From Chryseobacterium sp. Leaf405 (GTDB lineage: Bacteria; Bacteroidota; Bacteroidia; Flavobacteriales; Weeksellaceae): 64,000 nucleotides of DNA. A program made the translations under genes and the position numbers. Below are positions 1 through 64,000 of the stretch, piece after piece (positions within the stretch are counted from its first letter, which is position 1; the number at the start of each line of letters is the position of its first letter). The DNA lies in assembly GCF_001425355.1 (NCBI RefSeq), contig NZ_LMQN01000001.1:248490-312489 (forward strand), written 5' to 3'. The notes under the pieces were generated by a model. That model saw only the letters and a list, made by a program, of their open reading frames with translations. It did not search any database and had not been told where the DNA came from.

Positions 1-2
1 AC

Positions 3-581
3 AATAGTGTTCCAATAGAAGACATTATCGGAACAATCGCAGGTTTGGTTGAGGAAGGCAAAGTACGTCATATCGGGGTATCAGAGATAACTGCTGATCA
101 GCTTCGTACGGCTAACAGTGTCTATCCGATCAGTGCCCTGGAGATCGGTTATTCTTTGGCAGACCGTCAGATAGAATATGATCTGTTGCCTGCTGCAAAA
201 GAATTGGGAATTGCTGTCATTGCTTTTGCCAACACAGCCGAGGGTCTTTTGACAGGAGATCTGAAAGCACCAATCGCAAATAATGACTATCGAAATCATT
301 TCTCCCGTTTTCAGGGCGAAAACCTGATCCATAATCTTGAGAAAGTTGAGATTCTGAAACAGATGGCTCACAGCAAAGGTTGCACACCGACTCAGCTGGC
401 GATTGCCTGGGTCAAGGAGCAGGATAAAAACATAATGCCATTGGTAAGTATGAGCCGCAGATCAAAGCTGCCCGAAAACATTGCTGCAATGGATATTGTA
501 TTTACACAAGAGGAGATGAACATTTTAAACAGTACATTTGCAATAGGTGCCATCAAGGGCAGTACTTATTTACAAAGATAA
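3..581 (+). CDS. Aldo/keto reductase, 5' end missing
   Basis: This is the C-terminal part (about 190 residues) of an NADPH-dependent aldo/keto reductase, a cytoplasmic TIM-barrel enzyme that reduces aldehydes or ketones. The reading frame is open to the left edge of the window, so the true start lies outside. The visible part begins with a PIEDIIG...GLVEEGKVRHIGVSE stretch typical of the family, and ends with the QLAIAWVKEQ helix and the cofactor-binding segment. The catalytic Asp-Tyr-Lys-His residues are expected upstream and cannot be checked. The usual P-G-T/S cofactor motif reads MPLVSMSRRSK, so it is somewhat divergent. The stop codon abuts the ATG of the AraC gene at 582 with no spacer, which implies co-transcription. 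The same gene order recurs at 46866-48792. Confidence 0.85.
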   Translation, partial: NSVPIEDIIGTIAGLVEEGKVRHIGVSEITADQLRTANSVYPISALEIGYSLADRQIEYDLLPAAKELGIAVIAFANTAEGLLTGDLKAPIANNDYRNHFSRFQGENLIHNLEKVEILKQMAHSKGCTPTQLAIAWVKEQDKNIMPLVSMSRRSKLPENIAAMDIVFTQEEMNILNSTFAIGAIKGSTYLQR

Positions 582-1391
582 ATGGAAAGTCCAGCAGAAA
601 TTCTTCCCGGCGTTATATTTTACTCTTACCTTTCGTCAGAAAAGAAGGAAAAGGCATGTATCTGGAATCACCACACATTGGTAATGCAGGTTTCCGGTCA
701 GATGGTTCTTGAAACTTCGGAGCAGAATTTAACAATCTCTGCCGGAGAAGTGTTGCTGATCCATAAAAATCAGCTGGGAACGCTTACCAAAACACCTGAA
801 CCCGGTGGATATTATGAAACGATAGTTATCTCACTACAGGAAGATCTGATGCGTAAGATTTTTTTGGAAGATAAAATGGATGTTGTTTGTAAATATACAG
901 GTGCTCCCAATTTAGTAATCCCCAATGATGATTTTCTCAAAGGTTATTTCCAGTCTATCATTCCTTATGCGCGAAATTCAGGTGCTGCAATGACAGACGA
1001 AATGGGACTTTTAAAAGTGAAGGAAGGCATCAAATTAATGCTGCTTGCCGTTCCGGAACTTCGAAATTTTTTATTCGATTTTTCAGAACCGTTTAAAATC
1101 GATCTTGAAAGATTTATGTTGAGTAATTATCAGTTTAATGTTCCAGTAGAAGAATTTTCAAAACTAACGGGCAGAAGTCTTTCCGGGTTTAAAAGGGATT
1201 TCCAGAAAACTTTTGGAATGCCCCCACGCAAATGGTTGCAGGAAAAAAGACTGAATGAAGCCAGGCATTTAATTGAAAATAAAAATAAAAAACCGTCTTC
1301 CATCTATCTTGATCTTGGATTTGAAAGTCTTTCCCATTTTTCTCATGCTTTTAAGAAGAAATTTGGGAAAGCACCCACATTAGGCTTGTAA
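582..1391 (+). CDS. AraC-family transcriptional regulator
   Basis: This 269-residue protein has an N-terminal sensor-like beta domain (about residues 10-110, with the cupin-like run SAGEVLLIHKNQLG). Its C-terminal AraC DNA-binding domain covers about residues 165-267, with two helix-turn-helix units. The second unit shows the family signature SSIYLDLGFESLSHFSHAF followed by KKKFGKAP. The ATG follows the aldo/keto reductase stop codon immediately, so translation is probably coupled. Such neighbours usually control the adjacent enzyme gene; that role is an inference. The effector is unknown. A terminator hairpin follows at 1416-1463. Confidence 0.9.
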   Translation: MESPAEILPGVIFYSYLSSEKKEKACIWNHHTLVMQVSGQMVLETSEQNLTISAGEVLLIHKNQLGTLTKTPEPGGYYETIVISLQEDLMRKIFLEDKMDVVCKYTGAPNLVIPNDDFLKGYFQSIIPYARNSGAAMTDEMGLLKVKEGIKLMLLAVPELRNFLFDFSEPFKIDLERFMLSNYQFNVPVEEFSKLTGRSLSGFKRDFQKTFGMPPRKWLQEKRLNEARHLIENKNKKPSSIYLDLGFESLSHFSHAFKKKFGKAPTLGL

Positions 1392-1415
1392 AAAGAACCT
1401 TTTCAATGAATAAAC

Positions 1416-1463
1416 AACAGCCCTGAAACTTTTGATAAAGCATCAGGGCTGTTCATCATTTTT
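1416..1463 (+). terminator. Intrinsic terminator after AraC gene
   Basis: A 10-bp perfect stem (ACAGCCCTGA at 1417-1426, TCAGGGCTGT at 1443-1452) is followed by a T-rich run. It lies between the convergent AraC gene and the phosphodiesterase gene and may serve both strands. Confidence 0.75.
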
Positions 1464-1527
1464 TAGCATGACATTCCTTATTTAATTACCTGAATACAAA
1501 TAAGATGACTCGCAAATTATTTTTAAT

Positions 1528-2406
1528 CTAATAATAAAGTTTTTTATTTTTCAGATAGATAATCAACTCTTTAGGTCTGTCTGTTTGGATAATATTAACC
1601 CCTTTGCTGATGTACCAATCATAAATATTAGGATTTTCCAGCACTTTATCGTCATTATTTCCTGCATTGTGATGTGGCCATAAAGAGTTTACCCATATTT
1701 TAACCTTGTTTTCTCTTATTTTCTTAAAATCGATCAGGCTCTTTTCGGTTACTCCAACTGTAAATTCAAAGCCATATACCTTATAGTTTTTAAGAAAATC
1801 TGAAATGTTTTTAAGATCTTCATCTTTCCCTAATCTGATAATCGGCATATAATGAATCTCATTTTTAATACTACTATATTTTTCATTAAACTCAGCATAA
1901 GATTCGTGACCCTTAAACAAAATCTGATCAAACATTTTTCTATTTTTCACTAAAGGATAAACCTGTTTGATGTAATCAAAACCTTTGTCCAGATTAAGCA
2001 GAATTTTCCCTTCAGAAATTTCCAAAATTTCCTGTAATGTAGGAACTTTCATTTGAGTTTCTACTCCCAAACCGTCTCTGAGATTAAGCTGTTTAATTTC
2101 AGCTAATGTAAAATCCGATGGTTTTCCTTTTCCGGTTGTTGTTCTGTCGATTGTATTGTCATGCATTAAGACCAAAACACTGTCTTTCGTCATTGCAAGA
2201 TCTATTTCAGCCATATCAACCCCTTTTTCAATGGCCTTTTTTACCGCCCATACAGAATTTTCAGGAGCTTCCCTCCAATCACCACGATGAGCAACCACCA
2301 TTACTTTATCATCAGGAAATTTAGATAAAGAAACTTCTTTTTTTTGAGCAGAAAATTTTAAAAAAGCAGCTACAAAAAGCAGTACAAATAATTTATTATT
2401 GATCAT
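1528..2406 (-). CDS. Secreted glycerophosphodiester phosphodiesterase
   Basis: This 292-residue enzyme hydrolyses glycerophosphodiesters (deacylated phospholipids) to glycerol-3-phosphate and an alcohol. A signal peptide (about residues 1-20, ending FSAQ) places it outside the cytoplasm. The GDPD fold shows the catalytic HRGDWREAPEN motif (H40, R41, E49, N50), the metal-binding AEID (E67, D69) and the second catalytic histidine H82 in LMHDNTIDRTT. The length is normal for a single-domain periplasmic member. It lies downstream of and codirectional with the SusC/SusD pair, after a 299-bp gap holding a dispersed repeat. It could supply phosphate or glycerol phosphate to the cell together with that uptake pair. 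The coupling is inferred from position only. Confidence 0.9.
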   Translation of the reverse strand: MINNKLFVLLFVAAFLKFSAQKKEVSLSKFPDDKVMVVAHRGDWREAPENSVWAVKKAIEKGVDMAEIDLAMTKDSVLVLMHDNTIDRTTTGKGKPSDFTLAEIKQLNLRDGLGVETQMKVPTLQEILEISEGKILLNLDKGFDYIKQVYPLVKNRKMFDQILFKGHESYAEFNEKYSSIKNEIHYMPIIRLGKDEDLKNISDFLKNYKVYGFEFTVGVTEKSLIDFKKIRENKVKIWVNSLWPHHNAGNNDDKVLENPNIYDWYISKGVNIIQTDRPKELIIYLKNKKLYY

Positions 2407-2534
2407 TATTTTTAGTTTAAATTATTAATTGATTTTGAAAATCCCATCCCGGGAAAGAAAGTGTAAAAAATTAAATCTAAAGGAGGCCGGGATGAGATAA
2501 ATTATTTTAACCGTTGTACATTTTGCTGCATTCT

Positions 2535-2660
2535 CGTCGATTTGAATATCTTTTTGAAAAAATTCATATCGAAAAGCTTGTAATTTTGAAGATAAAATCT
2601 ATTCTCGATACATTTTTTCTCCACTTTGTTACGAAAAAACACTCGAATTGAAGAATTTAA
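2535..2660 (-). repeat. Dispersed intergenic repeat, copy 1
   Basis: Read on the minus strand, this segment matches 37702-37822 on the plus strand through a series of shared blocks: TCAATT.GAGTG, GTATCGAGAAT, CTTTTCGATA and TC.AATCGACG, in the same order and similar spacing. TATCGAGAA and TTTTCGATA form a partial inverted repeat within the element. It lies between the SusD and phosphodiesterase genes and no coding frame runs through it. Confidence 0.6.
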
Positions 2661-2705
2661 TACCAATTTTTTTCAAATGCACAACGGCTTTATTTTATTA
2701 TATTT

Positions 2706-4109
2706 TTAATATCCGGGATTTTGCTTAAGCGCAGGATCTGTATTAATTTGTCCTTGTGGAACAGGCATAAAAAGATGATGTTCTTTAATCTGCGCCGTGC
2801 TGTATCCCGGATTATTATTGAAATACGTAGTCATTACCGAAATAGCTTTTCCTGTTCTTACCAGATCAAACCAACGGTGCCCCTCTCCCACAAATTCCAG
2901 TCTTCTCTCTCTGTCTATTTCATTTAAAAGTAAATCTTTAGTGGAAAGACTGACGGTGGAAATTCCTGCTCTGGTTTTGATTTTATTTAAATAGAAATTA
3001 GAATTGGTAAAATCGTTCTGTTCTGCGAAACATTCAGCCATCATTAAATAAACATCGGCTAGCCTTAGAACGACAAAATTACTTCCCCCATCGGCAATGG
3101 TATTGGAAGTTTTCGCCAATTTTTTACTGAACGGAATTCCGTTTGATGTAAGACCTATGTAAGCCGAACGTCTTGTATCGCCCGCTGAATAAAGATTATA
3201 AACTTCTTTGGTCGGAAGATTATGTCCTTTTGCCCCGGAAACCGACCCCGATGGACTGAACATCTGAAAAGCTGTACTCCCTTCTGAGTTTCCATTTAAT
3301 CCTGACGCAAACTGTACATCAAAAATAATCTCTGCGTTGTTTTCATTGGCAACATCGAAAATTTTACTGACATCCGTTAATAATTGATACCCCAACCCTT
3401 CAATCTGATTGAGATACGTTAAAGATTCTGCATATTTTTTCTGTGTTAAAAGCACTTTGCCTAAAATCCCTAAAGCAGCACCTTTTGTCACTCTCCCCTT
3501 CTGAATTGTAGACGTGGGTAATAAAGTAATAGCTTCTTTTAAATCAGTTTCTATTGCAGTATAAACTTCTGAAACAGGTGTCCTTGGCTGACCGAAATAG
3601 TCGTTCACATTAGTAGTTTCTTTTAAAACCAGAGGAACATCACCGAAAGTTCTTACGAGATTAAAATACATCAACGCTCTTAAAAACTTCATTTCGCCTT
3701 TTCTTGAACTTTTCAGAGCATCTGTCATATCAGAGATTTTATCAATTCGTGCCAAAATAATATTGGCCTGCTGGATTCCAATATAGTTGTCTTTCCAAGT
3801 GCTTGCAATTAAACTGTTATTAGGCTGAATGGTAAAAAAATCAAGTTCTCCATACGTGAAAGCGTCGTTTGCAGGAACCTCATCGTAGGTATTGTCAGAT
3901 GGCAATTCTCCCAACGCCGGCATTCCCAATTGGTATTGTCCTGTATACTGAAGCGATCCGTACACTGATGTTATACCCTGCTCGATTTCTGCAGAATTGG
4001 TGTAAAACTGTGATGAAACTTTTTGTGCTTCAGGATTTACATCCAAAAGATCAGATGAGCACGAAGCAATAACTGAAAGGCTGAATATTGTAATAATTAT
4101 TTTTTTCAT
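2706..4109 (-). CDS. SusD/RagB-family nutrient-binding lipoprotein
   Basis: This 467-residue outer-membrane surface lipoprotein is the lid partner of the SusC-like transporter encoded just upstream (3 bp between the two genes). The lipobox VIASC places the lipidated cysteine at residue 17. The SusD fold is indicated by the N-terminal SSDLLDVNPEAQ, the tetratricopeptide-like helices containing MKFLRALMYFNLVRTFGDVPL, and the C-terminal ERRLEFVGEGHRWFDLVRTGKA block, which is highly typical. The length is usual for the family. The substrate cannot be read from the sequence. The neighbouring phosphodiesterase suggests a phosphodiester or lipid-derived ligand, but a glycan is equally possible. Confidence 0.95.
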   Translation of the reverse strand: MKKIIITIFSLSVIASCSSDLLDVNPEAQKVSSQFYTNSAEIEQGITSVYGSLQYTGQYQLGMPALGELPSDNTYDEVPANDAFTYGELDFFTIQPNNSLIASTWKDNYIGIQQANIILARIDKISDMTDALKSSRKGEMKFLRALMYFNLVRTFGDVPLVLKETTNVNDYFGQPRTPVSEVYTAIETDLKEAITLLPTSTIQKGRVTKGAALGILGKVLLTQKKYAESLTYLNQIEGLGYQLLTDVSKIFDVANENNAEIIFDVQFASGLNGNSEGSTAFQMFSPSGSVSGAKGHNLPTKEVYNLYSAGDTRRSAYIGLTSNGIPFSKKLAKTSNTIADGGSNFVVLRLADVYLMMAECFAEQNDFTNSNFYLNKIKTRAGISTVSLSTKDLLLNEIDRERRLEFVGEGHRWFDLVRTGKAISVMTTYFNNNPGYSTAQIKEHHLFMPVPQGQINTDPALKQNPGY

Positions 4110-4112
4110 AAT

Positions 4113-7100
4113 TTAAAATTTAAGATTAAAGCCCATTGAATAAATTCTGGCAACAGGATAATATGCCTGATCGAAACCTTGTGTCAAAACATTATCTGAA
4201 GTGGCATCGATGTTCATTCCTTTATATTTTGAGATGGTAAAAATATTGTTTCCGACAAGGTAGATTTGAGCATTTTCGATTCCTATATTTTCAAGCATAT
4301 TTTTAGGTAAATTAAAAGCTAATCGGAGTGACCTCAATCTTACATAATCTCCATTTTTGAAATAAAGATTTGAAGTTCTTGCTTCTTTTCTGTTATTTGA
4401 AAAATTCATATTTGGCATCCCAAAAAATCCGCCCGGATTGGAAACTGCATTGTAACGGTTATCAAAATAATATTGCGAAGCCATCCCGAAACCTTCCCCG
4501 GATTCTAAAGTGGTCACCGCATCAGCATTGTAAATTCTCTTCCCAAGTTCACTGTATAAACTGAAACTTAATTCAAAAAGACCGTATCTGAAATTGTTAT
4601 TAAAACCGAAAATATATTTAGGAACGCCCGTTCCAAAGCTTCTTTTATCATTAACATCAATTTTTCCGTCTCCGTTCAGATCTTCCATAATATAATCTCC
4701 TACCATTGTTCCCGTAATATGTGGCGAATTGTTGATTTCAGCCTGATTTTTATAAATCCCAAGAATATTGTACCCGTACATTTCACCGATCGAACCGCCT
4801 ACTTTTGTAATCGAGAAATTATTTTCTCCGGTAATAATTTGATTTTGACCATTAGCTAAAGCCAACACTTCATTTTTATTGGTTGAAAAATTTAAACTTC
4901 CTGAATACGTAAAATCTTTTGCAATGCTGAAAGTTTTTGATGCAATTTGCAATTCAAAACCTGAGTTTTTAATTTTACCAATATTTTGCAATGAAGTACT
5001 AAATCCTGACTGTTGCGGAACCGGAACATCGAGTAACAAACCGTCTCTATTCAGTATATAATAGTCTGCAGATATATTTAATACATTTTTAAATAGAGAA
5101 AAATCGACTCCGAAATTATTAGATCTGGACTTTTCCCAGGAAATATTCGGGTTTGGCGCTGTTGCGGTAGTGTAACCGGGAGACAAAGTTCCGCCAAAAT
5201 TATAATTATCCGGATTCATTAAAGAAAGTGCCCCGAAATTCGGGATCTGATTGTTCCCATTGCTTCCTAAACTGTACCTTAATTTTAAATCTGTTACTAC
5301 CTTATTCTCAGGGAAAAAGTTTTCATTACTGATCGTCCAGCCTGCCGAAAATGCGTAGAAATCTCCCCATTTGGAGTTTTTCCCAAAACGTGAAGAGCCG
5401 TCTCTCCGGTAAGATGCCATCACATTATATTTATTATCATACGTATAATTTACCCTTGTAAAATAGGAAAGCAATCTCCACTTATACTGTGTTAAAGTAT
5501 TTTTAAAAGCCGTTCCGCCTGCGATATTTCTGATGCTGTTATCAGGAAATGCTGTTGCTTCTGTTAAAAGCTGCGTATTATCTTCTTGTTGGAAAGACTG
5601 CCCTGCAATTGCATCTACTCTGTGATTTCCCCACTTTCTGTCGAAGGAAAGCAAGTTTTCAATTAAATAATTTTTACGGATATATTCTGTTCTGTTGGCG
5701 AAAGTGACATCCGGGGCGGCAGCTCTGTAAGCTCCAACTGTAGATGGATCAAAGAAATTATATTCATAATTTGAATAATCTCCGCCCACCGAGAATCTGT
5801 ATTTAAAACCTTTCATCAATTCCAGCTCGGTGAAAATATTTCCGAAAGTTTTAAATAAAGTATATTTTCTGTTGGTCATCTCCTGAACGGCAACAGGATT
5901 TTCGACCAAAGCGGCATCTGTAGGTGTGTTTCCTAAAATTTGCTGTGAAATCGTTGGGCTTCCGTCATCATTGTATGCCTTAAAAAACGGATACATCGTT
6001 GTTGCCATCTGTACCGGATTATAACTTCTGGACAAATCTGCGACAATAGTTCCTGTGGCGTAAGATGGAGTCATCGTAATACCTACTTTCCATTTATCCG
6101 TAAGATCAGTTGAAAGATTTACACTTGTTGAAAATTTCTCATAATCTGTACCTATTACTAACCCTTTCTGGTTAAAATAGCTTGTCGTAAAGGCATATTT
6201 ACTTTTATCACTTCCTCCCGTGATATTTAATGAAGTCTGACTTATTGGTGCAGGTCTCATGACGGTATTCAGCCAGTCGGTATCTGTTAATCCCGGTTGC
6301 TTTGCCAAGTAAGGTGCTAAATAATCCGGAATCAATTCCCTCAAAGAAGCGCCTTTGCTTATTCTTGTTGCAGTATCATCTAAACTGCTTCTGTTACTTC
6401 CTTTGGATAGATAATTATTATCTCTTGCCTCTTTAAGGAAAGTCGCCATATCATAAGCATTCACCAGTTTTACATTGTCGCTTCTGGTCTGCATTCCGTA
6501 ATAAGTATCAAAAGAAACATTCATTCTTCCCTTTTTCCCCTGCTTCGTTTCAATAATAATAACTCCGTTAGCACCTCTTGAACCATAAATGGCAGCAGAA
6601 GCGGCATCTTTTAGGATATCAATTTTAGCAATGGAATTAGGGTCTATTGCATTTAGATTTGAACCTTCGGTTAAAGGAAATCCGTCTACCACAATCAATG
6701 GATTTGAACCTGCCGTTAAAGTTCCTATACCTCTCACTCTGATGGATGGTGAGCTTCCCGGACTCGCATTAGCTTGTGTAATCTGAATACCTGTAGCCTT
6801 TCCTGCAATTAAATCTCCGAAATTACTTGAAGCTACGCCTTTCATCTGTTTTTCGTCAATAGAAGAAATAGATCCTGAATTGTTTTTCTTGCTTTGTTTT
6901 CCGTAACCTACCAAAACGACTTCATCAATTGTTTTCTCTTTAGATTTTGCAGTATCTTTTACAGAATTTGCCTCATCTAAAAAGTGAACAGCATTCATTC
7001 TCTGGATATTGGCAATTGTTTTTGGATTCAGGCGAACCGTAACTGTTTTCTGATCAACATTAAAATCTAACCCCACATTTTTCTTCAGATAATCTAAAGA

Positions 7101-7334
7101 AGCTGATAAAGACTGATAATTAATTTGAGATTCATCAATCTGAATATCTTTCAGATCTGAAACTGAATAAAAGAATTTTACTCCATGTAATTTTGAGAGC
7201 TTCTCAAAAACTTTAATTAAAGAAGTTTTCCTCTGAATTACAGATTGTTGAAAACATTTTTTAGCCTCTGCGAAGGAAAATTGTGGTGCACACAAAAGCC
7301 CTAACAACATCATGCTAATTGTTGTTTTTTTCAT
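4113..7334 (-). CDS. SusC/RagA-family TonB-dependent transporter with STN domain
   Basis: This 1073-residue outer-membrane transporter imports a substrate through a 22-strand barrel, powered by TonB. A signal peptide covers about residues 1-22. An STN (secretin/TonB N-terminal) domain follows at about 33-103, the part that usually talks to a FecR-type anti-sigma factor. The SusC signature VLVGYGKQ lies near residue 141 and the plug at about 155-270, with the run GSRGANGVIII. The C terminus ends in aromatic residues (MGFNLKF). The carboxypeptidase-regulatory-like domain commonly found between STN and plug appears to be absent: only some 35 residues link them. The gene follows sigma and FecR genes on the same strand, the standard arrangement for substrate-induced expression. 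Confidence 0.95.
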   Translation of the reverse strand: MKKTTISMMLLGLLCAPQFSFAEAKKCFQQSVIQRKTSLIKVFEKLSKLHGVKFFYSVSDLKDIQIDESQINYQSLSASLDYLKKNVGLDFNVDQKTVTVRLNPKTIANIQRMNAVHFLDEANSVKDTAKSKEKTIDEVVLVGYGKQSKKNNSGSISSIDEKQMKGVASSNFGDLIAGKATGIQITQANASPGSSPSIRVRGIGTLTAGSNPLIVVDGFPLTEGSNLNAIDPNSIAKIDILKDAASAAIYGSRGANGVIIIETKQGKKGRMNVSFDTYYGMQTRSDNVKLVNAYDMATFLKEARDNNYLSKGSNRSSLDDTATRISKGASLRELIPDYLAPYLAKQPGLTDTDWLNTVMRPAPISQTSLNITGGSDKSKYAFTTSYFNQKGLVIGTDYEKFSTSVNLSTDLTDKWKVGITMTPSYATGTIVADLSRSYNPVQMATTMYPFFKAYNDDGSPTISQQILGNTPTDAALVENPVAVQEMTNRKYTLFKTFGNIFTELELMKGFKYRFSVGGDYSNYEYNFFDPSTVGAYRAAAPDVTFANRTEYIRKNYLIENLLSFDRKWGNHRVDAIAGQSFQQEDNTQLLTEATAFPDNSIRNIAGGTAFKNTLTQYKWRLLSYFTRVNYTYDNKYNVMASYRRDGSSRFGKNSKWGDFYAFSAGWTISNENFFPENKVVTDLKLRYSLGSNGNNQIPNFGALSLMNPDNYNFGGTLSPGYTTATAPNPNISWEKSRSNNFGVDFSLFKNVLNISADYYILNRDGLLLDVPVPQQSGFSTSLQNIGKIKNSGFELQIASKTFSIAKDFTYSGSLNFSTNKNEVLALANGQNQIITGENNFSITKVGGSIGEMYGYNILGIYKNQAEINNSPHITGTMVGDYIMEDLNGDGKIDVNDKRSFGTGVPKYIFGFNNNFRYGLFELSFSLYSELGKRIYNADAVTTLESGEGFGMASQYYFDNRYNAVSNPGGFFGMPNMNFSNNRKEARTSNLYFKNGDYVRLRSLRLAFNLPKNMLENIGIENAQIYLVGNNIFTISKYKGMNIDATSDNVLTQGFDQAYYPVARIYSMGFNLKF

Positions 7335-7406
7335 AGCTTTGCTTAAAATTAGTTGTTATTTGACTGATTTATATTCAATGCATCGGTAACCCCCATTACC
7401 GCTGCA

Positions 7407-8216
7407 TTATTTTTTTAGAACAATATGATTATCTGAAATTTTATTTGTCTTTAAATTAAACGGAAAACTCATGGTTTGAAGCACCTTATCCAGATTTCCG
7501 ATGATATCACCGTCGATAATATTACTTTTAAATTCCTGCGGATAATCTATGGTGATATTATATGTTTCCTCTAGTTTTGAAATAGCTTCACTGAATTTCA
7601 TATCATTAAAATTGAACTTCCTTTGTACATCCTGATCATAGAAATGTTTCTCAATTCCATTTTTGTCTGCGAGCCAGGTTTCTTTAGGAAGAAGATAAGT
7701 GATATGACCTTCATAATCAACCTTTACTTTGCCTTCTTTCAGATAGACTTTGTTATTTTCTTTCTGATCTAATATAAATTGAGTTCCTAAAACCTGTACC
7801 TTAAAACCTTTTGCATCTATAATAAACGGTAAGTTTTTATTTTTTGCAACAGAGAAAAAAGCTTTTCCGGTAAAAGAAACGTTTCTGGCTTTCGAGCCGA
7901 AATCTTTCGCCAGTTTCAGTTTACTTTGAGGTTCAAGCGTAATGGATGTTCCATCTGGTAAGACAAATTCTTTCTTTTCATTAGCCGTTTGAAAAACCAG
8001 TTCCTTCTGAGTCAAAAATGAATTTTCACCGCCTACAAAAAATAAACCTGTTACAATGAATAATGGCAAAAGAACCGCTGCAACCGTAATAAACTTTCTT
8101 CTATTATTTCTAACCTGAATTTTTCGTTCAAGCCCGATCCAAATTCTTTGGTCTGAAGCTGTATTGATTTTACGGTTTTCTTCTTGTACCGATTTCCACT
8201 GATTTTCGAAATCCAT
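7407..8216 (-). CDS. FecR-family anti-sigma factor
   Basis: This 269-residue inner-membrane protein should hold the neighbouring ECF sigma factor inactive until the SusC-like receptor binds its ligand. The N-terminal cytoplasmic part (about 1-40) is followed by one membrane helix (about 42-61). A periplasmic FecR domain follows at about 80-180, with NEKKEFVLPDGTSITLEPQS and FTGKAFFSVAK. A C-terminal domain of the DUF4974 type (about 190-269) resembles the STN fold of the receptor. It sits between the sigma gene (upstream) and the receptor gene, all on the minus strand. Confidence 0.93.
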   Translation of the reverse strand: MDFENQWKSVQEENRKINTASDQRIWIGLERKIQVRNNRRKFITVAAVLLPLFIVTGLFFVGGENSFLTQKELVFQTANEKKEFVLPDGTSITLEPQSKLKLAKDFGSKARNVSFTGKAFFSVAKNKNLPFIIDAKGFKVQVLGTQFILDQKENNKVYLKEGKVKVDYEGHITYLLPKETWLADKNGIEKHFYDQDVQRKFNFNDMKFSEAISKLEETYNITIDYPQEFKSNIIDGDIIGNLDKVLQTMSFPFNLKTNKISDNHIVLKK

Positions 8217-8377
8217 AGTATTCTTTTGTCTTTATTAGAGAATACGCTGAAGTAGTACAATCGTCCACCCCACTTTTCCTGAATTAATAATTAATTCATA
8301 TTGATTAACATTGCGTTTAATTTAAAAACAATGTATCATCCGAGTTTGTAATCGGAAAACTCGTAAGTATTAGATGA

Positions 8378-8869
8378 TTAGAAAAAGTTTAGATTTGTTC
8401 TTAGAAACTTCAACACTTTATTGACGTGCTTTTCAACAGCCGTTTTGGAAATATCATTTTCCTGAGCAATAGTAAAAAGGCTGAGATTCTGGATTTTATT
8501 TTTGATGAAAAAATCCCGGCTTCTTTCGGGAACCTGTTCGAGAAGATTTTCAATTTTTTGAAGCTGATCTTCCTGTGTGATTTTCTTTTCGATATCAGAA
8601 TTTTCTTCAGTATTTGTCTCCTTAGAATTTTCCAATGGAACGAAAATCATTTTTCTTTTTCGGTAGAAATGGGAGATTTCCTGTTTGGCAGATTTAAATA
8701 TAATTGCCTCAGTTTGAGATGCAGAATCAGTTTTGGAAAGGTGTTTCCAAACGTGTATAAAAATATCCTGTACCAACTCTTCAATGTCATTTTCATCAGA
8801 AACATATTTAGCCACAAAAAAATACACTCGGTGTTTGTATGTGGAATATATTTCTTTAAAATCCTCCAT
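8378..8869 (-). CDS. ECF-type RNA polymerase sigma-70 factor
   Basis: This 163-residue protein contains region 2 (about 1-70, FKEIYSTYKHRVYFFVAKYVS, then DIEELVQDIFIHVWKHL) and region 4 (about 105-160, QNLSLFTIAQENDISKTAVEKHV). It lacks regions 1 and 3, as expected for an ECF factor that serves a FecR/SusC system. A longer frame begins with TTG at 8911, but that codon lies inside the -7 promoter element at 8909-8916. The ATG at 8867-8869 is therefore the better start. The predicted targets are the receptor operon at 2706-7334, which is known biology for this arrangement but not shown here. Confidence 0.92.
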   Translation of the reverse strand: MEDFKEIYSTYKHRVYFFVAKYVSDENDIEELVQDIFIHVWKHLSKTDSASQTEAIIFKSAKQEISHFYRKRKMIFVPLENSKETNTEENSDIEKKITQEDQLQKIENLLEQVPERSRDFFIKNKIQNLSLFTIAQENDISKTAVEKHVNKVLKFLRTNLNFF

Positions 8870-8908
8870 TTTGCAATATGTCTTAGTAGAATTTAGAACT
8901 CGGTTTTG

Positions 8909-8916
8909 CAAAAGTA
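8909..8916 (-). promoter_or_regulatory. Bacteroidota -7 promoter element for the sigma factor gene
   Basis: On the minus strand this reads TACTTTTG, a full match to TAnnTTTG. It would start transcription a few bases downstream and give a leader of roughly 30 nt before the ATG at 8869. No good -33 TTG is visible. Confidence 0.5.
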
Positions 8917-9026
8917 TCTAAAAGTGACATCAATCACATTAAGCTTATATTAAGTTTAATTTTTAGAAATTGTATATATGTTAAATATTTTACTTTCTTG
9001 GAAATATGACGAAAATTTTTTCTATA

Positions 9027-9060
9027 AAAAGAGCCTTTACATACAGTTAAAGGCTCTTTT
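9027..9060 (-). terminator. Intrinsic terminator of the 9065-10870 gene
   Basis: Perfect 13-bp stem (AAAAGAGCCTTTA with TAAAGGCTCTTTT) and an 8-nt loop, just past the stop codon of the minus-strand gene, followed on that strand by a T run. Confidence 0.8.
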
Positions 9061-9064
9061 ATTT

Positions 9065-10870
9065 TTATTTTTGAATCTGTAGAATTTCTATTTCCAACAG
9101 AGATATTTGATATTGCTGAAGCTGCTCAATGAGTAACAAATCTTTCTTAAAAAAATCCGATTCTGCGAATATATTCCTGTAATAATAAATTCCCTGCAAA
9201 AGATTTTCTTTAAAAGTGTTCCATTTTTTAACCTGAGAATTGGTAATCGCTTCAGAAAAATATGCAATTTCTTTTTTGAGATGATCAACATATAATTTCA
9301 GTTCGTTGATAAACATATTCGGCCGGTTATTTTCCGAAATAATATTATCATTTCCATAAATATGCTTTACCATTTTTGAAAGAGAAACTTCTTTATCAAA
9401 AAATGCCAAATTCGGTCCCGGACAGATGACAACACCTTGCTTTTCACCTTTTATTTGTAGATTCTGCTCCATGTAGGCCGCATTTACCAAGCCCACGCAG
9501 AGACAGGCTTTTTCAGTAATTTTTGCCTTTCTATTTTCAAATTGTTTTTCCGTTAACTGTTCTTTTTCATTTTCAAGCTCCGAAAGTTTAATATCCTGAT
9601 ATTTCTTTGAAGCAGTACAGATTCCTTCATTTGAAAACTCTTTACTTAAAGCCAACAATTTCTTAGGGCAAGAACTTCCGTAATGGTTTTTATTTTCTTT
9701 GTTTCGTCTAAAAATTTCGTTTGAAGTTCCTTTCACTGTATTAAAAGGTACTCCCAAAGGAGAAATATTGCTTAAATAAAAATCTTCTTCTTTAGATTTA
9801 ATCAACAATTCACGGGTCTCTCGATCCATCGCCGTAGCTTCCGGAACCAATAAAAACGGAGATCCCCAACCCACACTGTCAACATCATAATTTTTCAGTA
9901 GAAAATCGTGTTCTTCAGATGTTCCTACCCCACCCTGAACGGTAATTTTCATTTTAAGAGGTTCAGAAACTGTATGTTTTCCTTTTTGCTCTAAAGCTTT
10001 AAGCATTAATGAAAAAGCAGATTGAATCAAATCATTCTTTTTTTGCTTAAATTCTTCCATAATCGGACCTAACAGCAAACCTTCTGTTGCAAAAGCATGA
10101 CCACCACAATTCAAGCCGGATTCTATTCTGTATTCTGAAACCCAAAGTCCTTTTTTAGCCAAAAAATTCCCCTGAATCATTGCTGAACGGAAATCACTTA
10201 CTTTTAGAATAATTTTTTTCTTTAAAAATCCGTTTTCATCAGGAAAAAAATCGTTGAATTCTTCAATATAACTGTACAAACGAGGATTCATGCCTGCAGA
10301 AAGTACAACTGATGAAGATAATTTACTGTTGGCAAAACCACGCAAAGACGCATGAGCGTCATTGTACATAATAGGTAGCTGCTCATTTTTACTAAAATTA
10401 TCTTTGTCAACTTTCGTCATGATGTTGACATCTATACTTCCGGGAGTAAGATGTGTCTCAACAAAATTTTTAATGGAAGAAGTAAGATTATCTTTCTGAT
10501 TGAGAAAATTCTGAAAACTATCCTTCAACTCAGAGGTATTAGGAAGCATTTCCACAAAATTCATCAAAGCCGTTTTGTTTTTAGAAATTTCTTCTTTAAA
10601 TGCCTCAAATTTTTCGTTGACAATATCATCCATCATGTCCAGATAAGCGGTTATTCTTTTGGCACGATAGTCTTCTATCTTCGTAGAAATACTTAAGAAA
10701 TTCAGATTGAACTTCTTACTGTAAAAATTTTTCATCTTTTCTATAATCTCATCATCAATTATAGAAACTACGGAAGAAATTCCGTACTGCGCCACACGAA
10801 TCGGACTATCGATCGTGTAAGCTAATCCCATTACGGGAATATGGAAATTGTGCAAAGGTTTTTTAATCAT
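9065..10870 (-). CDS. Uncharacterised TIM-barrel-like protein (nitronate monooxygenase-like motifs)
   Basis: I do not recognise a characterised family for this 601-residue protein. The start MIKKPLHNFHIPVMGLAY and the pieces YGISSVVSIIDD, SGLNCGGHAFA (251-261), ITVQGGVGTSEEH (309-321) and VDSVGWGSPFLLVPEATA suggest an FMN-type TIM barrel related to nitronate monooxygenase or IMP dehydrogenase. The GGHA and GGVGT runs would sit at the phosphate-binding end. A lysine/glutamate-rich insertion lies at about 85-140. The last 200 residues carry five cysteines (C401, C418, C456, C458, C483) that could bind metal or an iron-sulfur centre, together with KACLCVGLVNAA and VICPGPNLAFF. There is no signal peptide. 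The gene is monocistronic, with its own terminator and a possible -7 element. The enzymatic role is unknown. Confidence 0.75.
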   Translation of the reverse strand: MIKKPLHNFHIPVMGLAYTIDSPIRVAQYGISSVVSIIDDEIIEKMKNFYSKKFNLNFLSISTKIEDYRAKRITAYLDMMDDIVNEKFEAFKEEISKNKTALMNFVEMLPNTSELKDSFQNFLNQKDNLTSSIKNFVETHLTPGSIDVNIMTKVDKDNFSKNEQLPIMYNDAHASLRGFANSKLSSSVVLSAGMNPRLYSYIEEFNDFFPDENGFLKKKIILKVSDFRSAMIQGNFLAKKGLWVSEYRIESGLNCGGHAFATEGLLLGPIMEEFKQKKNDLIQSAFSLMLKALEQKGKHTVSEPLKMKITVQGGVGTSEEHDFLLKNYDVDSVGWGSPFLLVPEATAMDRETRELLIKSKEEDFYLSNISPLGVPFNTVKGTSNEIFRRNKENKNHYGSSCPKKLLALSKEFSNEGICTASKKYQDIKLSELENEKEQLTEKQFENRKAKITEKACLCVGLVNAAYMEQNLQIKGEKQGVVICPGPNLAFFDKEVSLSKMVKHIYGNDNIISENNRPNMFINELKLYVDHLKKEIAYFSEAITNSQVKKWNTFKENLLQGIYYYRNIFAESDFFKKDLLLIEQLQQYQISLLEIEILQIQK

Positions 10871-10930
10871 TATTATATTTAAATTAAAATAATTCTTACC
10901 TCTAAATTCCCATCAACTAATTCACGCCTA

Positions 10931-10938
10931 CAAAATTA
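10931..10938 (-). promoter_or_regulatory. -7 promoter element for the 601-residue gene
   Basis: TAATTTTG on the minus strand matches TAnnTTTG about 60 nt upstream of the start codon at 10870. No clear -33 element is seen. Confidence 0.35.
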
Positions 10939-11114
10939 TCAGTTTAAAATTAATTATGCATATAATAATAAATATTTTTCTAAGAAATATGTTGAAAATC
11001 ATTCATAGAAAAATTTAAGAATATCATAACATTGATCCGGATAATACTATTTTACGTAACAATTCTTTAAGACAAGCATAAAACTCTGTTCAACTCATTC
11101 TCTAACCAACTATT

Positions 11115-11122
11115 TAATTTTG
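11115..11122 (+). promoter_or_regulatory. -7 promoter element for the receptor-phytase operon
   Basis: TAATTTTG matches TAnnTTTG, 22 bp before the GTG start at 11145, giving a short leader. The -33 position lacks a TTG, so an activator may be needed. Confidence 0.45.
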
Positions 11123-11144
11123 CAAGAATTTAAATCGAAAGAAA

Positions 11145-13955
11145 GTGAAGAAAATTTTTACCTCTGTGCTGTTTTGCGCATCCATATATTTTTATGCTCA
11201 GACAGGAACGGTTTCGGGAAACATTAATGACGATGCCAGAATCGCATTACCTGGAGCAAAAATATCTCTGACTCCCGGAAATATCTACACAACATCCGAC
11301 GACCACGGAAATTTTGTATTTCTTAATGTTCCGGCAGGAAATTATACGATGTCAATCGATTATTTGGGATATGGAATTCATGAATATAGTGTAGCGGTAG
11401 AATCAGACAAAAATACCAAACAGAATATTGTTTTCGCCAAAAAAGAAACAACCATACAGGAAGTTGTTGTCAACGGAGCAACATTAAAAAATCAGGCAAG
11501 AGCTTTAAATAAACAGAAAAGTAACGCCAATATTACCAACGTAATTTCTTCAGACCAAATCGGACGTTTTCCGGATGCCAATATTGGTGATGCATTGAAG
11601 CGTGTTCCGGGAATTACCATTCAAAATGATCAGGGTGAAGCAAGAAATTTGATTATCAGAGGTCTGGCTCCCAACTTAAATTCTGTAACACTGAACGGTG
11701 ACAGAATCCCATCTGCTGAAGGCGATAACAGAAATGTTCAGATGGATTTAATTCCTTCCGATATGATTTCCACGATTGAAGTCAACAAAACCCTAACTCC
11801 CGATATGGATGCAGATGCAATCGGAGGTTCAGTTAATTTGATTACCAGAGCTTCACCGAACGGCCAGAGAATTTCTGCAACCTTGGCTGGAGGTTATAAT
11901 CCGATTCGTGAAAAAGGAAATTATACCGCAGGTTTGGTGTATGGAGACCGTTTTTTAAATAAAAAATTAGGAGCCGTTTTCAGTTTTTCATATAACAATA
12001 ATAATTTCGGATCAGACAATATTGAGCCAACCTGGAGTTTAGCTAATGATGCTGCGCAAACTGCTTATGTAAGCAAAATGGGAATCCGATATTATGATGT
12101 TCAGCGTATCAGACATAGTTTTGATTTAAATCTTGATTATGAATTTAATTCTAAAAATAAGATTTATGCTTCAGCAATGTATAATTTCAGAACCGACAGA
12201 GAAAATCGTTATGCTTTAGGATACAAAATTAAACCAGTCTACAACGATGACGAATCTGAAATAACAGGCTGGAAAGGAAGCATGACAAGACAAAATAAAG
12301 GCGGAGATTTTAATAATGACAATGCACGTCTTGAAAGACAGAAAATTCAGAATTATGCACTACGCGGAGAGCATCTTTTAGGTTCAAAAATCGATTTGGA
12401 CTGGTCGATGAACTACGCCATGGCAAGTGAGAAAAAACCGCATCAACGTTATATTGAATTTGAAAGTGACGGCTTGAAATTCAATACAGATTTCAGCGAT
12501 TCTCAAAAACCAATGATCTCAACAATCGGAGCAGATAATCTTGCAAACTATCAGCTGAGTGACCTTTCGGATGCTAATGATTTTACGCAGGAAAAAGAAT
12601 TTGGAGCTAAAGTGAATTTACGTTTCCCATTCTCGGTTATCGACGAACAAAAAGGAAGAATCCGTGTGGGAGCCCGTCTGCGTTTAAAAACCAAAGAAAG
12701 AGAAAATGATTATTTTGCTTTTGAGCCCATCAATGATATCGGAAGTCTACTGAATGTTCCAACTACGAATTTTGACGGACACAACTTTCAGCCGGGAAAT
12801 TACATTCCGGGAACTTTTGCCAGTGCTTCTTATTTAGGCGGATTGGATTTGTTTAATGCTAATTTATATAATTCAGAATCAAAACCAGACGAATTTCTTT
12901 CCGGAAATTACAGTGCCAAAGAAAATATTTATGCTGGATATATCCGTTGGGATCAGGATTTTAGTGATAAATTATCAATGATTGTCGGTGCCCGTATCGA
13001 AACCACAAATATTGATTACACAGGAAATTATGTTTTGGATGAAGAAGATTTAGTAGGAAAAATCACTAACAACAATACTTACACGAATATTCTCCCAAAT
13101 TTATCATTTAAATATGTTCCGACGCAGAATCTGGTTCTTCGTGCGGCATTTACAACCGCTTTGGCTCGTCCTAATTATTATGCTTTGGTTCCTTATCTTA
13201 ATGTCGTTTCGGGAGACGAAGCAATTTCTGCAGGAAATCCCGATCTGAAGGCGACTTACGCTTACAATTTCGATTTTATGGCAGAAAAATATTTTAAATC
13301 TGTCGGAATTCTTTCCGGAGGTTTCTTCTATAAAAATCTGAAAGACTTCATTTATACCTATTCAAGAAAAAATTATTCTGCGGCTGATTTTGCCAATGAT
13401 TTTGCCGGCCAGTCAAACCCGATTCCGGCAGGCGACAACAATTGGAATTTTACACAACAAAGAAATGGTGACAATGTAGATCTTTTCGGTTTTGAAGTTG
13501 CCTTACAAAGACAGTTAGATTTTATTCCGGGAGCTTTCTGGAAAGGGTTGGGAGTTTATGTAAACTATACTTATACCCATTCCAAAGCAAAAGGAATCAC
13601 CAATGAGGATGGTTTGGAAAGAACAGATGTCGGATTTCCGGGAACTGCTCCGCATATGTTCAACGGATCACTTTCTTGGGAGAACAAACGATTTTCCGCA
13701 AGGGTTTCTATGAACTATGCTTCTCATTACATCGATCAATTGGGAGGAAATGCTTTTGAAGACCGTTATTACGATAAGCAGATTTTTCTTGATGCCAATG
13801 CTTCCTACAAGATTACAAGTAAACTGAGAATTTTTGCTGAGGCTAATAATTTAACCAATCAACCATTGAGATATTACCAGGGAATCCCAAGCAGAACGGC
13901 TCAGGCAGAATATTACAGACCGAGATTTACGATGGGTGTAAAGTTTGATTTCTAA
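11145..13955 (+). CDS. TonB-dependent receptor linked to phytase
   Basis: This 936-residue outer-membrane receptor starts at GTG. A signal peptide covers about residues 1-19 (ending FYAQ). A carboxypeptidase-regulatory-like domain follows at about 20-105 (GTVSGNINDDARIALPGAKI, then GYGIHEYSV). The plug spans about 125-235, with IGRFPDANIGDALKRVPGI and RNLIIRGLAPNLNSVTLNG, the style of the Xanthomonas/Caulobacter receptor subgroup. The remainder is the barrel, ending in FTMGVKFDF. The phytase gene follows 30 bp later, so the receptor probably imports a phytate breakdown product or a related phosphorylated ligand. Receptor-phytase pairing is known from other Bacteroidota and Proteobacteria; the substrate here is inferred. 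Confidence 0.93.
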   Translation: MKKIFTSVLFCASIYFYAQTGTVSGNINDDARIALPGAKISLTPGNIYTTSDDHGNFVFLNVPAGNYTMSIDYLGYGIHEYSVAVESDKNTKQNIVFAKKETTIQEVVVNGATLKNQARALNKQKSNANITNVISSDQIGRFPDANIGDALKRVPGITIQNDQGEARNLIIRGLAPNLNSVTLNGDRIPSAEGDNRNVQMDLIPSDMISTIEVNKTLTPDMDADAIGGSVNLITRASPNGQRISATLAGGYNPIREKGNYTAGLVYGDRFLNKKLGAVFSFSYNNNNFGSDNIEPTWSLANDAAQTAYVSKMGIRYYDVQRIRHSFDLNLDYEFNSKNKIYASAMYNFRTDRENRYALGYKIKPVYNDDESEITGWKGSMTRQNKGGDFNNDNARLERQKIQNYALRGEHLLGSKIDLDWSMNYAMASEKKPHQRYIEFESDGLKFNTDFSDSQKPMISTIGADNLANYQLSDLSDANDFTQEKEFGAKVNLRFPFSVIDEQKGRIRVGARLRLKTKERENDYFAFEPINDIGSLLNVPTTNFDGHNFQPGNYIPGTFASASYLGGLDLFNANLYNSESKPDEFLSGNYSAKENIYAGYIRWDQDFSDKLSMIVGARIETTNIDYTGNYVLDEEDLVGKITNNNTYTNILPNLSFKYVPTQNLVLRAAFTTALARPNYYALVPYLNVVSGDEAISAGNPDLKATYAYNFDFMAEKYFKSVGILSGGFFYKNLKDFIYTYSRKNYSAADFANDFAGQSNPIPAGDNNWNFTQQRNGDNVDLFGFEVALQRQLDFIPGAFWKGLGVYVNYTYTHSKAKGITNEDGLERTDVGFPGTAPHMFNGSLSWENKRFSARVSMNYASHYIDQLGGNAFEDRYYDKQIFLDANASYKITSKLRIFAEANNLTNQPLRYYQGIPSRTAQAEYYRPRFTMGVKFDF

Positions 13956-13985
13956 TTGAAAATATAAATAATTGTTTTAATTTAA

Positions 13986-15011
13986 ATGAAAAAAGTAAAT
14001 TACATCATAGCTTTTTCCGTTTTGCCATTTGTGGTAAATTGTGTCGGGCAAAGTCAATTAGGAAAAAAAATAAAACCAACCGTTGTTACAGAAACGGTCA
14101 TGTACGATACAGACGATCCTGCGATTTGGATTAATCCTCAAGATGCATCAAAAAGTATCATTATCGGAACTGATAAAGATACGAATGGCGGTTTATATGC
14201 TTTTAATTTAGACGGAAAAATCATCAATAAAGTTTTAGGATTAAAACGTCCGAACAATGTTGATATCGAATATGGATTTAATTTAAACGGGAAAAAAATC
14301 GATTTTGCAGCGACTACAGAAAGAGAAACCAATAAAGTAAAATTGTACTCTCTTCCCGATTTGAAAGAAGTTGGGGAATTCTCTGTTTTTGATGGAGAAA
14401 CGGAGCGCGGACCGATGGGAATTTCCATGTACAAAAATCCGGATACAAGTGAAATTTTTGCGATTGTCGGAAGGAAATCCGGACCAAGTGACGGTTATTT
14501 ATGGCAATACAAATTACTTGAAAGAGATGGAAAAATAACGGGAGAAGTTGTAAGAAAATTCGGTAAATACAGCGGTTTAAAAGAAATTGAAAGTATTGCT
14601 GTAGATGATGAAATGGGATATATTTATTATTCCGACGAGCAATTCGGTGTTCATCAATATTATGCTGATCCGGCCAAAGGAAATGAAGAATTAGTAGTTT
14701 TCGGAAAAGGAGATTTCAAATCTGATGTTGAGGGAATTTCCATTTATCCTACTTCTTCAAATACAGGTTATATATTGGTTTCCAATCAGCAGAAAGATAC
14801 TTTTAATGTGTATTTAAGGGAAAATCCTTCAAAAGGAATGATTGCAGAAATTCCGGTTTCTACCAAAGAAAGTGACGGATCGGAAGTAACCCATGTAAAT
14901 TTAGGACCGAAATTTCCCAAAGGTGCTTTTGTTGCCATGAGCAACGGAAGAGTTTTTCATTTTTACGACTGGAGGATCGTTGAAGAAAAAATTAAAGCCA
15001 ATATGAAATAA
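13986..15011 (+). CDS. Beta-propeller phytase, predicted lipoprotein
   Basis: This 341-residue enzyme should hydrolyse phytate (inositol hexakisphosphate) in a calcium-dependent way. The N terminus has a lysine-rich start, a hydrophobic stretch and a cysteine at residue 19 (FVVNC) that fits a lipobox loosely. The beta-propeller phytase signature is visible: TDDPAIWINPQDASKS, IIGTDKDTNGGLYAF, NVDIEYGF, GISMYKNP and VEGISIY. The acidic residues in these strands form the calcium sites in known members. The length is typical. The gene lies 30 bp after the receptor gene and before a terminator at 15045-15088, so the two form one operon for organic phosphate use. Confidence 0.92.
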   Translation: MKKVNYIIAFSVLPFVVNCVGQSQLGKKIKPTVVTETVMYDTDDPAIWINPQDASKSIIIGTDKDTNGGLYAFNLDGKIINKVLGLKRPNNVDIEYGFNLNGKKIDFAATTERETNKVKLYSLPDLKEVGEFSVFDGETERGPMGISMYKNPDTSEIFAIVGRKSGPSDGYLWQYKLLERDGKITGEVVRKFGKYSGLKEIESIAVDDEMGYIYYSDEQFGVHQYYADPAKGNEELVVFGKGDFKSDVEGISIYPTSSNTGYILVSNQQKDTFNVYLRENPSKGMIAEIPVSTKESDGSEVTHVNLGPKFPKGAFVAMSNGRVFHFYDWRIVEEKIKANMK

Positions 15012-15044
15012 ACAAGAATAAAATCAATTACTATATTTTCAAAG

Positions 15045-15088
15045 AAAGCCGTTGCGATCATTTAATTGCAATGGCTTTAATTTTTAAT
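15045..15088 (+). terminator. Intrinsic terminator after phytase gene
   Basis: A 14-bp stem with two mismatches (AAAGCCGTTGCGAT with ATTGCAATGGCTTT) followed by AATTTTTAATT. The rest of the 302-bp gap to 15314 holds only a candidate -7 box at 15200-15207. Confidence 0.7.
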
Positions 15089-15199
15089 TAGTTAGCTAAT
15101 TAATATACAACTTTTATTTTAAATTGATAGTTATTTAATAAAAAACATTTTTTAGTCTAAAGCATTGATTTGAAAATAAAATATTATGCAAAACTTTAT

Positions 15200-15207
15200 T
15201 AATTTTG
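15200..15207 (+). promoter_or_regulatory. Possible -7 promoter element for the KAS III gene
   Basis: TAATTTTG matches TAnnTTTG about 107 bp before the start codon, which would give a rather long leader. No TTG lies at the expected -33 distance. Confidence 0.25.
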
Positions 15208-15313
15208 TTTAATTTTTAATTAGTGATACAATTTCCTCCTAATAATGACTATCTTTACTTCATTATTCGTTTAACCAAAATTAGAAGACAAAAAGCGTCT
15301 AAGTTTATATTTA

Positions 15314-16372
15314 ATGACAAGTAAAATAACCGGAGTTGGTAATTATATACCTTCAGAAACAATCACCAATTTGTTTTTTGACAAACACGTTTTTCTTAAT
15401 GAAGAAGGGGTTTTATTGAAAGACAACAATACAGCAATTACTGCTAAATTACAAAAAATAACAGGTATTGTAGAAAGGCGATACGCCAAAAATACTCAGG
15501 TAACTTCTGATTTGGGTTTAATTGCCGCTCAGGCAGCAATAGAAAATTCAGGAATAGATCCTGAAACATTAGATTATATCATATTTGCCCATAATTTTGG
15601 TGATGTAAAATTCGGTACTGTTCAGTCCGATATGGTGCCAAGCCTGGCATCGAGAGTAAAACATTTATTAAAAATAAAAAATAACTTCTGTGTTGCCTAT
15701 GATGTTTTGTTCGGTTGTCCGGGCTGGATTGAAGGAGTGATACAGGCCAATGCATTCATCAAATCTGGTATTGCGAAAAAGTGTCTGGTAATCGGTGCTG
15801 AAACACTTTCCAGAGTTTCGGATTCGCACGACAGAGACAGTTTAATTTACGCAGATGGTGCAGGAGCAGTAGTTTTGGAAGCTTCAGAAGATGAATCTGG
15901 AATACAGTCTCATTTATCTGCTTCTTTTACATTTAAAGAAAAAGATTATCTGTATTTTGGAAAGTCATATAATAATGAAGAATGTCAGGACACAAAATAC
16001 ATTAAAATGGATGGGAGAAAAATCTATGAATTTGCTCTTGTAAATGTTCCTGAAGCCATGAAACAATGCCTTGATAAAAGCGGATATTCTATTGATCAGT
16101 TAAATAAAATCATCATTCATCAGGCAAACGAAAAAATGGATGAAGCTATTGTAGAGAGGTTTTATCAGCTTTACGACAAGCCACTTCCTGATAATATAAT
16201 GCCAATGGTTATTGATAAATTGGGTAACAGCAGTGTTGCAACAATTCCTTCTTTATTGACGATGATTCTGCAGGACGAACTAGAATCTCATAAGATTGAA
16301 AAAAATGATATTGTTTTATTTGCATCGGTAGGTGCTGGAATGAATGTTAATGCTTTTGTTTATAAATTTTAA
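15314..16372 (+). CDS. 3-oxoacyl-ACP synthase III-type condensing enzyme
   Basis: This 352-residue thiolase-fold enzyme joins an acyl starter to a malonyl-ACP unit. The KAS III catalytic triad can be placed at C135 (VLFGCPGWIEG), H269 (IIIHQANEKMDE) and N305 (DKLGNSSVATIP). The glycine-rich C-terminal loop reads SVGAGMNVNAFVY. It is about 35 residues longer than housekeeping FabH (about 317), with an insert around residues 27-47. It may therefore be a secondary enzyme making a branched or specialised starter rather than the main FabH. No other fatty acid or polyketide gene is adjacent. Confidence 0.9.
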   Translation: MTSKITGVGNYIPSETITNLFFDKHVFLNEEGVLLKDNNTAITAKLQKITGIVERRYAKNTQVTSDLGLIAAQAAIENSGIDPETLDYIIFAHNFGDVKFGTVQSDMVPSLASRVKHLLKIKNNFCVAYDVLFGCPGWIEGVIQANAFIKSGIAKKCLVIGAETLSRVSDSHDRDSLIYADGAGAVVLEASEDESGIQSHLSASFTFKEKDYLYFGKSYNNEECQDTKYIKMDGRKIYEFALVNVPEAMKQCLDKSGYSIDQLNKIIIHQANEKMDEAIVERFYQLYDKPLPDNIMPMVIDKLGNSSVATIPSLLTMILQDELESHKIEKNDIVLFASVGAGMNVNAFVYKF

Positions 16373-16455
16373 ATAGTAAAGTCACTCATTTTTGATAATA
16401 TAATATTTTTTTGTCAATCAATTAATTAAAATAAAGAATATTCATTTATTTATTG

Positions 16456-16463
16456 TATATTTG
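16456..16463 (+). promoter_or_regulatory. -7 promoter element for the cold-shock gene
   Basis: TATATTTG is a full TAnnTTTG match. It predicts a leader of about 110 nt before the ATG at 16579. The leader contains a hairpin (ACATTTTA near 16519 with TAAAATGT near 16533). Long structured leaders are known as temperature-sensitive elements in cold-shock mRNAs; that role here is inferred. Confidence 0.45.
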
Positions 16464-16578
16464 CAAAGTAAATAGGTTCTTATTTAAAACAATTAAGTTT
16501 TTAGTTCCTGTTTATGGTTAACATTTTAGCTTTTAAAATGTGGCCAAATAATAACAACAATTTTTTAATACAATTACC

Positions 16579-16773
16579 ATGCAAGAAGGTACAGTAAAAT
16601 TTTTTAACGAAACAAAAGGTTTCGGATTCATTTCTCCAGCAGACGGTGGAAAAGACGTATTTGTACATTCATCAGGTTTAGTTTCTAGAAACATCCGTGA
16701 GAATGACCAAGTAACTTTTGAAGTAAAAGAAGGACCAAAAGGTTTAAATGCAGTTAATGTAAAATTAGCGTAG
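16579..16773 (+). CDS. Cold-shock domain protein (CspA family)
   Basis: This 64-residue single OB-fold protein binds single-stranded RNA and DNA and melts RNA secondary structure in the cold. Both RNA-binding motifs are intact: KGFGFIS (RNP1) and DVFVHSS (RNP2). The length and the start MQEGTVKFFN are standard. It is monocistronic, with a long leader upstream and a strong hairpin terminator downstream at 16865-16900. Constitutive family members exist, so cold induction is not certain. Confidence 0.97.
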   Translation: MQEGTVKFFNETKGFGFISPADGGKDVFVHSSGLVSRNIRENDQVTFEVKEGPKGLNAVNVKLA

Positions 16774-16864
16774 GCATTTGAATATCTGAAATATATAAAA
16801 ATAAATTTTTCATTATCTTTTGAAATTCGAAAGGTTTTAAAAAATTCAGATATTAAAAAGTACA

Positions 16865-16900
16865 AAAGCTCTGATCAATGCGATCAGAGCTTTATTTTTA
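16865..16900. terminator. Bidirectional intrinsic terminator
   Basis: Perfect 12-bp stem (AAAGCTCTGATC with GATCAGAGCTTT), between the convergent cold-shock and SDR genes, with a T run on the plus side. Confidence 0.85.
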
Positions 16901-16922
16901 TGTTTAATAGATAAAACTATTC

Positions 16923-17918
16923 TCATTTATTACTTGAAGATCTATTTTTTAAGATCATATATGCTAATCCCAATCCAACTCCTGCAACTAAAGCTATCTT
17001 AGTTTTTCTTGAAGGTACAGGAAGTATGGTTTCTCCATAAATACGATGTGGCTCAGAGGAAGGTTCCAATACATTTCCAGAATCAGCGGGAGCATTTTTA
17101 ATTTTCATCATCAGTCTCATAGCCGCAGAAGCCGTATTGATAATTGGTTTAGGAAATAATCCGTACATATTTTTAAGCAACAAGGAAGTAAAATCCGGAA
17201 ATAAATCTTTTCTTGGATTTTTTGCCAACTCAACAATTTTAGCCGCTGTATCTCTCGGATCTGCCGCAAACGGAGGAATTTTAAAATCCAAACCCGAATA
17301 TTTAGCAGAATGCATATTTCCTGTAGATCGCTGAATCTGTGGATAAAGATTACAAATATGAATATCTTCGAAGTCCGAAATTTCACCATGAAGACATTCC
17401 ATCATGCCACGAATTCCGAATTTCGTTGATGAATAAACTGCGCTGTAAGGTGCAGGCATGAATCCACCAATTGAGACATTATTAATTAAAATACCGTCGT
17501 TCTGCTTTTTGAAAATCGGTAAAACACTGTACGCACCATGCATATATCCGAAAAGATTGGTTTTAATAACCTGTTCGTTCAGATCCATTGGGATTTCTTC
17601 AAACTTTCCGCTCGCCATAACACCTGCATTATTCACCCAAATATCAATTCTGCCGTTAAATTGCAATGCTTTATTGGCTAAATTCTGAACATCTGAAGCT
17701 ATAGAAACATCAGTCGGAATGCCAATTGCCGAAACTTCTAAATCTCTGCACAAAGACACCACTTCATCAAGTCCTTCCTGCCCTCTTGCTGCAATTACAA
17801 TATTGCAGCCTTCCAAAGCAAACGCTTCTGCAGTCGCTCTACCTACTCCACTGCTTCCTCCCGTAATGACGACGGTCTTTCCTCTAAGGCTTTTTTCAAT
17901 TATATTGTTTGATTTCAT
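16923..17918 (-). CDS. SDR-family oxidoreductase with C-terminal membrane segment
   Basis: This 331-residue NAD(P)-dependent short-chain dehydrogenase carries the cofactor motif TGGSSGVGRA (about residues 19-28) and the NNAG motif (WVNNAGVM). Its active site is NNVSIGG with the catalytic YSAVYSSTK pair (Tyr and Lys four residues apart). The C-terminal 80 residues extend beyond the usual 250-residue core and end in a likely membrane helix (IALVAGVGLGLAYMIL) with a basic/serine tail, so the enzyme may be anchored. An upstream TTG at 17954 gives a 12-residue longer form, but the ATG at 17918 fits the family better. The substrate is unknown. Confidence 0.88.
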   Translation of the reverse strand: MKSNNIIEKSLRGKTVVITGGSSGVGRATAEAFALEGCNIVIAARGQEGLDEVVSLCRDLEVSAIGIPTDVSIASDVQNLANKALQFNGRIDIWVNNAGVMASGKFEEIPMDLNEQVIKTNLFGYMHGAYSVLPIFKKQNDGILINNVSIGGFMPAPYSAVYSSTKFGIRGMMECLHGEISDFEDIHICNLYPQIQRSTGNMHSAKYSGLDFKIPPFAADPRDTAAKIVELAKNPRKDLFPDFTSLLLKNMYGLFPKPIINTASAAMRLMMKIKNAPADSGNVLEPSSEPHRIYGETILPVPSRKTKIALVAGVGLGLAYMILKNRSSSNK

Positions 17919-18131
17919 TTTGTGAATGGTTTTGAATTTAGTATCTAAAATCAACCTATTATCATGCCATACAATTCTATCATTAATTAATTTGATGAAA
18001 TCTTGACTGATAGAATGTCTATCAAAGAACAGTATAAAAATTTCTAATGATGAATTCGACTAAAACTTAAAAATTATTATTTTTTCTTAAATAATCTTAA
18101 ATTTTCATAATAAAAAACTGATAATAAATTC

Positions 18132-18148
18132 TTGGCACAATATTTTAA
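18132..18148 (+). promoter_or_regulatory. Sigma-54-like promoter of a candidate small RNA
   Basis: TTGGCACAATATTTTAA has a perfect -24 half (TTGGCAC) but lacks the GC of the -12 half. The same stretch also reads TTGGCA-N16-TATAAT (18132-18159), but that pattern is not the housekeeping promoter in Bacteroidota. Confidence 0.3.
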
Positions 18149-18159
18149 TATAGTATAAT

Positions 18160-18229
18160 AACTCAGTTTAATTTGAGTTTTCATGGTTATTAGTTTTTAT
18201 CCTCAGGTTTCTGAGGATTTTTTGTTTTT
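18160..18229 (+). ncRNA. Candidate small RNA with intrinsic terminator
   Basis: A strong plus-strand terminator (8-bp stem ATCCTCAG / CTGAGGAT at 18199-18218, then a T run) has no plus-strand gene ahead of it. A promoter-like element lies 50-65 bp upstream. The predicted transcript would be about 60-70 nt. A second small inverted pair (AACTCA / TGAGTT) lies at its 5' end. This is prediction only. Confidence 0.35.
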
Positions 18230-18253
18230 ATAGATGATATAATATTATATTAA

Positions 18254-18297
18254 CAAAAAATCGAGTTTCGACAAATCAAATATTTGTCAAAACTCGA
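18254..18297 (-). terminator. Intrinsic terminator of the AsmA-like gene
   Basis: A 16-bp stem with one mismatch (TCGAGTTTCGACAAAT with ATTTGTCAAAACTCGA), followed on the minus strand by six T residues. Confidence 0.8.
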
Positions 18298-18322
18298 TCA
18301 ACTAACTGAATTTTACTATAAA

Positions 18323-21211
18323 TTATTTTTCTTTAATATCTTTTTTAATTTGTTTTTCTGCCTGTATTGCTTTTTGTTCCTGAACTTTCTTAGTTTTACG
18401 CTGTTCTCTTCTTGATTTTTTCTCGGCACGTCGCTCTTCTCTAATAATCTTGTTCGATTTTGTATTATACAAAGCATCTACAATTCCCTGTCCGGTTTTG
18501 CTGAAAATTTTAATTTTTGGTTTTTCATGAGTTCCGGTGACAACAACCGGAAAACCTATCAGTCCACCAGGCAGAATTCCTACTCTTATTCTTAAATCCA
18601 ATAATCCGTTAAAACTCGTTGTACCGCTGATTGTAGGTCTTAAAATAGAAACTTTAAACGTAAATTTATCTACGTGAATCAAATTATTCTTGATATGTGT
18701 TTCAATATTCACGCCCTTCATATTCGGATCATTAAACGCTTTCGCCCCGATATTATCACCAACTGCCGAAAGCATTTTCAAATTTTTCACTTCCACGTCA
18801 CGAAGATTTACAACTCCTCCGCCTTCTAGAGAAGGATAAATTGGAGCCATATTTTTGTCAAAATCTCCTTTTAATTTATAATCTACAGATACAATTCCCT
18901 TTACATTTTTTGCGGCAGTTGCCATTTCACGCACCATATCAATTTCTTTATAAGCCCTTTGTACATCAAAATCCAATACTTTCAATGCAACATCATAATT
19001 GGCCGTCAACGGAGATTCATCCTGATAACGGGCATCAATATTCATACGGCTTCCAACGACATCAAATGAAGTATTTTTAAGGTAAACCTGACCTGCATTT
19101 ACCGAAGCTGTTCCTATAAGATGATTTAAACCTAATCCTTTAAACTCAACTTTTTTTGTATTAACGTCCAGAGAAACATCCAGATTTTTAGGAACAATCA
19201 CAACTCCGCTACTTTTAGGGTTTTCTACTTTTGCATATTCAACTTCTATCGATTTATCTGTATTATCTCCATTTTTCAACGCCATAAATTCATCGATTAA
19301 AATGTAATTAGAATTAAGTCCAAATTTGCCGTGAAGTGTTCCTTTTCTTTCGATAAAATAATTGATTGTATTTAAAAGATAACCATTTAAAGCAAAATCT
19401 GATTTTCCATACGTTGCAAAAAATTTCCTGAACCACATTTTTTCATTTTCAAACTGAAAATTTCCTTCTTTGATGTAAAATGATTTCGGTAAATATTCTG
19501 TAGTGGCTTTTATATTTTTTAAAATTAAATTTCCTTTATTATCCAATTTGCTGTATTGACCTGTCGTAGCATAGCTCTGTCTGCCATTTAGGGAAAGATC
19601 AGCCATAATCAATCCACTGATATCCAATCCTTTTTTCGCAAATACTTTATAAATTCTGCCGACATTCAAAACACCTTTTGCTTTAACTTTATATAAAACA
19701 TCTTCAAAATTTTGTAAATCTGCATTGATGAAAACAGGATTTCCTTCAAAATCAAACTTAAACGGATCAAGCTTTACCCCTAAACTTTTAAATGTCCCAT
19801 CTGTATTGATAATATTCGCAACAATATTGATATTCTGAATTGGGTTTGGATAATACTTTGTCTTCAACCAGCCATTTTTCAGATTAAGATATCCATCGGT
19901 TTTAGGAAATAATTTTTTATCTAAACTAAATATTCCATTGGCTTTTATATCTGTATTCATCAAGCCTCTCACATCAATATCTTTCAATCCTAATGCATTA
20001 TTTAAAGTCTGAAGATCTACAACGCCTTTTATTTTAGCCTCAACCTGCATTTCGTTCATACCTTTTGTCTGTACAGCTGCTTTAAAATTATTCGGTCCAA
20101 GATCAAAACTTAAATTTCTCAAATCCAGACCTAACTGTTCTGTGTCTAACGAAGGCAAATCAACATTTAGATCCATATTAAGATGATTCATAGGAACGGG
20201 CGCTTTTCCGTTAGAAACAAATCCGTCTTTTACAAAAAGTCTTGCTTTTAATCTAGGTTTAAGATTTTTCTGCTCACTAAATCTTCCTTTCAAACTGAAA
20301 AACAAATCACTATTTCCTTCAATTTTAGTGTCTTTTGCCCAATCCAGATATTGTGGCGGCAGTACAGAAATCATATCACGGATAGTTGTTTTTTCAGAAG
20401 CGGCTTCAATATTAAGGTTATACCCATCCTTTAAAATACTCAAAAATCCTGTGAATTTCAACGGCAAATCATTAATTCTCAATTCATTTTTACGTAAAAC
20501 GAAAGTTAATGCGTTGGTATTTATTCTTGTAATTAAATCGGCGTGAAGCGATTTTTGTTTTGCATAATAAATTCTATTTAGACTAAAATCAACCTTATCA
20601 ATATTAAGATCCGTTTCCAGATCAAAAATATCCTGACTTAATCCACCTTTTCCTGTATAATTTAATCCTTTTGCATCTACTAAAATCCTTGCAGAATGAT
20701 CATTATACTTTATATTAAAATTTCTGAACTTTATAAGATCCAATTTAATAGAAGCTGCGGTTGCTGTTGTATCTTTCGGTTTTTCGGATGGTTTTGACAC
20801 ATAAACATTATAATTAGCTTCCCCTTTACTGTTAACAAAAACATTGGCATTAGCATCTGTTACGTAGATTTCATCGATTTTAACTTCACCGTCAAAAATC
20901 AGATTTTTTAAATTAATTCCTGCTGCCACTTCTTTAGCAGAAAGCAAGGTGTCATTTTGAAATGGTTTTGAACCTTGTAAAACCAAATCATCCACAGAAA
21001 CTGTAAGCGATGGAAAATGCCTGAAAAATGACAGGTGAGTTTTTTTATAATCTAATTTTCCTGCAAGATGTTTATTGGCAAAGATCTTCACCTGCTGAGA
21101 AATCGTTCCGGGAAATAATATAGGAATTATAAACATTAGAAATAAAATTGCCACAATTGAAATTCCTGTCCATTTTAGAATTTTCAAAATTATTTTTTTG
21201 AACCTTTCCAT
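18323..21211 (-). CDS. AsmA-like family protein
   Basis: This 962-residue protein has one N-terminal membrane helix (about 10-32). A long periplasmic beta-rich region starts with the AsmA-type segment (about 35-130, with HLAGKLDYKKTHLSFFRHFPS). The C-terminal AsmA domain (about 770-915) includes GVVNLRDVEVKNLKMLSAVGD and LPGGLIGFPVVVTGTHEKPKI. The last 45 residues are very rich in Lys, Arg and Gln and probably lie disordered. Members of this class are thought to form bridges for lipid transfer to the outer membrane; that function is known for relatives only. The gene stands alone, divergent from the TPR/HTH gene. Confidence 0.88.
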   Translation of the reverse strand: MERFKKIILKILKWTGISIVAILFLMFIIPILFPGTISQQVKIFANKHLAGKLDYKKTHLSFFRHFPSLTVSVDDLVLQGSKPFQNDTLLSAKEVAAGINLKNLIFDGEVKIDEIYVTDANANVFVNSKGEANYNVYVSKPSEKPKDTTATAASIKLDLIKFRNFNIKYNDHSARILVDAKGLNYTGKGGLSQDIFDLETDLNIDKVDFSLNRIYYAKQKSLHADLITRINTNALTFVLRKNELRINDLPLKFTGFLSILKDGYNLNIEAASEKTTIRDMISVLPPQYLDWAKDTKIEGNSDLFFSLKGRFSEQKNLKPRLKARLFVKDGFVSNGKAPVPMNHLNMDLNVDLPSLDTEQLGLDLRNLSFDLGPNNFKAAVQTKGMNEMQVEAKIKGVVDLQTLNNALGLKDIDVRGLMNTDIKANGIFSLDKKLFPKTDGYLNLKNGWLKTKYYPNPIQNINIVANIINTDGTFKSLGVKLDPFKFDFEGNPVFINADLQNFEDVLYKVKAKGVLNVGRIYKVFAKKGLDISGLIMADLSLNGRQSYATTGQYSKLDNKGNLILKNIKATTEYLPKSFYIKEGNFQFENEKMWFRKFFATYGKSDFALNGYLLNTINYFIERKGTLHGKFGLNSNYILIDEFMALKNGDNTDKSIEVEYAKVENPKSSGVVIVPKNLDVSLDVNTKKVEFKGLGLNHLIGTASVNAGQVYLKNTSFDVVGSRMNIDARYQDESPLTANYDVALKVLDFDVQRAYKEIDMVREMATAAKNVKGIVSVDYKLKGDFDKNMAPIYPSLEGGGVVNLRDVEVKNLKMLSAVGDNIGAKAFNDPNMKGVNIETHIKNNLIHVDKFTFKVSILRPTISGTTSFNGLLDLRIRVGILPGGLIGFPVVVTGTHEKPKIKIFSKTGQGIVDALYNTKSNKIIREERRAEKKSRREQRKTKKVQEQKAIQAEKQIKKDIKEK

Positions 21212-21497
21212 AATTTATAATCTTGAGTTGATAATATATCCTATTTTTAGCTATTAAAGTTTATAATTATCTAAAATCAAGCCATTTCACATAAAATAAA
21301 ATCTGCTTCTTTATGAGATTGATTGAAAATATATTATAAGTAAATTTAAATAACTCCTATTTTCTGTTTTCATTATAATTTCACATAATATGATGATAAA
21401 ACTTATAAATTAATATCTCAACAATAAGATACCACAAAAATTATTGTTAAATTTACACAGTATTCATAATTTTTATTTAATCTAACCCACACAATAA

Positions 21498-22907
21498 ATG
21501 ATTGAAAATTCTACCCGATTTTTATTTTTTTTCAGCTTAATTATAAGTTCAATAGTATTTTCTCAATCAAAAAAAAACCTTGAGGGATTTAAAAGCAGGG
21601 TTAACGCTAATTCTCAACTTTTCAATACAGATATTAACAAAGCATATCTTCAAATCAATCAACTTTTGAGAGAATCCAGGATTTTAAAAGATTCTCTATC
21701 TGAAATGAAGCTTTTGGATAAAAAATGTCGGTATTTCTATTATAAAAATCTTACCGACAGCTTAATTATTTCCTCAGAAAAGCTTCAGGACATAGGCAAA
21801 GAATACAATAATGCATATTACGAGGCAATGGGAAATGTTTATATTGCTGAAACATATTCGGTGAATAAATTTTATGATAAAGCTATTTTCCATTTAAATA
21901 ATGCTTATACGATTCTCCAAAAAGACAAATCAAAAAGTAAGAAAATTTTCTATGCAAAAGCTAATGTTCTGAGTAGTTTTGCAAATGTTTATGTAGATAA
22001 AAATGAACCTAAAAATGCCACAAAAAAAATTCTTGAAGAAATAAAAAGTGGCAGCGAATTGAAAAATCAAAGAGAATTTGCCAATTTTCAGTACCTGAAT
22101 TATTCTAACATATCCAATATTTACTCATTATACAATATAGATTCGGCGTATTATTATGCTCAACAGTCAATCAATATCAAGCCTTCGGATATTTCTGATG
22201 ACAAAGCGATGATTGATAATTATACGGTAATCGGTCAATATTACCAGAAGCGAAAGGATTTTAAAAATTCGATTGATAATTTTCATAAAGCCTTAAAAAC
22301 TATTAAAATAACAGGTATTGAACTCAATATCAATCATATCAACACCTATTTAAAAGAAATATACACTGAAACGAATCAAAAAGACAGCGCAGAATATTAT
22401 GCAAATAAGATCGAGCAATATGAGCTTAAAGTGCTTCAAAGCAAATATAATTCGCTGCAACAGGTTATTGAGAAAGGTGAAAAAGAACAAAGCAAATCAT
22501 CTTATAAAAATCTTTTGATCTGGATAATTTCTCTCTGTTTAATTACAGGTGTATCGGTATTTATCTTCTTCAGGTTTAAAAAGAAAAAGATTGTAGAAGT
22601 TAATAAAAATCTGAATGAGATGTACAACCATCTGATTGATCTTTTGCAAAAAAATGACCCTGGATTTATGTTTGCCTTTGAAAATATCTTCCCTGATTTT
22701 TCCGAAAATCTTTTGAAAAAACATCCGGAATTGCAACAATCGGAAATCGAATTTTGCGCTCTTTTGAAATTAAAATTAACAACAAAAGAAATTGCAAAAT
22801 ATACCTTTATTGAAACTCGCACCGTTCAGAATAAGAAATACAGATTGAGAAAAAAGTTTGAAATTCCCCAATCTGTAGATATCTATCAGTGGATAGACAA
22901 CTTATAA
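21498..22907 (+). CDS. TPR-repeat membrane regulator with C-terminal helix-turn-helix
   Basis: This 469-residue protein has a signal-like N terminus (about 1-22, ending VFSQ) and periplasmic tetratricopeptide-like helices (about 30-320, for example NAYYEAMGNVYIAETYSVNKFYD). A membrane helix lies at about 337-357, with a short coiled stretch after it. The C-terminal LuxR-like helix-turn-helix spans about 410-469 (LKLKLTTKEIAKYTFIETRT). This design, with a sensor outside and DNA-binding domain inside, is common in flavobacteria. Target genes are unknown; the T9SS gene 368 bp downstream is a possible neighbour target. Confidence 0.87.
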   Translation: MIENSTRFLFFFSLIISSIVFSQSKKNLEGFKSRVNANSQLFNTDINKAYLQINQLLRESRILKDSLSEMKLLDKKCRYFYYKNLTDSLIISSEKLQDIGKEYNNAYYEAMGNVYIAETYSVNKFYDKAIFHLNNAYTILQKDKSKSKKIFYAKANVLSSFANVYVDKNEPKNATKKILEEIKSGSELKNQREFANFQYLNYSNISNIYSLYNIDSAYYYAQQSINIKPSDISDDKAMIDNYTVIGQYYQKRKDFKNSIDNFHKALKTIKITGIELNINHINTYLKEIYTETNQKDSAEYYANKIEQYELKVLQSKYNSLQQVIEKGEKEQSKSSYKNLLIWIISLCLITGVSVFIFFRFKKKKIVEVNKNLNEMYNHLIDLLQKNDPGFMFAFENIFPDFSENLLKKHPELQQSEIEFCALLKLKLTTKEIAKYTFIETRTVQNKKYRLRKKFEIPQSVDIYQWIDNL

Positions 22908-23274
22908 AATTCGTCATTTATTCATTTTTATTTCAACAGAATAATTTATAATAATTAAAAAATACTGCTTTTAATTATCAATTTATCAATTCTAAATTTC
23001 GCTGAGATTTAGAATTAATTCTGATTAATTCTCTTCTAAAGATTCCGAAATATTTTCAAAAAATTATATAATTCACAAAAATTACATTTAAATACACTAA
23101 AAAGTATGTAATGAGTATCTAATTTTTTAAGAAATTTTATTCAAAAGTAGAGTTATGTTAATCCAACGTATAAATTTGCTGATAATTCTTTTCCGATAGA
23201 ATACCACCCGACATCACAATATATCAGATTAAAAATTCGTAAAAAAAGTTCAATATTTTAAAATCCCCTTTATT
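22908..23274. other. Gene-free gap with a hairpin and a -7 element
   Basis: Perfect 10-bp inverted repeat AATTCTAAAT / ATTTAGAATT (22988-22997 and 23007-23016) with a 9-nt loop but no T run. A TAAATTTG box lies at 23171-23178, about 96 bp before the T9SS gene. Nothing else was recognised. Confidence 0.4.
23171..23178 (+). promoter_or_regulatory. -7 promoter element for the T9SS cargo gene
   Basis: TAAATTTG matches TAnnTTTG and would give a leader of roughly 90 nt. The -33 region has no TTG. Confidence 0.35.
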
Positions 23275-24642
23275 ATGAGAAAAAACTCTTTTTTTAATTT
23301 TAGAAAAACTCTTTTGGTTTGTGGAGTTGGTCTGAATATGTTTATGAATGCCCAACAGTGGGACGTTGTAGGATCTACAGATATTGTTTCAGCAGGAAAT
23401 TCAAGTTATAACAATTTAGTTATTGATGCATCTGGAAATTATTATCTTTCTTATTATGATGTTTCAGTAGCAAAAGGATCAGTACAAAAATTCGACGGAA
23501 GTTCATGGTCATATCTTGGAGGTTCTCCAGGAATAACTACCGGAACAGCTCTTTATAATTCTTTATGCATCGATGGGCAGGGAAGACTTTATTACAGCAA
23601 TCAGGCAGGTTATCCGGCAACCGGATTGGAGGTTAAAAGATTCTCATCCGGAGCTTGGGCTGCATTACCCAATGCAACAAATGCTGCAGTAAACTATCAG
23701 GCAACAGCCATTTCCCCTTCCAATACTCTTTTTGCGTACAGCTCAGATGGAGCAGGTACAGTAAGAAGGTTTTCTAACGGTGGGTGGGAGCAGGTAGGAA
23801 ATGTGGGATTTGCCGGTGGATCTACTTTTGCAGAAATGGTCATTGGTTCAGATAATAACATCTATGTCTGTCAGATTGCGAGTGGCGTAAAGGTCTACAG
23901 AATTAGTGCCACTGCATCAAGTACAGATTCCTGGACATTACTTGGAGGAATGGCTGTAGGCAACGGATACAGTTCAGATAACTCTTTTTCAGACATCGCT
24001 TTAGACAGCAATAATATACCGTATGTTCTCTATGTTTCCAGTACTGCAGAAGGAAGAAAACTCAATGTAAAGAAATTCGATGGAACCTCATGGATTCAGG
24101 TAGGGGCAGCTAACTTTTCTGATACTATGGTAAATCATACAGCAATTACCGTTTCACCAGACGGTACACCTTATGTTGTAGCAAGTATTTGGGACAGCTC
24201 AAATGCCAACCACACAAAAAATTCGGTATATAAATTTAATTCAGGAACATCTAGCTGGGCAAAATTTGGTGGTGATATGGTTTCAGACGGTACTGCAACC
24301 TATAGTGATTTAGCATTTGACCCTGTTAATAACTATTTAGTATTAGCATATACTCAAAACGGAACTCATATTAAGAGAATTTCTACGGCTGTTTTATCTA
24401 CGAATGAGGTAAAAACCACTGACAGTTTTTCAGTCTATCCAAATCCTACCAACGGAATAGCTTTCATTAAAAATGAAGAAAAAATAAAATTAGCTGAAGT
24501 TACAAATTCTGTAGGACAGATTATAAAAACAAGATTTTCAGATCAGCAAATTGATCTTAACGGAGTTCCAAACGGTGTATATTTTGTGAAAGTTCAGTTT
24601 GAAAACGGAAAAACAATCACTAAAAAGGTGGTTAAAAAATAA
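23275..24642 (+). CDS. Secreted protein with type IX secretion (type A) sorting domain
   Basis: This 455-residue protein has an N-terminal export signal (about 1-26, ending MNAQ). The central region (about 27-365) is made of repeated beta blades, each with a W-x-x-[LV]-G-[GS] type turn (for example SSWSYLGGSPG, WEQVGNVGFAGGS, WTLLGGMAVG, WIQVGAANF, WAKFGGDMVSDG), so a beta propeller is likely. The C-terminal sorting domain (about 375-455) shows SVYPNPTNGIAFI and ends NGKTITKKVVKK, as required for secretion through the type IX system and surface attachment. The ligand or substrate is unknown. Confidence 0.9.
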   Translation: MRKNSFFNFRKTLLVCGVGLNMFMNAQQWDVVGSTDIVSAGNSSYNNLVIDASGNYYLSYYDVSVAKGSVQKFDGSSWSYLGGSPGITTGTALYNSLCIDGQGRLYYSNQAGYPATGLEVKRFSSGAWAALPNATNAAVNYQATAISPSNTLFAYSSDGAGTVRRFSNGGWEQVGNVGFAGGSTFAEMVIGSDNNIYVCQIASGVKVYRISATASSTDSWTLLGGMAVGNGYSSDNSFSDIALDSNNIPYVLYVSSTAEGRKLNVKKFDGTSWIQVGAANFSDTMVNHTAITVSPDGTPYVVASIWDSSNANHTKNSVYKFNSGTSSWAKFGGDMVSDGTATYSDLAFDPVNNYLVLAYTQNGTHIKRISTAVLSTNEVKTTDSFSVYPNPTNGIAFIKNEEKIKLAEVTNSVGQIIKTRFSDQQIDLNGVPNGVYFVKVQFENGKTITKKVVKK

Positions 24643-24671
24643 AAAATTTCATACTTAATAAATTTGGATCG

Positions 24672-24716
24672 AAAACGTGGGACCTGTATTACAGTGTCTT
24701 GCGTTTTCTTTTTTTT
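24672..24716 (+). terminator. Terminator after the T9SS cargo gene
   Basis: An interrupted stem (AAAACG with CGTTTT, plus inner GGAC/GTC and CTGT/ACAG pairs) followed by a long T run. Confidence 0.6.
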
Positions 24717-24801
24717 AGCTAAAATAAAACTTTTAAATATTTTCACTTTTGATGTAACAAATATTCTCATGTAAGTGTCTTATAGCTAAAACCATTACTT
24801 C

Positions 24802-26961
24802 ATGAAAATTATTTTCGTACCAATCGCCCTGATCATAAGCACTGCGGCTTTTGCACAAACACAAAATGATACCATCAAACCCAAAGAAAAAGAAATTGAA
24901 GCGGTAACCCTTGTTGCACGAAAACCAACTGTAGAATCCAAGGTCGACCGTACTGTTTTCAATGTTTCCAACAGCTCAATTTTAGCAGGAAATACCACTT
25001 GGGACGTATTGAGAATGACGCCTTTGTTAAGTATTGATAACAACGACGCAATTAAGGCAGAAGGAGAATCGGTTACCGTTTACATCAATGATAGAAAAAC
25101 AGTTTTCACCGGTAAAGAATTAAAAGAATATTTAAAGACTATTCCTGCTGATAATCTAATGAAGATCGAGGTAATTACAAGTCCGTCTTCACGTTATGAG
25201 GCAACAGGATCGGTTATTAATATTGTTTTGAAGAAGCGTGATGATGAAGGATTAAAAGGAAGTGTAACCTTCAATAACAGACAAAATACCAAAAATTCAC
25301 AATACACGAATTTAAATTTAAATTATCATAAGAAAAATTTTACTCAAACATTAATCGGAAGTTATAGTGACAACACTAATGTCCAAAGAAGTTCCAGTTT
25401 GTACACTTGGTATCAGGATAATGAGACCAATAATATTGACAATTACTTAATAAGCAGAAGCAAAAGCCCTTCCCTTTCTTCAACCTCAGAATTTGAACTC
25501 AACAGCAAAAATACAGTAGGTGTTATTTTAGAATATTACCAAAGTAATTCTACTTCAAATTCCGAAGCCAGCAGATTAGACTATATTAATAATGTATTCA
25601 AAAGTTCTTCTGAACAAAATCAAAATTCCACCGGACTCAATCGTAATTTAGGAACTAATTTTTTCTATAAATGGTATGATAAAGAAAAGAATAAAATTCT
25701 GGATGTAAACTTGGGTACAAATTATTACGGACAATCTGAAGACAGCTATTTTGTTAACAATATCACTTCAAGTACAGATTCAGAAACAAAAGATTTAGGA
25801 ATTCTTTCAGATAACGAAAACCGAAATTATTTTATCAAAGTTGATTATACACAGCCTTTAGGAAAATCCGGTGCTACTTTTGAAGTAGGTGGAAAAATGA
25901 GTTTTAACAACAATGTAGTTCCTAATAATTTGTATGGCGAAATACTTCCCGGGCTAAGTGCGCATGATATTTTCCATTATGAGGATAATATTAACTCTTT
26001 ATATGCAAATTATAGCAGAACTTTCTTTAAGAAATTAGAGACAAGAGTCGGGCTCCGTTATGAATATATTGATTATAAAATGCGTCAGGATGTTGCCGGA
26101 GCATCAAGAAAAGATTCATATGGTACTTTCCTGCCGAATCTTTTATTAAAATACACATTTTCAGATAAATATGACTTAAGTTTAACCTATAACAAAAATA
26201 TCTGGAGACCTTGGTATGCAGAATTCAATCCTTTTATGACTCCAAACACCGACGGAATTTATACCCGTGGAAATATGGATCTGGAGCCAAATCCAAGCCA
26301 CAGAGTTTACATGAAATTGGGAATTTTAAAGAAATATTTTCTTTCAGCAAGATATTCATTTACCGATCAGGATTACTGGACAGATTATTTAAAGGGGGAA
26401 GTCGGTAACGAAACAGTTCCAATCAGTCAGGAATCTAATTTTAAAGGAAAAGTACATAAATACTATCTTTATGCAAATACCAACCAGACATTTTTTAAAA
26501 ATAAGTTTACGGTAAATGTTGGTTTAGGATGGTATTATATTGATAATAGTGATTTCAACAAACAAAATGGTTTAGAAAACAACTTCTACATCAGTTATTT
26601 AAGTGCTTCTACTAACCTTTCTTATAATAATCTTTTCAATAAAAATATTAATATAAGTGCGTGGGTTGAAGTTTCTAATCAGAATAACGGAAACTCTACT
26701 ACCAATAAACCGAATATATTTCACAATATTTCTGCGACCAAAATATTCCCGAAAACTCAGATGGAAGTCAGCTTACAACTGATGAATATTTTCCAGCGAC
26801 CAAATTATGATGCAACTTCATACGTCCAGGGAGGATACGTTAGAAGTACTTCCAAATGGGATTGGTACGGTGCCTCCATCTCTTTTGTGAAACGATTTGG
26901 AAACCAGAAGGTAAAAGAAAATACCAAAACCGATGTTGAAAAAAGCGGCGGCGGAAAATAA
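24802..26961 (+). CDS. Outer-membrane beta-barrel protein with TonB-receptor-like plug
   Basis: This 719-residue protein has a signal peptide (about 1-18, ending AFAQ). A compact plug domain (about 40-140) contains TTWDVLRMTPLLSI, VTVYINDRKT and IEVITSPSSRYEATGSV. A large barrel follows, of the type often listed as outer membrane beta-barrel family protein. It lacks the carboxypeptidase-regulatory-like domain of standard receptors. A lysine- and glycine-rich tail (KSGGGK) ends it instead of an aromatic residue. It stands alone, with a terminator at 26987-27016. The substrate is unknown; metal chelates or small peptides are typical guesses for relatives. Confidence 0.88.
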   Translation: MKIIFVPIALIISTAAFAQTQNDTIKPKEKEIEAVTLVARKPTVESKVDRTVFNVSNSSILAGNTTWDVLRMTPLLSIDNNDAIKAEGESVTVYINDRKTVFTGKELKEYLKTIPADNLMKIEVITSPSSRYEATGSVINIVLKKRDDEGLKGSVTFNNRQNTKNSQYTNLNLNYHKKNFTQTLIGSYSDNTNVQRSSSLYTWYQDNETNNIDNYLISRSKSPSLSSTSEFELNSKNTVGVILEYYQSNSTSNSEASRLDYINNVFKSSSEQNQNSTGLNRNLGTNFFYKWYDKEKNKILDVNLGTNYYGQSEDSYFVNNITSSTDSETKDLGILSDNENRNYFIKVDYTQPLGKSGATFEVGGKMSFNNNVVPNNLYGEILPGLSAHDIFHYEDNINSLYANYSRTFFKKLETRVGLRYEYIDYKMRQDVAGASRKDSYGTFLPNLLLKYTFSDKYDLSLTYNKNIWRPWYAEFNPFMTPNTDGIYTRGNMDLEPNPSHRVYMKLGILKKYFLSARYSFTDQDYWTDYLKGEVGNETVPISQESNFKGKVHKYYLYANTNQTFFKNKFTVNVGLGWYYIDNSDFNKQNGLENNFYISYLSASTNLSYNNLFNKNINISAWVEVSNQNNGNSTTNKPNIFHNISATKIFPKTQMEVSLQLMNIFQRPNYDATSYVQGGYVRSTSKWDWYGASISFVKRFGNQKVKENTKTDVEKSGGGK

Positions 26962-26986
26962 AAACTAATAACCTTCAATATAAAAT

Positions 26987-27016
26987 AAAAATACCTTCTG
27001 CACAGAAGGTATTTTT
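26987..27016. terminator. Bidirectional intrinsic terminator
   Basis: Perfect 14-bp stem (AAAAATACCTTCTG with CAGAAGGTATTTTT) between the convergent barrel gene and the Nudix regulator gene. Confidence 0.85.
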
Positions 27017-27040
27017 ATTATCAAGACTGCACTACTCTAT

Positions 27041-27790
27041 TTACCAGCTGGTTAAGCCATTTTCAAGAGCTTTCAGGTAATTTTCTTCGTCAAAAGAATA
27101 TAAATCAGGGGCTTTATGAGCGCCTCCTGTTCTTCTTTCATCCAATTTTTTAAGAATTCCAAGATTTTTTATTTTTCTGTAAAAATTTCCCCGGTTTAAT
27201 TCTTTTCCTAAAATAACTTCGTACAGTTTTTGTAGTTCTGAAAGTGTAAATTTTTCCGGTAAAAGATTGTATCCTATAGGTTTATGAGAAATTTTTTCTC
27301 TTAATGTCAGCAAAGCTTTTTCAACAATTTCACGATGATCCATCGCCATTTCGATTTCAGGAAGTTTACTCAGATAAATCCATTCACATGTTTCACTGAA
27401 TTCATCAGCAGTCAGACTAAATCTGTCAGGATTGTACAATGCATAAAATCCGATGGTGATAAATCTCTGCTTATGAAAAAGCGTCTCATCGAAATCTTCA
27501 AAATAAAATTCGCTTCTGTTTTTCTTTCCAAAAACTCCAAATTCTTCAAGATAAACATCGGTAATTCCCGCTCTGTCTCTTACAATTCTTACAACTGCAT
27601 CATCAAGATCTTCATCCTTACGAACATATCCACCGGGTAAAAACCACTGTTTCCGGTAGTTCATTTTTAGAAGAAGAACTTTGAGCTCGTTCTGATCAAA
27701 ACCAAAAATTACAGGATCTGCCGACAAATGAGGAATAAAAATTTCTTTTGCTTCATTTGATCGTTGTAAAATTAATTCTTTTGAATCCAT
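27041..27790 (-). CDS. Nudix-type transcriptional regulator (NrtR/AraR-like)
   Basis: This 249-residue protein joins a Nudix-fold domain (about 20-150) to a winged-helix DNA-binding domain (about 165-240, FTLSELQKLYEVILGKEL, then NFYRKIKNLGIL). The Nudix box at 54-76 keeps G54, E60, R68 and G75, but the catalytic REUxEE glutamates are replaced (I69, D72, R73), so hydrolase activity is unlikely. This matches the NrtR-type repressors, of which a Bacteroides member (AraR) responds to arabinose. The start ATG at 27790 is preferred over an upstream TTG because a -7 box lies at 27818-27825. The divergent sugar/nucleoside locus starting at 28384 is the likely target. Confidence 0.88.
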   Translation of the reverse strand: MDSKELILQRSNEAKEIFIPHLSADPVIFGFDQNELKVLLLKMNYRKQWFLPGGYVRKDEDLDDAVVRIVRDRAGITDVYLEEFGVFGKKNRSEFYFEDFDETLFHKQRFITIGFYALYNPDRFSLTADEFSETCEWIYLSKLPEIEMAMDHREIVEKALLTLREKISHKPIGYNLLPEKFTLSELQKLYEVILGKELNRGNFYRKIKNLGILKKLDERRTGGAHKAPDLYSFDEENYLKALENGLTSW

Positions 27791-27817
27791 TTGTTGTTTG
27801 AAAAAGTATATTAAATA

Positions 27818-27825
27818 CAAATCTA
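27818..27825 (-). promoter_or_regulatory. -7 promoter element for the Nudix regulator gene
   Basis: TAGATTTG on the minus strand matches TAnnTTTG and gives a leader of about 20-25 nt to the ATG at 27790. It supports that start over the TTG at 27829. Confidence 0.5.
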
Positions 27826-28037
27826 ACAATAAAATTTTTGTATCAGCAGAAATGTGGCATCTTGAGACCTTTTTTGGGGATTTTTTAAGATGATTTTTAT
27901 CATTGTTTCGTATAGAATCAATAATTAAATTTCATAATAATAAAAATTATACATTTGATTATCAGTTAATTAAATTCAATATTAACTTTTATTAATATTT
28001 TTCTTGGTAGATTAATGAAGATAATGTACTATTGTAA

Positions 28038-28054
28038 TGCTTCGCATTGAAGCA
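28038..28054. promoter_or_regulatory. Candidate operator palindrome near the Nudix regulator
   Basis: TGCTTC-GCATT-GAAGCA is a perfect 6+5+6 palindrome in the gap between the regulator gene and the divergent receptor gene. Binding by the regulator is a guess from position. It lies more than 300 bp from the receptor start. Confidence 0.25.
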
Positions 28055-28061
28055 ATGATAA

Positions 28062-28352
28062 CACAAGCTTTTGATCAGAGAATTATTCGATAAATTACTT
28101 CTTCAAAAAGTAATAGTAACTGAAAATGATAAAATTAATTCAGTTAAAAATATTGCTCGAAACAAATTATGCGAGTTTCCGCAATATAAATGTTGTGAAG
28201 GTACAAATGCTGATGAAAGCCGGCTAAAATAAATCAATCCGGTGCTGATATTTTACAAAGTTCATCCCAATGAAAATTTGGATGCAGGATATTTTTATGT
28301 CTTTATTTTAAACAGAGAAAAAGAATTAAAACATTCAAAACCAGTAAATTAA
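28062..28352 (+). pseudogene. Possible decayed coding remnant, unidentified
   Basis: One frame reads as protein-like sequence from 28062 to 28352 except for a single TAA at 28230-28232. The parts include FDKLLLQKVIVTENDK and SVKNIARNKLCEFPQYKCC before the stop, and NPVLIFYKVHPNENLDAGYF and VFILNREKELK after it. There is no credible start codon and upstream stops interrupt the frame, so this looks like the tail of a broken gene. I cannot name the family. It occupies about half of the 593-bp gap between the regulator and the receptor. Confidence 0.3.
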
Positions 28353-28383
28353 AACAATAATTAGAAACTATACGAACTAAGAA

Positions 28384-30648
28384 ATGAAAAAATCAACTTT
28401 AAAAATCTCAGCATTAGGGCTTTTGCTTTCTTTCGCAACAGCCTTTGGACAGGAGAAAACTGATACATTAGCTGTAAAAAATGCCATAACCGCAGCAAAA
28501 ACGGAAGAAGGTGTAAAAACTGTGACAACTTCATCCAAAGAAGATAACAACAGAAACGTAATGTTGAACGCAGCTAATAACACAAGTCCGAGAGACGTGA
28601 ATATCGGTTTGCCGTCAACAGTTGGAGGAATTACGATCCTTGAAAACGACCTTCCTGCAGTATATTTTTTCTGGCCTGAACTTCCCAACAAAACATGGAG
28701 ACAAAGTGTAGGTTTAGAAAAAACAGGACTTCTGAAAATGGATCAGCTTGCCAATACAATGGGAGACCTTGGTTTTGCGGTAAATTCTTATTCTCAGACA
28801 GGAACTAAAGATTTCAAATTAAAAGGAAAATTAACAACAAGTACTTTCGGCTGGTTGCAGGGCGATGTAAATGCTTCAGGACCGATTTCTAAAAACGGCT
28901 GGACGTACACCGTTGGCGCTTTTGCAAACTATGATCCAAGTACCTATAAATTAGGTTTTGCCAGAAACGCCGATGAAACTAAGATTTTCAGAGCAGGAAT
29001 TACCAAATATTTCAATGACGATAAAGGTAAAATCTCAATTTTATACAAATACTCAGATTCTTACAGCATTACCAACTATGCGGTTTTTCAATATGGAGAA
29101 AATGGGAAAGTTACCGAGTTGGATAACTTCAAAATTGGTAGAGATTCTTACGTGGTGAATGATGGAAATATGAAGTTTAAAGACATTCTTTCCGGACAAA
29201 CCTATTTTGCAAACCTTGCAGGAAATGACAACAGGTCAAGTGCACATAACATCGATGTTTTAGGAAATTATATGTTGAATAACGGTTGGAATTTCAAATT
29301 CTCTACAAGAGCGCATTTCTCAAAAGTGAAAATGGCCAACAGCATTCCTTTAAGTATTTTCAATGCAGATTCGGCGGCTGGTTACACTTTGGCTTCCAAC
29401 GGTCAGGCTTATTCTGGACCAGTCGGAACGCAATTGGCAATGTACACGCCAGAAACTCCGATTACAAGTATTTCAGGACGTTTTTCACTAAACAAACAGG
29501 TTGGAAATCATAATCTTACGGTAGGTATTTTGGAGCAATATTATCACGTCGATAAATTTACTTCGAACCGTTCTTTCTTCTACCAGACTGTTGGCGCGCA
29601 ACCTCAAAGATTAATTGGTCCGAATACAGATGCAGACGGTTTTTATAACTACAATGCAGGCGCAGAATACCATAGCGGAACAGAAAACAAATTATCAGTT
29701 TACGGAACAGACGAATGGAAAGTTTCTGACAATTTCAATTTGAGCTATGGTCTACATTTGAAAAATCATATTTTGGACGGAGAATATTCTCTAACACCGA
29801 GAACAATTGGTTTCAGCTTTACAGACCCAAGTCAATTTAATCAGATCAATCACAGCTTTTTCCAGATTGGAGGTAGTTTGAATGCGACTTATAACATCAG
29901 CAAAAACTTCGGAGTTATTGCCAACTTACTTTATACCGAAGAAAATAGAAGACTGGAAAGTTATTCTCAAGCCTTTGAACCAAATACCAACAAAATTAAA
30001 AGTCCGTTGGGAGCTTTAGGAATTTTCTGGAATACAGATTGGATTCAGTTAATTTCTCAGGCGACTTATCTTAAGAAAAATAACAACCTGAACAGATACA
30101 ATTTGGTAAATCCTGCCAACAGTTCACAGGCGCAGACGACGACGGTTTATTACGATATTCAAACGTTGGGTTGGACGACAGATTTTGTTTTGAAACCTTT
30201 CAAAGGATTCAATTTACATTATTTGGTAACGTTCCAAAATCCGGTTTACAAGAAATTTAATTTTGACGCTTTCGGAACATCTTACAATTACAGTGATAAC
30301 AATGTGCTAGGAGTTGCTAAAGTGTTAATGGAAATCGACCCAAGCTATACCATTGACAAGTGGAGATTTTGGGCAAGTTTCAGATATTTTTCAAAACAAT
30401 ATGCTAACCTTACAAACGCTTTATATTTTGCTCCAAGATGGGAAACTTTCGGTGGCGTGACTTATACAGTTAATAAAAATATCAATGTTGGCGCAACGGT
30501 TATCAACTTCCTGAACCAAAGAGGAGCAAGCGGAACAATCAACGGAGCCGAATTGATTACCGATGCAAGTCCATACTACGGAAGATTGTTGACGGGAACG
30601 TACATTATGCCATTAACGGGTCAGTTTTCTGTAAGCTTTAATTTCTAA
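28384..30648 (+). CDS. TonB-dependent receptor of the carbohydrate/nucleoside locus
   Basis: This 754-residue outer-membrane barrel protein has a signal peptide (about 1-22, ending AFGQ). A region at about 58-125 resembles a reduced plug (DVNIGLPSTVGGITILEND, then FKLKGKLTTST). Receptor-type barrel strands run to the C-terminal GQFSVSFNF, which ends in the aromatic residue that barrel assembly needs. There is no carboxypeptidase-regulatory-like or STN domain. The gene is followed 9 bp later by a GH3 enzyme gene and heads a plus-strand locus reaching 39342. It probably imports the oligosaccharide or glycoside handled by those enzymes. The exact ligand cannot be read. Confidence 0.87.
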   Translation: MKKSTLKISALGLLLSFATAFGQEKTDTLAVKNAITAAKTEEGVKTVTTSSKEDNNRNVMLNAANNTSPRDVNIGLPSTVGGITILENDLPAVYFFWPELPNKTWRQSVGLEKTGLLKMDQLANTMGDLGFAVNSYSQTGTKDFKLKGKLTTSTFGWLQGDVNASGPISKNGWTYTVGAFANYDPSTYKLGFARNADETKIFRAGITKYFNDDKGKISILYKYSDSYSITNYAVFQYGENGKVTELDNFKIGRDSYVVNDGNMKFKDILSGQTYFANLAGNDNRSSAHNIDVLGNYMLNNGWNFKFSTRAHFSKVKMANSIPLSIFNADSAAGYTLASNGQAYSGPVGTQLAMYTPETPITSISGRFSLNKQVGNHNLTVGILEQYYHVDKFTSNRSFFYQTVGAQPQRLIGPNTDADGFYNYNAGAEYHSGTENKLSVYGTDEWKVSDNFNLSYGLHLKNHILDGEYSLTPRTIGFSFTDPSQFNQINHSFFQIGGSLNATYNISKNFGVIANLLYTEENRRLESYSQAFEPNTNKIKSPLGALGIFWNTDWIQLISQATYLKKNNNLNRYNLVNPANSSQAQTTTVYYDIQTLGWTTDFVLKPFKGFNLHYLVTFQNPVYKKFNFDAFGTSYNYSDNNVLGVAKVLMEIDPSYTIDKWRFWASFRYFSKQYANLTNALYFAPRWETFGGVTYTVNKNINVGATVINFLNQRGASGTINGAELITDASPYYGRLLTGTYIMPLTGQFSVSFNF

Positions 30649-30657
30649 AATTTAACA

Positions 30658-32949
30658 ATGAAAAAATCAGTATTAAATATAGCCGCATTATTTTTAGGCA
30701 TCACTGCTTTTTCTCAAAATATCCAAACCGTGACCAATTCCAAGGGTCCGGTTTTGGGGTATTCGGTTGATTCAGGTGTGAAAATTCTAACAATTGGTGG
30801 GAATAAATTCAAAGATTTAAACCGTAACGGAAAACTCGATAAATACGAAGACTGGAGACTTCCTGTGGACGAAAGAGCAAAAGATTTAGCTTCAAAAATG
30901 ACGGTTGAGCAAATAGCAGGATTGATGTTATACAGCGGTCACCAATCAGTTCCGGCTCCTGCAGATGGCTTCAGAGCAGGGAAATACAACGGGATGTTCT
31001 ACAAAGAAAGTGGTGCAAAAGCTTCTGATTTAACAGACCAGCAAAAGAAATTTTTAAAGGAAGACAATCTTCGTCATGTTTTGGTAACAACGGTTGAGTC
31101 TCCTGCAATTGCTGCTCAATGGAGCAATAATATTCAAGCTTATATTGAAGGCTTAGGTTTAGGAATTCCTGCCAATAACAGTACAGACCCAAGACATTCA
31201 GCAACCGTAACAGCCGAATTTAATGAAGGAGCAGGTGGACAGATTTCACTTTGGCCGGACGGTTTGGCAATGGGCGCAACTTTTGACCCGGAATTGGTTA
31301 AAAAGTTCGGAAACATCGCAGCTCAGGAATATAGAGCCTTGGGAATTTCAACCGCTCTTTCTCCACAAATCGATTTGGGAACAGAGCCCCGTTGGTACAG
31401 AATTGCTTATGTTTTCTCTGAAAGTCCGGAATTGACGGCAGATATGGCAAGAGGTTATATCGACGGTTTCCAGACGACAGCTGGAAATAAAAACGGTTGG
31501 GGAAATAAAAGTGTGAATGCTATGGTAAAACACTGGCCGGGAGGCGGACCTGAAGAAGGTGGTCGTGACGGTCACTGGGCGATGGGAAAATATGCGGTTT
31601 ATCCCGGAAATAATTTCCAGAACCACGTGAAACCTTTTACCGAAGGTGCTTTCAAATTAAATGGCGGAACCAAAGAAGCCGCTGCGGTAATGCCGTATTA
31701 TACGATTAGTTTTAACCAGGATACGAAAAACGGCGAGAACGTTGGAAACGGTTACAGCAAATATATCATCACCGATTTACTTCGTGGAAAATACAAATAC
31801 GACGGTGTAGTTTGCACCGATTGGCTCATCACCGCAGACGAACCAAAATCTCCAGGCGGATTTGCAGGAAAACCTTGGGGCGCAGAAAAATTATCTATTG
31901 CAGAACGTCATTATAAAGTCTTGGAAGCTGGTGTTGACCAGTTTGGAGGAAACAATGACAAAGCACCCGTTTTGGAAGCGTATCAAATGGGAGTAAAAGA
32001 ACACGGAGAGAAAGCATATCGTGCAAAATTTGAGCAATCTGCAGTTCGTTTATTGAGAAATTTCTTCAGAACAGGATTATTTGAAAATCCTTACGTTAAC
32101 ATTGAAGAAACTAAGAAAATTGTTGGTAATCCTGAATTTATGAAAGCAGGTTACGAAGCTCAGGTGAAATCTATCGTGATGCTGAAAAATAAAGCGAATG
32201 TTCTTCCGATTAAAGAAAGAAAAACGGTTTACATTCCGAAGAGATATTCTCCGGCAACCTTCAACTGGTGGGGAATTTACACTGCTCCATATTTAGAATA
32301 TCCTGTTGATATCGAGAAAGTGAAAAAACATTTTAACGTAACGGAAAACCCTTCAAAAGCAGATTTCGCATTGGTTTTCGTGAAAAGTCCGCACAGTGAA
32401 GAAGGCGGTTACAGCGACATCGATGCAAAAGAAGGCGGAAACGGTTATGTCCCGATTTCCCTTCAATATCAAACGTACACAGCAACAGAAGCTCGTGAAA
32501 AAAGTATTGCTGCTGGCGACCCGGTTGTTGCACCCAATATTCACGACAGAACATTCAAAAACAAAACTTCTACAGCGACCAACTTTACCGATTTGTTAGC
32601 AATAGAAAATGCGTACAAAGCAATGAACGGAAAATCGGTAATCGTTTCTGTAACCGCTTCAAAACCTATGATTTTTAATGAATTTGAAAAGCACGCAGAT
32701 GCGATTTTGATGAATTTCAATGTTTCAAATCAGGCTGTTGTGGATATCATTACAGGAAAATACGAACCTTCAGGATTACTTCCGCTTCAGATGCCTGCGA
32801 ATATGGTAACGGTCGAAAAGCAGAAAGAAGACGTGCCGTACGATATGGAAACGCACAAAGATTCAGAAGGTCACAACTACGATTTTGGATACGGAATGAA
32901 CTGGTCTGGAGTAATTAAAGATGCCAGAACTCAAAAATATCATAAATAA
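30658..32949 (+). CDS. Glycoside hydrolase family 3 enzyme
   Basis: This 763-residue exported enzyme (signal peptide about 1-20, ending AFSQ) should remove terminal beta-linked sugars. An EF-hand-like calcium loop, DLNRNGKLDKYED (about 53-65), precedes the catalytic barrel. The substrate-binding KHWPGGGPEEGGRDGH run begins near 291, and the nucleophile is D388 in GVVCTDWL. The second alpha/beta domain covers about 500-720 and ends with EGHNYDFGYGMNW. The fibronectin-III-like tail found in the other GH3 enzyme of this locus is missing. Sugar specificity is unknown. Confidence 0.92.
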   Translation: MKKSVLNIAALFLGITAFSQNIQTVTNSKGPVLGYSVDSGVKILTIGGNKFKDLNRNGKLDKYEDWRLPVDERAKDLASKMTVEQIAGLMLYSGHQSVPAPADGFRAGKYNGMFYKESGAKASDLTDQQKKFLKEDNLRHVLVTTVESPAIAAQWSNNIQAYIEGLGLGIPANNSTDPRHSATVTAEFNEGAGGQISLWPDGLAMGATFDPELVKKFGNIAAQEYRALGISTALSPQIDLGTEPRWYRIAYVFSESPELTADMARGYIDGFQTTAGNKNGWGNKSVNAMVKHWPGGGPEEGGRDGHWAMGKYAVYPGNNFQNHVKPFTEGAFKLNGGTKEAAAVMPYYTISFNQDTKNGENVGNGYSKYIITDLLRGKYKYDGVVCTDWLITADEPKSPGGFAGKPWGAEKLSIAERHYKVLEAGVDQFGGNNDKAPVLEAYQMGVKEHGEKAYRAKFEQSAVRLLRNFFRTGLFENPYVNIEETKKIVGNPEFMKAGYEAQVKSIVMLKNKANVLPIKERKTVYIPKRYSPATFNWWGIYTAPYLEYPVDIEKVKKHFNVTENPSKADFALVFVKSPHSEEGGYSDIDAKEGGNGYVPISLQYQTYTATEAREKSIAAGDPVVAPNIHDRTFKNKTSTATNFTDLLAIENAYKAMNGKSVIVSVTASKPMIFNEFEKHADAILMNFNVSNQAVVDIITGKYEPSGLLPLQMPANMVTVEKQKEDVPYDMETHKDSEGHNYDFGYGMNWSGVIKDARTQKYHK

Positions 32950-33028
32950 TATTTCATCATAAATTGGTTAAATTGATGTCTTGAGACCGGATATCTTGTT
33001 CGGTTTCATTTCTTTAAAAATATTTATT

Positions 33029-33150
33029 TGGGCAGCTATTTCCGCCTTCCGTTCCCGCTTTTTTGTCATTGCGAAGAAACTGAGTCAATAAGTTGAACTT
33101 TTCAGCAATCGCAATAACAAAAAGAGCTTCACTCAAGTCGGGCTGCGTAC
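33029..33150. repeat. Intergenic inverted-repeat element
   Basis: The gap between the GH3 and esterase genes (32950-33270) contains arms CTTTTTTGTCATTGCGA (33058-33074) and TCGCAATAACAAAAAG (33109-33124), nearly complementary and separated by 34 nt. GGGCAGC and GGGCTGC flank them. The composition is clearly richer in G+C than its surroundings. It resembles a REP-like dispersed element. No other copy is in this window. Confidence 0.45.
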
Positions 33151-33270
33151 GATTCAATGTTACAAACCTTGTTTTACTTATATAAGTGAAACGGCTTTGC
33201 AAACTTAAAAACGTCGAATTACATAAAAAAAACTTTGCGCTCTTTGCGTTTAAAAAAAAATAAAATCAAA

Positions 33271-34149
33271 ATGAAAAGATTAATCATAGCAGGTTTATTT
33301 CTTGCAGGTTTAACGACCATCAACGCTCAAAAATCAATTCCATTATACAAAGGAAAAGCGCCCGGAACAGAAAGCTGGACGCAGAAAGAAGCGCAACAAT
33401 TCAACGAACTTTTCAAAACAGAAGTTGTTTTCAACGTGGCACAACCTTCAATGTTAGTTTTCGAAGCCGATAAAGCAAAAGCCAACGGAACAGTTATCGT
33501 TATCGCTCCAGGAGGCGGTTTTCAAAGTTTATCCATCAACCGGGAAGGAATTGATGTTGCCAAAAAACTAGCCGAAAACGGAATCACCGCAGTCGTTTTA
33601 AAATACAGATTACTGGAAACCAAATCTAACGATCCTGCCAAAGAAATGATGGAAAACATCAAAGACAGAAAAGCGTTTGATGCGAAAACGGCACCGATTA
33701 AAGTAATGGCAGGAGACGACATCAAAACGGCAATCACCTACATCAGAACCCACGCCAAAGAATTGAATATTAATCCAGAAAGATTAGGCGTTATCGGTTT
33801 TTCTGCGGGTGCCAGTGTCATTCTGGAAAGCGTTCTTCATAGTAAAGACTTTTCAACTATTCCAAATTTTGCAGCATCCATTTATGGTGGACCAAGTGAG
33901 GAAATTTTAGATACAGAAATCCCAAAATCTTCTCTCCCATTATTCATTTGTGCAGCGAGTGACGACCAATTGAAACTCGCTCCAAAATCTGTTTTGCTGT
34001 ATAACAAATGGTTGGAAGCAGGACAACCAGCCGAACTTCACCTTTACGAAAAAGGCGGTCACGGTTTCGGAATGGGAAAACAAAATCTACCGGTTGATAA
34101 ATGGTCTGATGTTTATCTGGATTGGTTAAGATTCCACAAATTTTTATAG
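33271..34149 (+). CDS. Secreted alpha/beta hydrolase, likely carbohydrate esterase
   Basis: This 292-residue protein has a signal peptide (1-20, ending INAQ). The alpha/beta hydrolase core shows the oxyanion-hole motif APGGGF (79-84), the nucleophile elbow GFSAG with S178, an acidic residue at D231/D232 and the catalytic H264 (GGHGFGMG). It resembles secreted acetylxylan-esterase-like enzymes, so removal of acetyl or other acyl groups from sugars is a fair guess. The ATG at 33271 is chosen because the frame upstream (TTG at 33235) lacks signal character. The stop lies 14 bp before the next gene. Confidence 0.88.
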   Translation: MKRLIIAGLFLAGLTTINAQKSIPLYKGKAPGTESWTQKEAQQFNELFKTEVVFNVAQPSMLVFEADKAKANGTVIVIAPGGGFQSLSINREGIDVAKKLAENGITAVVLKYRLLETKSNDPAKEMMENIKDRKAFDAKTAPIKVMAGDDIKTAITYIRTHAKELNINPERLGVIGFSAGASVILESVLHSKDFSTIPNFAASIYGGPSEEILDTEIPKSSLPLFICAASDDQLKLAPKSVLLYNKWLEAGQPAELHLYEKGGHGFGMGKQNLPVDKWSDVYLDWLRFHKFL

Positions 34150-34163
34150 TCAAAATTTCATTT

Positions 34164-35195
34164 ATGAAAACAATATTTGCAAGTATTTTATCCGTATTTG
34201 CTGGAACATCATTGCTTGCGCAGACGACTTCTGTGATTTCAGAAATGGACAAATACGTAAAACCCCGCTATCGTGTCATTGTTGATAACGATTTCGGCGG
34301 CGATCCCGACGGATTATTTCAACTCGTTCATCAGATTCTTTCGCCTTCCACTGAAATCAAAGGAATCATCGGTTCTCATTTAAAACCGGGCGACCCATTT
34401 GATTCTTCAAATATTACCGCTGAAAATGCGGTGAAGAAAGTTAATGAAACATTGGAAGTAATGAATCTGAAAAACAAATTCAACGTTCTACAAGGTTCCA
34501 ATGACCAATTGAAAGATTTGAAAACACCAAACATTTCCGCAGGTGCAAAAGTGATTGTTGCTGAAGCAATGAAAGCTGATGAAAAAAATCCTTTATTCGT
34601 GTTTTGTGGCGCAGGTTTGACGGAAGTGGCGAGTGCTTATTTAATGGAACCAAAAATCGCCGATAAAATTATTGTCGTTTGGATTGGCGGTCCTGAATAT
34701 CCAGATTTGGCAACGCCACCACCCGGTTACACGCCCTTGGAATATAATCTCGGAATCGACATCAAAGCAGCGCAGGTTGTTTTTAATGAATCGAATTTAA
34801 ATATATGGCAAATCCCGAGAAATGCTTACCGACAGACTTTGATGTCTTATGCAGAACTCATAACAAAAGTAAAACCGGAAGGAAAAACCGGAGTTTATTT
34901 AACTAAAAAGATTGAAGATTTGATGGAAATGGTTCAGAAATTCAATCTGAAAATTGGTGAAACATACATTATGGGAGATTCTCCATTGGTTTTAGTAAAC
35001 GCTTTACAGTCGTCATTTGAAGCTGACCCGTCTTCGAGTTCTTATGTTATCAAAAATGCGCCTAAAATCAATGATAACGGACTGTACGAATACAATCCGA
35101 AAAGCAGAAATATCAGAGTTTATACACAACTCGACACTCGACTGATGTTCGAAGATTTCTATTCAAAATTAAAATTATTCAATACTAAAAAATAA
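34164..35195 (+). CDS. Secreted nucleoside hydrolase-like protein
   Basis: This 343-residue protein has a signal peptide (1-20, ending LLAQ) followed by the nucleoside hydrolase calcium-binding signature, seen as DNDFGGDPDG (41-50), where the family has an aspartate-rich DTDxGxDD loop. Further typical pieces are NKFNVLQGSNDQL and NPLFVFCGAGLTEVASA. The enzyme should split the N-glycosidic bond of ribonucleosides, but relatives with sugar-binding roles exist. It is tightly packed between the esterase and the second GH3 gene, so an operon is likely. Export is unusual for classic nucleoside hydrolases and fits a scavenging role. Confidence 0.85.
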   Translation: MKTIFASILSVFAGTSLLAQTTSVISEMDKYVKPRYRVIVDNDFGGDPDGLFQLVHQILSPSTEIKGIIGSHLKPGDPFDSSNITAENAVKKVNETLEVMNLKNKFNVLQGSNDQLKDLKTPNISAGAKVIVAEAMKADEKNPLFVFCGAGLTEVASAYLMEPKIADKIIVVWIGGPEYPDLATPPPGYTPLEYNLGIDIKAAQVVFNESNLNIWQIPRNAYRQTLMSYAELITKVKPEGKTGVYLTKKIEDLMEMVQKFNLKIGETYIMGDSPLVLVNALQSSFEADPSSSSYVIKNAPKINDNGLYEYNPKSRNIRVYTQLDTRLMFEDFYSKLKLFNTKK

Positions 35196-35207
35196 AAATA
35201 TCTACAT

Positions 35208-37664
35208 ATGAAGAAGAATATATCAACATTGATAGGACTTTCTCAGAAAGCAAAATATGCAGGAATGTTCGTGGCTTTACTGGCTGCTGCACCTCTCGCA
35301 AAAGCCCAGGATAATCCTACAGTTACGGTTGGTGGAAAAACATTCAAAGACCTTAACAAAAATGGAAAATTGGATGTTTGGGAAGATACCAGAATTTCGG
35401 TTGACAAAAGAATTGAAGCCATCATCAAACAAATGACCAACGCTGAAAAAGTTGATTTGCTTATTGGAACAGGAATGCCTGGAATTGAAGTTTTGACAGG
35501 TCCTGTTGGAGATTCAAAACAAGGTTTGGTTCCCGGAGCTGCTGGAGGAACAGCAAATTTCGACCGTTTCGGAATTCCTGCGACGGTAGTTGCTGATGGA
35601 CCTGCAGGTTTGAGAATAGCACCAACGAGAGATAATGATTCAAAAACATACTATGCAACAGCATTTCCGGTAGGAACAGCTTTGGCTTCGACCTGGAATA
35701 AAACGCTTTTGGAACAGGTGGGAAAAGCGATGGGAAATGAAGTGAAAGAATATGGCGTTGACGTTCTTTTAGCACCTGCATTAAACATTCAGAGAAATCC
35801 ACTAAACGGTAGAAACTTCGAATATTATTCTGAAGACCCTTTGATTTCAGGGAAAACCGCTGCGGCAATCGTAAACGGAATCCAGTCTCAAGGTGTAGGA
35901 ACTTCCATCAAACATTTTGCTGCGAACAATGAAGAAACCAACCGTTTGACCATCAATGCGCACGTTTCTGAAAGAGCAATGAGAGAATTATATCTTAGAA
36001 ATTTCGAAATCACTGTAAAAGAATCTCAGCCTTGGACGGTAATGTCTTCTTATAATAAATTGAATGGCGTTTATACATCAGATTCCAAAGATTTGTTAAC
36101 TCAGGTTTTGAGAAACGAATGGGGTTTCAAAGGCATTGTAATGACCGATTGGTTTGGAGGTTTTCCAGGATTTGAATCGATCAGAGGCGGTGGAATTTCT
36201 GATGTTGTAAAACAGATGAACGCCGGAAACGACCTTTTGATGCCGGGAATTCCAGCGCAGAAAAAAGTGTTATTGGCAGCTTTAGATTCAGGAAAATTGT
36301 CTCAGGAAGTTGCTAATCTGAATGTAAAGAGAATTTTGGGATATGTTTTCAAAACACCAACTTTTGCTCAATACAAATACAGCGACAAACCGAATCTGGT
36401 TGAGCACGCAGAAATAACAAGAAGTGCTGCTACAGAAGGAATGGTTTTACTTAAAAACGAGAAAAATGCACTGCCTTTTGCCGACAAACAGAAAGAAGTT
36501 TCGTTGTTCGGCGTGACATCTTATGCGTGGATTACAGGTGGAACAGGGAGCGGAGCTGTTAACAATAAACACACCGTTTCTTTGTTGGAAGGGCTGAATG
36601 CTGCAGGTTACAAATTAGACAAAGAGTTAGTTGATTTATACAAACCATTCGCTGAAAAAGAACAGGCTGCAGAAAAGGAAAACAGAAAGAAAAGAGGAAT
36701 TTTAGCTTTGCCGGAAAGACTTCCTGAAATGAAATTAGACGATGCTTTCTACGCTAAAAAAGCGGAAACTTCTGAAATTGCTTTCGTAACTTTGGGAAGA
36801 AACTCAGGTGAAGGCGGTGACCGAGTGGTAGACAATGATTTCAATATGGCAACAGAAGAAATCGAAATGCTGGATAAAATCTCTAGGGCTTTCCACGCAA
36901 AAGGGAAGAAAGTTGTGGTCATTCTTAACATCGGTGGTGTAATCGAAACCGCTTCCTGGAAAGATAAAGCAGACGCTATCTTGTTGGCTTGGCAACCAGG
37001 TCAGGAAGGTGGACATTCCGTTGCAGATGTGATTTCCGGAAAAGTAAATCCTTCCGGAAAACTGACGATGACTTTCCCGGTGAATTATGCAGACCACGCA
37101 TCAGCGAAAAATTTCCCGGGAATTCCTGCGGATAATCCGAAAGAGGTGACATATCAGGAAGGCGTTTATGTTGGATACCGTTATTTCAATACTTTTGGGG
37201 TGAAACCTTCTTACGAATTCGGTTATGGGAAATCTTACACGGATTTTGCCTATTCAAATATTAAAACCAATTCTAAAACTTTTAATAATAAATTAGAAGT
37301 TAGTGTTGAAGTTAAAAATACCGGAAAAGTTGCCGGAAAAGAAGTCGTAGAACTCTATCTTTCTGCGCCAAACCGATCCATCGACAAACCAAAATCTGAG
37401 TTGAAAGCCTACGCCAAAACAAAAGATCTGAAACCGGGAGAATCTCAAACCATTACTTTGACTTTGAATCCGAAAGATTTAGCATCTTATGAAACGGCAA
37501 AATCAGCGTGGGTTGCAGAAGCCGGGAATTATAAAGTTTCTGTTGGTGCATCATCTTTAGATATTAAGCAAACGGCAGAATTCTCTGTTCCGAAAGAATT
37601 GGTTGTTGAAAAAGTTCAGCACGTTTTTCCTGCGGATACAAAGTTTGAAGATTTAAAACCCTAA
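35208..37664 (+). CDS. Glycoside hydrolase family 3 beta-glucosidase-like enzyme with FnIII-like tail
   Basis: This 818-residue exported enzyme has a signal peptide at about 1-33 (ending AKAQ). It has the same EF-hand-like loop as its neighbour (DLNKNGKLDVWED, 48-60) and a complete GH3 core. The core shows VADGPAGLR (128-136), the KHFAANNEE substrate loop (235-243) and the nucleophile D314 in VMTDWFGG. The C-terminal domain carries LLKNEKNALPFAD and the acid/base region near 525-545 (LGRNSGEGGDR). A fibronectin-III-like domain (about 690-800) ends the protein. The architecture is that of bacterial beta-glucosidases (BglX type). It lies 12 bp after the nucleoside hydrolase gene. Confidence 0.93.
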   Translation: MKKNISTLIGLSQKAKYAGMFVALLAAAPLAKAQDNPTVTVGGKTFKDLNKNGKLDVWEDTRISVDKRIEAIIKQMTNAEKVDLLIGTGMPGIEVLTGPVGDSKQGLVPGAAGGTANFDRFGIPATVVADGPAGLRIAPTRDNDSKTYYATAFPVGTALASTWNKTLLEQVGKAMGNEVKEYGVDVLLAPALNIQRNPLNGRNFEYYSEDPLISGKTAAAIVNGIQSQGVGTSIKHFAANNEETNRLTINAHVSERAMRELYLRNFEITVKESQPWTVMSSYNKLNGVYTSDSKDLLTQVLRNEWGFKGIVMTDWFGGFPGFESIRGGGISDVVKQMNAGNDLLMPGIPAQKKVLLAALDSGKLSQEVANLNVKRILGYVFKTPTFAQYKYSDKPNLVEHAEITRSAATEGMVLLKNEKNALPFADKQKEVSLFGVTSYAWITGGTGSGAVNNKHTVSLLEGLNAAGYKLDKELVDLYKPFAEKEQAAEKENRKKRGILALPERLPEMKLDDAFYAKKAETSEIAFVTLGRNSGEGGDRVVDNDFNMATEEIEMLDKISRAFHAKGKKVVVILNIGGVIETASWKDKADAILLAWQPGQEGGHSVADVISGKVNPSGKLTMTFPVNYADHASAKNFPGIPADNPKEVTYQEGVYVGYRYFNTFGVKPSYEFGYGKSYTDFAYSNIKTNSKTFNNKLEVSVEVKNTGKVAGKEVVELYLSAPNRSIDKPKSELKAYAKTKDLKPGESQTITLTLNPKDLASYETAKSAWVAEAGNYKVSVGASSLDIKQTAEFSVPKELVVEKVQHVFPADTKFEDLKP

Positions 37665-37701
37665 AATTTTCTTTGGTTTTAAAATTTTCAATTATAAGGT
37701 A

Positions 37702-37822
37702 ACTGTTCGTCAATTAGAGTGATTTTTGAAACGGAGTGAAAAAAATTGTATCGAGAATGGGTAATAATACAAAAACTTTTCGATACAAAATTCTTTCAGA
37801 ATTTCACTCGAATCGACGGTTT
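37702..37822 (+). repeat. Dispersed intergenic repeat, copy 2
   Basis: Matches the minus strand of 2535-2660 through ordered blocks (CAATTAGAGTG, TTGTATCGAGAAT, ACTTTTCGATA, TCGAATCGACG). TTGTATCGA and TCGATACAA form a 9-bp inverted repeat around a 24-nt centre. It lies between the GH3 gene and the symporter gene. Confidence 0.6.
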
Positions 37823-37880
37823 CTTAAAAAAACATTGAGAATCCAATAAATTCATTGTCTCAAATTAAGATATTATAAAC

Positions 37881-37907
37881 AAAAGGGGCTATCTTTAGCC
37901 TCTTTTT
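37881..37907 (+). terminator. Terminator-like hairpin directly before the symporter gene
   Basis: Stem AAAAGGGGCTA / TAGCCTCTTTT (one G-U pair) with a 4-nt loop and a T run, ending only 8 bp before the ATG at 37915. It would end the GH3 transcript or act as an attenuator for the symporter gene. Confidence 0.65.
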
Positions 37908-37914
37908 AAATTAG

Positions 37915-39342
37915 ATGTATATGATCAATAATGAAGTACAATCGAAGAGGAATTATACCGTTCCGCTGATTACCATTACACTTTTATTTTTTATGTGGGG
38001 ATTCATCACCTGTATGAATGACATTCTTATCCCCTATCTGAAACAGCTTTTCAAACTGACATTCTTTGAATCGATGTTGGTGCAGTTCTGTTTCTTCGGA
38101 GCTTATTTTATAGGTTCATTAATATATTTTCTCGTTTCCACATCGAGTGGAGATCCCATCAACAAAGTCGGATACAAAAAAGGAATTCTTTTCGGGATTT
38201 TCCTTGCGGCATTCGGATGTATTCTATTTTATCCGGCGGCAACTTTCTCTTCTTACGGATTGTTTTTAGGCGCTTTGTTCGTTCTTGGATTAGGATTTAC
38301 TGTTCTTCAGATTACCGCAAATGCTTACGTTTCGCTGTTGGGTTCAGAAGATTCTGCATCGAGCCGACTGAATATGACACAGGCTTTCAATGCATTCGGA
38401 ACTACGATTGCACCGGTCTTAGGCGGACATTTGATTTTTGAATTTTTCTCAGCTGACGACGGTTCGTTTTCTGCGGTGGCAACAAGAATTCCTTATTTAA
38501 TTTTTGCTGGAATTTTATTATTAGTGGCTTTGTTAATTTCGAGAGTAAAGCTTCCATCGTTTCAGACTGCGGAAGAAGAAATCGAAAAAGGTTTCGGAGC
38601 ATTTAAATTTAATCATTTGAAATTCGGGGTTTTGGCGATGTTTTGTTATGTTGGTGGCGAAGTTGCCGTGGGAAGTTTCATCATCAGTTTCCTTGAGCAG
38701 CCACAAATCATGAATCTGAATGAAGTAGTAAGCAAAAATTATCTTTCTCTGTATTGGGGAGGTGCGATGATCGGAAGATTTCTGGGAGCAATTTCTCTGA
38801 ATCATTCGATCAGTCAGGGGAAGAAAGCCCTGTATATGCTAGGTGCGGCGGCAGCGGTTTTCTTAGTGATTTTCAGTATTGTTGATCTCACTTTTTCACA
38901 GATTAGCTTTTTCTTAGTATTTATCGCCCTGAATTTTGTGGCTTTCTTTATCGGAAAAGCTGCTCCGGCAAGAACGTTGTCGATCTTTGCATCAGTCAAT
39001 GTTCTATTATTGATTTCAGCGATGCTGAACCACGGTGAACTGGCAATGTACAGCATTTTAGGAATCGGAATTTTCAACTCTATTATGTTCTCTAACATTT
39101 ATACACTGGCGATTTCAGGATTAGGAAAATATACCAGTCAGGGTTCTTCTTTGGTCGTGATGGCTATTTTGGGAGGCGCCATTGTTCCTATTTTTCAGGG
39201 ATATCTGGCTGACCAGTTTGGCGTTCAGCATTCCTTTATTATTCCTGTGTTCTGTTATATTGTGATCTTGATTTTTGGTGCGTATTGTACTAAATATTTA
39301 AGTCATGTGAAACAGGATGGCGATGCGAAATCGGGACATTAA
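37915..39342 (+). CDS. FucP-type sugar:proton symporter (MFS)
   Basis: This 475-residue inner-membrane transporter shows about twelve hydrophobic segments. The start matches the L-fucose/glucose/galactose permease group: ITLLFFMWGFITCMNDILIP and YFIGSLIYFLVS. Other family marks are GLGFTVLQITANAYVSLLG in the fourth to fifth segment and the late PIFQGYLADQFGVQHSFIIP. It should bring the monosaccharide released by the GH3 enzymes into the cytoplasm with protons. A second ATG lies two codons downstream and cannot be excluded as the start. The gene sits right behind a terminator-like hairpin and is followed by a strong terminator at 39361-39387. Confidence 0.92.
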   Translation: MYMINNEVQSKRNYTVPLITITLLFFMWGFITCMNDILIPYLKQLFKLTFFESMLVQFCFFGAYFIGSLIYFLVSTSSGDPINKVGYKKGILFGIFLAAFGCILFYPAATFSSYGLFLGALFVLGLGFTVLQITANAYVSLLGSEDSASSRLNMTQAFNAFGTTIAPVLGGHLIFEFFSADDGSFSAVATRIPYLIFAGILLLVALLISRVKLPSFQTAEEEIEKGFGAFKFNHLKFGVLAMFCYVGGEVAVGSFIISFLEQPQIMNLNEVVSKNYLSLYWGGAMIGRFLGAISLNHSISQGKKALYMLGAAAAVFLVIFSIVDLTFSQISFFLVFIALNFVAFFIGKAAPARTLSIFASVNVLLLISAMLNHGELAMYSILGIGIFNSIMFSNIYTLAISGLGKYTSQGSSLVVMAILGGAIVPIFQGYLADQFGVQHSFIIPVFCYIVILIFGAYCTKYLSHVKQDGDAKSGH

Positions 39343-39360
39343 GATTTTGTTTTTATATAT

Positions 39361-39387
39361 TAAAACCTGCCGTTGGGCAGGTTTTTT
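39361..39387. terminator. Bidirectional intrinsic terminator
   Basis: Perfect 10-bp stem AAAACCTGCC / GGCAGGTTTT with a 4-nt loop, between the convergent symporter and AbiH genes. Confidence 0.85.
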
Positions 39388-39410
39388 TAACACTTATTTA
39401 ATTACAAATC

Positions 39411-40502
39411 TTAAGTTAAAGTATCACATAAATTTTTTTCAACTACTTTTTCTCTAAACGTGAAGTTTTTGGTAAAGTTTCTATAAATGTTACAGATTAT
39501 ATCGAAATAGTTATCACCTCCATCCCATGCATGATAATACGGTTTTATGGAAATGCAGTTTTCGTGTTCAAAAATTGTATTTAAAAGTGTTCTATCAGAA
39601 TTACCACATGAATGTCCCATTATAGTAGCTTGAAATTTATCCTGAGATAAAAATTGTAAAACATCTTTATAATTACTAGAAAACTGATAATTAATTGATT
39701 TAACATTTTTTAAAAATTCACTATTATTAAAATCCACAATATCTTTACTATGTTTATCTAACTCATCTCCATAGCCAAATATCATCGGATTTTTATGAAA
39801 CTCGTTGATATCACCATGAATATGAATAATAGAAACAGTACAAAAATTTTTACTCGCTAAATGTTTCAATTCATCTAAGTAAACTTTTTCAATAGTATTA
39901 GTATAATTAAAGTTAAGAATAAGAATATTGTTTAATGAAAAAGAATATCTATTTAAATGAGAGAAGTCATTTATATCTGGCGTTAATAAAATATTCTTAA
40001 ATATTTTTGAATTTAATTTTATTGGTTTTATCATTTCATTTGACAAATGCTTACATAATAATTTTTTAATAGATTCGAAATTCTTATTGAGTTGTTTTAA
40101 GTCATCAATGCTTTCTAATTTTTTACACTTATCAAGATGGTTAACTAATGTTTTATAATACTCATTTTCAACATCAACCCAATTTTCAATACTATTAATC
40201 TGTAAAATTTTTTGGAAAAAATCGCCTTTAATTCTATAATCGTACGCTGGTCTGAGATAAGATTTTGCTTCCTTTAGGCCTTTTGTGGCTAATATCTCTT
40301 TTAAATTATATATAGCCATTTGTTTTTGTTGAATAGTAACAAGTTCATCATCATATGTCAGATAATGTGATTTTCTATTAGCATTCAATTTATAACATTC
40401 ATCAAAGAAATTATTCCAAAAGAAATCAACCATATCAGAATATTTCGTTTTTAGACCATGAGCTAAATCAAAACCATTTCCAACTATTATAAGTTTATTC
40501 AT
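39411..40502 (-). CDS. AbiH-family abortive infection protein
   Basis: This 363-residue protein begins with the AbiH signature IIVGNGFDLAHGLKTKYSDM (residues 4-23). It continues with the family pattern of a mid-protein ENEYYKTLV segment, ILILNFNYTNTIEKVY and the late HIHGDINEFHKNPMIFGYGDE. A short C-terminal SCGNSDRTLL block is also present. AbiH proteins from lactococcal plasmids block phage growth after infection; the mechanism is not settled. The gene is more A+T-rich than its neighbours, stands alone and sits between a sugar locus and an unusual palindrome array, all of which fits acquisition by transfer. There is no signal peptide or membrane helix. Confidence 0.88.
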   Translation of the reverse strand: MNKLIIVGNGFDLAHGLKTKYSDMVDFFWNNFFDECYKLNANRKSHYLTYDDELVTIQQKQMAIYNLKEILATKGLKEAKSYLRPAYDYRIKGDFFQKILQINSIENWVDVENEYYKTLVNHLDKCKKLESIDDLKQLNKNFESIKKLLCKHLSNEMIKPIKLNSKIFKNILLTPDINDFSHLNRYSFSLNNILILNFNYTNTIEKVYLDELKHLASKNFCTVSIIHIHGDINEFHKNPMIFGYGDELDKHSKDIVDFNNSEFLKNVKSINYQFSSNYKDVLQFLSQDKFQATIMGHSCGNSDRTLLNTIFEHENCISIKPYYHAWDGGDNYFDIICNIYRNFTKNFTFREKVVEKNLCDTLT

Positions 40503-40894
40503 TATAATTATTCATCATATTTTTAGTTTGTAAATATATTTAATTTAATTCTCAATATTAGATATTATCGTTTAGTTAACTCCTGTTTCCACCTTAAAAT
40601 CTAAGGAAAACAAATAATTATGGCGAAAATCACAACAACTCCTATTTCATTTAAAACACAACTGTTTGTAACAAAACATAATCTCAGGAAAATACAAACA
40701 ACTTGTTTAAACAAAAACAAAAACCCATTTTAGTCCAAACAACCTGTTTTAATTAAAACCAAAAACTGTGCAAGCTCAAACATCATGTTTGCACTAAAAC
40801 ATAAATTTATTTTAATCTAAACATGATGTTTTGTTATAAATAAAAAAGTTTATATCTTTAAAACTTAGAATTAATAACAAAAACACATTAACTG
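40503..40894. other. Gap between divergent AbiH and DUF6261-like genes
   Basis: No coding frame is seen. It is dominated by the five-unit palindrome array at 40654-40831. Further diverged half-sites (AACTCCTGTTT near 40578 and AACTCCTATTT near 40638) lie toward AbiH. Confidence 0.6.
40654..40831. repeat. Array of five AAACA-N3/4-TGTTT palindromes at 41-42 bp spacing
   Basis: Palindromes begin at 40654 (N4), 40696, 40737, 40778 and 40819 (all N3), so the steps are 42, 41, 41 and 41 bp. The 28-nt spacers between them differ, but the first four share AAAAC at spacer positions 6-10. The unit is therefore a diverged 41-bp tandem repeat whose two half-sites are the best kept part. The 41-bp step is close to four helical turns, so all sites would face the same side of the DNA. 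Possible roles are an operator array or a structural site; the 13-bp units are too short for a normal CRISPR repeat. Confidence 0.8.
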
Positions 40895-41584
40895 ATGAAA
40901 ATTACACTATCCACGCTGAGTACAAAAGACTTGGCAACGTTTACTCAAAGATTGATCAATACTTCAACTTCCGGAAGTTATTCTGTAATCAACAATCATC
41001 CCCTTATTAATGACATAAAAAGTAAGTATGCAGACTATGATGCTGTGTACACAAAACAGACCTTCAGCGGAAAAGGGCGTGATGTAAATAGCGCAGATAG
41101 AGAAAGGGACTCTGCTTTTATAAATTTAAAATCGTATCTGAGCAGCTACAGAAAAATGAGCTCACTGCCGAATCACCAATATGCAGAAGACCTGTATCAG
41201 ATATTTAAAGTGCATGGTCTTGATCTCGACCGCATGAGCTATTCTTCCCAAACGGCTCAAATGAAAAAACTGATTGAAACTCTACAGACAACCGAGAATA
41301 TACAGAAAATTACAGCTCTTTCTCTTCACACGGCTTTCAGTGAAATGAAAAGCAAGCAGAATGCTTTTGAAAGTATTTTTGCAGAGCAGGCAGGCGCCAA
41401 CGCCGAACTCCGACAAATGAACAGTGCATCGTCTATCCGCAGAGATCTGGAGAAAACACTGAAATCTTTTCTCAGTCTTATTACAGCCATGAAGGATGTT
41501 CCGGACTGGCAGCTCCTATACTTCGATACCAACGAACTGGTGAAAGCGGCTAAAAATTCTAATACTGCAAAAGAGAAAAACTAA
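40895..41584 (+). CDS. DUF6261-like hypothetical protein
   Basis: This 229-residue cytoplasmic protein is mostly predicted helix and has no signal peptide or membrane segment. Its N terminus (MKITLSTLSTKDLATFTQRL) and the middle (YADYDAVYTKQTFSGKGRDV, then ERDSAFINLKSYLSSY) resemble the DUF6261 group found in Bacteroidota, a tentative assignment. Function is unknown. The palindrome array begins about 240 bp upstream and ends 63 bp before the ATG, so it is the best candidate target of any regulator that binds there. A strong terminator follows at 41611-41638. Confidence 0.65.
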   Translation: MKITLSTLSTKDLATFTQRLINTSTSGSYSVINNHPLINDIKSKYADYDAVYTKQTFSGKGRDVNSADRERDSAFINLKSYLSSYRKMSSLPNHQYAEDLYQIFKVHGLDLDRMSYSSQTAQMKKLIETLQTTENIQKITALSLHTAFSEMKSKQNAFESIFAEQAGANAELRQMNSASSIRRDLEKTLKSFLSLITAMKDVPDWQLLYFDTNELVKAAKNSNTAKEKN

Positions 41585-41610
41585 GAAAATCTAAACATAA
41601 ATAAATATAA

Positions 41611-41638
41611 AGAGGTTAAAATTTTTAACCTCTTTTTT
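41611..41638. terminator. Bidirectional intrinsic terminator
   Basis: Perfect 11-bp stem AGAGGTTAAAA / TTTTAACCTCT followed by a T run. Its 3' part reaches the stop codon of the convergent SDR gene. Confidence 0.85.
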
Positions 41639-42425
41639 AATAGGTATTATTCAGTCCGCCATCCAGAGGAATGCTTGTTCCGGTAATGTAAGAAGCAAAA
41701 TCTGAAGCCAGAAAGGAAACCAAATGACCGTATTCTTCAGGCTTTCCTAATCTTTTCATCGGGATTTTTTCTTCTCTGCCTTTTTTAATTTCTTCCACGG
41801 ATTTATTGGTTTGCTGAGCTTCATGATCGATGAGATTTTTAATTCTTTCAGTATCAAAATATCCGGTCAGAATATTATTGATTGTCACATTATGTTTTGC
41901 AACTTCAATGGAAAGTGTTTTCGACCAGGCAATTACCGCCGAACGAATAGAATTGGAAAGTGCCAGATTAGGAATCGGCTCTTTTACAGACAGTGAAGAA
42001 ACATTAATAATGCGCCCACTCCCCTTTTTGATCATATTGGGTAAAGCGAGATTGGTTGTTTCACACACGGTTTTAAAGAGAAGATCAAATGCTGTTTGAT
42101 ACTCTTCAACGTCTTTATCCTTAGCTAAACCGGGACTTGGACCATTGGTATTATTAACTAAAATATCGACTTCATTTTCATTAAAATACTCTGTAATAAT
42201 CTTTTTAAAATTTTCAAAATCAGAAAAATCCGCCACCAGATATTGATGTTTCTGCTGATCATTAATTATGGGAAGTGTTGATACAAAATCTTTTAATTTT
42301 TCTTCATTTCGAGCCATAACGGTTACGTTGGCTCCGCATTTTGCGAGTTCAATGGCGATCCCTGCTCCTATTCCCTGCGTAGCAGCTCCTACCAAAGCAT
42401 TTTTTGAAGTTAATTGAATATTCAT
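41637..42425 (-). CDS. SDR-family oxidoreductase (3-oxoacyl-ACP reductase-like)
   Basis: This 262-residue classical short-chain dehydrogenase has the cofactor motif GAATQGIGAGIA (about 12-23) and the NNTNG variant of NNAG. The expected catalytic YxxxK tyrosine is not clear: the region reads ALSNSIRSAVIAWSKTL, with serine or asparagine where tyrosine is usual. The catalytic serine region is INVSSLSVKEP. C-terminal features (PMKRLGKPEEYGHLVSFLAS, ITGTSIPLDGGLNNTY) are those of the FabG-like group. The atypical active site means activity may differ from a standard dehydrogenase. It is monocistronic. Confidence 0.88.
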   Translation of the reverse strand: MNIQLTSKNALVGAATQGIGAGIAIELAKCGANVTVMARNEEKLKDFVSTLPIINDQQKHQYLVADFSDFENFKKIITEYFNENEVDILVNNTNGPSPGLAKDKDVEEYQTAFDLLFKTVCETTNLALPNMIKKGSGRIINVSSLSVKEPIPNLALSNSIRSAVIAWSKTLSIEVAKHNVTINNILTGYFDTERIKNLIDHEAQQTNKSVEEIKKGREEKIPMKRLGKPEEYGHLVSFLASDFASYITGTSIPLDGGLNNTY

Positions 42426-42706
42426 AAAAAGTTGATTTTACATTTTGTTGTTAGGTAGGATAAATTTACTTAAAATCGATTAGTTTTTGTATTAAAAATA
42501 TATTTCAGATGGAGTAATAATTATCTTCAAAATTTTGCTTCTTGCTTTGAAACATTCTAAATTACAGTGTTTCATTAAATTTTATTCAAAATCATGTGAA
42601 AAAAAAATTAATTTTATCATTCATAATTTCATTATTAAAAAAGATTAAACATGAATTAAAACAATATAATAATAAAACGAAAACTTTAACCATAAAAATT
42701 CAACGT

Positions 42707-43150
42707 ATGCAAATTAATCCGATCCTGAACGTCAGCGATTATTATTTTGACGTGTTTATGTCAATTTCAGAGGCACTCACTGGCTTTTCTGTCAACGAAC
42801 TGCAATCAACCGGTCTGGCAACCGATTATTACACTCATATTCTGGGGGAAATTGAACTCGCCACTTTTACAGCATTCCTTAATACTTCAAGACGTATATT
42901 AGAATCTTCTTCCGATGAAGAGCAGCTTGTCCATTCTATCAAAACAATCATTCTTTCGGCTCCCGCTACAAAAGGTATTGCAGACAATGTGATTACGCTT
43001 TGGTATCTGGGAACCTGGGAAGGATCTTATGTAAATGACCGGTCTTATAAAGAAGGTCTGGTATGGAATGTCATGCATTCTCATCCACCGGGAGCAAAAC
43101 AGCCGGGCTACAAATCTTGGGCTATTCAACCTGTAAACAGCAAATTATGA
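42707..43150 (+). CDS. FAD-dependent sorbitol dehydrogenase-type small subunit
   Basis: This 147-residue protein resembles the small (gamma) subunit of membrane-bound FAD sugar/polyol dehydrogenases. After helices in residues 5-95 come ITLWYLGTWEG, the SYKEGLVW helix and the C-terminal PGYKSWAIQP block, all typical. In known systems this subunit carries a Tat signal that carries the flavoprotein out of the cell; here no twin-arginine motif is visible. An upstream GTG at 42596 would add 37 lysine-rich residues, so the ATG at 42707 is preferred. The stop codon overlaps the next gene's start (ATGA). Confidence 0.78.
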   Translation: MQINPILNVSDYYFDVFMSISEALTGFSVNELQSTGLATDYYTHILGEIELATFTAFLNTSRRILESSSDEEQLVHSIKTIILSAPATKGIADNVITLWYLGTWEGSYVNDRSYKEGLVWNVMHSHPPGAKQPGYKSWAIQPVNSKL

Positions 43151-45255
43151 ATCCATTAGAAAAATTAGAAAAAAAAGATGTGATCATTGTCGGTACGGGT
43201 ATCGCAGGATCACTTATTGCTAAAATTTTGACCGATCATGTTTTCGATGTATCGAAGGGAAAAATCATCCATCGGACAGAAATTGAAGACAGCAGCTTAG
43301 TTAGGGAATTACAAATCGTGATGTTCGAGGCAGGATTAGAGGCTGGTCTCGAATTGGAATCTGCCGATTCTGCAACAACTTATAATGAGTATATCCGCAC
43401 TTTTTATATGAAAGAAGCGAAAGTTCCCAATTCTCCTTATCCGAATTTAAAGCAGGCTCCTTCGCCTGATGTTTTGGATATGCAGAAAATAATTCCGCCA
43501 TTTCCGGGTAAAAAAGGTTATTTGGTACAGTTTGGTCCGATGCCGTTTGCAAGTGATGCTATTCGAATTGGTGGGGGAACTACCCTTCACTGGCTGGGAA
43601 CTACGCCAAGAATGCTTCCGAATGATTTCAGATTAACCAAAGAATATGGAATTACCATAAATAAACCAAATTCTGAGGAACAAACACCAATCAATTGGCC
43701 AATCGATTACGAAACTTTAAAGCCGTATTATGAAATGGCTGAATTTGAAATCGGTGTTTCAGGAAATGTTTCAAAACAGGAATATCCTATTTCTGAAAGC
43801 ATGGAAGAATATTATGGTGATTATGTTTTTCCGATGGAAGAAATTCCTCAAAGTTATATGGATCATCAAATTGCAAAAACATTGACGGGAACAAGTATAG
43901 AACTAAAATCTGAAAACTTCCCTATTCTGCTGGTTCCGTCTCCACAGGGAAGAAATTCTGTTCCCAATCCAGCATACGGAAAAACAAAAATCATAAAAGC
44001 GGAAGCATCGGATAATCAATACAAATTAACTCTAAACGATTATAAAAAAGAAGATTACAAAGCATTAGGCTCAGTCTGGAATCCGTATATGGGAGAACGT
44101 TGCGAAGGAAATGCATCTTGTGTTCCCATCTGCCCTGTTCAGGCTAAATATAATGCACTGAAAACATTAAAAAAGGCACTTTATAAATTCAATAAAAACG
44201 AAAACCTTGTCTCAAATAAAAACATTCAGGTGAGATCACAAAGTGTCGTGTACAGATTGAGCGTGGATCAGGAAAAGATATCGAAAGTACACATCAGAAG
44301 ATATATTTCTGAAGAGAAAACAAATTTTGTGGAGGAAGTTATTGAGACATCAGATTCTGTTGTTATTCTCGCAGCCAACGCCTTTGAAAATCCTAAAATA
44401 TTGCTCAATTCTAAATATACGGTTGAAGAAAACGGTGTAAAAGTTGAAAAAACCGTTGCTAACAAAAGCGATCAGGTAGGACGAAACCTGATGGATCATA
44501 TGGTGATGCTGACTTGGGGATTATTCCCTGAAGCAGTTTATCCGTTCAGAGGTCCTGGTTCTACAACTAATATTTCGTCTTTCCGGGACGGAAAATTCAG
44601 AAGCGAATATTCCCCATGGATTTCACCTCTCGACAATTGGGGCTGGGGCTGGCCGGCAAATTCACCATCATCCGACCTGCAGGAATTTATCGGAAATGGG
44701 CTTTTTGGAAAAGAACTGAAAGAAGCTTTGGCTGACAGACTTTCCAGACAAGTATTGTTTCATTTTGAAATCGAACAATTACCAAATCCAAATAACCGAG
44801 TAGTTATTAATAATGAATATCTCGATGTATTGGGAATTCCAAGACCTGTCGTTTATTATGAACTGACAGATTATGAAAAAATAGGAATGCAACAGGCAAA
44901 ACTAGCTTCCGATCAAATGTTTAAAACACTTGATATTAAAGATCATACAGAATATAAAGCATCCGACAACAATACTTTTGTGTATGATGATGTGAGATAT
45001 TCTTATAACGGTGCCGGGCATATCGTGGGAACTCACAGAATGGGTGATTCACCGGAAGATTCGGTAACCAATAGCTATTGTAAATCCTGGGACCACTCGA
45101 ATTTATACATCGTAGGCGCAGGAAACATGACGACGCTAGGAACATCAAACCCAACTTTAACATTATCCGCATTTACCATCCGTTCTGTAGAATCTATTTT
45201 AACAGATCTTGAGCAAAAATTTAAAACAGAAAAACATGAGACAAAAGCTTATTAA
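43147..45255 (+). CDS. GMC-family FAD oxidoreductase with iron-sulfur cysteine motif
   Basis: This 702-residue flavoenzyme carries the FAD motif GTGIAG (16-21) and the GMC block IGGGTTLHWLG (141-151). Its C-terminal active site is GAGHIVGTHRMG (622-633, H625/H630) with NPT at 668-670. The cysteines C319, C325 and C329 (C-x5-C-x3-C, then P) match the 3Fe-4S ligand pattern known in the catalytic subunit of Burkholderia FAD glucose dehydrogenase. It should oxidise a sugar or alcohol and pass electrons to a carrier. No cytochrome c subunit gene follows. It overlaps the small-subunit gene by 4 bp and the ferritin-like gene by 20 bp, showing tight co-expression. Confidence 0.9.
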   Translation: MNPLEKLEKKDVIIVGTGIAGSLIAKILTDHVFDVSKGKIIHRTEIEDSSLVRELQIVMFEAGLEAGLELESADSATTYNEYIRTFYMKEAKVPNSPYPNLKQAPSPDVLDMQKIIPPFPGKKGYLVQFGPMPFASDAIRIGGGTTLHWLGTTPRMLPNDFRLTKEYGITINKPNSEEQTPINWPIDYETLKPYYEMAEFEIGVSGNVSKQEYPISESMEEYYGDYVFPMEEIPQSYMDHQIAKTLTGTSIELKSENFPILLVPSPQGRNSVPNPAYGKTKIIKAEASDNQYKLTLNDYKKEDYKALGSVWNPYMGERCEGNASCVPICPVQAKYNALKTLKKALYKFNKNENLVSNKNIQVRSQSVVYRLSVDQEKISKVHIRRYISEEKTNFVEEVIETSDSVVILAANAFENPKILLNSKYTVEENGVKVEKTVANKSDQVGRNLMDHMVMLTWGLFPEAVYPFRGPGSTTNISSFRDGKFRSEYSPWISPLDNWGWGWPANSPSSDLQEFIGNGLFGKELKEALADRLSRQVLFHFEIEQLPNPNNRVVINNEYLDVLGIPRPVVYYELTDYEKIGMQQAKLASDQMFKTLDIKDHTEYKASDNNTFVYDDVRYSYNGAGHIVGTHRMGDSPEDSVTNSYCKSWDHSNLYIVGAGNMTTLGTSNPTLTLSAFTIRSVESILTDLEQKFKTEKHETKAY

Positions 45256-46690
45256 TAAAACAGAACCTCAACAACCTATTGTAGAAACCAATTCTTTCGC
45301 AAAAGGTGCAGCCGTAGCAGTGGCAGAAGATTCAACTTCATTACAGTCAATCATTTTTGATTCATCCATCAGCAAAGAAGAATGGATCAAATCATTGAAA
45401 TACCACAGCCAAATGGTTACGAATTTACTGCTGAATAATGAAACTGAAAAATTCAATCAATATTTAAGTTTACAATTTAACGGGAAAATAGATTCTTCTG
45501 CGAAGAGCAAATTAGAAAATATAAACTATATTCCTATTTTACAGGATTTTCTGCAGACTGCCATTCTTATTGAACACTCAACCATTCCACCGTATCTTAC
45601 AGCTTTATATTCCATAAAAGACGGAACGAATCTTTTGGCTTCACAGATTATCAGAAGTGTTGCCGTGGAAGAAATGCTTCACATGATCATGGTTTGTAAT
45701 GTGATGAATGCGGTTAATATCCAGCCAAGCGTTAATCAGAAACAAAATTACCCGATGTATCCGATGAAACTGCCTATGAATGTAGATTTCTTTGTCGGAT
45801 TGGAAAAATTTTCAACGAACAGTATCGCAACATTCATCGCCATTGAAAGTCCGAGCAATCCTATGGTAAAAGCTCCTGAGTTTCATTTGGAACTTGAAAA
45901 TGCGGTAATGCAGACTAGAAAAATGATACAGGAAAATAATTTCTGGAATCTTGATGACATGAAAGATTTTATGATGAAAAACGTTCATACCATCGGTGAA
46001 TATTATGATCTTGTATTCTTTTATATTGTTATTTTCCAAATTATAGAATATTATAAAGTAAACAGTACCCTTCCGCAGACTTTTGAAGAATTAAACAAAG
46101 GTGGAATTTTCACAGGAGATCCTGCCAAACAAATTCGTCCGGAACAATATTACGGAAGCGGAGGGAAATTGCATTTTGTAGAAGCCTTATCCGGTGTTAT
46201 CGAAGTTTTTCAGGAAATAAAAGGTCAGGGCGAAGGTGTTGATGATTCTGTTTTCACGGTAGATGCTTCTCAATTTGAAGAAGGTGCAGAACTGGCACAT
46301 TACTTCCGTTTCAAAGAAGTTTTTCATGAGCATTTTTATGCGGGAGGAGATTATACACCATTCGCAGAAGATGGAATGATGCCTGTCACCACGCCGCCTG
46401 TCGGAAAAGAACTTCCTGTCGACTGGAACGCCGCATATCCGATGAAAACCAATCCGAAAATAGAAGAATATAAATCCAATCCTCAGTTGTATGCTCAGGG
46501 GCAGGCATTTAACGCTACTTATAAAAAATTACTTGATGCTATTCAGGCAGCGGTAGAAGGTCATTCGGAAGAACTGGAAAAATCAATCATGTATATGTAT
46601 GCTTTAAAAGAGCAGGCTGTGGAATTAATGAAACAACCATTAACCGCTCAGGAAAATGCAGGACCAACTTTCGAATTCCCTTTAAATTAA
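45236..46690 (+). CDS. VioB-like ferritin-fold domain protein
   Basis: This 484-residue protein contains a ferritin-like domain of the iminophenyl-pyruvate dimer synthase type (as in VioB and RebD), visible at about 95-330. Its marks are QTAILIEHSTIPPYLTALYS with E113 and H114, SVAVEEMLHM with the ExxH motif E146-x-x-H149, and a later HEHFYAGGDY. The N terminus (1-45) is low in structure and the C terminus is helical. The ATG at 45236 lies inside the GMC gene, overlapping by 20 bp. Its partnership with a GMC dehydrogenase is unusual. It might take electrons or substrate from that enzyme, but its reaction is unknown. Confidence 0.82.
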   Translation: MRQKLINKTEPQQPIVETNSFAKGAAVAVAEDSTSLQSIIFDSSISKEEWIKSLKYHSQMVTNLLLNNETEKFNQYLSLQFNGKIDSSAKSKLENINYIPILQDFLQTAILIEHSTIPPYLTALYSIKDGTNLLASQIIRSVAVEEMLHMIMVCNVMNAVNIQPSVNQKQNYPMYPMKLPMNVDFFVGLEKFSTNSIATFIAIESPSNPMVKAPEFHLELENAVMQTRKMIQENNFWNLDDMKDFMMKNVHTIGEYYDLVFFYIVIFQIIEYYKVNSTLPQTFEELNKGGIFTGDPAKQIRPEQYYGSGGKLHFVEALSGVIEVFQEIKGQGEGVDDSVFTVDASQFEEGAELAHYFRFKEVFHEHFYAGGDYTPFAEDGMMPVTTPPVGKELPVDWNAAYPMKTNPKIEEYKSNPQLYAQGQAFNATYKKLLDAIQAAVEGHSEELEKSIMYMYALKEQAVELMKQPLTAQENAGPTFEFPLN

Positions 46691-46743
46691 TAAAATCTTT
46701 CCTCAGATTTACATACCTTAAATTTGAGCTTATGGATAATAAT

Positions 46744-46776
46744 TATCCCTTTAAATTTTATTTGAAGGGATTTTTC
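46744..46776 (+). terminator. Terminator after the three-gene oxidoreductase operon
   Basis: An 11-bp stem with one mismatch (ATCCCTTTAAA / TTTGAAGGGAT) followed by a T run. Confidence 0.7.
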
Positions 46777-46865
46777 ATTTCAGTAATTTACATACAACCT
46801 TCTTCGTTTTGCATACATTTATGTAATGGTTTCTTCTGAATTTTGTACTCAATAAAATCAACAAT

Positions 46866-47870
46866 ATGAGTTTAAAACACATTAAATTAGGAAGTCAAGG
46901 GTTGGAAATACCAAATATCGGATTAGGATGTATGGGAATGACAGGTTTTGAAGAAGCTAATATGTATGGCGAAGCTGATGAAAAAGAAGCTATTGCAACC
47001 ATCCATCGTTCATTTGAATTAGGAGGAAATTTTTTGGATACAGCAGATCTGTACGGTCCTTTAAAAAATGAACAGCTTATCGCAAGAGCCATCGGAAACG
47101 ATCGTGACAAATATATTATTGCCACAAAATTCGGGTGGGAAATTAATGATGCCGTAAAAGTAACTTGGGCAATTAACGGAACTAAGGAATATGTAAAAAA
47201 AGCAGTGGAAAGGTCATTAAAAAATCTAAATACCGATTATATAGACCTTTATTATATGCACCGTTTAGATAAAAATACTCCGATAGAGGAAACGGTTGGT
47301 GCTATGAGTGATTTGGTGAAAGAAGGAAAAATCGGATACATCGGATTATCAGAAGTTTCTTCAGAAACCGTTACAAGAGCGCATGCCGTTCATCCGATTA
47401 CTGCTGTACAAAGTGAATATTCTCTGTTTGAAAGAACAGTTGAAGAAAGAGGCGTGCTAAAAACGCTTCAGGAGCTTGGGATCGGATTTGTAGCTTATTC
47501 GCCGCTGGGTCGTGGTTTTCTTTCCGGGCAGATACGTTCGATTGATGATTTGCCGGAAAATGATTTCAGAAGAGCAATTCCTCGTTTTCAGGAACAATAT
47601 TTCCACAAAAATATCGAACTGGTGGAAGCGATCGAAAATATGGCGAAAGAAAAAAATATTACATCCTCCCAATTGGCTTTGGCATGGATTATAAGCAAGG
47701 GCATTGTACCAATCCCGGGAACGAAACGCAGAAAATATGTCGAACAGAATATTGAAGCTGCCAACATACAATTGTCTGAAAGTGATCTTGCGAAGCTGGA
47801 AAGTATCGTACCTTTAGGAACCGATACAGGAGCTCAGTATGATGAATTCAGCATGGGACTTTTAGATTAA
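46866..47870 (+). CDS. Aldo/keto reductase
   Basis: This complete 334-residue cytoplasmic NADPH-dependent reductase shows the catalytic tetrad D58, Y63, K88 and H132 within FLDTADLYG, IIATKFGW and YYMHRLDK. The cofactor-binding PIPGTKRRKYVEQN is intact. It resembles the YghZ/IolS-like group. The AraC gene follows 19 bp later. It is a paralogue of the partial enzyme at the start of the window, with the same AraC partner arrangement. CATAC-type direct repeats (TTACATAC, GCATACAT) lie in the 60 bp upstream and could be AraC-type sites, which is only a suggestion. Confidence 0.93.
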   Translation: MSLKHIKLGSQGLEIPNIGLGCMGMTGFEEANMYGEADEKEAIATIHRSFELGGNFLDTADLYGPLKNEQLIARAIGNDRDKYIIATKFGWEINDAVKVTWAINGTKEYVKKAVERSLKNLNTDYIDLYYMHRLDKNTPIEETVGAMSDLVKEGKIGYIGLSEVSSETVTRAHAVHPITAVQSEYSLFERTVEERGVLKTLQELGIGFVAYSPLGRGFLSGQIRSIDDLPENDFRRAIPRFQEQYFHKNIELVEAIENMAKEKNITSSQLALAWIISKGIVPIPGTKRRKYVEQNIEAANIQLSESDLAKLESIVPLGTDTGAQYDEFSMGLLD

Positions 47871-47889
47871 AAATTTTTAATAATCGATT

Positions 47890-48792
47890 ATGAATATTAT
47901 TCCGTCAATTTCAGCTTTTCATCGTTTATTGTCTTTGCCAGAACCTAAACATCCGCAGGTAAGTGTCATTAATTTATCCGAAAGTATTTTTCTGGATGAT
48001 GAAATCTGGAAAGGTTTTACCAATAGATTTTATTGTGTGGCTTTGAAAAGAGATGCAACAGGTAAAATGAAATACGGACAGCAGCACTACGATTATGATA
48101 AAGGAGTTTTAAGCTTTACTGCACCCAATCAGGTGCAGTATCTTGACTTCCACAATATGGAATGCGGTGCCGGTCATCTGCTTATTTTTCATGAAGATTT
48201 CATGCTCAGCCATCCGCTTGCCGAGACTATTTCAAATTTTGGATTCTTTTCTTATGCTGTGAATGAAGCTCTACACCTGTCTGAAGATGAGGAAAATGAT
48301 TTAATTGAAATTCTCCATAAAATAGATAAAGAATGCCAGCATATTGACAGACACACACAGGAAATTATCTTGTCACAGATTGATCTGCTTCTTAATTATT
48401 CAAACCGTTTTTATGAAAGACAGTTTATCACCCGGAAAAACAGCAACCATCAGCTATTAGCAAAATTTGAAAAGTTTTTAAACGATTATTTTGATCAGGA
48501 TAAACCCGCAGAAAAAGGACTTTTAACTGTTCATATAATTGCTGAAGCGATGAATCTTTCTCCCAATTACCTCAGCGATCTTTTGAGAATTCACACAGGA
48601 CAAAACACACAGCAGCATATCCACGAAAAACTGATCAGTAGAGCGAAAGAAAAACTCTCTAACACTCAATTATCAGTGAGTGAAATTGCTTATATACTAG
48701 GTTTTGAGCATGCACAGTCATTCAGTACTTTATTTAAAAAGAAAACACAAATGGCTCCTTTGGAATTTAGGGCTAAGTTTAAATTTAATTGA
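47890..48792 (+). CDS. AraC-family transcriptional regulator
   Basis: This 300-residue regulator has an N-terminal cupin-like sensing part (about 15-130). The C-terminal double helix-turn-helix domain spans about 195-297, with MNLSPNYLSDLLRIHTGQN and SVSEIAYILGFEHAQSFSTL followed by FKKKTQMAPLEFR. It follows the aldo/keto reductase gene and probably regulates it, possibly in response to an aldehyde or other electrophile. That role is inferred from the neighbour alone. Confidence 0.92.
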   Translation: MNIIPSISAFHRLLSLPEPKHPQVSVINLSESIFLDDEIWKGFTNRFYCVALKRDATGKMKYGQQHYDYDKGVLSFTAPNQVQYLDFHNMECGAGHLLIFHEDFMLSHPLAETISNFGFFSYAVNEALHLSEDEENDLIEILHKIDKECQHIDRHTQEIILSQIDLLLNYSNRFYERQFITRKNSNHQLLAKFEKFLNDYFDQDKPAEKGLLTVHIIAEAMNLSPNYLSDLLRIHTGQNTQQHIHEKLISRAKEKLSNTQLSVSEIAYILGFEHAQSFSTLFKKKTQMAPLEFRAKFKFN

Positions 48793-48868
48793 TCATAATT
48801 AATTGATCGCTATACCTTTAAGCTTTAATTATTAATCATTTAAATAAAATATTTCATCTCATGCTAGA

Positions 48869-48885
48869 TTGGCTTTGTTTTTGCC
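48869..48885 (+). promoter_or_regulatory. Sigma-54-like element or hairpin before the response regulator gene
   Basis: TTGGCTTTGTTTTTGCC has GG and GC at the sigma-54 spacing, but transcription would then begin at or beside the ATG at 48896. It is also part of an inverted repeat (TTGGCT at 48869, AGCCAA at 48886), so an operator or hairpin is an equal possibility. Confidence 0.25.
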
Positions 48886-48895
48886 AGCCAAGGGT

Positions 48896-49252
48896 ATGAA
48901 AACAATTTTTATCGTGGAAGATGAGACAGGCATTAGAGATGCATTACAATTGCTCCTGTCATTCGAAAATTATGATGTTCGTTCTTTTTCAAATGTAGAA
49001 ACATTTAATAACCGTGACAAATCTGTAGTTCCTGATATTTTTATCTTGGATGTAATGCTTCCGGATGGACGGGGAACCGACCTTTGTAATCAAATTAAAG
49101 AAGATCAGACGACTGCAGCAGTTCCCGTGATCATTATCAGTGCACACGCAAAATCCGATGATGTTGCCGGACAATGCAAGGCAGATGAATTTGTCAGCAA
49201 ACCTTTTGATATTGATGATGTTATTTCTAAAATTGAGAATTTAATCAATTAA
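48896..49252 (+). CDS. Single-domain response regulator (CheY-like)
   Basis: This 118-residue receiver domain has no output domain. The acidic pocket (E8, D9), phospho-acceptor D52 (ILDVMLPDG), switch serine (IIISAHAK) and conserved lysine (SKPFD) are all present, so phosphorylation is expected. Signals probably pass by protein contact. The partner is likely the PAS histidine kinase encoded 177 bp downstream, although a terminator separates the two genes. An upstream TTG would add nine residues and is less likely than the ATG at 48896. Confidence 0.9.
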   Translation: MKTIFIVEDETGIRDALQLLLSFENYDVRSFSNVETFNNRDKSVVPDIFILDVMLPDGRGTDLCNQIKEDQTTAAVPVIIISAHAKSDDVAGQCKADEFVSKPFDIDDVISKIENLIN

Positions 49253-49295
49253 GATATTTTACACGTTACCATTAAATATAAATACCACACATACG

Positions 49296-49323
49296 CTCCG
49301 AAGTTTTCACTTTGGAGTTTTTT
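49296..49323 (+). terminator. Terminator after the response regulator gene
   Basis: A 9-bp stem with one mismatch, CTCCGAAGT / ACTTTGGAG, followed by six T residues. Confidence 0.7.
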
Positions 49324-49402
49324 GTAAAATTATTTAGTGAAAAACTTTAAACATTTTTGCAAAAGTGGTACTTAAAAATTTAGTAAAAAGTGAAATAAAA
49401 AT

Positions 49403-49410
49403 TATTTTTG
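49403..49410 (+). promoter_or_regulatory. -7 promoter element for the histidine kinase gene
   Basis: TATTTTTG matches TAnnTTTG, 20 bp before the ATG. A GTGGTACTTAAA motif lies upstream at 49365-49376 and may replace the missing -33 TTG as an activator site. Confidence 0.4.
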
Positions 49411-49429
49411 TAATCAAGATAGTGCATAC

Positions 49430-51283
49430 ATGGAAAATTTTAATAATAACAATATTTCTCACGAATCTCTGTTAACTTTATTCAGTAAGGCTCCTGTTGC
49501 AATGGCTTTAGTTACGGGGGATGATTTTATTATTAGTAATGCAAACCCTAAGATTCTGGAACTTTGGGGAAGAGATAATTCGGTATTGGGAAAGCCTTTA
49601 TTTGATGCCCTTCCTGAAATAGAATCACAGGGTTTCAGGGAGATTTTTAACAATGTATATAATAAGGGAGAAATATTTAATGGCAATAAATGGTCAGTTT
49701 TTCTGTATAAACAAGGAAATTATGAAGAACATTTTTTCAATTTTATCTATGCACCGGTTTTTAATGATGATAAAAAAATTACCGGAGTCACTATAGTTGC
49801 TACTGAAGTAACGGATCAGGTAATATCTGAGCAAAAACTCAAAGAAAGCGAATACCGTTTTGAAGATTTGATCAAACAGTCGGATTATTCCATTGCCATT
49901 TACCGGTCTGAGGATCTATTTATTGAACTTGCCAACGAACCTATGCTGAAGAGTTGGGGGAAAGATTCTTCAGTTATTGGAAAAAAACTTGAAGATGCAC
50001 TTCCCGAGCTGGAGGGACAGCCTTTTGTCGGAATTTTAAAAGATATATTTAAAACTGGAATCCCTTATATGGCGACTGAAGATGAAGCAAACCTTGTCGT
50101 AGATGGCAAACTTCAGACTTTTTATTTTAATTTTTCATATAAACCGTTGAAAAATTCTGCAGGAGAAATTTATGCTATTTATAATACCGCAGTGAATGTT
50201 ACCGATTTGGTGATGGCAAGAAAAGCCATTCAGGAAAATGAAAAAAAATACCGTGATCTTGCGGATTCTATGCCTCAATTTGTCTGGACCTCTGATAAAG
50301 ATGGCAGGATTACCTATATGAATGATAACTGGTACAAATATATGGGTTTCAGTAAAGATGAAAATGCCAATGAAGCTATTCGCAAGATTATTAGACCCGA
50401 AGTTTATCCCAGTATCATTGAAATTTGGCAACAAAGCACAAAGACGGGAAAACCATTTGAAGTGGAATATGAATTTGCCGATCCTCAAAATCCTGATAAA
50501 TACCGTTGGTTTTTGGGAAGAGCGGTTGCTAATTTTAATGAAATTGGAGAGATCAGCCAATGGATTGGAACTTTTACGGATATTGATGATTTTAAACAAC
50601 TCCAGACCCAAAAAGATAATTTCCTCGGCATAGCGAGCCATGAGCTGAAAACACCACTTACAAGCCTTAAATTATACACTCAATTTATCGAACTAAATCT
50701 GAGTAAACAGGGGGATATAAGAAATGCCGAAGTTGCCAAACGCATGAACAGTCAAATTGATAAACTTACCGAACTTATTAATGATTTGTTGGATGTAACC
50801 AAAATACAGAACGGAAAAATCCAGTTAAACGACTCTGATTTTGATTTTGACAAGCTTGTAGAAGAAGTGATTATTGAACAACAAATGACTGCCAGACATA
50901 AAATTCTGTCTAATGAACATCATATCGGTATTGTAACCGCAGATCGTCACAGGATTTCTCAGGTTATGAGTAATCTTATAAGCAATGCTATTAAATATTC
51001 ACCTGATGCAGATGAAATTTTAGTATCAGTAACTTCAGAGGAGGATACGATTAAGTTCAGTGTTAAAGATTTTGGTATCGGAATTCCTACAGACAAACAG
51101 CAAAAAGTTTTTGAGCAATATTATCGTGTAAGCGGAACAAAAGAACATACATTTCCGGGTCTGGGATTAGGTTTGTACATATCATCTGAAATCATTAAAA
51201 GAACAGGAGGTAAAATTTACGTTAATTCTGTAGAAGGAAAAGGATCTGATTTTTGTTTTGAAATTCCTAAACTAAAAGTATAA
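49430..51283 (+). CDS. PAS-domain sensor histidine kinase
   Basis: This 617-residue kinase is soluble: no membrane helix is seen. It has three PAS domains (about 10-130, 138-255 and 270-390), the third with the WTSDKDGRITYMNDNWYKYMGFS pattern split over residues 286-308. The dimerisation and phospho-acceptor domain contains H404 in ASHELKTPL. The ATPase domain (about 505-615) shows the N box NLISNAIKYS, G1 DFGIGIP, the F box VFEQYYR and G2 GLGLGLYIS. All catalytic boxes are intact. It likely senses a cytoplasmic cue (redox, light or a small ligand) and may serve the receiver protein encoded upstream. Confidence 0.93.
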   Translation: MENFNNNNISHESLLTLFSKAPVAMALVTGDDFIISNANPKILELWGRDNSVLGKPLFDALPEIESQGFREIFNNVYNKGEIFNGNKWSVFLYKQGNYEEHFFNFIYAPVFNDDKKITGVTIVATEVTDQVISEQKLKESEYRFEDLIKQSDYSIAIYRSEDLFIELANEPMLKSWGKDSSVIGKKLEDALPELEGQPFVGILKDIFKTGIPYMATEDEANLVVDGKLQTFYFNFSYKPLKNSAGEIYAIYNTAVNVTDLVMARKAIQENEKKYRDLADSMPQFVWTSDKDGRITYMNDNWYKYMGFSKDENANEAIRKIIRPEVYPSIIEIWQQSTKTGKPFEVEYEFADPQNPDKYRWFLGRAVANFNEIGEISQWIGTFTDIDDFKQLQTQKDNFLGIASHELKTPLTSLKLYTQFIELNLSKQGDIRNAEVAKRMNSQIDKLTELINDLLDVTKIQNGKIQLNDSDFDFDKLVEEVIIEQQMTARHKILSNEHHIGIVTADRHRISQVMSNLISNAIKYSPDADEILVSVTSEEDTIKFSVKDFGIGIPTDKQQKVFEQYYRVSGTKEHTFPGLGLGLYISSEIIKRTGGKIYVNSVEGKGSDFCFEIPKLKV

Positions 51284-51356
51284 AGTTGGTTAGCGTTAAT
51301 TCGTTGATAAATACTGTTATTATTTTCAACATAATGATCTGAAATTCTTATAAATA

Positions 51357-51385
51357 AAAAGGTTGCCATTTTCAGGCAACCTTTT
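51357..51385. terminator. Bidirectional intrinsic terminator
   Basis: Perfect 11-bp stem AAAAGGTTGCC / GGCAACCTTTT with a 7-nt loop between the convergent kinase and DUF2383 genes. Confidence 0.85.
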
Positions 51386-51406
51386 CTGTTTGAAATCAAG
51401 GATATT

Positions 51407-51856
51407 TTAATTTCTGTTTTCTAAATTTTCAAATTTAGCATAAGATGATTTTAAATGATGAAGCTGATCAGAAACCAATCTTGTACTTTCCGGGCAAAGA
51501 TCTCCGCTGTCTAAAGCATCCTGATAAGCATCAATAGCCGCTTTTTCTCCAAACACTACATTTTCCAGAGTCGCTTCATCCTTATCAGCTGAAAAAGAGT
51601 TTTTCACATCAATCCATGCTCTGTGAATGGCTCCTGCAGTACTTGTCGTATTATCTGCTTCTCCACCTTTTTGGGTAATCAATCCGATAACATCATTTTT
51701 CATCGCCTGAGATTGAGAAACCATCTGGTCGTAATCGACTTTAAGGGCAGAATGAGTATCCCAAACTTTGTCTTCTACTTTTGAAAATCCTTCAATTCTG
51801 TCGTTGGTAATGTTCAGCAAATCGTTTAGTACTGAAACTGTGTTTTCGTTGTTCAT
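51407..51856 (-). CDS. DUF2383 / PA2169-family four-helix-bundle protein
   Basis: This 149-residue cytoplasmic protein is predicted to be almost wholly helical and looks like a ferritin-type bundle. Typical parts are VLNDLLNITNDRIEGFSKVED, split over two helices, and the C-terminal YQDALDSGDLCPESTRLVSD. Members are commonly induced by starvation or oxidative stress; the molecular activity is not established. It lies in a block of stress genes. A leader motif ACACCATTAAATAATTTAAT precedes the ATG, similar to leaders of the other stress genes here. Confidence 0.85.
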   Translation of the reverse strand: MNNENTVSVLNDLLNITNDRIEGFSKVEDKVWDTHSALKVDYDQMVSQSQAMKNDVIGLITQKGGEADNTTSTAGAIHRAWIDVKNSFSADKDEATLENVVFGEKAAIDAYQDALDSGDLCPESTRLVSDQLHHLKSSYAKFENLENRN

Positions 51857-52038
51857 ATTAAATTATTTAATGGTGTTGTTATTTTATAATATTTAAATTG
51901 ATTGGTGATTTTTTTGGTTGATTGCTCCCGCTAATAGAAGAATTGAAAGTTGTGTCAATTTTTGCGAGAATATTCCGTCTCGTTAGTTGTTTTCCATTAC
52001 TAATAAATTTCGTGATTGAATGTGGATGACGATAATTA

Positions 52039-52055
52039 TACAACTATAAGACCAT
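52039..52055 (-). promoter_or_regulatory. Weak sigma-54-like element upstream of DUF2383 gene
   Basis: On the minus strand ATGGTCTTATAGTTGTA keeps TGG and TTG at a 12-bp step. It would give a leader of about 170 nt, so it is only a weak candidate. A TACCACAT motif lies just upstream. Confidence 0.2.
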
Positions 52056-52109
52056 CCTTGCCATAAATCTTGAAATGTGGTACTTAAAGTTTTTTAATTA
52101 ATAACTATG

Positions 52110-52595
52110 TCAACCTTTTTCCTCTTTCCACTTTTTTTTCATGAATGCGTATTGAGGATCTGCCTCAGCTTTTTGCCATTTCTCATAAAATATAGCTGCC
52201 GATATGGCTTTTTGAGGATCACCGGTTCCTTTTTCCAAAACATTATAATTGTTGTCTGCATCATATTTTTTTCCGCCTTTATAGTTGCAATATCTTCTTG
52301 CCCTCGTAAAACCCATTTGCAGATATTTCCTTGCCATATCTGCTCCTACAAAATCGTCTTGTGAAAGATAATTTTCAAAAAGTTCAAATATTTTCTCTGA
52401 ACTTTCCTTGGCAATATCCGGTGTTTTAAATCTCCAAAATTTTCCGATTTCACTTTTATAAGGTTCACAAATCAATACACCTTGTTCACCCTTACCCACT
52501 CTGTACTTTTCAGGATGCAGCCTATAATCAATATTCGGTTTCCAATGATAATCTGAATTATTAAAATTCAGATAAGAAGGTTTTTGCTTTTTCAT
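52110..52595 (-). CDS. DUF4385-family protein
   Basis: This 161-residue protein matches the DUF4385 pattern: NIDYRLHPEKYRVGKGEQGV, ICEPYKSEIGKFWRFKTP, GADMARKYLQMGFTRARRY, and the final YEKWQKAEADPQYAFMKKKW. It is rich in basic and aromatic residues and has no signal peptide. The family's activity is not known. The gene is monocistronic. A GG-N10-GC element lies on its strand at 52617-52633. Confidence 0.85.
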   Translation of the reverse strand: MKKQKPSYLNFNNSDYHWKPNIDYRLHPEKYRVGKGEQGVLICEPYKSEIGKFWRFKTPDIAKESSEKIFELFENYLSQDDFVGADMARKYLQMGFTRARRYCNYKGGKKYDADNNYNVLEKGTGDPQKAISAAIFYEKWQKAEADPQYAFMKKKWKEEKG

Positions 52596-52616
52596 AATGG
52601 TCTATAAAATGAAATA

Positions 52617-52633
52617 TGCTTAAATAATACCAA
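52617..52633 (-). promoter_or_regulatory. Sigma-54-like promoter for DUF4385 gene
   Basis: TTGGTATTATTTAAGCA on the minus strand keeps GG and GC exactly ten bases apart, about 23 bp upstream of the start codon. The inner bases differ from consensus. Confidence 0.3.
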
Positions 52634-52872
52634 TGTGCACTTTTAACATGTAACGGTGAAGCTTTTGTATATTTTCAACTTTATTAAACAGAATTAGTAT
52701 TGGATTTTATAGATATTTTTCAATCATATTTAATAATCAATCACTACTATGAAATTAAATTTTGAAGAAATCTTTTTGTGCTATTTAAATTTTAATTTTT
52801 GCTATGGAAATTGTCATCAGAACTAGAAATATCCATCATATTATCAAAATAAATTAGGATTTAAAAATAAAA

Positions 52873-52912
52873 ATTCCGAAAATCCAACTATAAAAGCTTT
52901 GATTTTCGGAAT
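52873..52912 (-). terminator. Hairpin terminator after DUF4142 gene
   Basis: Perfect 12-bp stem ATTCCGAAAATC / GATTTTCGGAAT with a 16-nt loop; a T-rich stretch follows on the minus strand. Confidence 0.7.
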
Positions 52913-52951
52913 AAACTTAATATTGAGTTATATTAAAGACCGGAAAGTACT

Positions 52952-53566
52952 TTATTTCACAGCAGCTTTTGCTTTTTCAGATTCCATTAAATGGTGCTCT
53001 AAAGTAGGTACTTTACCGCTTGCAAAAGATTTTAATGAAGTTTCTGTACCTTCAGAAGCTTGTTTTTTAAATTCTGCTATATCCATTTTGTGGTCAGAAA
53101 CCATCAGATCCGCATACATTTTATCAAACTCTGCTCCTTTTTTTACTTTCAGGTCATCATACTTTTTTTGCTGATCACTGTCTAAAGCCGTTGGAAGCGC
53201 ATAACCTGCCTTTGTCGCCCAACCTTTAAGTTCATCATTAGCTTTTCCATGATCTTTTACCATCATTTCGCCAAGTGCTTTCACTGTTGCATTGCTCGCA
53301 TTAGTTGCAGCTAATTTTCCCATCATCACTTCCATCATTCCGCCTTTTGCTGCTGCGTCGGCAAATTTTTTGTCCTGATCACTCAAAGCATTAGTTGTTG
53401 CCTTGGTGTCGGTAGATACGTTTGCAGAGTCTCCAACTACCCTACCCGAATCTGCCGGAGCAGATACCGAATTGCTATCTGTAGACTGATCTACAGCTGT
53501 TGTTTCATTTTTTTTGCAGGCTACCATAGCTGCTACTGCGAAAATCGCTAAAATCGAATTTTTCAT
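52952..53566 (-). CDS. DUF4142-domain lipoprotein
   Basis: This 204-residue protein has a lipoprotein signal with cysteine at residue 17 (AAMVACKKN). A serine/threonine/aspartate-rich linker (20-60) follows. The helical DUF4142 domain covers about 62-200, with KFADAAAKGGMMEVMMGKLA, GEMMVKDHGKANDELKGWA and MVSDHKMDIAEFKKQA. The regularly placed histidines and acidic residues suggest a ferritin-like bundle. It is probably anchored in the periplasm or outer membrane. Family members are common in stress loci, function unknown. A good sigma-54-like promoter lies upstream at 53608-53624. Confidence 0.9.
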   Translation of the reverse strand: MKNSILAIFAVAAMVACKKNETTAVDQSTDSNSVSAPADSGRVVGDSANVSTDTKATTNALSDQDKKFADAAAKGGMMEVMMGKLAATNASNATVKALGEMMVKDHGKANDELKGWATKAGYALPTALDSDQQKKYDDLKVKKGAEFDKMYADLMVSDHKMDIAEFKKQASEGTETSLKSFASGKVPTLEHHLMESEKAKAAVK

Positions 53567-53607
53567 ATTATTATTTAAATGGTTAATGGTGATATTACAA
53601 TAGTCTT

Positions 53608-53624
53608 AACAATTTGTTTGCCAA
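53608..53624 (-). promoter_or_regulatory. Sigma-54-like promoter for DUF4142 gene
   Basis: TTGGCAAACAAATTGTT on the minus strand matches TTGGCA at -24 and TTG at -12 (GT in place of GC). It gives a leader of roughly 30 nt, a sensible distance. Confidence 0.4.
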
Positions 53625-53778
53625 AACTTTATAAAATCATTTCAAATATTACCAATCAATCGGTTTAAATCAATATTTTTTAAATGGATATTGTTTAATT
53701 AGCAAAAATTTAATTTAAAATAATTTTTATGTGAATTTTATTCTTTATTAATATTAATTATTAGTAAAAAATTAAATA

Positions 53779-53795
53779 TTGGCATATCATTTGAA
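53779..53795 (+). promoter_or_regulatory. Sigma-54-like promoter of a candidate small RNA
   Basis: TTGGCATATCATTTGAA matches the -24 half TTGGCA and has TTG at the -12 position. No gene follows on this strand before the terminator at 53924. Confidence 0.4.
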
Positions 53796-53806
53796 CACTC
53801 AACGAC

Positions 53807-53952
53807 GACTGTTGAAAAACAGCTGTTAATAAAGGGGGTATCGCAATATTCCCGAAAAAATTCGGGAGTATTTTACCCTATTAAAAACGAAACACCATCA
53901 CTTTTAAAATACTTTCTTTCATTAATCCTTGATTTCGGTCGAGGATTTTTTT
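53807..53952 (+). ncRNA. Candidate small RNA of about 145 nt
   Basis: The predicted transcript starts about 12 bp after the promoter-like element. It contains an internal hairpin (TCCCGAA / TTCGGGA, 53850-53867) and a GGGGGTATCGCAAT single-stranded stretch. It ends in a terminator with a 9-bp stem (AATCCTTGA / TCGAGGATT, one G-U pair) and seven T residues. The terminator stem resembles that of the candidate at 18160-18229. Confidence 0.4.
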
Positions 53953-54034
53953 TATTAGTTTTTAACTCTACATATAAAAAATAGTTTAATTGAACGCAGA
54001 CAATTTATCAACTCTGGCATAATCACACATAAAA

Positions 54035-54060
54035 CTCCCGAAATCGATTGACTTCGGGAG
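54035..54060 (-). terminator. Hairpin, probably terminator of the catalase-dehydrogenase operon
   Basis: 8-bp stem CTCCCGAA / TTCGGGAG about 105 bp past the dehydrogenase stop codon; on the minus strand it is followed by TTTTATGTG. Confidence 0.5.
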
Positions 54061-54164
54061 CTATTTAATCAAATAAAAAATATGGAGTCTAATTGTTGGA
54101 TTCCTGAGCGTTCTCCCAAAGCCACATTGAAAAGATGGCAAGTGAAAAAACTACAAGAAATTGA

Positions 54165-55331
54165 TTATTTCCAAGGATCAAGAACGACCTTTACACATCC
54201 ATCTTCTTTCTTATCGAAAATATCGTAGCCTTTCGCAACATCCTTCAGAGAAAGCCGATGGGTAATAATATCATCCAGAATAACACGCCCGCTTTGTACG
54301 TGATCCATCAATTCATCAATAATCGTATGTACGTTACATTGACCTGCTTTAATGGTAATTCCTTTATCGAAAATCTGTCCCAACTTGAAGTTGTCATAAT
54401 TAACAGGATAAACACCTAAAATAGAAACGATACCGCCACGTCGTACGGCACTCATACAGGCTTCCAGCACTTTGATAGACCCTTTTTCAAGATTCAACAC
54501 TGCTTTTGCTCTGTCTAATAAATTTCTGTCGGGTTCAAAACCTACGGCTTCAATACAGACATCTGCCCCTCTGCCGTCGGTCATATTCCTAATTTGTTCA
54601 ATAACGTCTTTTCCATCTTTCCATAGAATGGTATCGCAGCCTGTTAATGCTTTTATCTGATCTAATCTGTATTGCTGGGTATCAATAACAATTACTTTTT
54701 TAGCATTGTGCAGGATGGCACTTTTTGCTGACATAGATCCTACAGGCCCAGCTCCAAAAATGGCTACTGTTTCTCCACCTTTCAGTTCTCCCCACATTAC
54801 TCCGGTGTAACCTGTAGGGAAAATATCGGTAAGAAATAACACCTGTTCATCAGTAAGATTATCAGGAACTTTTCTGGGTCCGATATGAGCATAAGGAACT
54901 CTTACATATTGTGCCTGACCTCCATCGTAACCACCATATAAATCTGAATATCCGAACATTGCTCCACCTTTTTCAGTGACGATTCCTCCTTCAGGACCGT
55001 AATGTTCAGGATTGCTGTGCTCGCAAGCTGTCGGAAGATCATGCTGGCAAAAGAAACAACTTCCGCATGAAATAGGAAAAGGAACTACCACTCTATCTCC
55101 AACCTGAAGATGGGTTATATTTTTCCCGAGTTCTTCTACAACTCCCATGAATTCGTGCCCCATAACCATTGGTCTGGCTTGAGGAATCCCTCCCGAATAC
55201 ATGTGGAGATCACTCCCACAAATCGCTGTGGAAGTGACTCTTAATATAATATCATTTTGATCTTTAATGATGGGATCATCTACGGTATCGCATGTAATGA
55301 CTCCCGGTGAATGAATAACTGCTGCTTTCAT
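54165..55331 (-). CDS. Zinc-dependent alcohol dehydrogenase (formaldehyde dehydrogenase-like)
   Basis: This 388-residue medium-chain dehydrogenase oxidises alcohols or adducts of aldehydes with NAD. Catalytic zinc ligands are C38 (AICGSDLHM), H59 and E60 (MGHEFMG). The structural zinc site is complete: C89, C92, C95 and C103. The cofactor motif reads IFGAGPVGSM. The overall layout and the extra loop around 105-135 (PEGGIVTEKGGAMFGYSDLYGG region) resemble glutathione-independent formaldehyde dehydrogenases. The gene starts 48 bp after the catalase stop on the same strand, so the two probably form a stress operon. Confidence 0.92.
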   Translation of the reverse strand: MKAAVIHSPGVITCDTVDDPIIKDQNDIILRVTSTAICGSDLHMYSGGIPQARPMVMGHEFMGVVEELGKNITHLQVGDRVVVPFPISCGSCFFCQHDLPTACEHSNPEHYGPEGGIVTEKGGAMFGYSDLYGGYDGGQAQYVRVPYAHIGPRKVPDNLTDEQVLFLTDIFPTGYTGVMWGELKGGETVAIFGAGPVGSMSAKSAILHNAKKVIVIDTQQYRLDQIKALTGCDTILWKDGKDVIEQIRNMTDGRGADVCIEAVGFEPDRNLLDRAKAVLNLEKGSIKVLEACMSAVRRGGIVSILGVYPVNYDNFKLGQIFDKGITIKAGQCNVHTIIDELMDHVQSGRVILDDIITHRLSLKDVAKGYDIFDKKEDGCVKVVLDPWK

Positions 55332-55379
55332 AATTTTAATATTTAGTGTGGTGTAAGGGTGTGATATATTTTAAGTGAG

Positions 55380-57515
55380 TTAAGAATTTCTTTCAACTTC
55401 TAATTCCCAAACTCTGTGATTAGCAATTGCTTTGATGAATTTATCCGATCCTTCGGCATCGTCCCAGTTAATAATAGCAGGATCTTCGTGTTTTTTTGAA
55501 GCTACATTGCTGTTTGCATAAATTGGTTCTGTTCCTTCTCCAAAATAAATAGCCTTGCAATGTTTGTAAGCATCATTAATAAAACACAATACCAAATGTT
55601 TATTATCCGGAAGCAAAAGTTCTTTCGTAGAATCTTCTCCTGCCGCAATATATAAAGCATCAAAACAAACGCTTGCTGTACTTTGCAGAGAATGCTGAGG
55701 TGTTAAAGCTGTTCCGTCATTTGTTTTTACCGGAGCAACACTCGGAGCAATAATTTCTACTACGGCACCTTCGCTTTCCAATTTTGTTTTTAAATCATTT
55801 ACTGCTGAAGCATCTGCCCCATTTCCTATAATAAATCCGATTTTTCTACTTTTAACCGTATCTTTTACGGTATTCGCCATACTTAAAGCTTCTGAAATTC
55901 TCGTGTGCGCTTCTCTTTCTTCACTTTGAAGTTCCGCAGGGTCTGCATCAGCCGGAAGACTTTGATTCGGCATCTCCAGTTCTTTTACCTCGACACCAAG
56001 TTTTACCGCTACCTTAGACGCTAAATTTTTATCAATAAAAGCCAACTGTGAAACTAATCTTTGTCTGATTTCAGGAATGGTGACTTTCGATAATTCGAAA
56101 ATAAGTGCATTCTGAAGGTGCATTTTTTCTGGTGCCGATTGGCTGTTGTAGAATAATTTTGCCTGAGAATAATGCTCTACAAAACTCTTGCTTCTGCTTC
56201 TGATCTTAGAACCTGAAACTCTTTCCTGATGAGAAACGAAACCGCCTTCTTTCATCATCGCCTGGAAAGGACAACCCCCTCCTATAGAATTGGGTTCATA
56301 GTTTACCTTATCTTTTGAAATCTGTTGTCTCATAATACCGTCACGCTGATTATTATGAATTGTTTTTACCGGTCTGTTAATCGGAATTTCATGAAAGTTC
56401 GGCGATCCCAATCTCGTAAGCTGAGTATCGGTATAAGAGAATAATCTTCCCTGTAACAAAGGGTCGTTGCTAAAATCGATTCCAGGAACCAAGTGCCCCG
56501 GATGGAAAGCAATCTGCTCTGTTTCTGAAAAGAAATTATCGGGATTTTTATTTAAAGTTAATGTTCCGATGATCTGAACGGGCACTTCTTCTTCGGGAAT
56601 CAGTTTTGTAGGATCCAATAAATCGAAATCGAATTTATCTTCATCTTCTTCAGGAATTAGCTGAACTCCGAAATCCCATTCAGGAAATGCACCTTTGTCA
56701 ATAGCTTCCCAAAGATCTCTTCTATGGAAATCGGGATCGTAACCGGAAATTTTCTGTGCCTCGTCCCAAGCCACGGAGTGAACGCCCAATTTTGGTTTAA
56801 AATGAAATTTCACAAAATGAGATTTTCCCTCCTGATTGATAAATTTAAATGAGTGCACACCAAAACCTTCCATCATTCGAAGACTTCTCGGGATTGCTCT
56901 GTCGCTCATCAGCCACATAATCATGTGCATACTTTCCGGCATTAATGAAATAAAATCCCAGAAACTGTTATGCGCAGAAGCTGCCTGTGGCATTTCATGA
57001 TCCGGTTCGGGTTTTACAGCGTGTACCAAATCCGGAAATTTAATCGCATCCTGAATAAAAAATACAGGAATATTATTCGCTACAAGATCATAATTTCCTT
57101 CTTCCGTATAAAATTTTACGGCAAATCCTCGTACGTCTCTGGCAAGATCTGTACTTCCTCTGCTTCCGGCAACTGTTGAAAATCTTACGAAAACCGGAGT
57201 TTCTTTTCCTACTTCATTTAAGAAATTGGCTGTAGTAAATTCTTCAAGGCTTTTCGTTAATTTAAAAACACCGTGAGCACCAGATCCTCTTGCGTGAACA
57301 ACCCTTTCAGGAATTCTTTCATGATCAAAATGGGTAATTTTTTCTCTTAAAATAAAATCTTCCAACAAGGTTGGACCTCGGTCGCCTGCTTTTAACGAAT
57401 CCTGGTTATTATTAATCCTTATTCCCTGATTCGTTGTCAGTTTTTCTCCTTCATTTGAGGTTGTGTGCGATTGTAATTGATCCAACTTTTCATTGGTAGG
57501 TTTATTGTCTTTCAT
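55380..57515 (-). CDS. katE: Large-subunit monofunctional catalase (HPII type)
   Basis: This 711-residue clade-2 heme catalase breaks down hydrogen peroxide. The catalytic H74 (RVVHARGSGAHG) and the distal asparagine near residue 147 (DLVANNIPVFF) are present. So are RFSTVAGSRGSTDLARDVRG and the heme-ligand tyrosine region RLFSYTDTQLTR near 360. The C-terminal 150 residues (about 560-711) form the flavodoxin/DJ-1-like domain unique to large catalases, starting SRKIGFIIGNGADAS. In enteric bacteria katE is a general stress gene. Here it heads the minus-strand unit with the dehydrogenase. Confidence 0.96.
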   Translation of the reverse strand: MKDNKPTNEKLDQLQSHTTSNEGEKLTTNQGIRINNNQDSLKAGDRGPTLLEDFILREKITHFDHERIPERVVHARGSGAHGVFKLTKSLEEFTTANFLNEVGKETPVFVRFSTVAGSRGSTDLARDVRGFAVKFYTEEGNYDLVANNIPVFFIQDAIKFPDLVHAVKPEPDHEMPQAASAHNSFWDFISLMPESMHMIMWLMSDRAIPRSLRMMEGFGVHSFKFINQEGKSHFVKFHFKPKLGVHSVAWDEAQKISGYDPDFHRRDLWEAIDKGAFPEWDFGVQLIPEEDEDKFDFDLLDPTKLIPEEEVPVQIIGTLTLNKNPDNFFSETEQIAFHPGHLVPGIDFSNDPLLQGRLFSYTDTQLTRLGSPNFHEIPINRPVKTIHNNQRDGIMRQQISKDKVNYEPNSIGGGCPFQAMMKEGGFVSHQERVSGSKIRSRSKSFVEHYSQAKLFYNSQSAPEKMHLQNALIFELSKVTIPEIRQRLVSQLAFIDKNLASKVAVKLGVEVKELEMPNQSLPADADPAELQSEEREAHTRISEALSMANTVKDTVKSRKIGFIIGNGADASAVNDLKTKLESEGAVVEIIAPSVAPVKTNDGTALTPQHSLQSTASVCFDALYIAAGEDSTKELLLPDNKHLVLCFINDAYKHCKAIYFGEGTEPIYANSNVASKKHEDPAIINWDDAEGSDKFIKAIANHRVWELEVERNS

Positions 57516-57725
57516 AATTCTTAATTTATAATGTGGTAATTTCTTTTATCAGTAAAATAAAGTGTTGTATTAAAAGCAGTCAGTTCAGTTTAAGTTGCTT
57601 TTAAATATTCTTGAAATAATGGAGATCGTTTTCATTGGTATAAACCTATAAAATAGGATTTGCTCCGGTTCTCAAAAGCAAGCACACTTCTGTTTTTTCT
57701 TCATTCATATCTTTGATTTTATCGT

Positions 57726-57761
57726 AAAAAAGCCATATAGAAAGCTCTACATGGCTTTTTT
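57726..57761 (-). terminator. Intrinsic terminator after DUF892 gene
   Basis: A 16-bp stem with one mismatch (AAAAAAGCCATATAGA / TCTACATGGCTTTTTT), directly past the stop codon at 57768. Confidence 0.85.
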
Positions 57762-57767
57762 GATTTA

Positions 57768-58409
57768 TTAATTTTCCTGTTGTGCATCAAAATTGATGTA
57801 CGTTTCGGCAATTTCTGTAAGATTATAATCGGTATCTTCTTCTTCCTGAAGTGTTTTTTCTAAAAGGTCGGCAGCTTTGTCATGTCCCATGGTAATCGCC
57901 AATTGAGCTAATCCGCCGTAGGTTGCAATTTCGTAGTGCTCTACTTTTTGCGCAGCAATTATTAACGCAGCATCTCTTGTCATAGAACCTTCTTCGGTAG
58001 ATTTGATGATTTCTTCACCTTCTTCAATAATCCCTTTGATTGCTTTACATTCTTTTTGTTCAGGCTTTTCATCAATTAATTTGAACACTTTTTCTAAACG
58101 GCTGATGTGTTTTTTTGTCTGAAGTTGATGATCTTCAAAAGCTTCTTTCAACTCCTCAGTTGTTGCTGCTTCCTCCATTTTTTGCAGTGCATCTACAATT
58201 GCATTTTCAGCAAAATAAATATCTTTTAATGCCGAAACAAAAAATTTGTGAAGTGAAGAATTTTTCATTTCGCTTTCACTAACCTCTGCATTGTCTACAG
58301 ACATTGTTTTTTCTGATGTAGATGCTTTTGTTGATGTTGAAGTAGCTGTTGCTGAATCTGAAGTTGCAGATGTCGTTTTATCTTTATTTTCTAGTGATTT
58401 AGTTGCCAT
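57768..58409 (-). CDS. DUF892 (YciF-type) ferritin-like stress protein
   Basis: This 213-residue protein has a serine/threonine/alanine-rich disordered N terminus (about 1-48). A four-helix DUF892 domain (about 50-205) follows, with KFFVSALKDIYFAENAIVDAL, EAFEDHQLQTKKHISRLEKVF, AQKVEHYEIATYGGLAQLA and EEEDTDYNLTEIA. The E/H residues on these helices are those that bind a di-metal centre in YciF relatives. Such proteins are induced by osmotic and stationary stress in enteric bacteria. It lies 80 bp downstream of the KGG gene on the same strand, with a terminator between. Confidence 0.9.
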   Translation of the reverse strand: MATKSLENKDKTTSATSDSATATSTSTKASTSEKTMSVDNAEVSESEMKNSSLHKFFVSALKDIYFAENAIVDALQKMEEAATTEELKEAFEDHQLQTKKHISRLEKVFKLIDEKPEQKECKAIKGIIEEGEEIIKSTEEGSMTRDAALIIAAQKVEHYEIATYGGLAQLAITMGHDKAADLLEKTLQEEEDTDYNLTEIAETYINFDAQQEN

Positions 58410-58430
58410 AATATATAGTGGTGTTTGGTG

Positions 58431-58477
58431 TTAAAAAAGATTACCCCTTTATGTAATCAAATCGGATAAAGGGGTAA
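58431..58477 (-). terminator. Intrinsic terminator after the KGG-motif gene
   Basis: 12-bp perfect stem TTACCCCTTTAT / ATAAAGGGGTAA, followed on the minus strand by TCTTTTTT. Confidence 0.8.
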
Positions 58478-58489
58478 TTGTAGAAAGAA

Positions 58490-59368
58490 TTATGAATTAC
58501 GTCTGCCTCCAAATCCTGATCTTCCGGAACCTGAAGCATTTCCGCCGCTATGAGAAGCCTGACCGCCCATACGAGCAATTCTAGTACGTTCTGCCTTACT
58601 CATTGAAGCGAAACCTCTTTTTGAAGTTCCAGAACCTGATCCTGAATTGGAGCCACGACCTGAACCGCTGTTGCCGCTATTTCCTGATCTGGAATTTGAG
58701 CCGGAATTTCCTCTTCCGCTGCCTGATCCTGATCTTCCTGAATTGGAGTTTGAATTAGATCTTGACCCTGAATTGGATCCCGATCTTCCTGAGTTTCCTG
58801 AATTTGATGATCTTCCATTGTTGCTTCCGCTGCCTTTCGGTCTCCCTGGATTATCGTGTCTGCGGTCATAATTATCATTGTCTGATGATCCTCTTGACGA
58901 TCTTCCACTTCCGCCTGATCTTGAACCAGAACCGGAGTTAGAATTAGATCTCGAGTTGGATCCTGAATTTGAACGACCTGTTGAACCGCCTCTGTTTCCG
59001 CCACTTCCAGAAGTAAATCTTCCTTGATTATCTCTTTGCTGGTTTCCGTTTCCGCTATTTCCTCGGCTTCTGCCTCTTCCACCTCCTCTGTTGTCTTCAT
59101 CTTCGTCGTCATCATCATCGTCATAATCTTCATCGTAGTCATCATCTTCATAATCGTCGTCATAACTATTTTCATAATCATCGTCGTCGTAATCCTCGTC
59201 TTCATCAAAATAATCTTCATATTCTGAGAAGTCATCATCATAATCTTCATCATTTTGGGCATCTTTATATCCATGATCATACCCTAATTGATAAATTTCT
59301 TCAAGATTACTGCTTGATGAATTTGAGTTTCCTCTGGAACTACGGTTGTTTGAATTTCTAGTGTTCAT
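58490..59368 (-). CDS. Low-complexity acidic/Ser-Gly-Asn protein with C-terminal KGG motif
   Basis: This 292-residue protein is mostly disordered. After a short N terminus and a YQLGYDHGYKDAQ helix (about 27-39) comes a run of Asp, Glu and Tyr (about 40-93). A long Ser/Gly/Arg/Asn region follows (about 94-250). The C-terminal segment (about 253-280) reads KRGFASMSKAERTRIARMGG and QASHSGG, a match to the KGG/Con-10 stress motif (usual form: GFASMDPEKRREIASKGG). KGG proteins accumulate under desiccation or starvation. The charge layout, acidic then basic-neutral, suggests phase-separating or DNA/protein-shielding behaviour, which is speculation. The repetitive codons also create long shadow frames. 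Confidence 0.85.
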   Translation of the reverse strand: MNTRNSNNRSSRGNSNSSSSNLEEIYQLGYDHGYKDAQNDEDYDDDFSEYEDYFDEDEDYDDDDYENSYDDDYEDDDYDEDYDDDDDDEDEDNRGGGRGRSRGNSGNGNQQRDNQGRFTSGSGGNRGGSTGRSNSGSNSRSNSNSGSGSRSGGSGRSSRGSSDNDNYDRRHDNPGRPKGSGSNNGRSSNSGNSGRSGSNSGSRSNSNSNSGRSGSGSGRGNSGSNSRSGNSGNSGSGRGSNSGSGSGTSKRGFASMSKAERTRIARMGGQASHSGGNASGSGRSGFGGRRNS

Positions 59369-59554
59369 AATAGATTTTTTATATTAATATTTAGTGATAA
59401 TTATTGCTGGCCGTGACTAGTATTAGACAGCAATAGATTTGATTATTAAAAGTTGCATGAAAAAAGCTAATGCTTTATAAACTGCTCAGTAACAGAGCAG
59501 AAAAATATATGAATTATTATTTACTCAAATGTACAACAGACTACTTCACTTATA

Positions 59555-59570
59555 TATGATTTGAGTCATA
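59555..59570. promoter_or_regulatory. Crp/Fnr-type site upstream of the KGG gene
   Basis: TATGATTTGAGTCATA is a perfect TATGA-N6-TCATA palindrome, about 190 bp before the KGG start codon on the minus strand. Confidence 0.45.
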
Positions 59571-59637
59571 ATAGATTGAATTGTAGTAATTTTTCATATT
59601 TTAATTAATTGATATTTAAATAATTCTGGTATAGTAT

Positions 59638-59654
59638 TTCAAATAATACACCAA
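59638..59654 (-). promoter_or_regulatory. Sigma-54-like element, minus strand
   Basis: TTGGTGTATTATTTGAA on the minus strand; closely similar to TTGGCATATCATTTGAA at 53779. It would give the KGG mRNA a leader of about 260 nt. Confidence 0.3.
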
Positions 59655-59861
59655 AGCAAGAATTTTTATGAATAAAAAATACCACATTTTAGCACTTTTA
59701 TTTTAAGTTAGAAATAAGTTATTTTTTATTCGTGAAAATTCTTGTTTTATTTAAGTAATTTCAATTGAAAAAAAATGATTAAAATATCTATTAATATTTC
59801 TCCTATTCCATCGTTTTTGTCAATATGCAAACCGAATTTCGTAAATAAAATGTATAATGAA

Positions 59862-59877
59862 TATGATTTCAATCAAA
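59862..59877. promoter_or_regulatory. Imperfect Crp/Fnr-type site
   Basis: TATGATTTCAATCAAA: the left half is perfect and the right half has one mismatch (TCAAA for TCATA). Confidence 0.35.
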
Positions 59878-59887
59878 TGAAGGATAT

Positions 59888-59903
59888 TATGATTCTGCTC
59901 ATA
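59888..59903. promoter_or_regulatory. Crp/Fnr-type activator site for the 59955 gene
   Basis: TATGATTCTGCTCATA is a perfect palindrome. Its centre lies about 43 bp before the predicted start of transcription, the usual activator position, and the promoter lacks a -33 element. Confidence 0.5.
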
Positions 59904-59924
59904 ATCAGTACACTCTATAGATTC

Positions 59925-59932
59925 TAACTTTG
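59925..59932 (+). promoter_or_regulatory. -7 promoter element for the 59955 gene
   Basis: TAACTTTG matches TAnnTTTG, 22 bp before the ATG. No TTG is found at -33; a Crp/Fnr-type palindrome sits there instead. Confidence 0.5.
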
Positions 59933-59954
59933 TAAAACATCAAAGAATATTCTT

Positions 59955-60560
59955 ATGAAACCGAAACAGATCCCTGGAATCCCGATGCAGAAAAAAGGAG
60001 GATTCCATGATACCGAAAGTATACAGCAATTTAATGTTTTAGAGATACATTCAAAGTTTGATGTTTTAAAAGAACGTTTTTTTTCCATAAATAAATGGAA
60101 AGAATATTGCGGAAATGCATCTGCAGAGTTCAAACATTTTGATGCTACAGGACAATTTGTTGACAGGATTCCGGTAAAAGGAGATTTGATCCGGATAGGT
60201 ATTCCCGGCCCTGGTACAAAAGAAGCTGACGGTTATGACTGGGTTGAAATTATAAATATATCTCACAAAAATACTGATACCTATGAGTCTTTTCTGATGA
60301 TGTGCCGACCGTGTAAAGCCCCTCATACGCTAAAAGGTTATATTGCCCATTTTTATAGTCCTGCTGCTACTTCCAATTTAATGATTGTAAAAGAAGGAGA
60401 CACTTTAAAAGTAGGAATCTACGGGCGTAACGAAAGACCCAATTTTAATGCTGGGTTTTTAGATAAAATAAGAAATTTCTTCATTGCATTCGGCGGAATG
60501 TTCGGTTTCGGAAAAATGCAGTGGAAAATGCTGACAGAAGGATTACTGAACTTTAAATAG
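59955..60560 (+). CDS. Hypothetical protein in the stress block
   Basis: I do not recognise this 201-residue protein. It has no signal peptide. The central part (about 60-135) is beta-rich with DRIPVKGDLIRIGIPGPGTKE, then YDWVEIINISH and SFLMMCRPCKAPHTLKGYIAHFY, the last containing a CxxC-like pair (CRPC). The C-terminal part (about 165-201) is more hydrophobic with FFIAFGGMFGFGKMQWK and could touch a membrane. The promoter region carries a Crp/Fnr-type site, and the Crp/Fnr gene lies 258 bp downstream, so it may belong to that regulon. Confidence 0.75.
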   Translation: MKPKQIPGIPMQKKGGFHDTESIQQFNVLEIHSKFDVLKERFFSINKWKEYCGNASAEFKHFDATGQFVDRIPVKGDLIRIGIPGPGTKEADGYDWVEIINISHKNTDTYESFLMMCRPCKAPHTLKGYIAHFYSPAATSNLMIVKEGDTLKVGIYGRNERPNFNAGFLDKIRNFFIAFGGMFGFGKMQWKMLTEGLLNFK

Positions 60561-60736
60561 CCGAAGATCAAAACAAAAATCCCCGATTAAAAAATCAGGG
60601 ATAAAACTAATAACCATGACACCTCATTTGAAATGAGAATCGGGACAAATATATTGATAAACTACGTCTTACATTATGATTCAAATCTATTCACATCCTT
60701 TTACACCATCTAAATAAAATTTCGCTCGTATTCTAT

Positions 60737-60752
60737 TATGATTTCAATCATA
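60737..60752. promoter_or_regulatory. Crp/Fnr-type site upstream of the Crp/Fnr gene
   Basis: TATGATTTCAATCATA is a perfect palindrome 67 bp before the regulator's own ATG, which suggests self-control. A degenerate copy (TATGATTCAAATCTAT) lies at 60675-60690. Confidence 0.5.
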
Positions 60753-60818
60753 ACAGTTCATTTGTTTTAGCTCTATATTTAAATATTTATCGTTTAATTT
60801 TTATAACTAATATTATTT

Positions 60819-61415
60819 ATGCTAATCCCTGAAGAACTTTTATTAGCGTATGGTGCTGACACAGAAATACTTGATCCACATCAAACCATATTTAATGAAG
60901 GTGATACTCCCAAATATTATTATCAGATTGTTGAAGGAAGAATAAAACTTAATCACTATAATGATGATGGCAAAGAACTTATTTTAGCAATTCTGGATAA
61001 AGGATTAAGTGTTTGCGAATTGCTATTGTTTATTGATAAAACCTATCCTGTAAACGCCATAACTTTTGAAAAATGTACCATTTTACAACTTCCAAAAAGC
61101 AGTTTTGTAAAATTGGTTGATGAAAATCCTAATATTTCTAAAGATATCAATAAGTTTCTGTCCGAAAGACTGTATTACAAATATATCATGCTTGAAAACA
61201 ATTCATCTCTGCGACCTGACATTAGAATTAAAGGGATGCTCAGTTATCATAAAAGCTTTAGCGAACATCAGGACAGATTCACTTATGAACTGCCATTAAC
61301 AAGACAACAAGTGGCATCGCTGACCGCATTGAGAGTAGAAACTGTCGTGAGAACCGTAAAAAAGCTGGAAAAGGAAAACTTCCTTAAAATCATCAACAGA
61401 AAGATTCATATATAA
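60819..61415 (+). CDS. Crp/Fnr-family transcriptional regulator
   Basis: This 198-residue protein has a cyclic-nucleotide-binding fold (about 15-115) and a C-terminal helix-turn-helix (about 150-198, PLTRQQVASLTALRVETVVR). The nucleotide pocket lacks the arginine of true cAMP receptors (GLSVCELLLF, then YPVNA), and there is no N-terminal cysteine cluster as in Fnr, so the signal is unknown. The recognition helix keeps the E-T-V-x-R pattern that reads a TGA core, which fits the TATGA-N6-TCATA palindromes found nearby. It is monocistronic with a terminator at 61438-61467. Confidence 0.9.
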   Translation: MLIPEELLLAYGADTEILDPHQTIFNEGDTPKYYYQIVEGRIKLNHYNDDGKELILAILDKGLSVCELLLFIDKTYPVNAITFEKCTILQLPKSSFVKLVDENPNISKDINKFLSERLYYKYIMLENNSSLRPDIRIKGMLSYHKSFSEHQDRFTYELPLTRQQVASLTALRVETVVRTVKKLEKENFLKIINRKIHI

Positions 61416-61437
61416 GTATTCCTAAAATATATCATTT

Positions 61438-61467
61438 AAAAAGAGACCGAAAAACGGTCTCTTTTTA
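61438..61467 (+). terminator. Intrinsic terminator after Crp/Fnr gene
   Basis: 10-bp stem AAAGAGACCG / CGGTCTCTTT, 5-nt A-rich loop, followed by a T run. Confidence 0.85.
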
Positions 61468-61546
61468 TTATTTATCTTTTCAATTTATGACGTATGTGAA
61501 TAAAAAGCAAAAATAATATCACATAAAAATACCACATATTTTCTCA

Positions 61547-61563
61547 ATGGCAGAAGATTTGTA
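61547..61563 (+). promoter_or_regulatory. Sigma-54-like promoter for the 61592 gene
   Basis: ATGGCAGAAGATTTGTA matches TGGCA at -24 and TTG at -12. It lies 28 bp before the ATG. TACCACAT occurs 17 bp upstream of it. Confidence 0.4.
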
Positions 61564-61591
61564 ACTACATCATTAAAATAAATAATATCGT

Positions 61592-61906
61592 ATGAAAAAT
61601 ACAGTAAAAATAGCATTGGCATTAGCAGCAGGAAGTTCTCTACTTTATTTGGGTCTGCGTAAAAAAAATAAAAAAGAAACCTTTCTTGCTCCGGACGGTA
61701 ACACTTATGAGAAAGATCAAATTTATCGCACATACGACAATAAATTGTTTAAAAACGGTAAAGAATTTCACTTCAATACTCCGGAAATGAATCAATCAAA
61801 TCAAATAAGTTTGAATCAAGGTAAAACTCATGAAAATCTTCATCAGAATTATCAGGGTACAAACAAAGAGGTAAATTATCACCAAAAAGGTTTCAGACAT
61901 CAATAA
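61592..61906 (+). CDS. Small membrane-anchored hypothetical protein
   Basis: This 104-residue protein has one N-terminal hydrophobic segment (about 4-22, VKIALALAAGSSLLYLGL) followed by a basic stop-transfer KKKNKK. The rest is a polar, glutamine/asparagine-rich tail with NLHQNYQGTNKEVNYHQKGF. A short beta-like region (about 31-62) reads FLAPDGNTYEKDQIYRTYDN. No family is recognised. It is probably co-transcribed with the small membrane protein gene 49 bp downstream and belongs to the stress block. Confidence 0.7.
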   Translation: MKNTVKIALALAAGSSLLYLGLRKKNKKETFLAPDGNTYEKDQIYRTYDNKLFKNGKEFHFNTPEMNQSNQISLNQGKTHENLHQNYQGTNKEVNYHQKGFRHQ

Positions 61907-61922
61907 TCAAATAATCAAATAA

Positions 61923-62126
<204 letters not shown>

Positions 62127-62144
62127 CTGAGTATTAAGAAATAA

Positions 62145-62183
62145 AAAACACCGCTGAAAATATGTTTTTAGCGGTGTTTTTTT
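62145..62183 (+). terminator. Intrinsic terminator after the small membrane protein gene
   Basis: 11-bp stem AAAACACCGCT / AGCGGTGTTTT, then a T run. Confidence 0.85.
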
Positions 62184-62268
62184 GGGAATAAGACAACTCA
62201 TTCTATTGTTGAAAATATATTCCTTAAATTTACAATTCTATTCATTATTTACTCCCAAATTAAGACAG

Positions 62269-64000
62269 GTGAAAATTCATAATAAAAAAAAATTCCTAAG
62301 CTTTTTAAAGTTTAAAAGAGACTTTCAGAAGTTTGGGCTTGAAAAGGCACGCAGTTATGAGATTATTCTTCATTGGCTGAATAACAGACTCAGCAGAAAT
62401 CAGTTTTTAGTACTTTCCGGAATTTTGGTGGGATGTACAGCCGGTTTGGCAGGCGTTTTACTGAAAACTCTCGTGCATACAATTCACCATTTCATCACGA
62501 CAAAAGTTCATTTTGAATATCAGATTTTATTTTATGTTGTTTTTCCGTTTTTAGGTATTGTTTTAACGACAAGTATTGTTTTAACTCTATTTAAAGGGCA
62601 GGATAGAAAAGGAATTGGTGCTATTTTATACGAAATTGCACAGAATTCCAGTATCGTATCATCGGTAAAAATGTATTCTCAAATTATTCAGAGTGCAGTT
62701 ACAGTAGGATTAGGAGGATCTGCCGGTCTCGAAAGCCCGATCGCAGTGACGGGAGCTGCCATTGGCTCAAACTTCGCTCAAACTTACCGATTAAGTTATA
62801 AAGAACGTACACTTCTTCTGGCGGCAGGAGCCACAGCCGGAATTGCCTCTGCCTTCAATGCTCCGATTGCGGGAATTATGTTTGCTTTTGAAATTCTGTT
62901 AACGGGTGTTGTTTTCACAGATTTTATTCCTTTGGTTGTAGCTGCGGTTTGCGGAAGTTTACTATCAAGAATTTTGTTGCAGGAAGATGTCCTTTTCAGA
63001 TTTTATACCAGAGAAGCTTTTAATTATAAGAATGTTCCTTATTATATGATTTTAGGGATTGTCACAGGTCTTTACGCAAGATATTTTGTTGTCATTTCTC
63101 AGAAAGTTGAACATTTCATTAAAGGTTTACGAATGTCCCGTTTAAGAAAAGCAATGTTTGGAGGAGCTGTTCTTTCTTTACTTTGTGTCTTGTTTCCACC
63201 TCTGTTTGGAGAAGGTTACGAAACGGTAAAAGCCCTTACCAACGGAGATACCCATCAGATTATAGAAAACAGTTTTTTCAGATATTTTGAAATTAAAAAT
63301 TTCACCATCATCATTTTTTTGGTTTTGGTTTTACTTTTAAAAGCTTTTGCTACTTCTTTCACAATTTTCAGTGGCGGAAACGGTGGGAATTTTGCGCCTT
63401 CTCTTTTTGCAGGCGGAACTGTAGGATATTTATTTGCAATAGTTTGTCAGCAGATTGGTTTTAGTGAAGTTCCTATAACAAATCTGGTTCTGGTAGGTAT
63501 GGCGGGGGCAATGAGCGGCGTTATGTATGCACCGCTGACTGCAATTTTTCTTATTGCAGAATCAAGTTTCGGTTATGATCTTTTTATTCCTTTGATGATT
63601 GCGTCCATCATATCTTATCTTATTGCTAAATGGTTCTCCCCTATTTCTCCGGAGCTGAAATTCATGGCTGATCAGGGAAAAATATTCACCAATAAACATG
63701 ATAAGAATTTATTATCTTCATTAAAAACAGAAGATTTTATCGACAAATATTCTCAAGCCATTAATGAAGAAGCACCTATTACAGAATTATTTGATTTAAT
63801 TAAAAGCGGAAATAAAAATATTTTTGCCATCGTTAATGATCAAAAATTACTGCAGGGAATTCTTACATTAGACGATATAAGACCTTATCTTTTCAGTAAC
63901 GAAAAAATTTCTATAAGAATAAAAGAAGTGATGAAAGTTCCTCCGGCAATTATTCATCCTGAAGATCAGCCGTTAGAAATCCTTCAACAATTTGATGATA
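62269..64000 (+). CDS. ClC-type chloride channel/transporter with CBS domain, 3' end missing
   Basis: At least 577 residues are visible and the frame runs off the window. It starts at GTG 62269; an upstream TTG pair at 62206-62211 is an alternative. The ClC core has GSAGLESPIAVTGAAIGS (the GxExP-type selectivity filter, with the gating glutamate kept but Arg replaced by Leu) and AFNAPIAGIMFAFE. The third filter motif is NGGNFAPSLFAGG. A CBS regulatory domain begins near residue 500 (EEAPITELFDLIKSGNKNIF) and is cut. Bacterial members exchange chloride for protons or conduct fluoride/chloride. It is separated from the previous gene by a terminator. Confidence 0.9.
   Translation, partial: MKIHNKKKFLSFLKFKRDFQKFGLEKARSYEIILHWLNNRLSRNQFLVLSGILVGCTAGLAGVLLKTLVHTIHHFITTKVHFEYQILFYVVFPFLGIVLTTSIVLTLFKGQDRKGIGAILYEIAQNSSIVSSVKMYSQIIQSAVTVGLGGSAGLESPIAVTGAAIGSNFAQTYRLSYKERTLLLAAGATAGIASAFNAPIAGIMFAFEILLTGVVFTDFIPLVVAAVCGSLLSRILLQEDVLFRFYTREAFNYKNVPYYMILGIVTGLYARYFVVISQKVEHFIKGLRMSRLRKAMFGGAVLSLLCVLFPPLFGEGYETVKALTNGDTHQIIENSFFRYFEIKNFTIIIFLVLVLLLKAFATSFTIFSGGNGGNFAPSLFAGGTVGYLFAIVCQQIGFSEVPITNLVLVGMAGAMSGVMYAPLTAIFLIAESSFGYDLFIPLMIASIISYLIAKWFSPISPELKFMADQGKIFTNKHDKNLLSSLKTEDFIDKYSQAINEEAPITELFDLIKSGNKNIFAIVNDQKLLQGILTLDDIRPYLFSNEKISIRIKEVMKVPPAIIHPEDQPLEILQQFDD

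Follow-up and report, generated by a model that had tools for sequence, protein, structure and literature searches.

A near-fixed 41/42-bp period in tandem DNA arrays upstream of DUF6261 genes in Bacteroidota, a putative gene-plus-DNA-site module

In the window, the whole 64-kb stretch of DNA analyzed here, five short palindromes follow one another at almost constant steps between a gene for an abortive-infection protein and a gene for a protein of the DUF6261 family. The locus raises the question of what such an array does and which protein would read it. The features are listed by position.

39411–40502, minus strand: AbiH-family abortive-infection protein, 363 aa, the divergent neighbor on the array side
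40654–40831, plus strand (the orientation in which the spacer reads TAAAACAGAA): tandem array with a unit of 41 bp (first step 42), five dyads AAACA-N3/4-TGTTT with 28 nt between them
40654–40667, strandless: dyad 1, AAACA-N4-TGTTT with a 4-base center, followed by the step of 42
40696–40708, strandless: dyad 2, 3-base center
40737–40749, strandless: dyad 3, 3-base center
40778–40790, strandless: dyad 4, 3-base center
40819–40831, strandless: dyad 5, 3-base center, its right arm running into the TTTG of the putative promoter
40714–40719, plus strand: conserved spacer half-site AAAACA of unit 2
40673–40678, 40755–40760 and 40796–40801: equivalents of that half-site in unit 1 (AAAACA), unit 3 (AAAACC) and unit 4 (AAAACA)
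40830–40859, plus strand: putative Bacteroidota-type promoter of the DUF6261 gene, a pattern match with TTTG at 40830–40833 and TATCTTT at 40853–40859
40895–41584, plus strand: DUF6261 protein, 229 aa, of the family to which such arrays are linked

The AbiH protein matches PF14253 at 1.5e-31 (110.9 bits against a gathering score of 30.9) and the AbiH model of PADLOC at 1.1e-8, and the DUF6261 protein matches PF19775 at 7.2e-23 (81.7 bits; gathering score, 27). A search with the pattern AAACAN{3,4}TGTTT found five sites in the whole 64-kb window, all within the array and separated by steps of 42, 41, 41 and 41 bp. The number expected in the 392-bp intergenic region is 0.029, and no more than two occurred in any of 20,000 first-order Markov resamples; the five dyads are therefore no chance cluster. 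One hundred shuffles of the whole window gave the dyad pattern 1.0 times on average and five times at most. Genome-wide, the spaced double dyad has eight forward matches versus none for the reversed control pattern. The original prediction of five palindromes at 41–42 bp steps is thus confirmed by the pattern search and the chance models, as is its description of 28-nt spacers with AAAAC at positions 6–10, a motif present in all four spacers. A self-similarity scan of the 64 kb at lags of 25–70 detected two repeats only, the array itself (at 40641, lag 41) and another near 59.07 kb. The latter, at 59072–59200, has lags of 27, 30, 33, 39, 42, 45 and further values, all multiples of three, and is probably coding.

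Such series occur elsewhere in the same genome (4.49 Mb), as the original prediction required: a sequence model of the double unit detected seven arrays in all, namely that of the window and L012, L013, L014, L015, L016 and L019. The copies used in the alignment hold the 41-bp register, and the aligned unit reads AAACAnnnTGTTTnAAnTAAAACAGAAAnnTnTTTtAGTYn. Its spacer contains a second AAACA at positions 20–24 and a weaker TGTTT-like stretch at positions 31–35, and the half-sites, about four per unit, follow one another at 8, 11, 11 and 11 bp. Across the 21 double units of the seven arrays, unit columns 19–28 (consensus AAAAACAGAA) hold 0.9–2.0 bits. The notion that the dyad is conserved and the spacer is not had to be abandoned, as these spacer columns are comparable in information to the dyad arms. 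The spacer is not free; it carries another conserved half-site. In L019 (4886–5150), the units alternate in a higher-order pattern of 82 bp.

The DUF6261 gene downstream provides the link to other genomes. With the window DUF6261 protein as the query, 67 named loci were collected from Chryseobacterium, Epilithonimonas, Kaistella, Riemerella, Tannerella (L140 and L141) and one member of the Flavobacteriaceae; the assignment of the window's family to the Weeksellaceae is inferred from the nearest named loci (Chryseobacterium and Epilithonimonas). In the 400 bp upstream of 66 DUF6261 genes (L141, with 243 bp upstream, was left out), the top lag between 20 and 80 was 42 in 43 regions and 41 in 19. 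Fifty-six of the 66 regions scored above the 99th percentile of 654 control stretches from the same loci, in which the top lag was 42 in 24 cases and 41 was outside the eight commonest. At a score limit of 0.6, 36 matches at lags 41/42 lay within 500 bp upstream of the 66 genes, and the other 532 kb of these loci contained zero 41/42-bp repeats. Fifty-eight other loci (264 kb) gave one 41/42-bp match at this limit, an orphan array of L322. Each of the three DUF6261 genes detected in the window's own genome is preceded by a 41-bp array, and the three differ in sequence, the L017 array being GC-rich and the L018 array of the GTCCCAnnnTGGGA type. Arrays of L017-type loci stop just tens of bases short of the ATG and may be transcribed, which counts against a binding site that controls the promoter.

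PF19775 occurs in 11 of 395 genomes drawn from the phylum, in 40 of 344 of one order and in 6 of 164 of another, and nine of the 344 have at least 10 matches each. Throughout the phylum, the top lag was 42 in 95 and 41 in 71 of 191 upstream regions (166/191), a count that keeps near-identical loci and drops six loci without an open frame by the start-codon rule (L149, L155, L175, L178, L210 and L213); the upstream region of L244 is largely N. L175 and L178 are DUF6261 pseudogenes with stop codons, upstream of which repeat arrays are still visible. Outside the window's family, that is, in genomes of other family codes, 81 of 101 regions had a top lag of 41/42 (40 at 42 and 41 at 41). In the remaining 20 the top lag was a different one, which was 40 in four, and no array was found at, for example, L150, L151, L159, L160, L182, L188 and L191. 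L229 has an array of 40-bp period with units up to 98% alike. Arrays comprise a median of 4 units, three being the floor of the method, and 11 at most; 137 distinct arrays were kept above 0.58. The comparison of these upstream regions shows that a 41/42-bp array directly upstream is linked to most DUF6261 genes examined in Bacteroidota. As to related loci, the original prediction stood in part: DUF6261 loci keep the array and its period, and the dyad sequence is not always kept.

Adjacent units within an array are up to 99% alike, and arrays of different genes look unrelated. For 135 arrays (9,045 pairs), consensus units were compared without gaps, which understates the likeness of 41- versus 42-bp units, and their similarity was 0.41–0.43 where the proteins share less than 40% identity, against a null value of 0.41. 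Similarity rises with protein identity, to 0.46–0.50 at 40–70%, 0.57 at 70–80%, 0.71 at 80–90% and 0.90 above 90%. Among 181 pairs of paralogues from the same genome (median protein identity 0.19; named loci not included), the median unit similarity was 0.43, and 8% of the pairs exceeded the 95th percentile of the null. The choice between 41 and 42 bp is common to only about half of the pairs below 70% protein identity. On these comparisons, the period is a more stable trait than the sequence.

Dyads are in excess as well. The best dyad scored 0.658 in 116 arrays versus 0.546 after shuffling of columns, a control that keeps composition only; the scores were taken from the best three units per array. 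A second dyad lies 20–21 bp off, half a period, in 28 of the 116 arrays versus 7.3 expected. Distances of 9–11 bp are also in excess (45 versus 30.9 expected), and half-period dyads are therefore not the whole pattern. The best dyad exceeds the 95th percentile of the shuffles in 39% of the arrays, so that by this score some arrays lack a clear palindrome.

TTTG is the −33 element of the Bacteroidota-type promoter. The pattern TTTG-N17-22-TAnnTTT was found at most 160 bp from the start in 60 of 77 upstream regions of the window's family (1.7 expected from shuffling of single bases), and the version with the full TAnnTTTG in 35 of 77 (0.3 expected from the same control). The available text of a study on Flavobacterium psychrophilum reports TAnnTTTG as the −7 consensus (PMC9723704). 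In 38 of the 60 regions, the TTTG forms the last four bases of a TGTTTG half-site, and in the window dyad 5 overlaps the putative −33 TTTG at 40830–40833, so that a protein on dyad 5 would be in direct contact with the putative promoter. The proposal that the array controls the DUF6261-like gene holds up in several respects: the gene is a true DUF6261 member, arrays precede most members of the family, and the last dyad overlaps the putative −33 box. Counting against promoter control are L012 and L014, which lie between convergent genes, a setting in which a promoter is not expected.

We favor the reading of a self-specific array for protein binding, which would seed a regular nucleoprotein complex and control the promoter of the DUF6261 gene, with the DUF6261 protein as the likeliest binder, and we give this reading an even chance of being right. 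In a two-part module, the array of 41/42-bp dyad units would be the cis-acting DNA half and the DUF6261 gene immediately downstream of it the other. The protein would occupy neighboring dyads along the same face of the helix as a regular cooperative filament, with which the step of about four helical turns is compatible, and the filament would reach into the DUF6261 promoter and make expression autoregulated. Linkage, fixed period, drifting sequence, dyad excess and, in the window's family, frequent overlap with the promoter pattern are shown by the comparison of loci. Each gene has its own array, and within a genome these arrays mostly bear no relation to one another; it is hard to see how one sequence-specific host factor could recognize all of them. 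With a near-fixed period but mostly unrelated sequences, each array would be expected to have a sequence-specific reader of its own. The neighboring DUF6261 protein would be the likeliest such reader, as it is the product of the only constantly linked gene found. The six further arrays of the window's type in the same genome would be trans sites of the same protein. Candidate downstream uses of the module include autoregulated DNA organization, partition-like clustering and control of adjacent defense genes.

Other constant partners were sought around the gene. The largest cluster of neighbors covers at most 16 of 61 loci, which leaves no constant second gene. Two Xre-HTH proteins were considered as constant partners and rejected, having relatives in only 12/67 and 2/72 loci. 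In L017, the GC-rich array and the DUF6261 gene are immediately preceded, on one and the same strand, by a gene of the Xre HTH type (3935–4540) with a coiled-coil-like tail, and a relative stands beside L146 and L149.

The DUF6261 protein itself gives little indication of how it would contact DNA. The models show an all-helical bundle in two subfamilies, with a mean pLDDT of 83.9 and 91.4. Foldseek searches with two DUF6261 models returned no match at E ≤ 0.001 among 644 and 794 matches in the PDB, nor among 873 matches to viral structures. The VIA matches are generic helical bundles with Z ≤ 10.0, the middling ones including the four-helix S23-family protein 2rld (Z 8.2, 95 residues at 3.2 Å), and the best E-values of the DUF6261 profile against PDB sequences were 0.037 and 0.1. 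No recognizable DNA-binding fold was found by Pfam, Foldseek or VIA; in Pfam, the window protein matches DUF6261 only, with no ParB, Y1_Tnp, WYL, HTH or transposase match. This, a median pI of 6.7 (186 DUF6261 proteins) and a best-dyad excess limited to 39% of the arrays count against the favored reading, as do the 20 of 101 regions outside the window's family with another top lag. In the wider alignment, D69, R72 and D73 (L017 numbering) are near-invariant; L132, with stops in its stretch, was left out of alignment A2. The family is not known to PADLOC, with no match at E ≤ 1e-5 among 38 DUF6261 proteins. At a limit of 1, the best E-value of these proteins was 7.8e-5 (Cas12a, 2 members), SduA was matched by 8 members (best 4.1e-4), and the window protein had no match. 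In the literature searched, DUF6261 is mentioned in one paper and PF19775 in none, and the portions of text that it provided contain no description of 41/42-bp arrays linked to DUF6261; the accessible part of a paper on REP palindromes (PMC3733652) contains nothing on such arrays.

A role as a plasmid partition gene was rejected: the sole plasmid match is Riemerella NZ_CP072187.1 (L179), and there is none for the L017 type. This record, labeled as a plasmid, may be a piece of chromosome because mnmG and ybeY lie around its DUF6261 gene. An assignment as a phage gene was likewise discarded, with one weak match only, obtained with an L017-type query. It is a DUF6261-like match at 4382–4858 of MT837725.1 (28% identity, E 1e-4), a 6.3-kb record labeled as bacteriophage.

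A bolder form of the favored reading, which we put forward tentatively and as less likely than not, is that DUF6261 constitutes a new class of array-binding helix-bundle proteins, each reading its own tandem array. The array would serve as a phased track of 41/42 bp, the geometry of the protein fixing the period and the sequence being free to drift, so that paralogues in the same cell would become mutually blind. This would amount to a specificity system of the centromere kind, present in multiple copies on the chromosomes of Bacteroidota and, in the window's family, joined to defense genes.

The defense genes on the far side of the array suggest another reading, in which the array is the shared operator of divergent units and a DUF6261-centered switch controls the phage-defense gene beyond, AbiH in the window. 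We consider this unlikely, although the window's family supplies evidence in its favor. Mechanical calls of upstream ORFs of at least 110 aa (at least 90 aa outside the window's family) gave one ORF in 61 of 66 named loci, and in 58 of the 61 this first ORF beyond the array runs divergently. The 62 upstream proteins, window AbiH included, matched 194 PADLOC families versus 11 for 60 downstream proteins, many of the matched families being redundant AAA models, and 61 second upstream genes matched 93. When every second of the 61 was examined singly, 14 of 30 upstream proteins matched PADLOC models at E ≤ 1e-5; among the downstream proteins, the largest family had 7 of 60 members (HTH_VI). Pfam families of the upstream neighbors include AAA_21 (8), AAA_15 (7), PIN_8 (4), Vsr (2), TIR_2 (2), T5orf172 (2), NACHT (2), GmrSD_N (1) and AbiH (1), among others. 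Y1_Tnp is present in 2 of the 62, as separate genes. RAYT-like Y1 transposase genes, recognized by eye, adjoin the DUF6261 loci L051, L099, L100 and L107, and in L051 GC-rich palindromes lie near this gene.

What speaks against a shared operator is that the trait is local. Outside the window's family, 25 of 39 upstream neighbors are co-directional, and PADLOC matches are few and scattered, the 25 families listed each being matched by one of 32 proteins (of the 39 ORFs, seven short or array-derived ones were left out by eye). The linkage to defense does not hold there and is therefore a local habit rather than the core of the module. The defense genes also vary by locus, and the ten scanned genes that flank the orphan arrays of the window's genome are ordinary by Pfam.

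These orphans, the six other arrays of the window's genome, are not beside DUF6261 genes. They occupy convergent (L012 and L014), divergent (L013) and tandem (L015, L016 and L019) intergenic regions. By Pfam, the ten scanned flanking genes encode luciferase-like, TROVE/Ro60, glyoxalase, M23 and M1 peptidase, RecN-like SMC_N, DUF5687, alpha-L-fucosidase and cupin proteins, with one sub-threshold match only. At the fucosidase locus, L016 has four 41-bp units and G011 (L077) about nine 42-bp units, which are one base per unit apart, in the dyad center; the neighborhoods match by eye. Orphans as leftovers of DUF6261 loci were rejected, as a single one of the 67 flanking ORFs of nine orphan loci shares more than 45% identity with an ORF of the 67 named DUF6261 loci. 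When the DUF6261 upstream regions were ranked by shared 9-mers, the window array came first, alone or in a tie, for three of the six own orphans and second for two; for L014 it was not among the top ten. For orphans of other genomes, the best own-genome DUF6261 array ranks fourth in G018, ninth in G009 and outside the top ten in G011 and G001. The match of an orphan to a cognate gene is suggestive only, and the argument for trans sites drawn from it is weak.

Six arrays without a DUF6261 gene could also indicate that the arrays are a dispersed mobile minisatellite like REP/BIME, with DUF6261 as a helper that spreads or maintains them. Downstream of recN, the window's genome and G009 (L322) have arrays of different type in the same intergenic place, and in 13 of 30 loci the spacer between recN and DUF5687 is 51–57 bp long and arrayless (the DUF5687 gene was found by pattern in 19 of the 30; L322 was missed and its spacer read by eye). 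Upstream of TROVE, the window's genome is the sole carrier of an array among 30. Thus, two such sites are without an array in most of the relatives examined, and the expectation that dyads would be kept in relatives fails there; judged from these loci, arrays can differ in presence and type between relatives. We nevertheless rate a mobile minisatellite as quite improbable. Its copy number is low (seven), its arrays are multi-unit, and DUF6261 has no transposase match. Moreover, arrays persist throughout the phylum at a similar place near the start of the gene, and spreading by itself would not account for this. In this genus, intergenic regions are generally variable; five further recN loci, with longer spacers of 401–1,191 bp, have no array in the 500 bp scanned.

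It is very improbable that the array is transcribed and acts as RNA hairpins bound by the helical DUF6261 protein, an idea to which short-loop dyads seen by eye, arrays that end close to the ATG, and the helix bundle with its VIA match to 2rld lend some appeal: on the gene's strand the dyad arms have no excess of G-T over A-C mismatches (123 versus 181, although the base composition of the strand or an antisense RNA could likewise account for the A-C excess), the window arms are A/T-rich 5-mers, in the window's family the gene is separated from the array by the promoter pattern, and RNAalifold gave no consensus pairs for alignment A1. Sense-strand hairpins were thus rejected, with both the G-T excess and a consensus fold absent. 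An Rfam element was also dismissed; none of three reported matches in 38000–43500 exceeded the gathering score, and none lay in the array.

The favored reading, an array bound by the DUF6261 protein, was compared with known systems. The sopC site of the F plasmid lies near the gene of its binding protein, SopB (ParB_F). In the part of the source at hand, sopC (parS_F) is described as twelve 43-bp repeats that hold ten 16-bp inverted repeats (PMC6238139). The repeat period is nearly the same, and the multi-dyad array fits cooperative assembly. By contrast, the DUF6261 module is chromosomal in the genomes seen, often multi-copy and with arrays upstream of the gene, and its arrays have a median of 4 units and are mostly unrelated between copies. 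The window DUF6261 protein has no Pfam ParB match, and there is no constant ParA-like neighbor, one being recognized by eye at a single locus (L092). Partition of the ParABS or sopC type, with a linked ParB-family protein and a ParA partner, was rejected on these grounds. A ParB parS site read as TGTTT-N6-AAACA inside the unit was set aside: its arms resemble those of parS, but its core differs. By analogy, the DUF6261 array may resemble the F-plasmid centromere in working principle, not in membership, and this is the closest published likeness.

In StbA of R388 and pSK1 Par, the gene of a single small protein lies behind an upstream direct-repeat array that is both centromere and operator; such systems are plasmid-borne and their proteins have an HTH. 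The DUF6261 module shares the layout of one small protein gene behind a direct-repeat array but is chromosomal and lacks a recognized HTH. The likeness to REP/BIME-RAYT is that a gene is accompanied by palindromic repeats of its own, which recur at other places in the genome. DUF6261, however, is not a Y1 transposase by Pfam, the copies are few, and the arrays are multi-unit with 41/42 bp, and the assignment was rejected for want of the associated Y1 (HUH) transposase of IS200 type. CapW and BrxR are divergent regulators that read the control regions of defense systems. Here the likeness is that, in the window's family, the DNA separating a small gene from a divergent defense gene may be regulatory; unlike them, the DUF6261 protein of the window matches neither WYL nor HTH, and the neighbors of the family elsewhere in the phylum are mostly ordinary. 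A CRISPR array was rejected, as the dyad centers vary and the spacers are conserved between units and arrays. Each known array system tested departs in a defining feature, which does not by itself prove the mechanism new, and the arrays of this spacing upstream of most DUF6261 genes examined point to an undescribed gene-plus-DNA-site system. Its kinship with known kinds depends on the result of binding experiments.

An uncharacterized family with at least 10 copies in some Bacteroidota genomes thereby gains a concrete partner, an array of near-fixed period and drifting sequence. In the window's family, the arrays also mark the places of divergent phage-defense genes. Whether each DUF6261 protein binds its own array is a directly testable question, and over a hundred natural protein-array pairs would allow the study of how DNA specificity changes under a fixed geometry.
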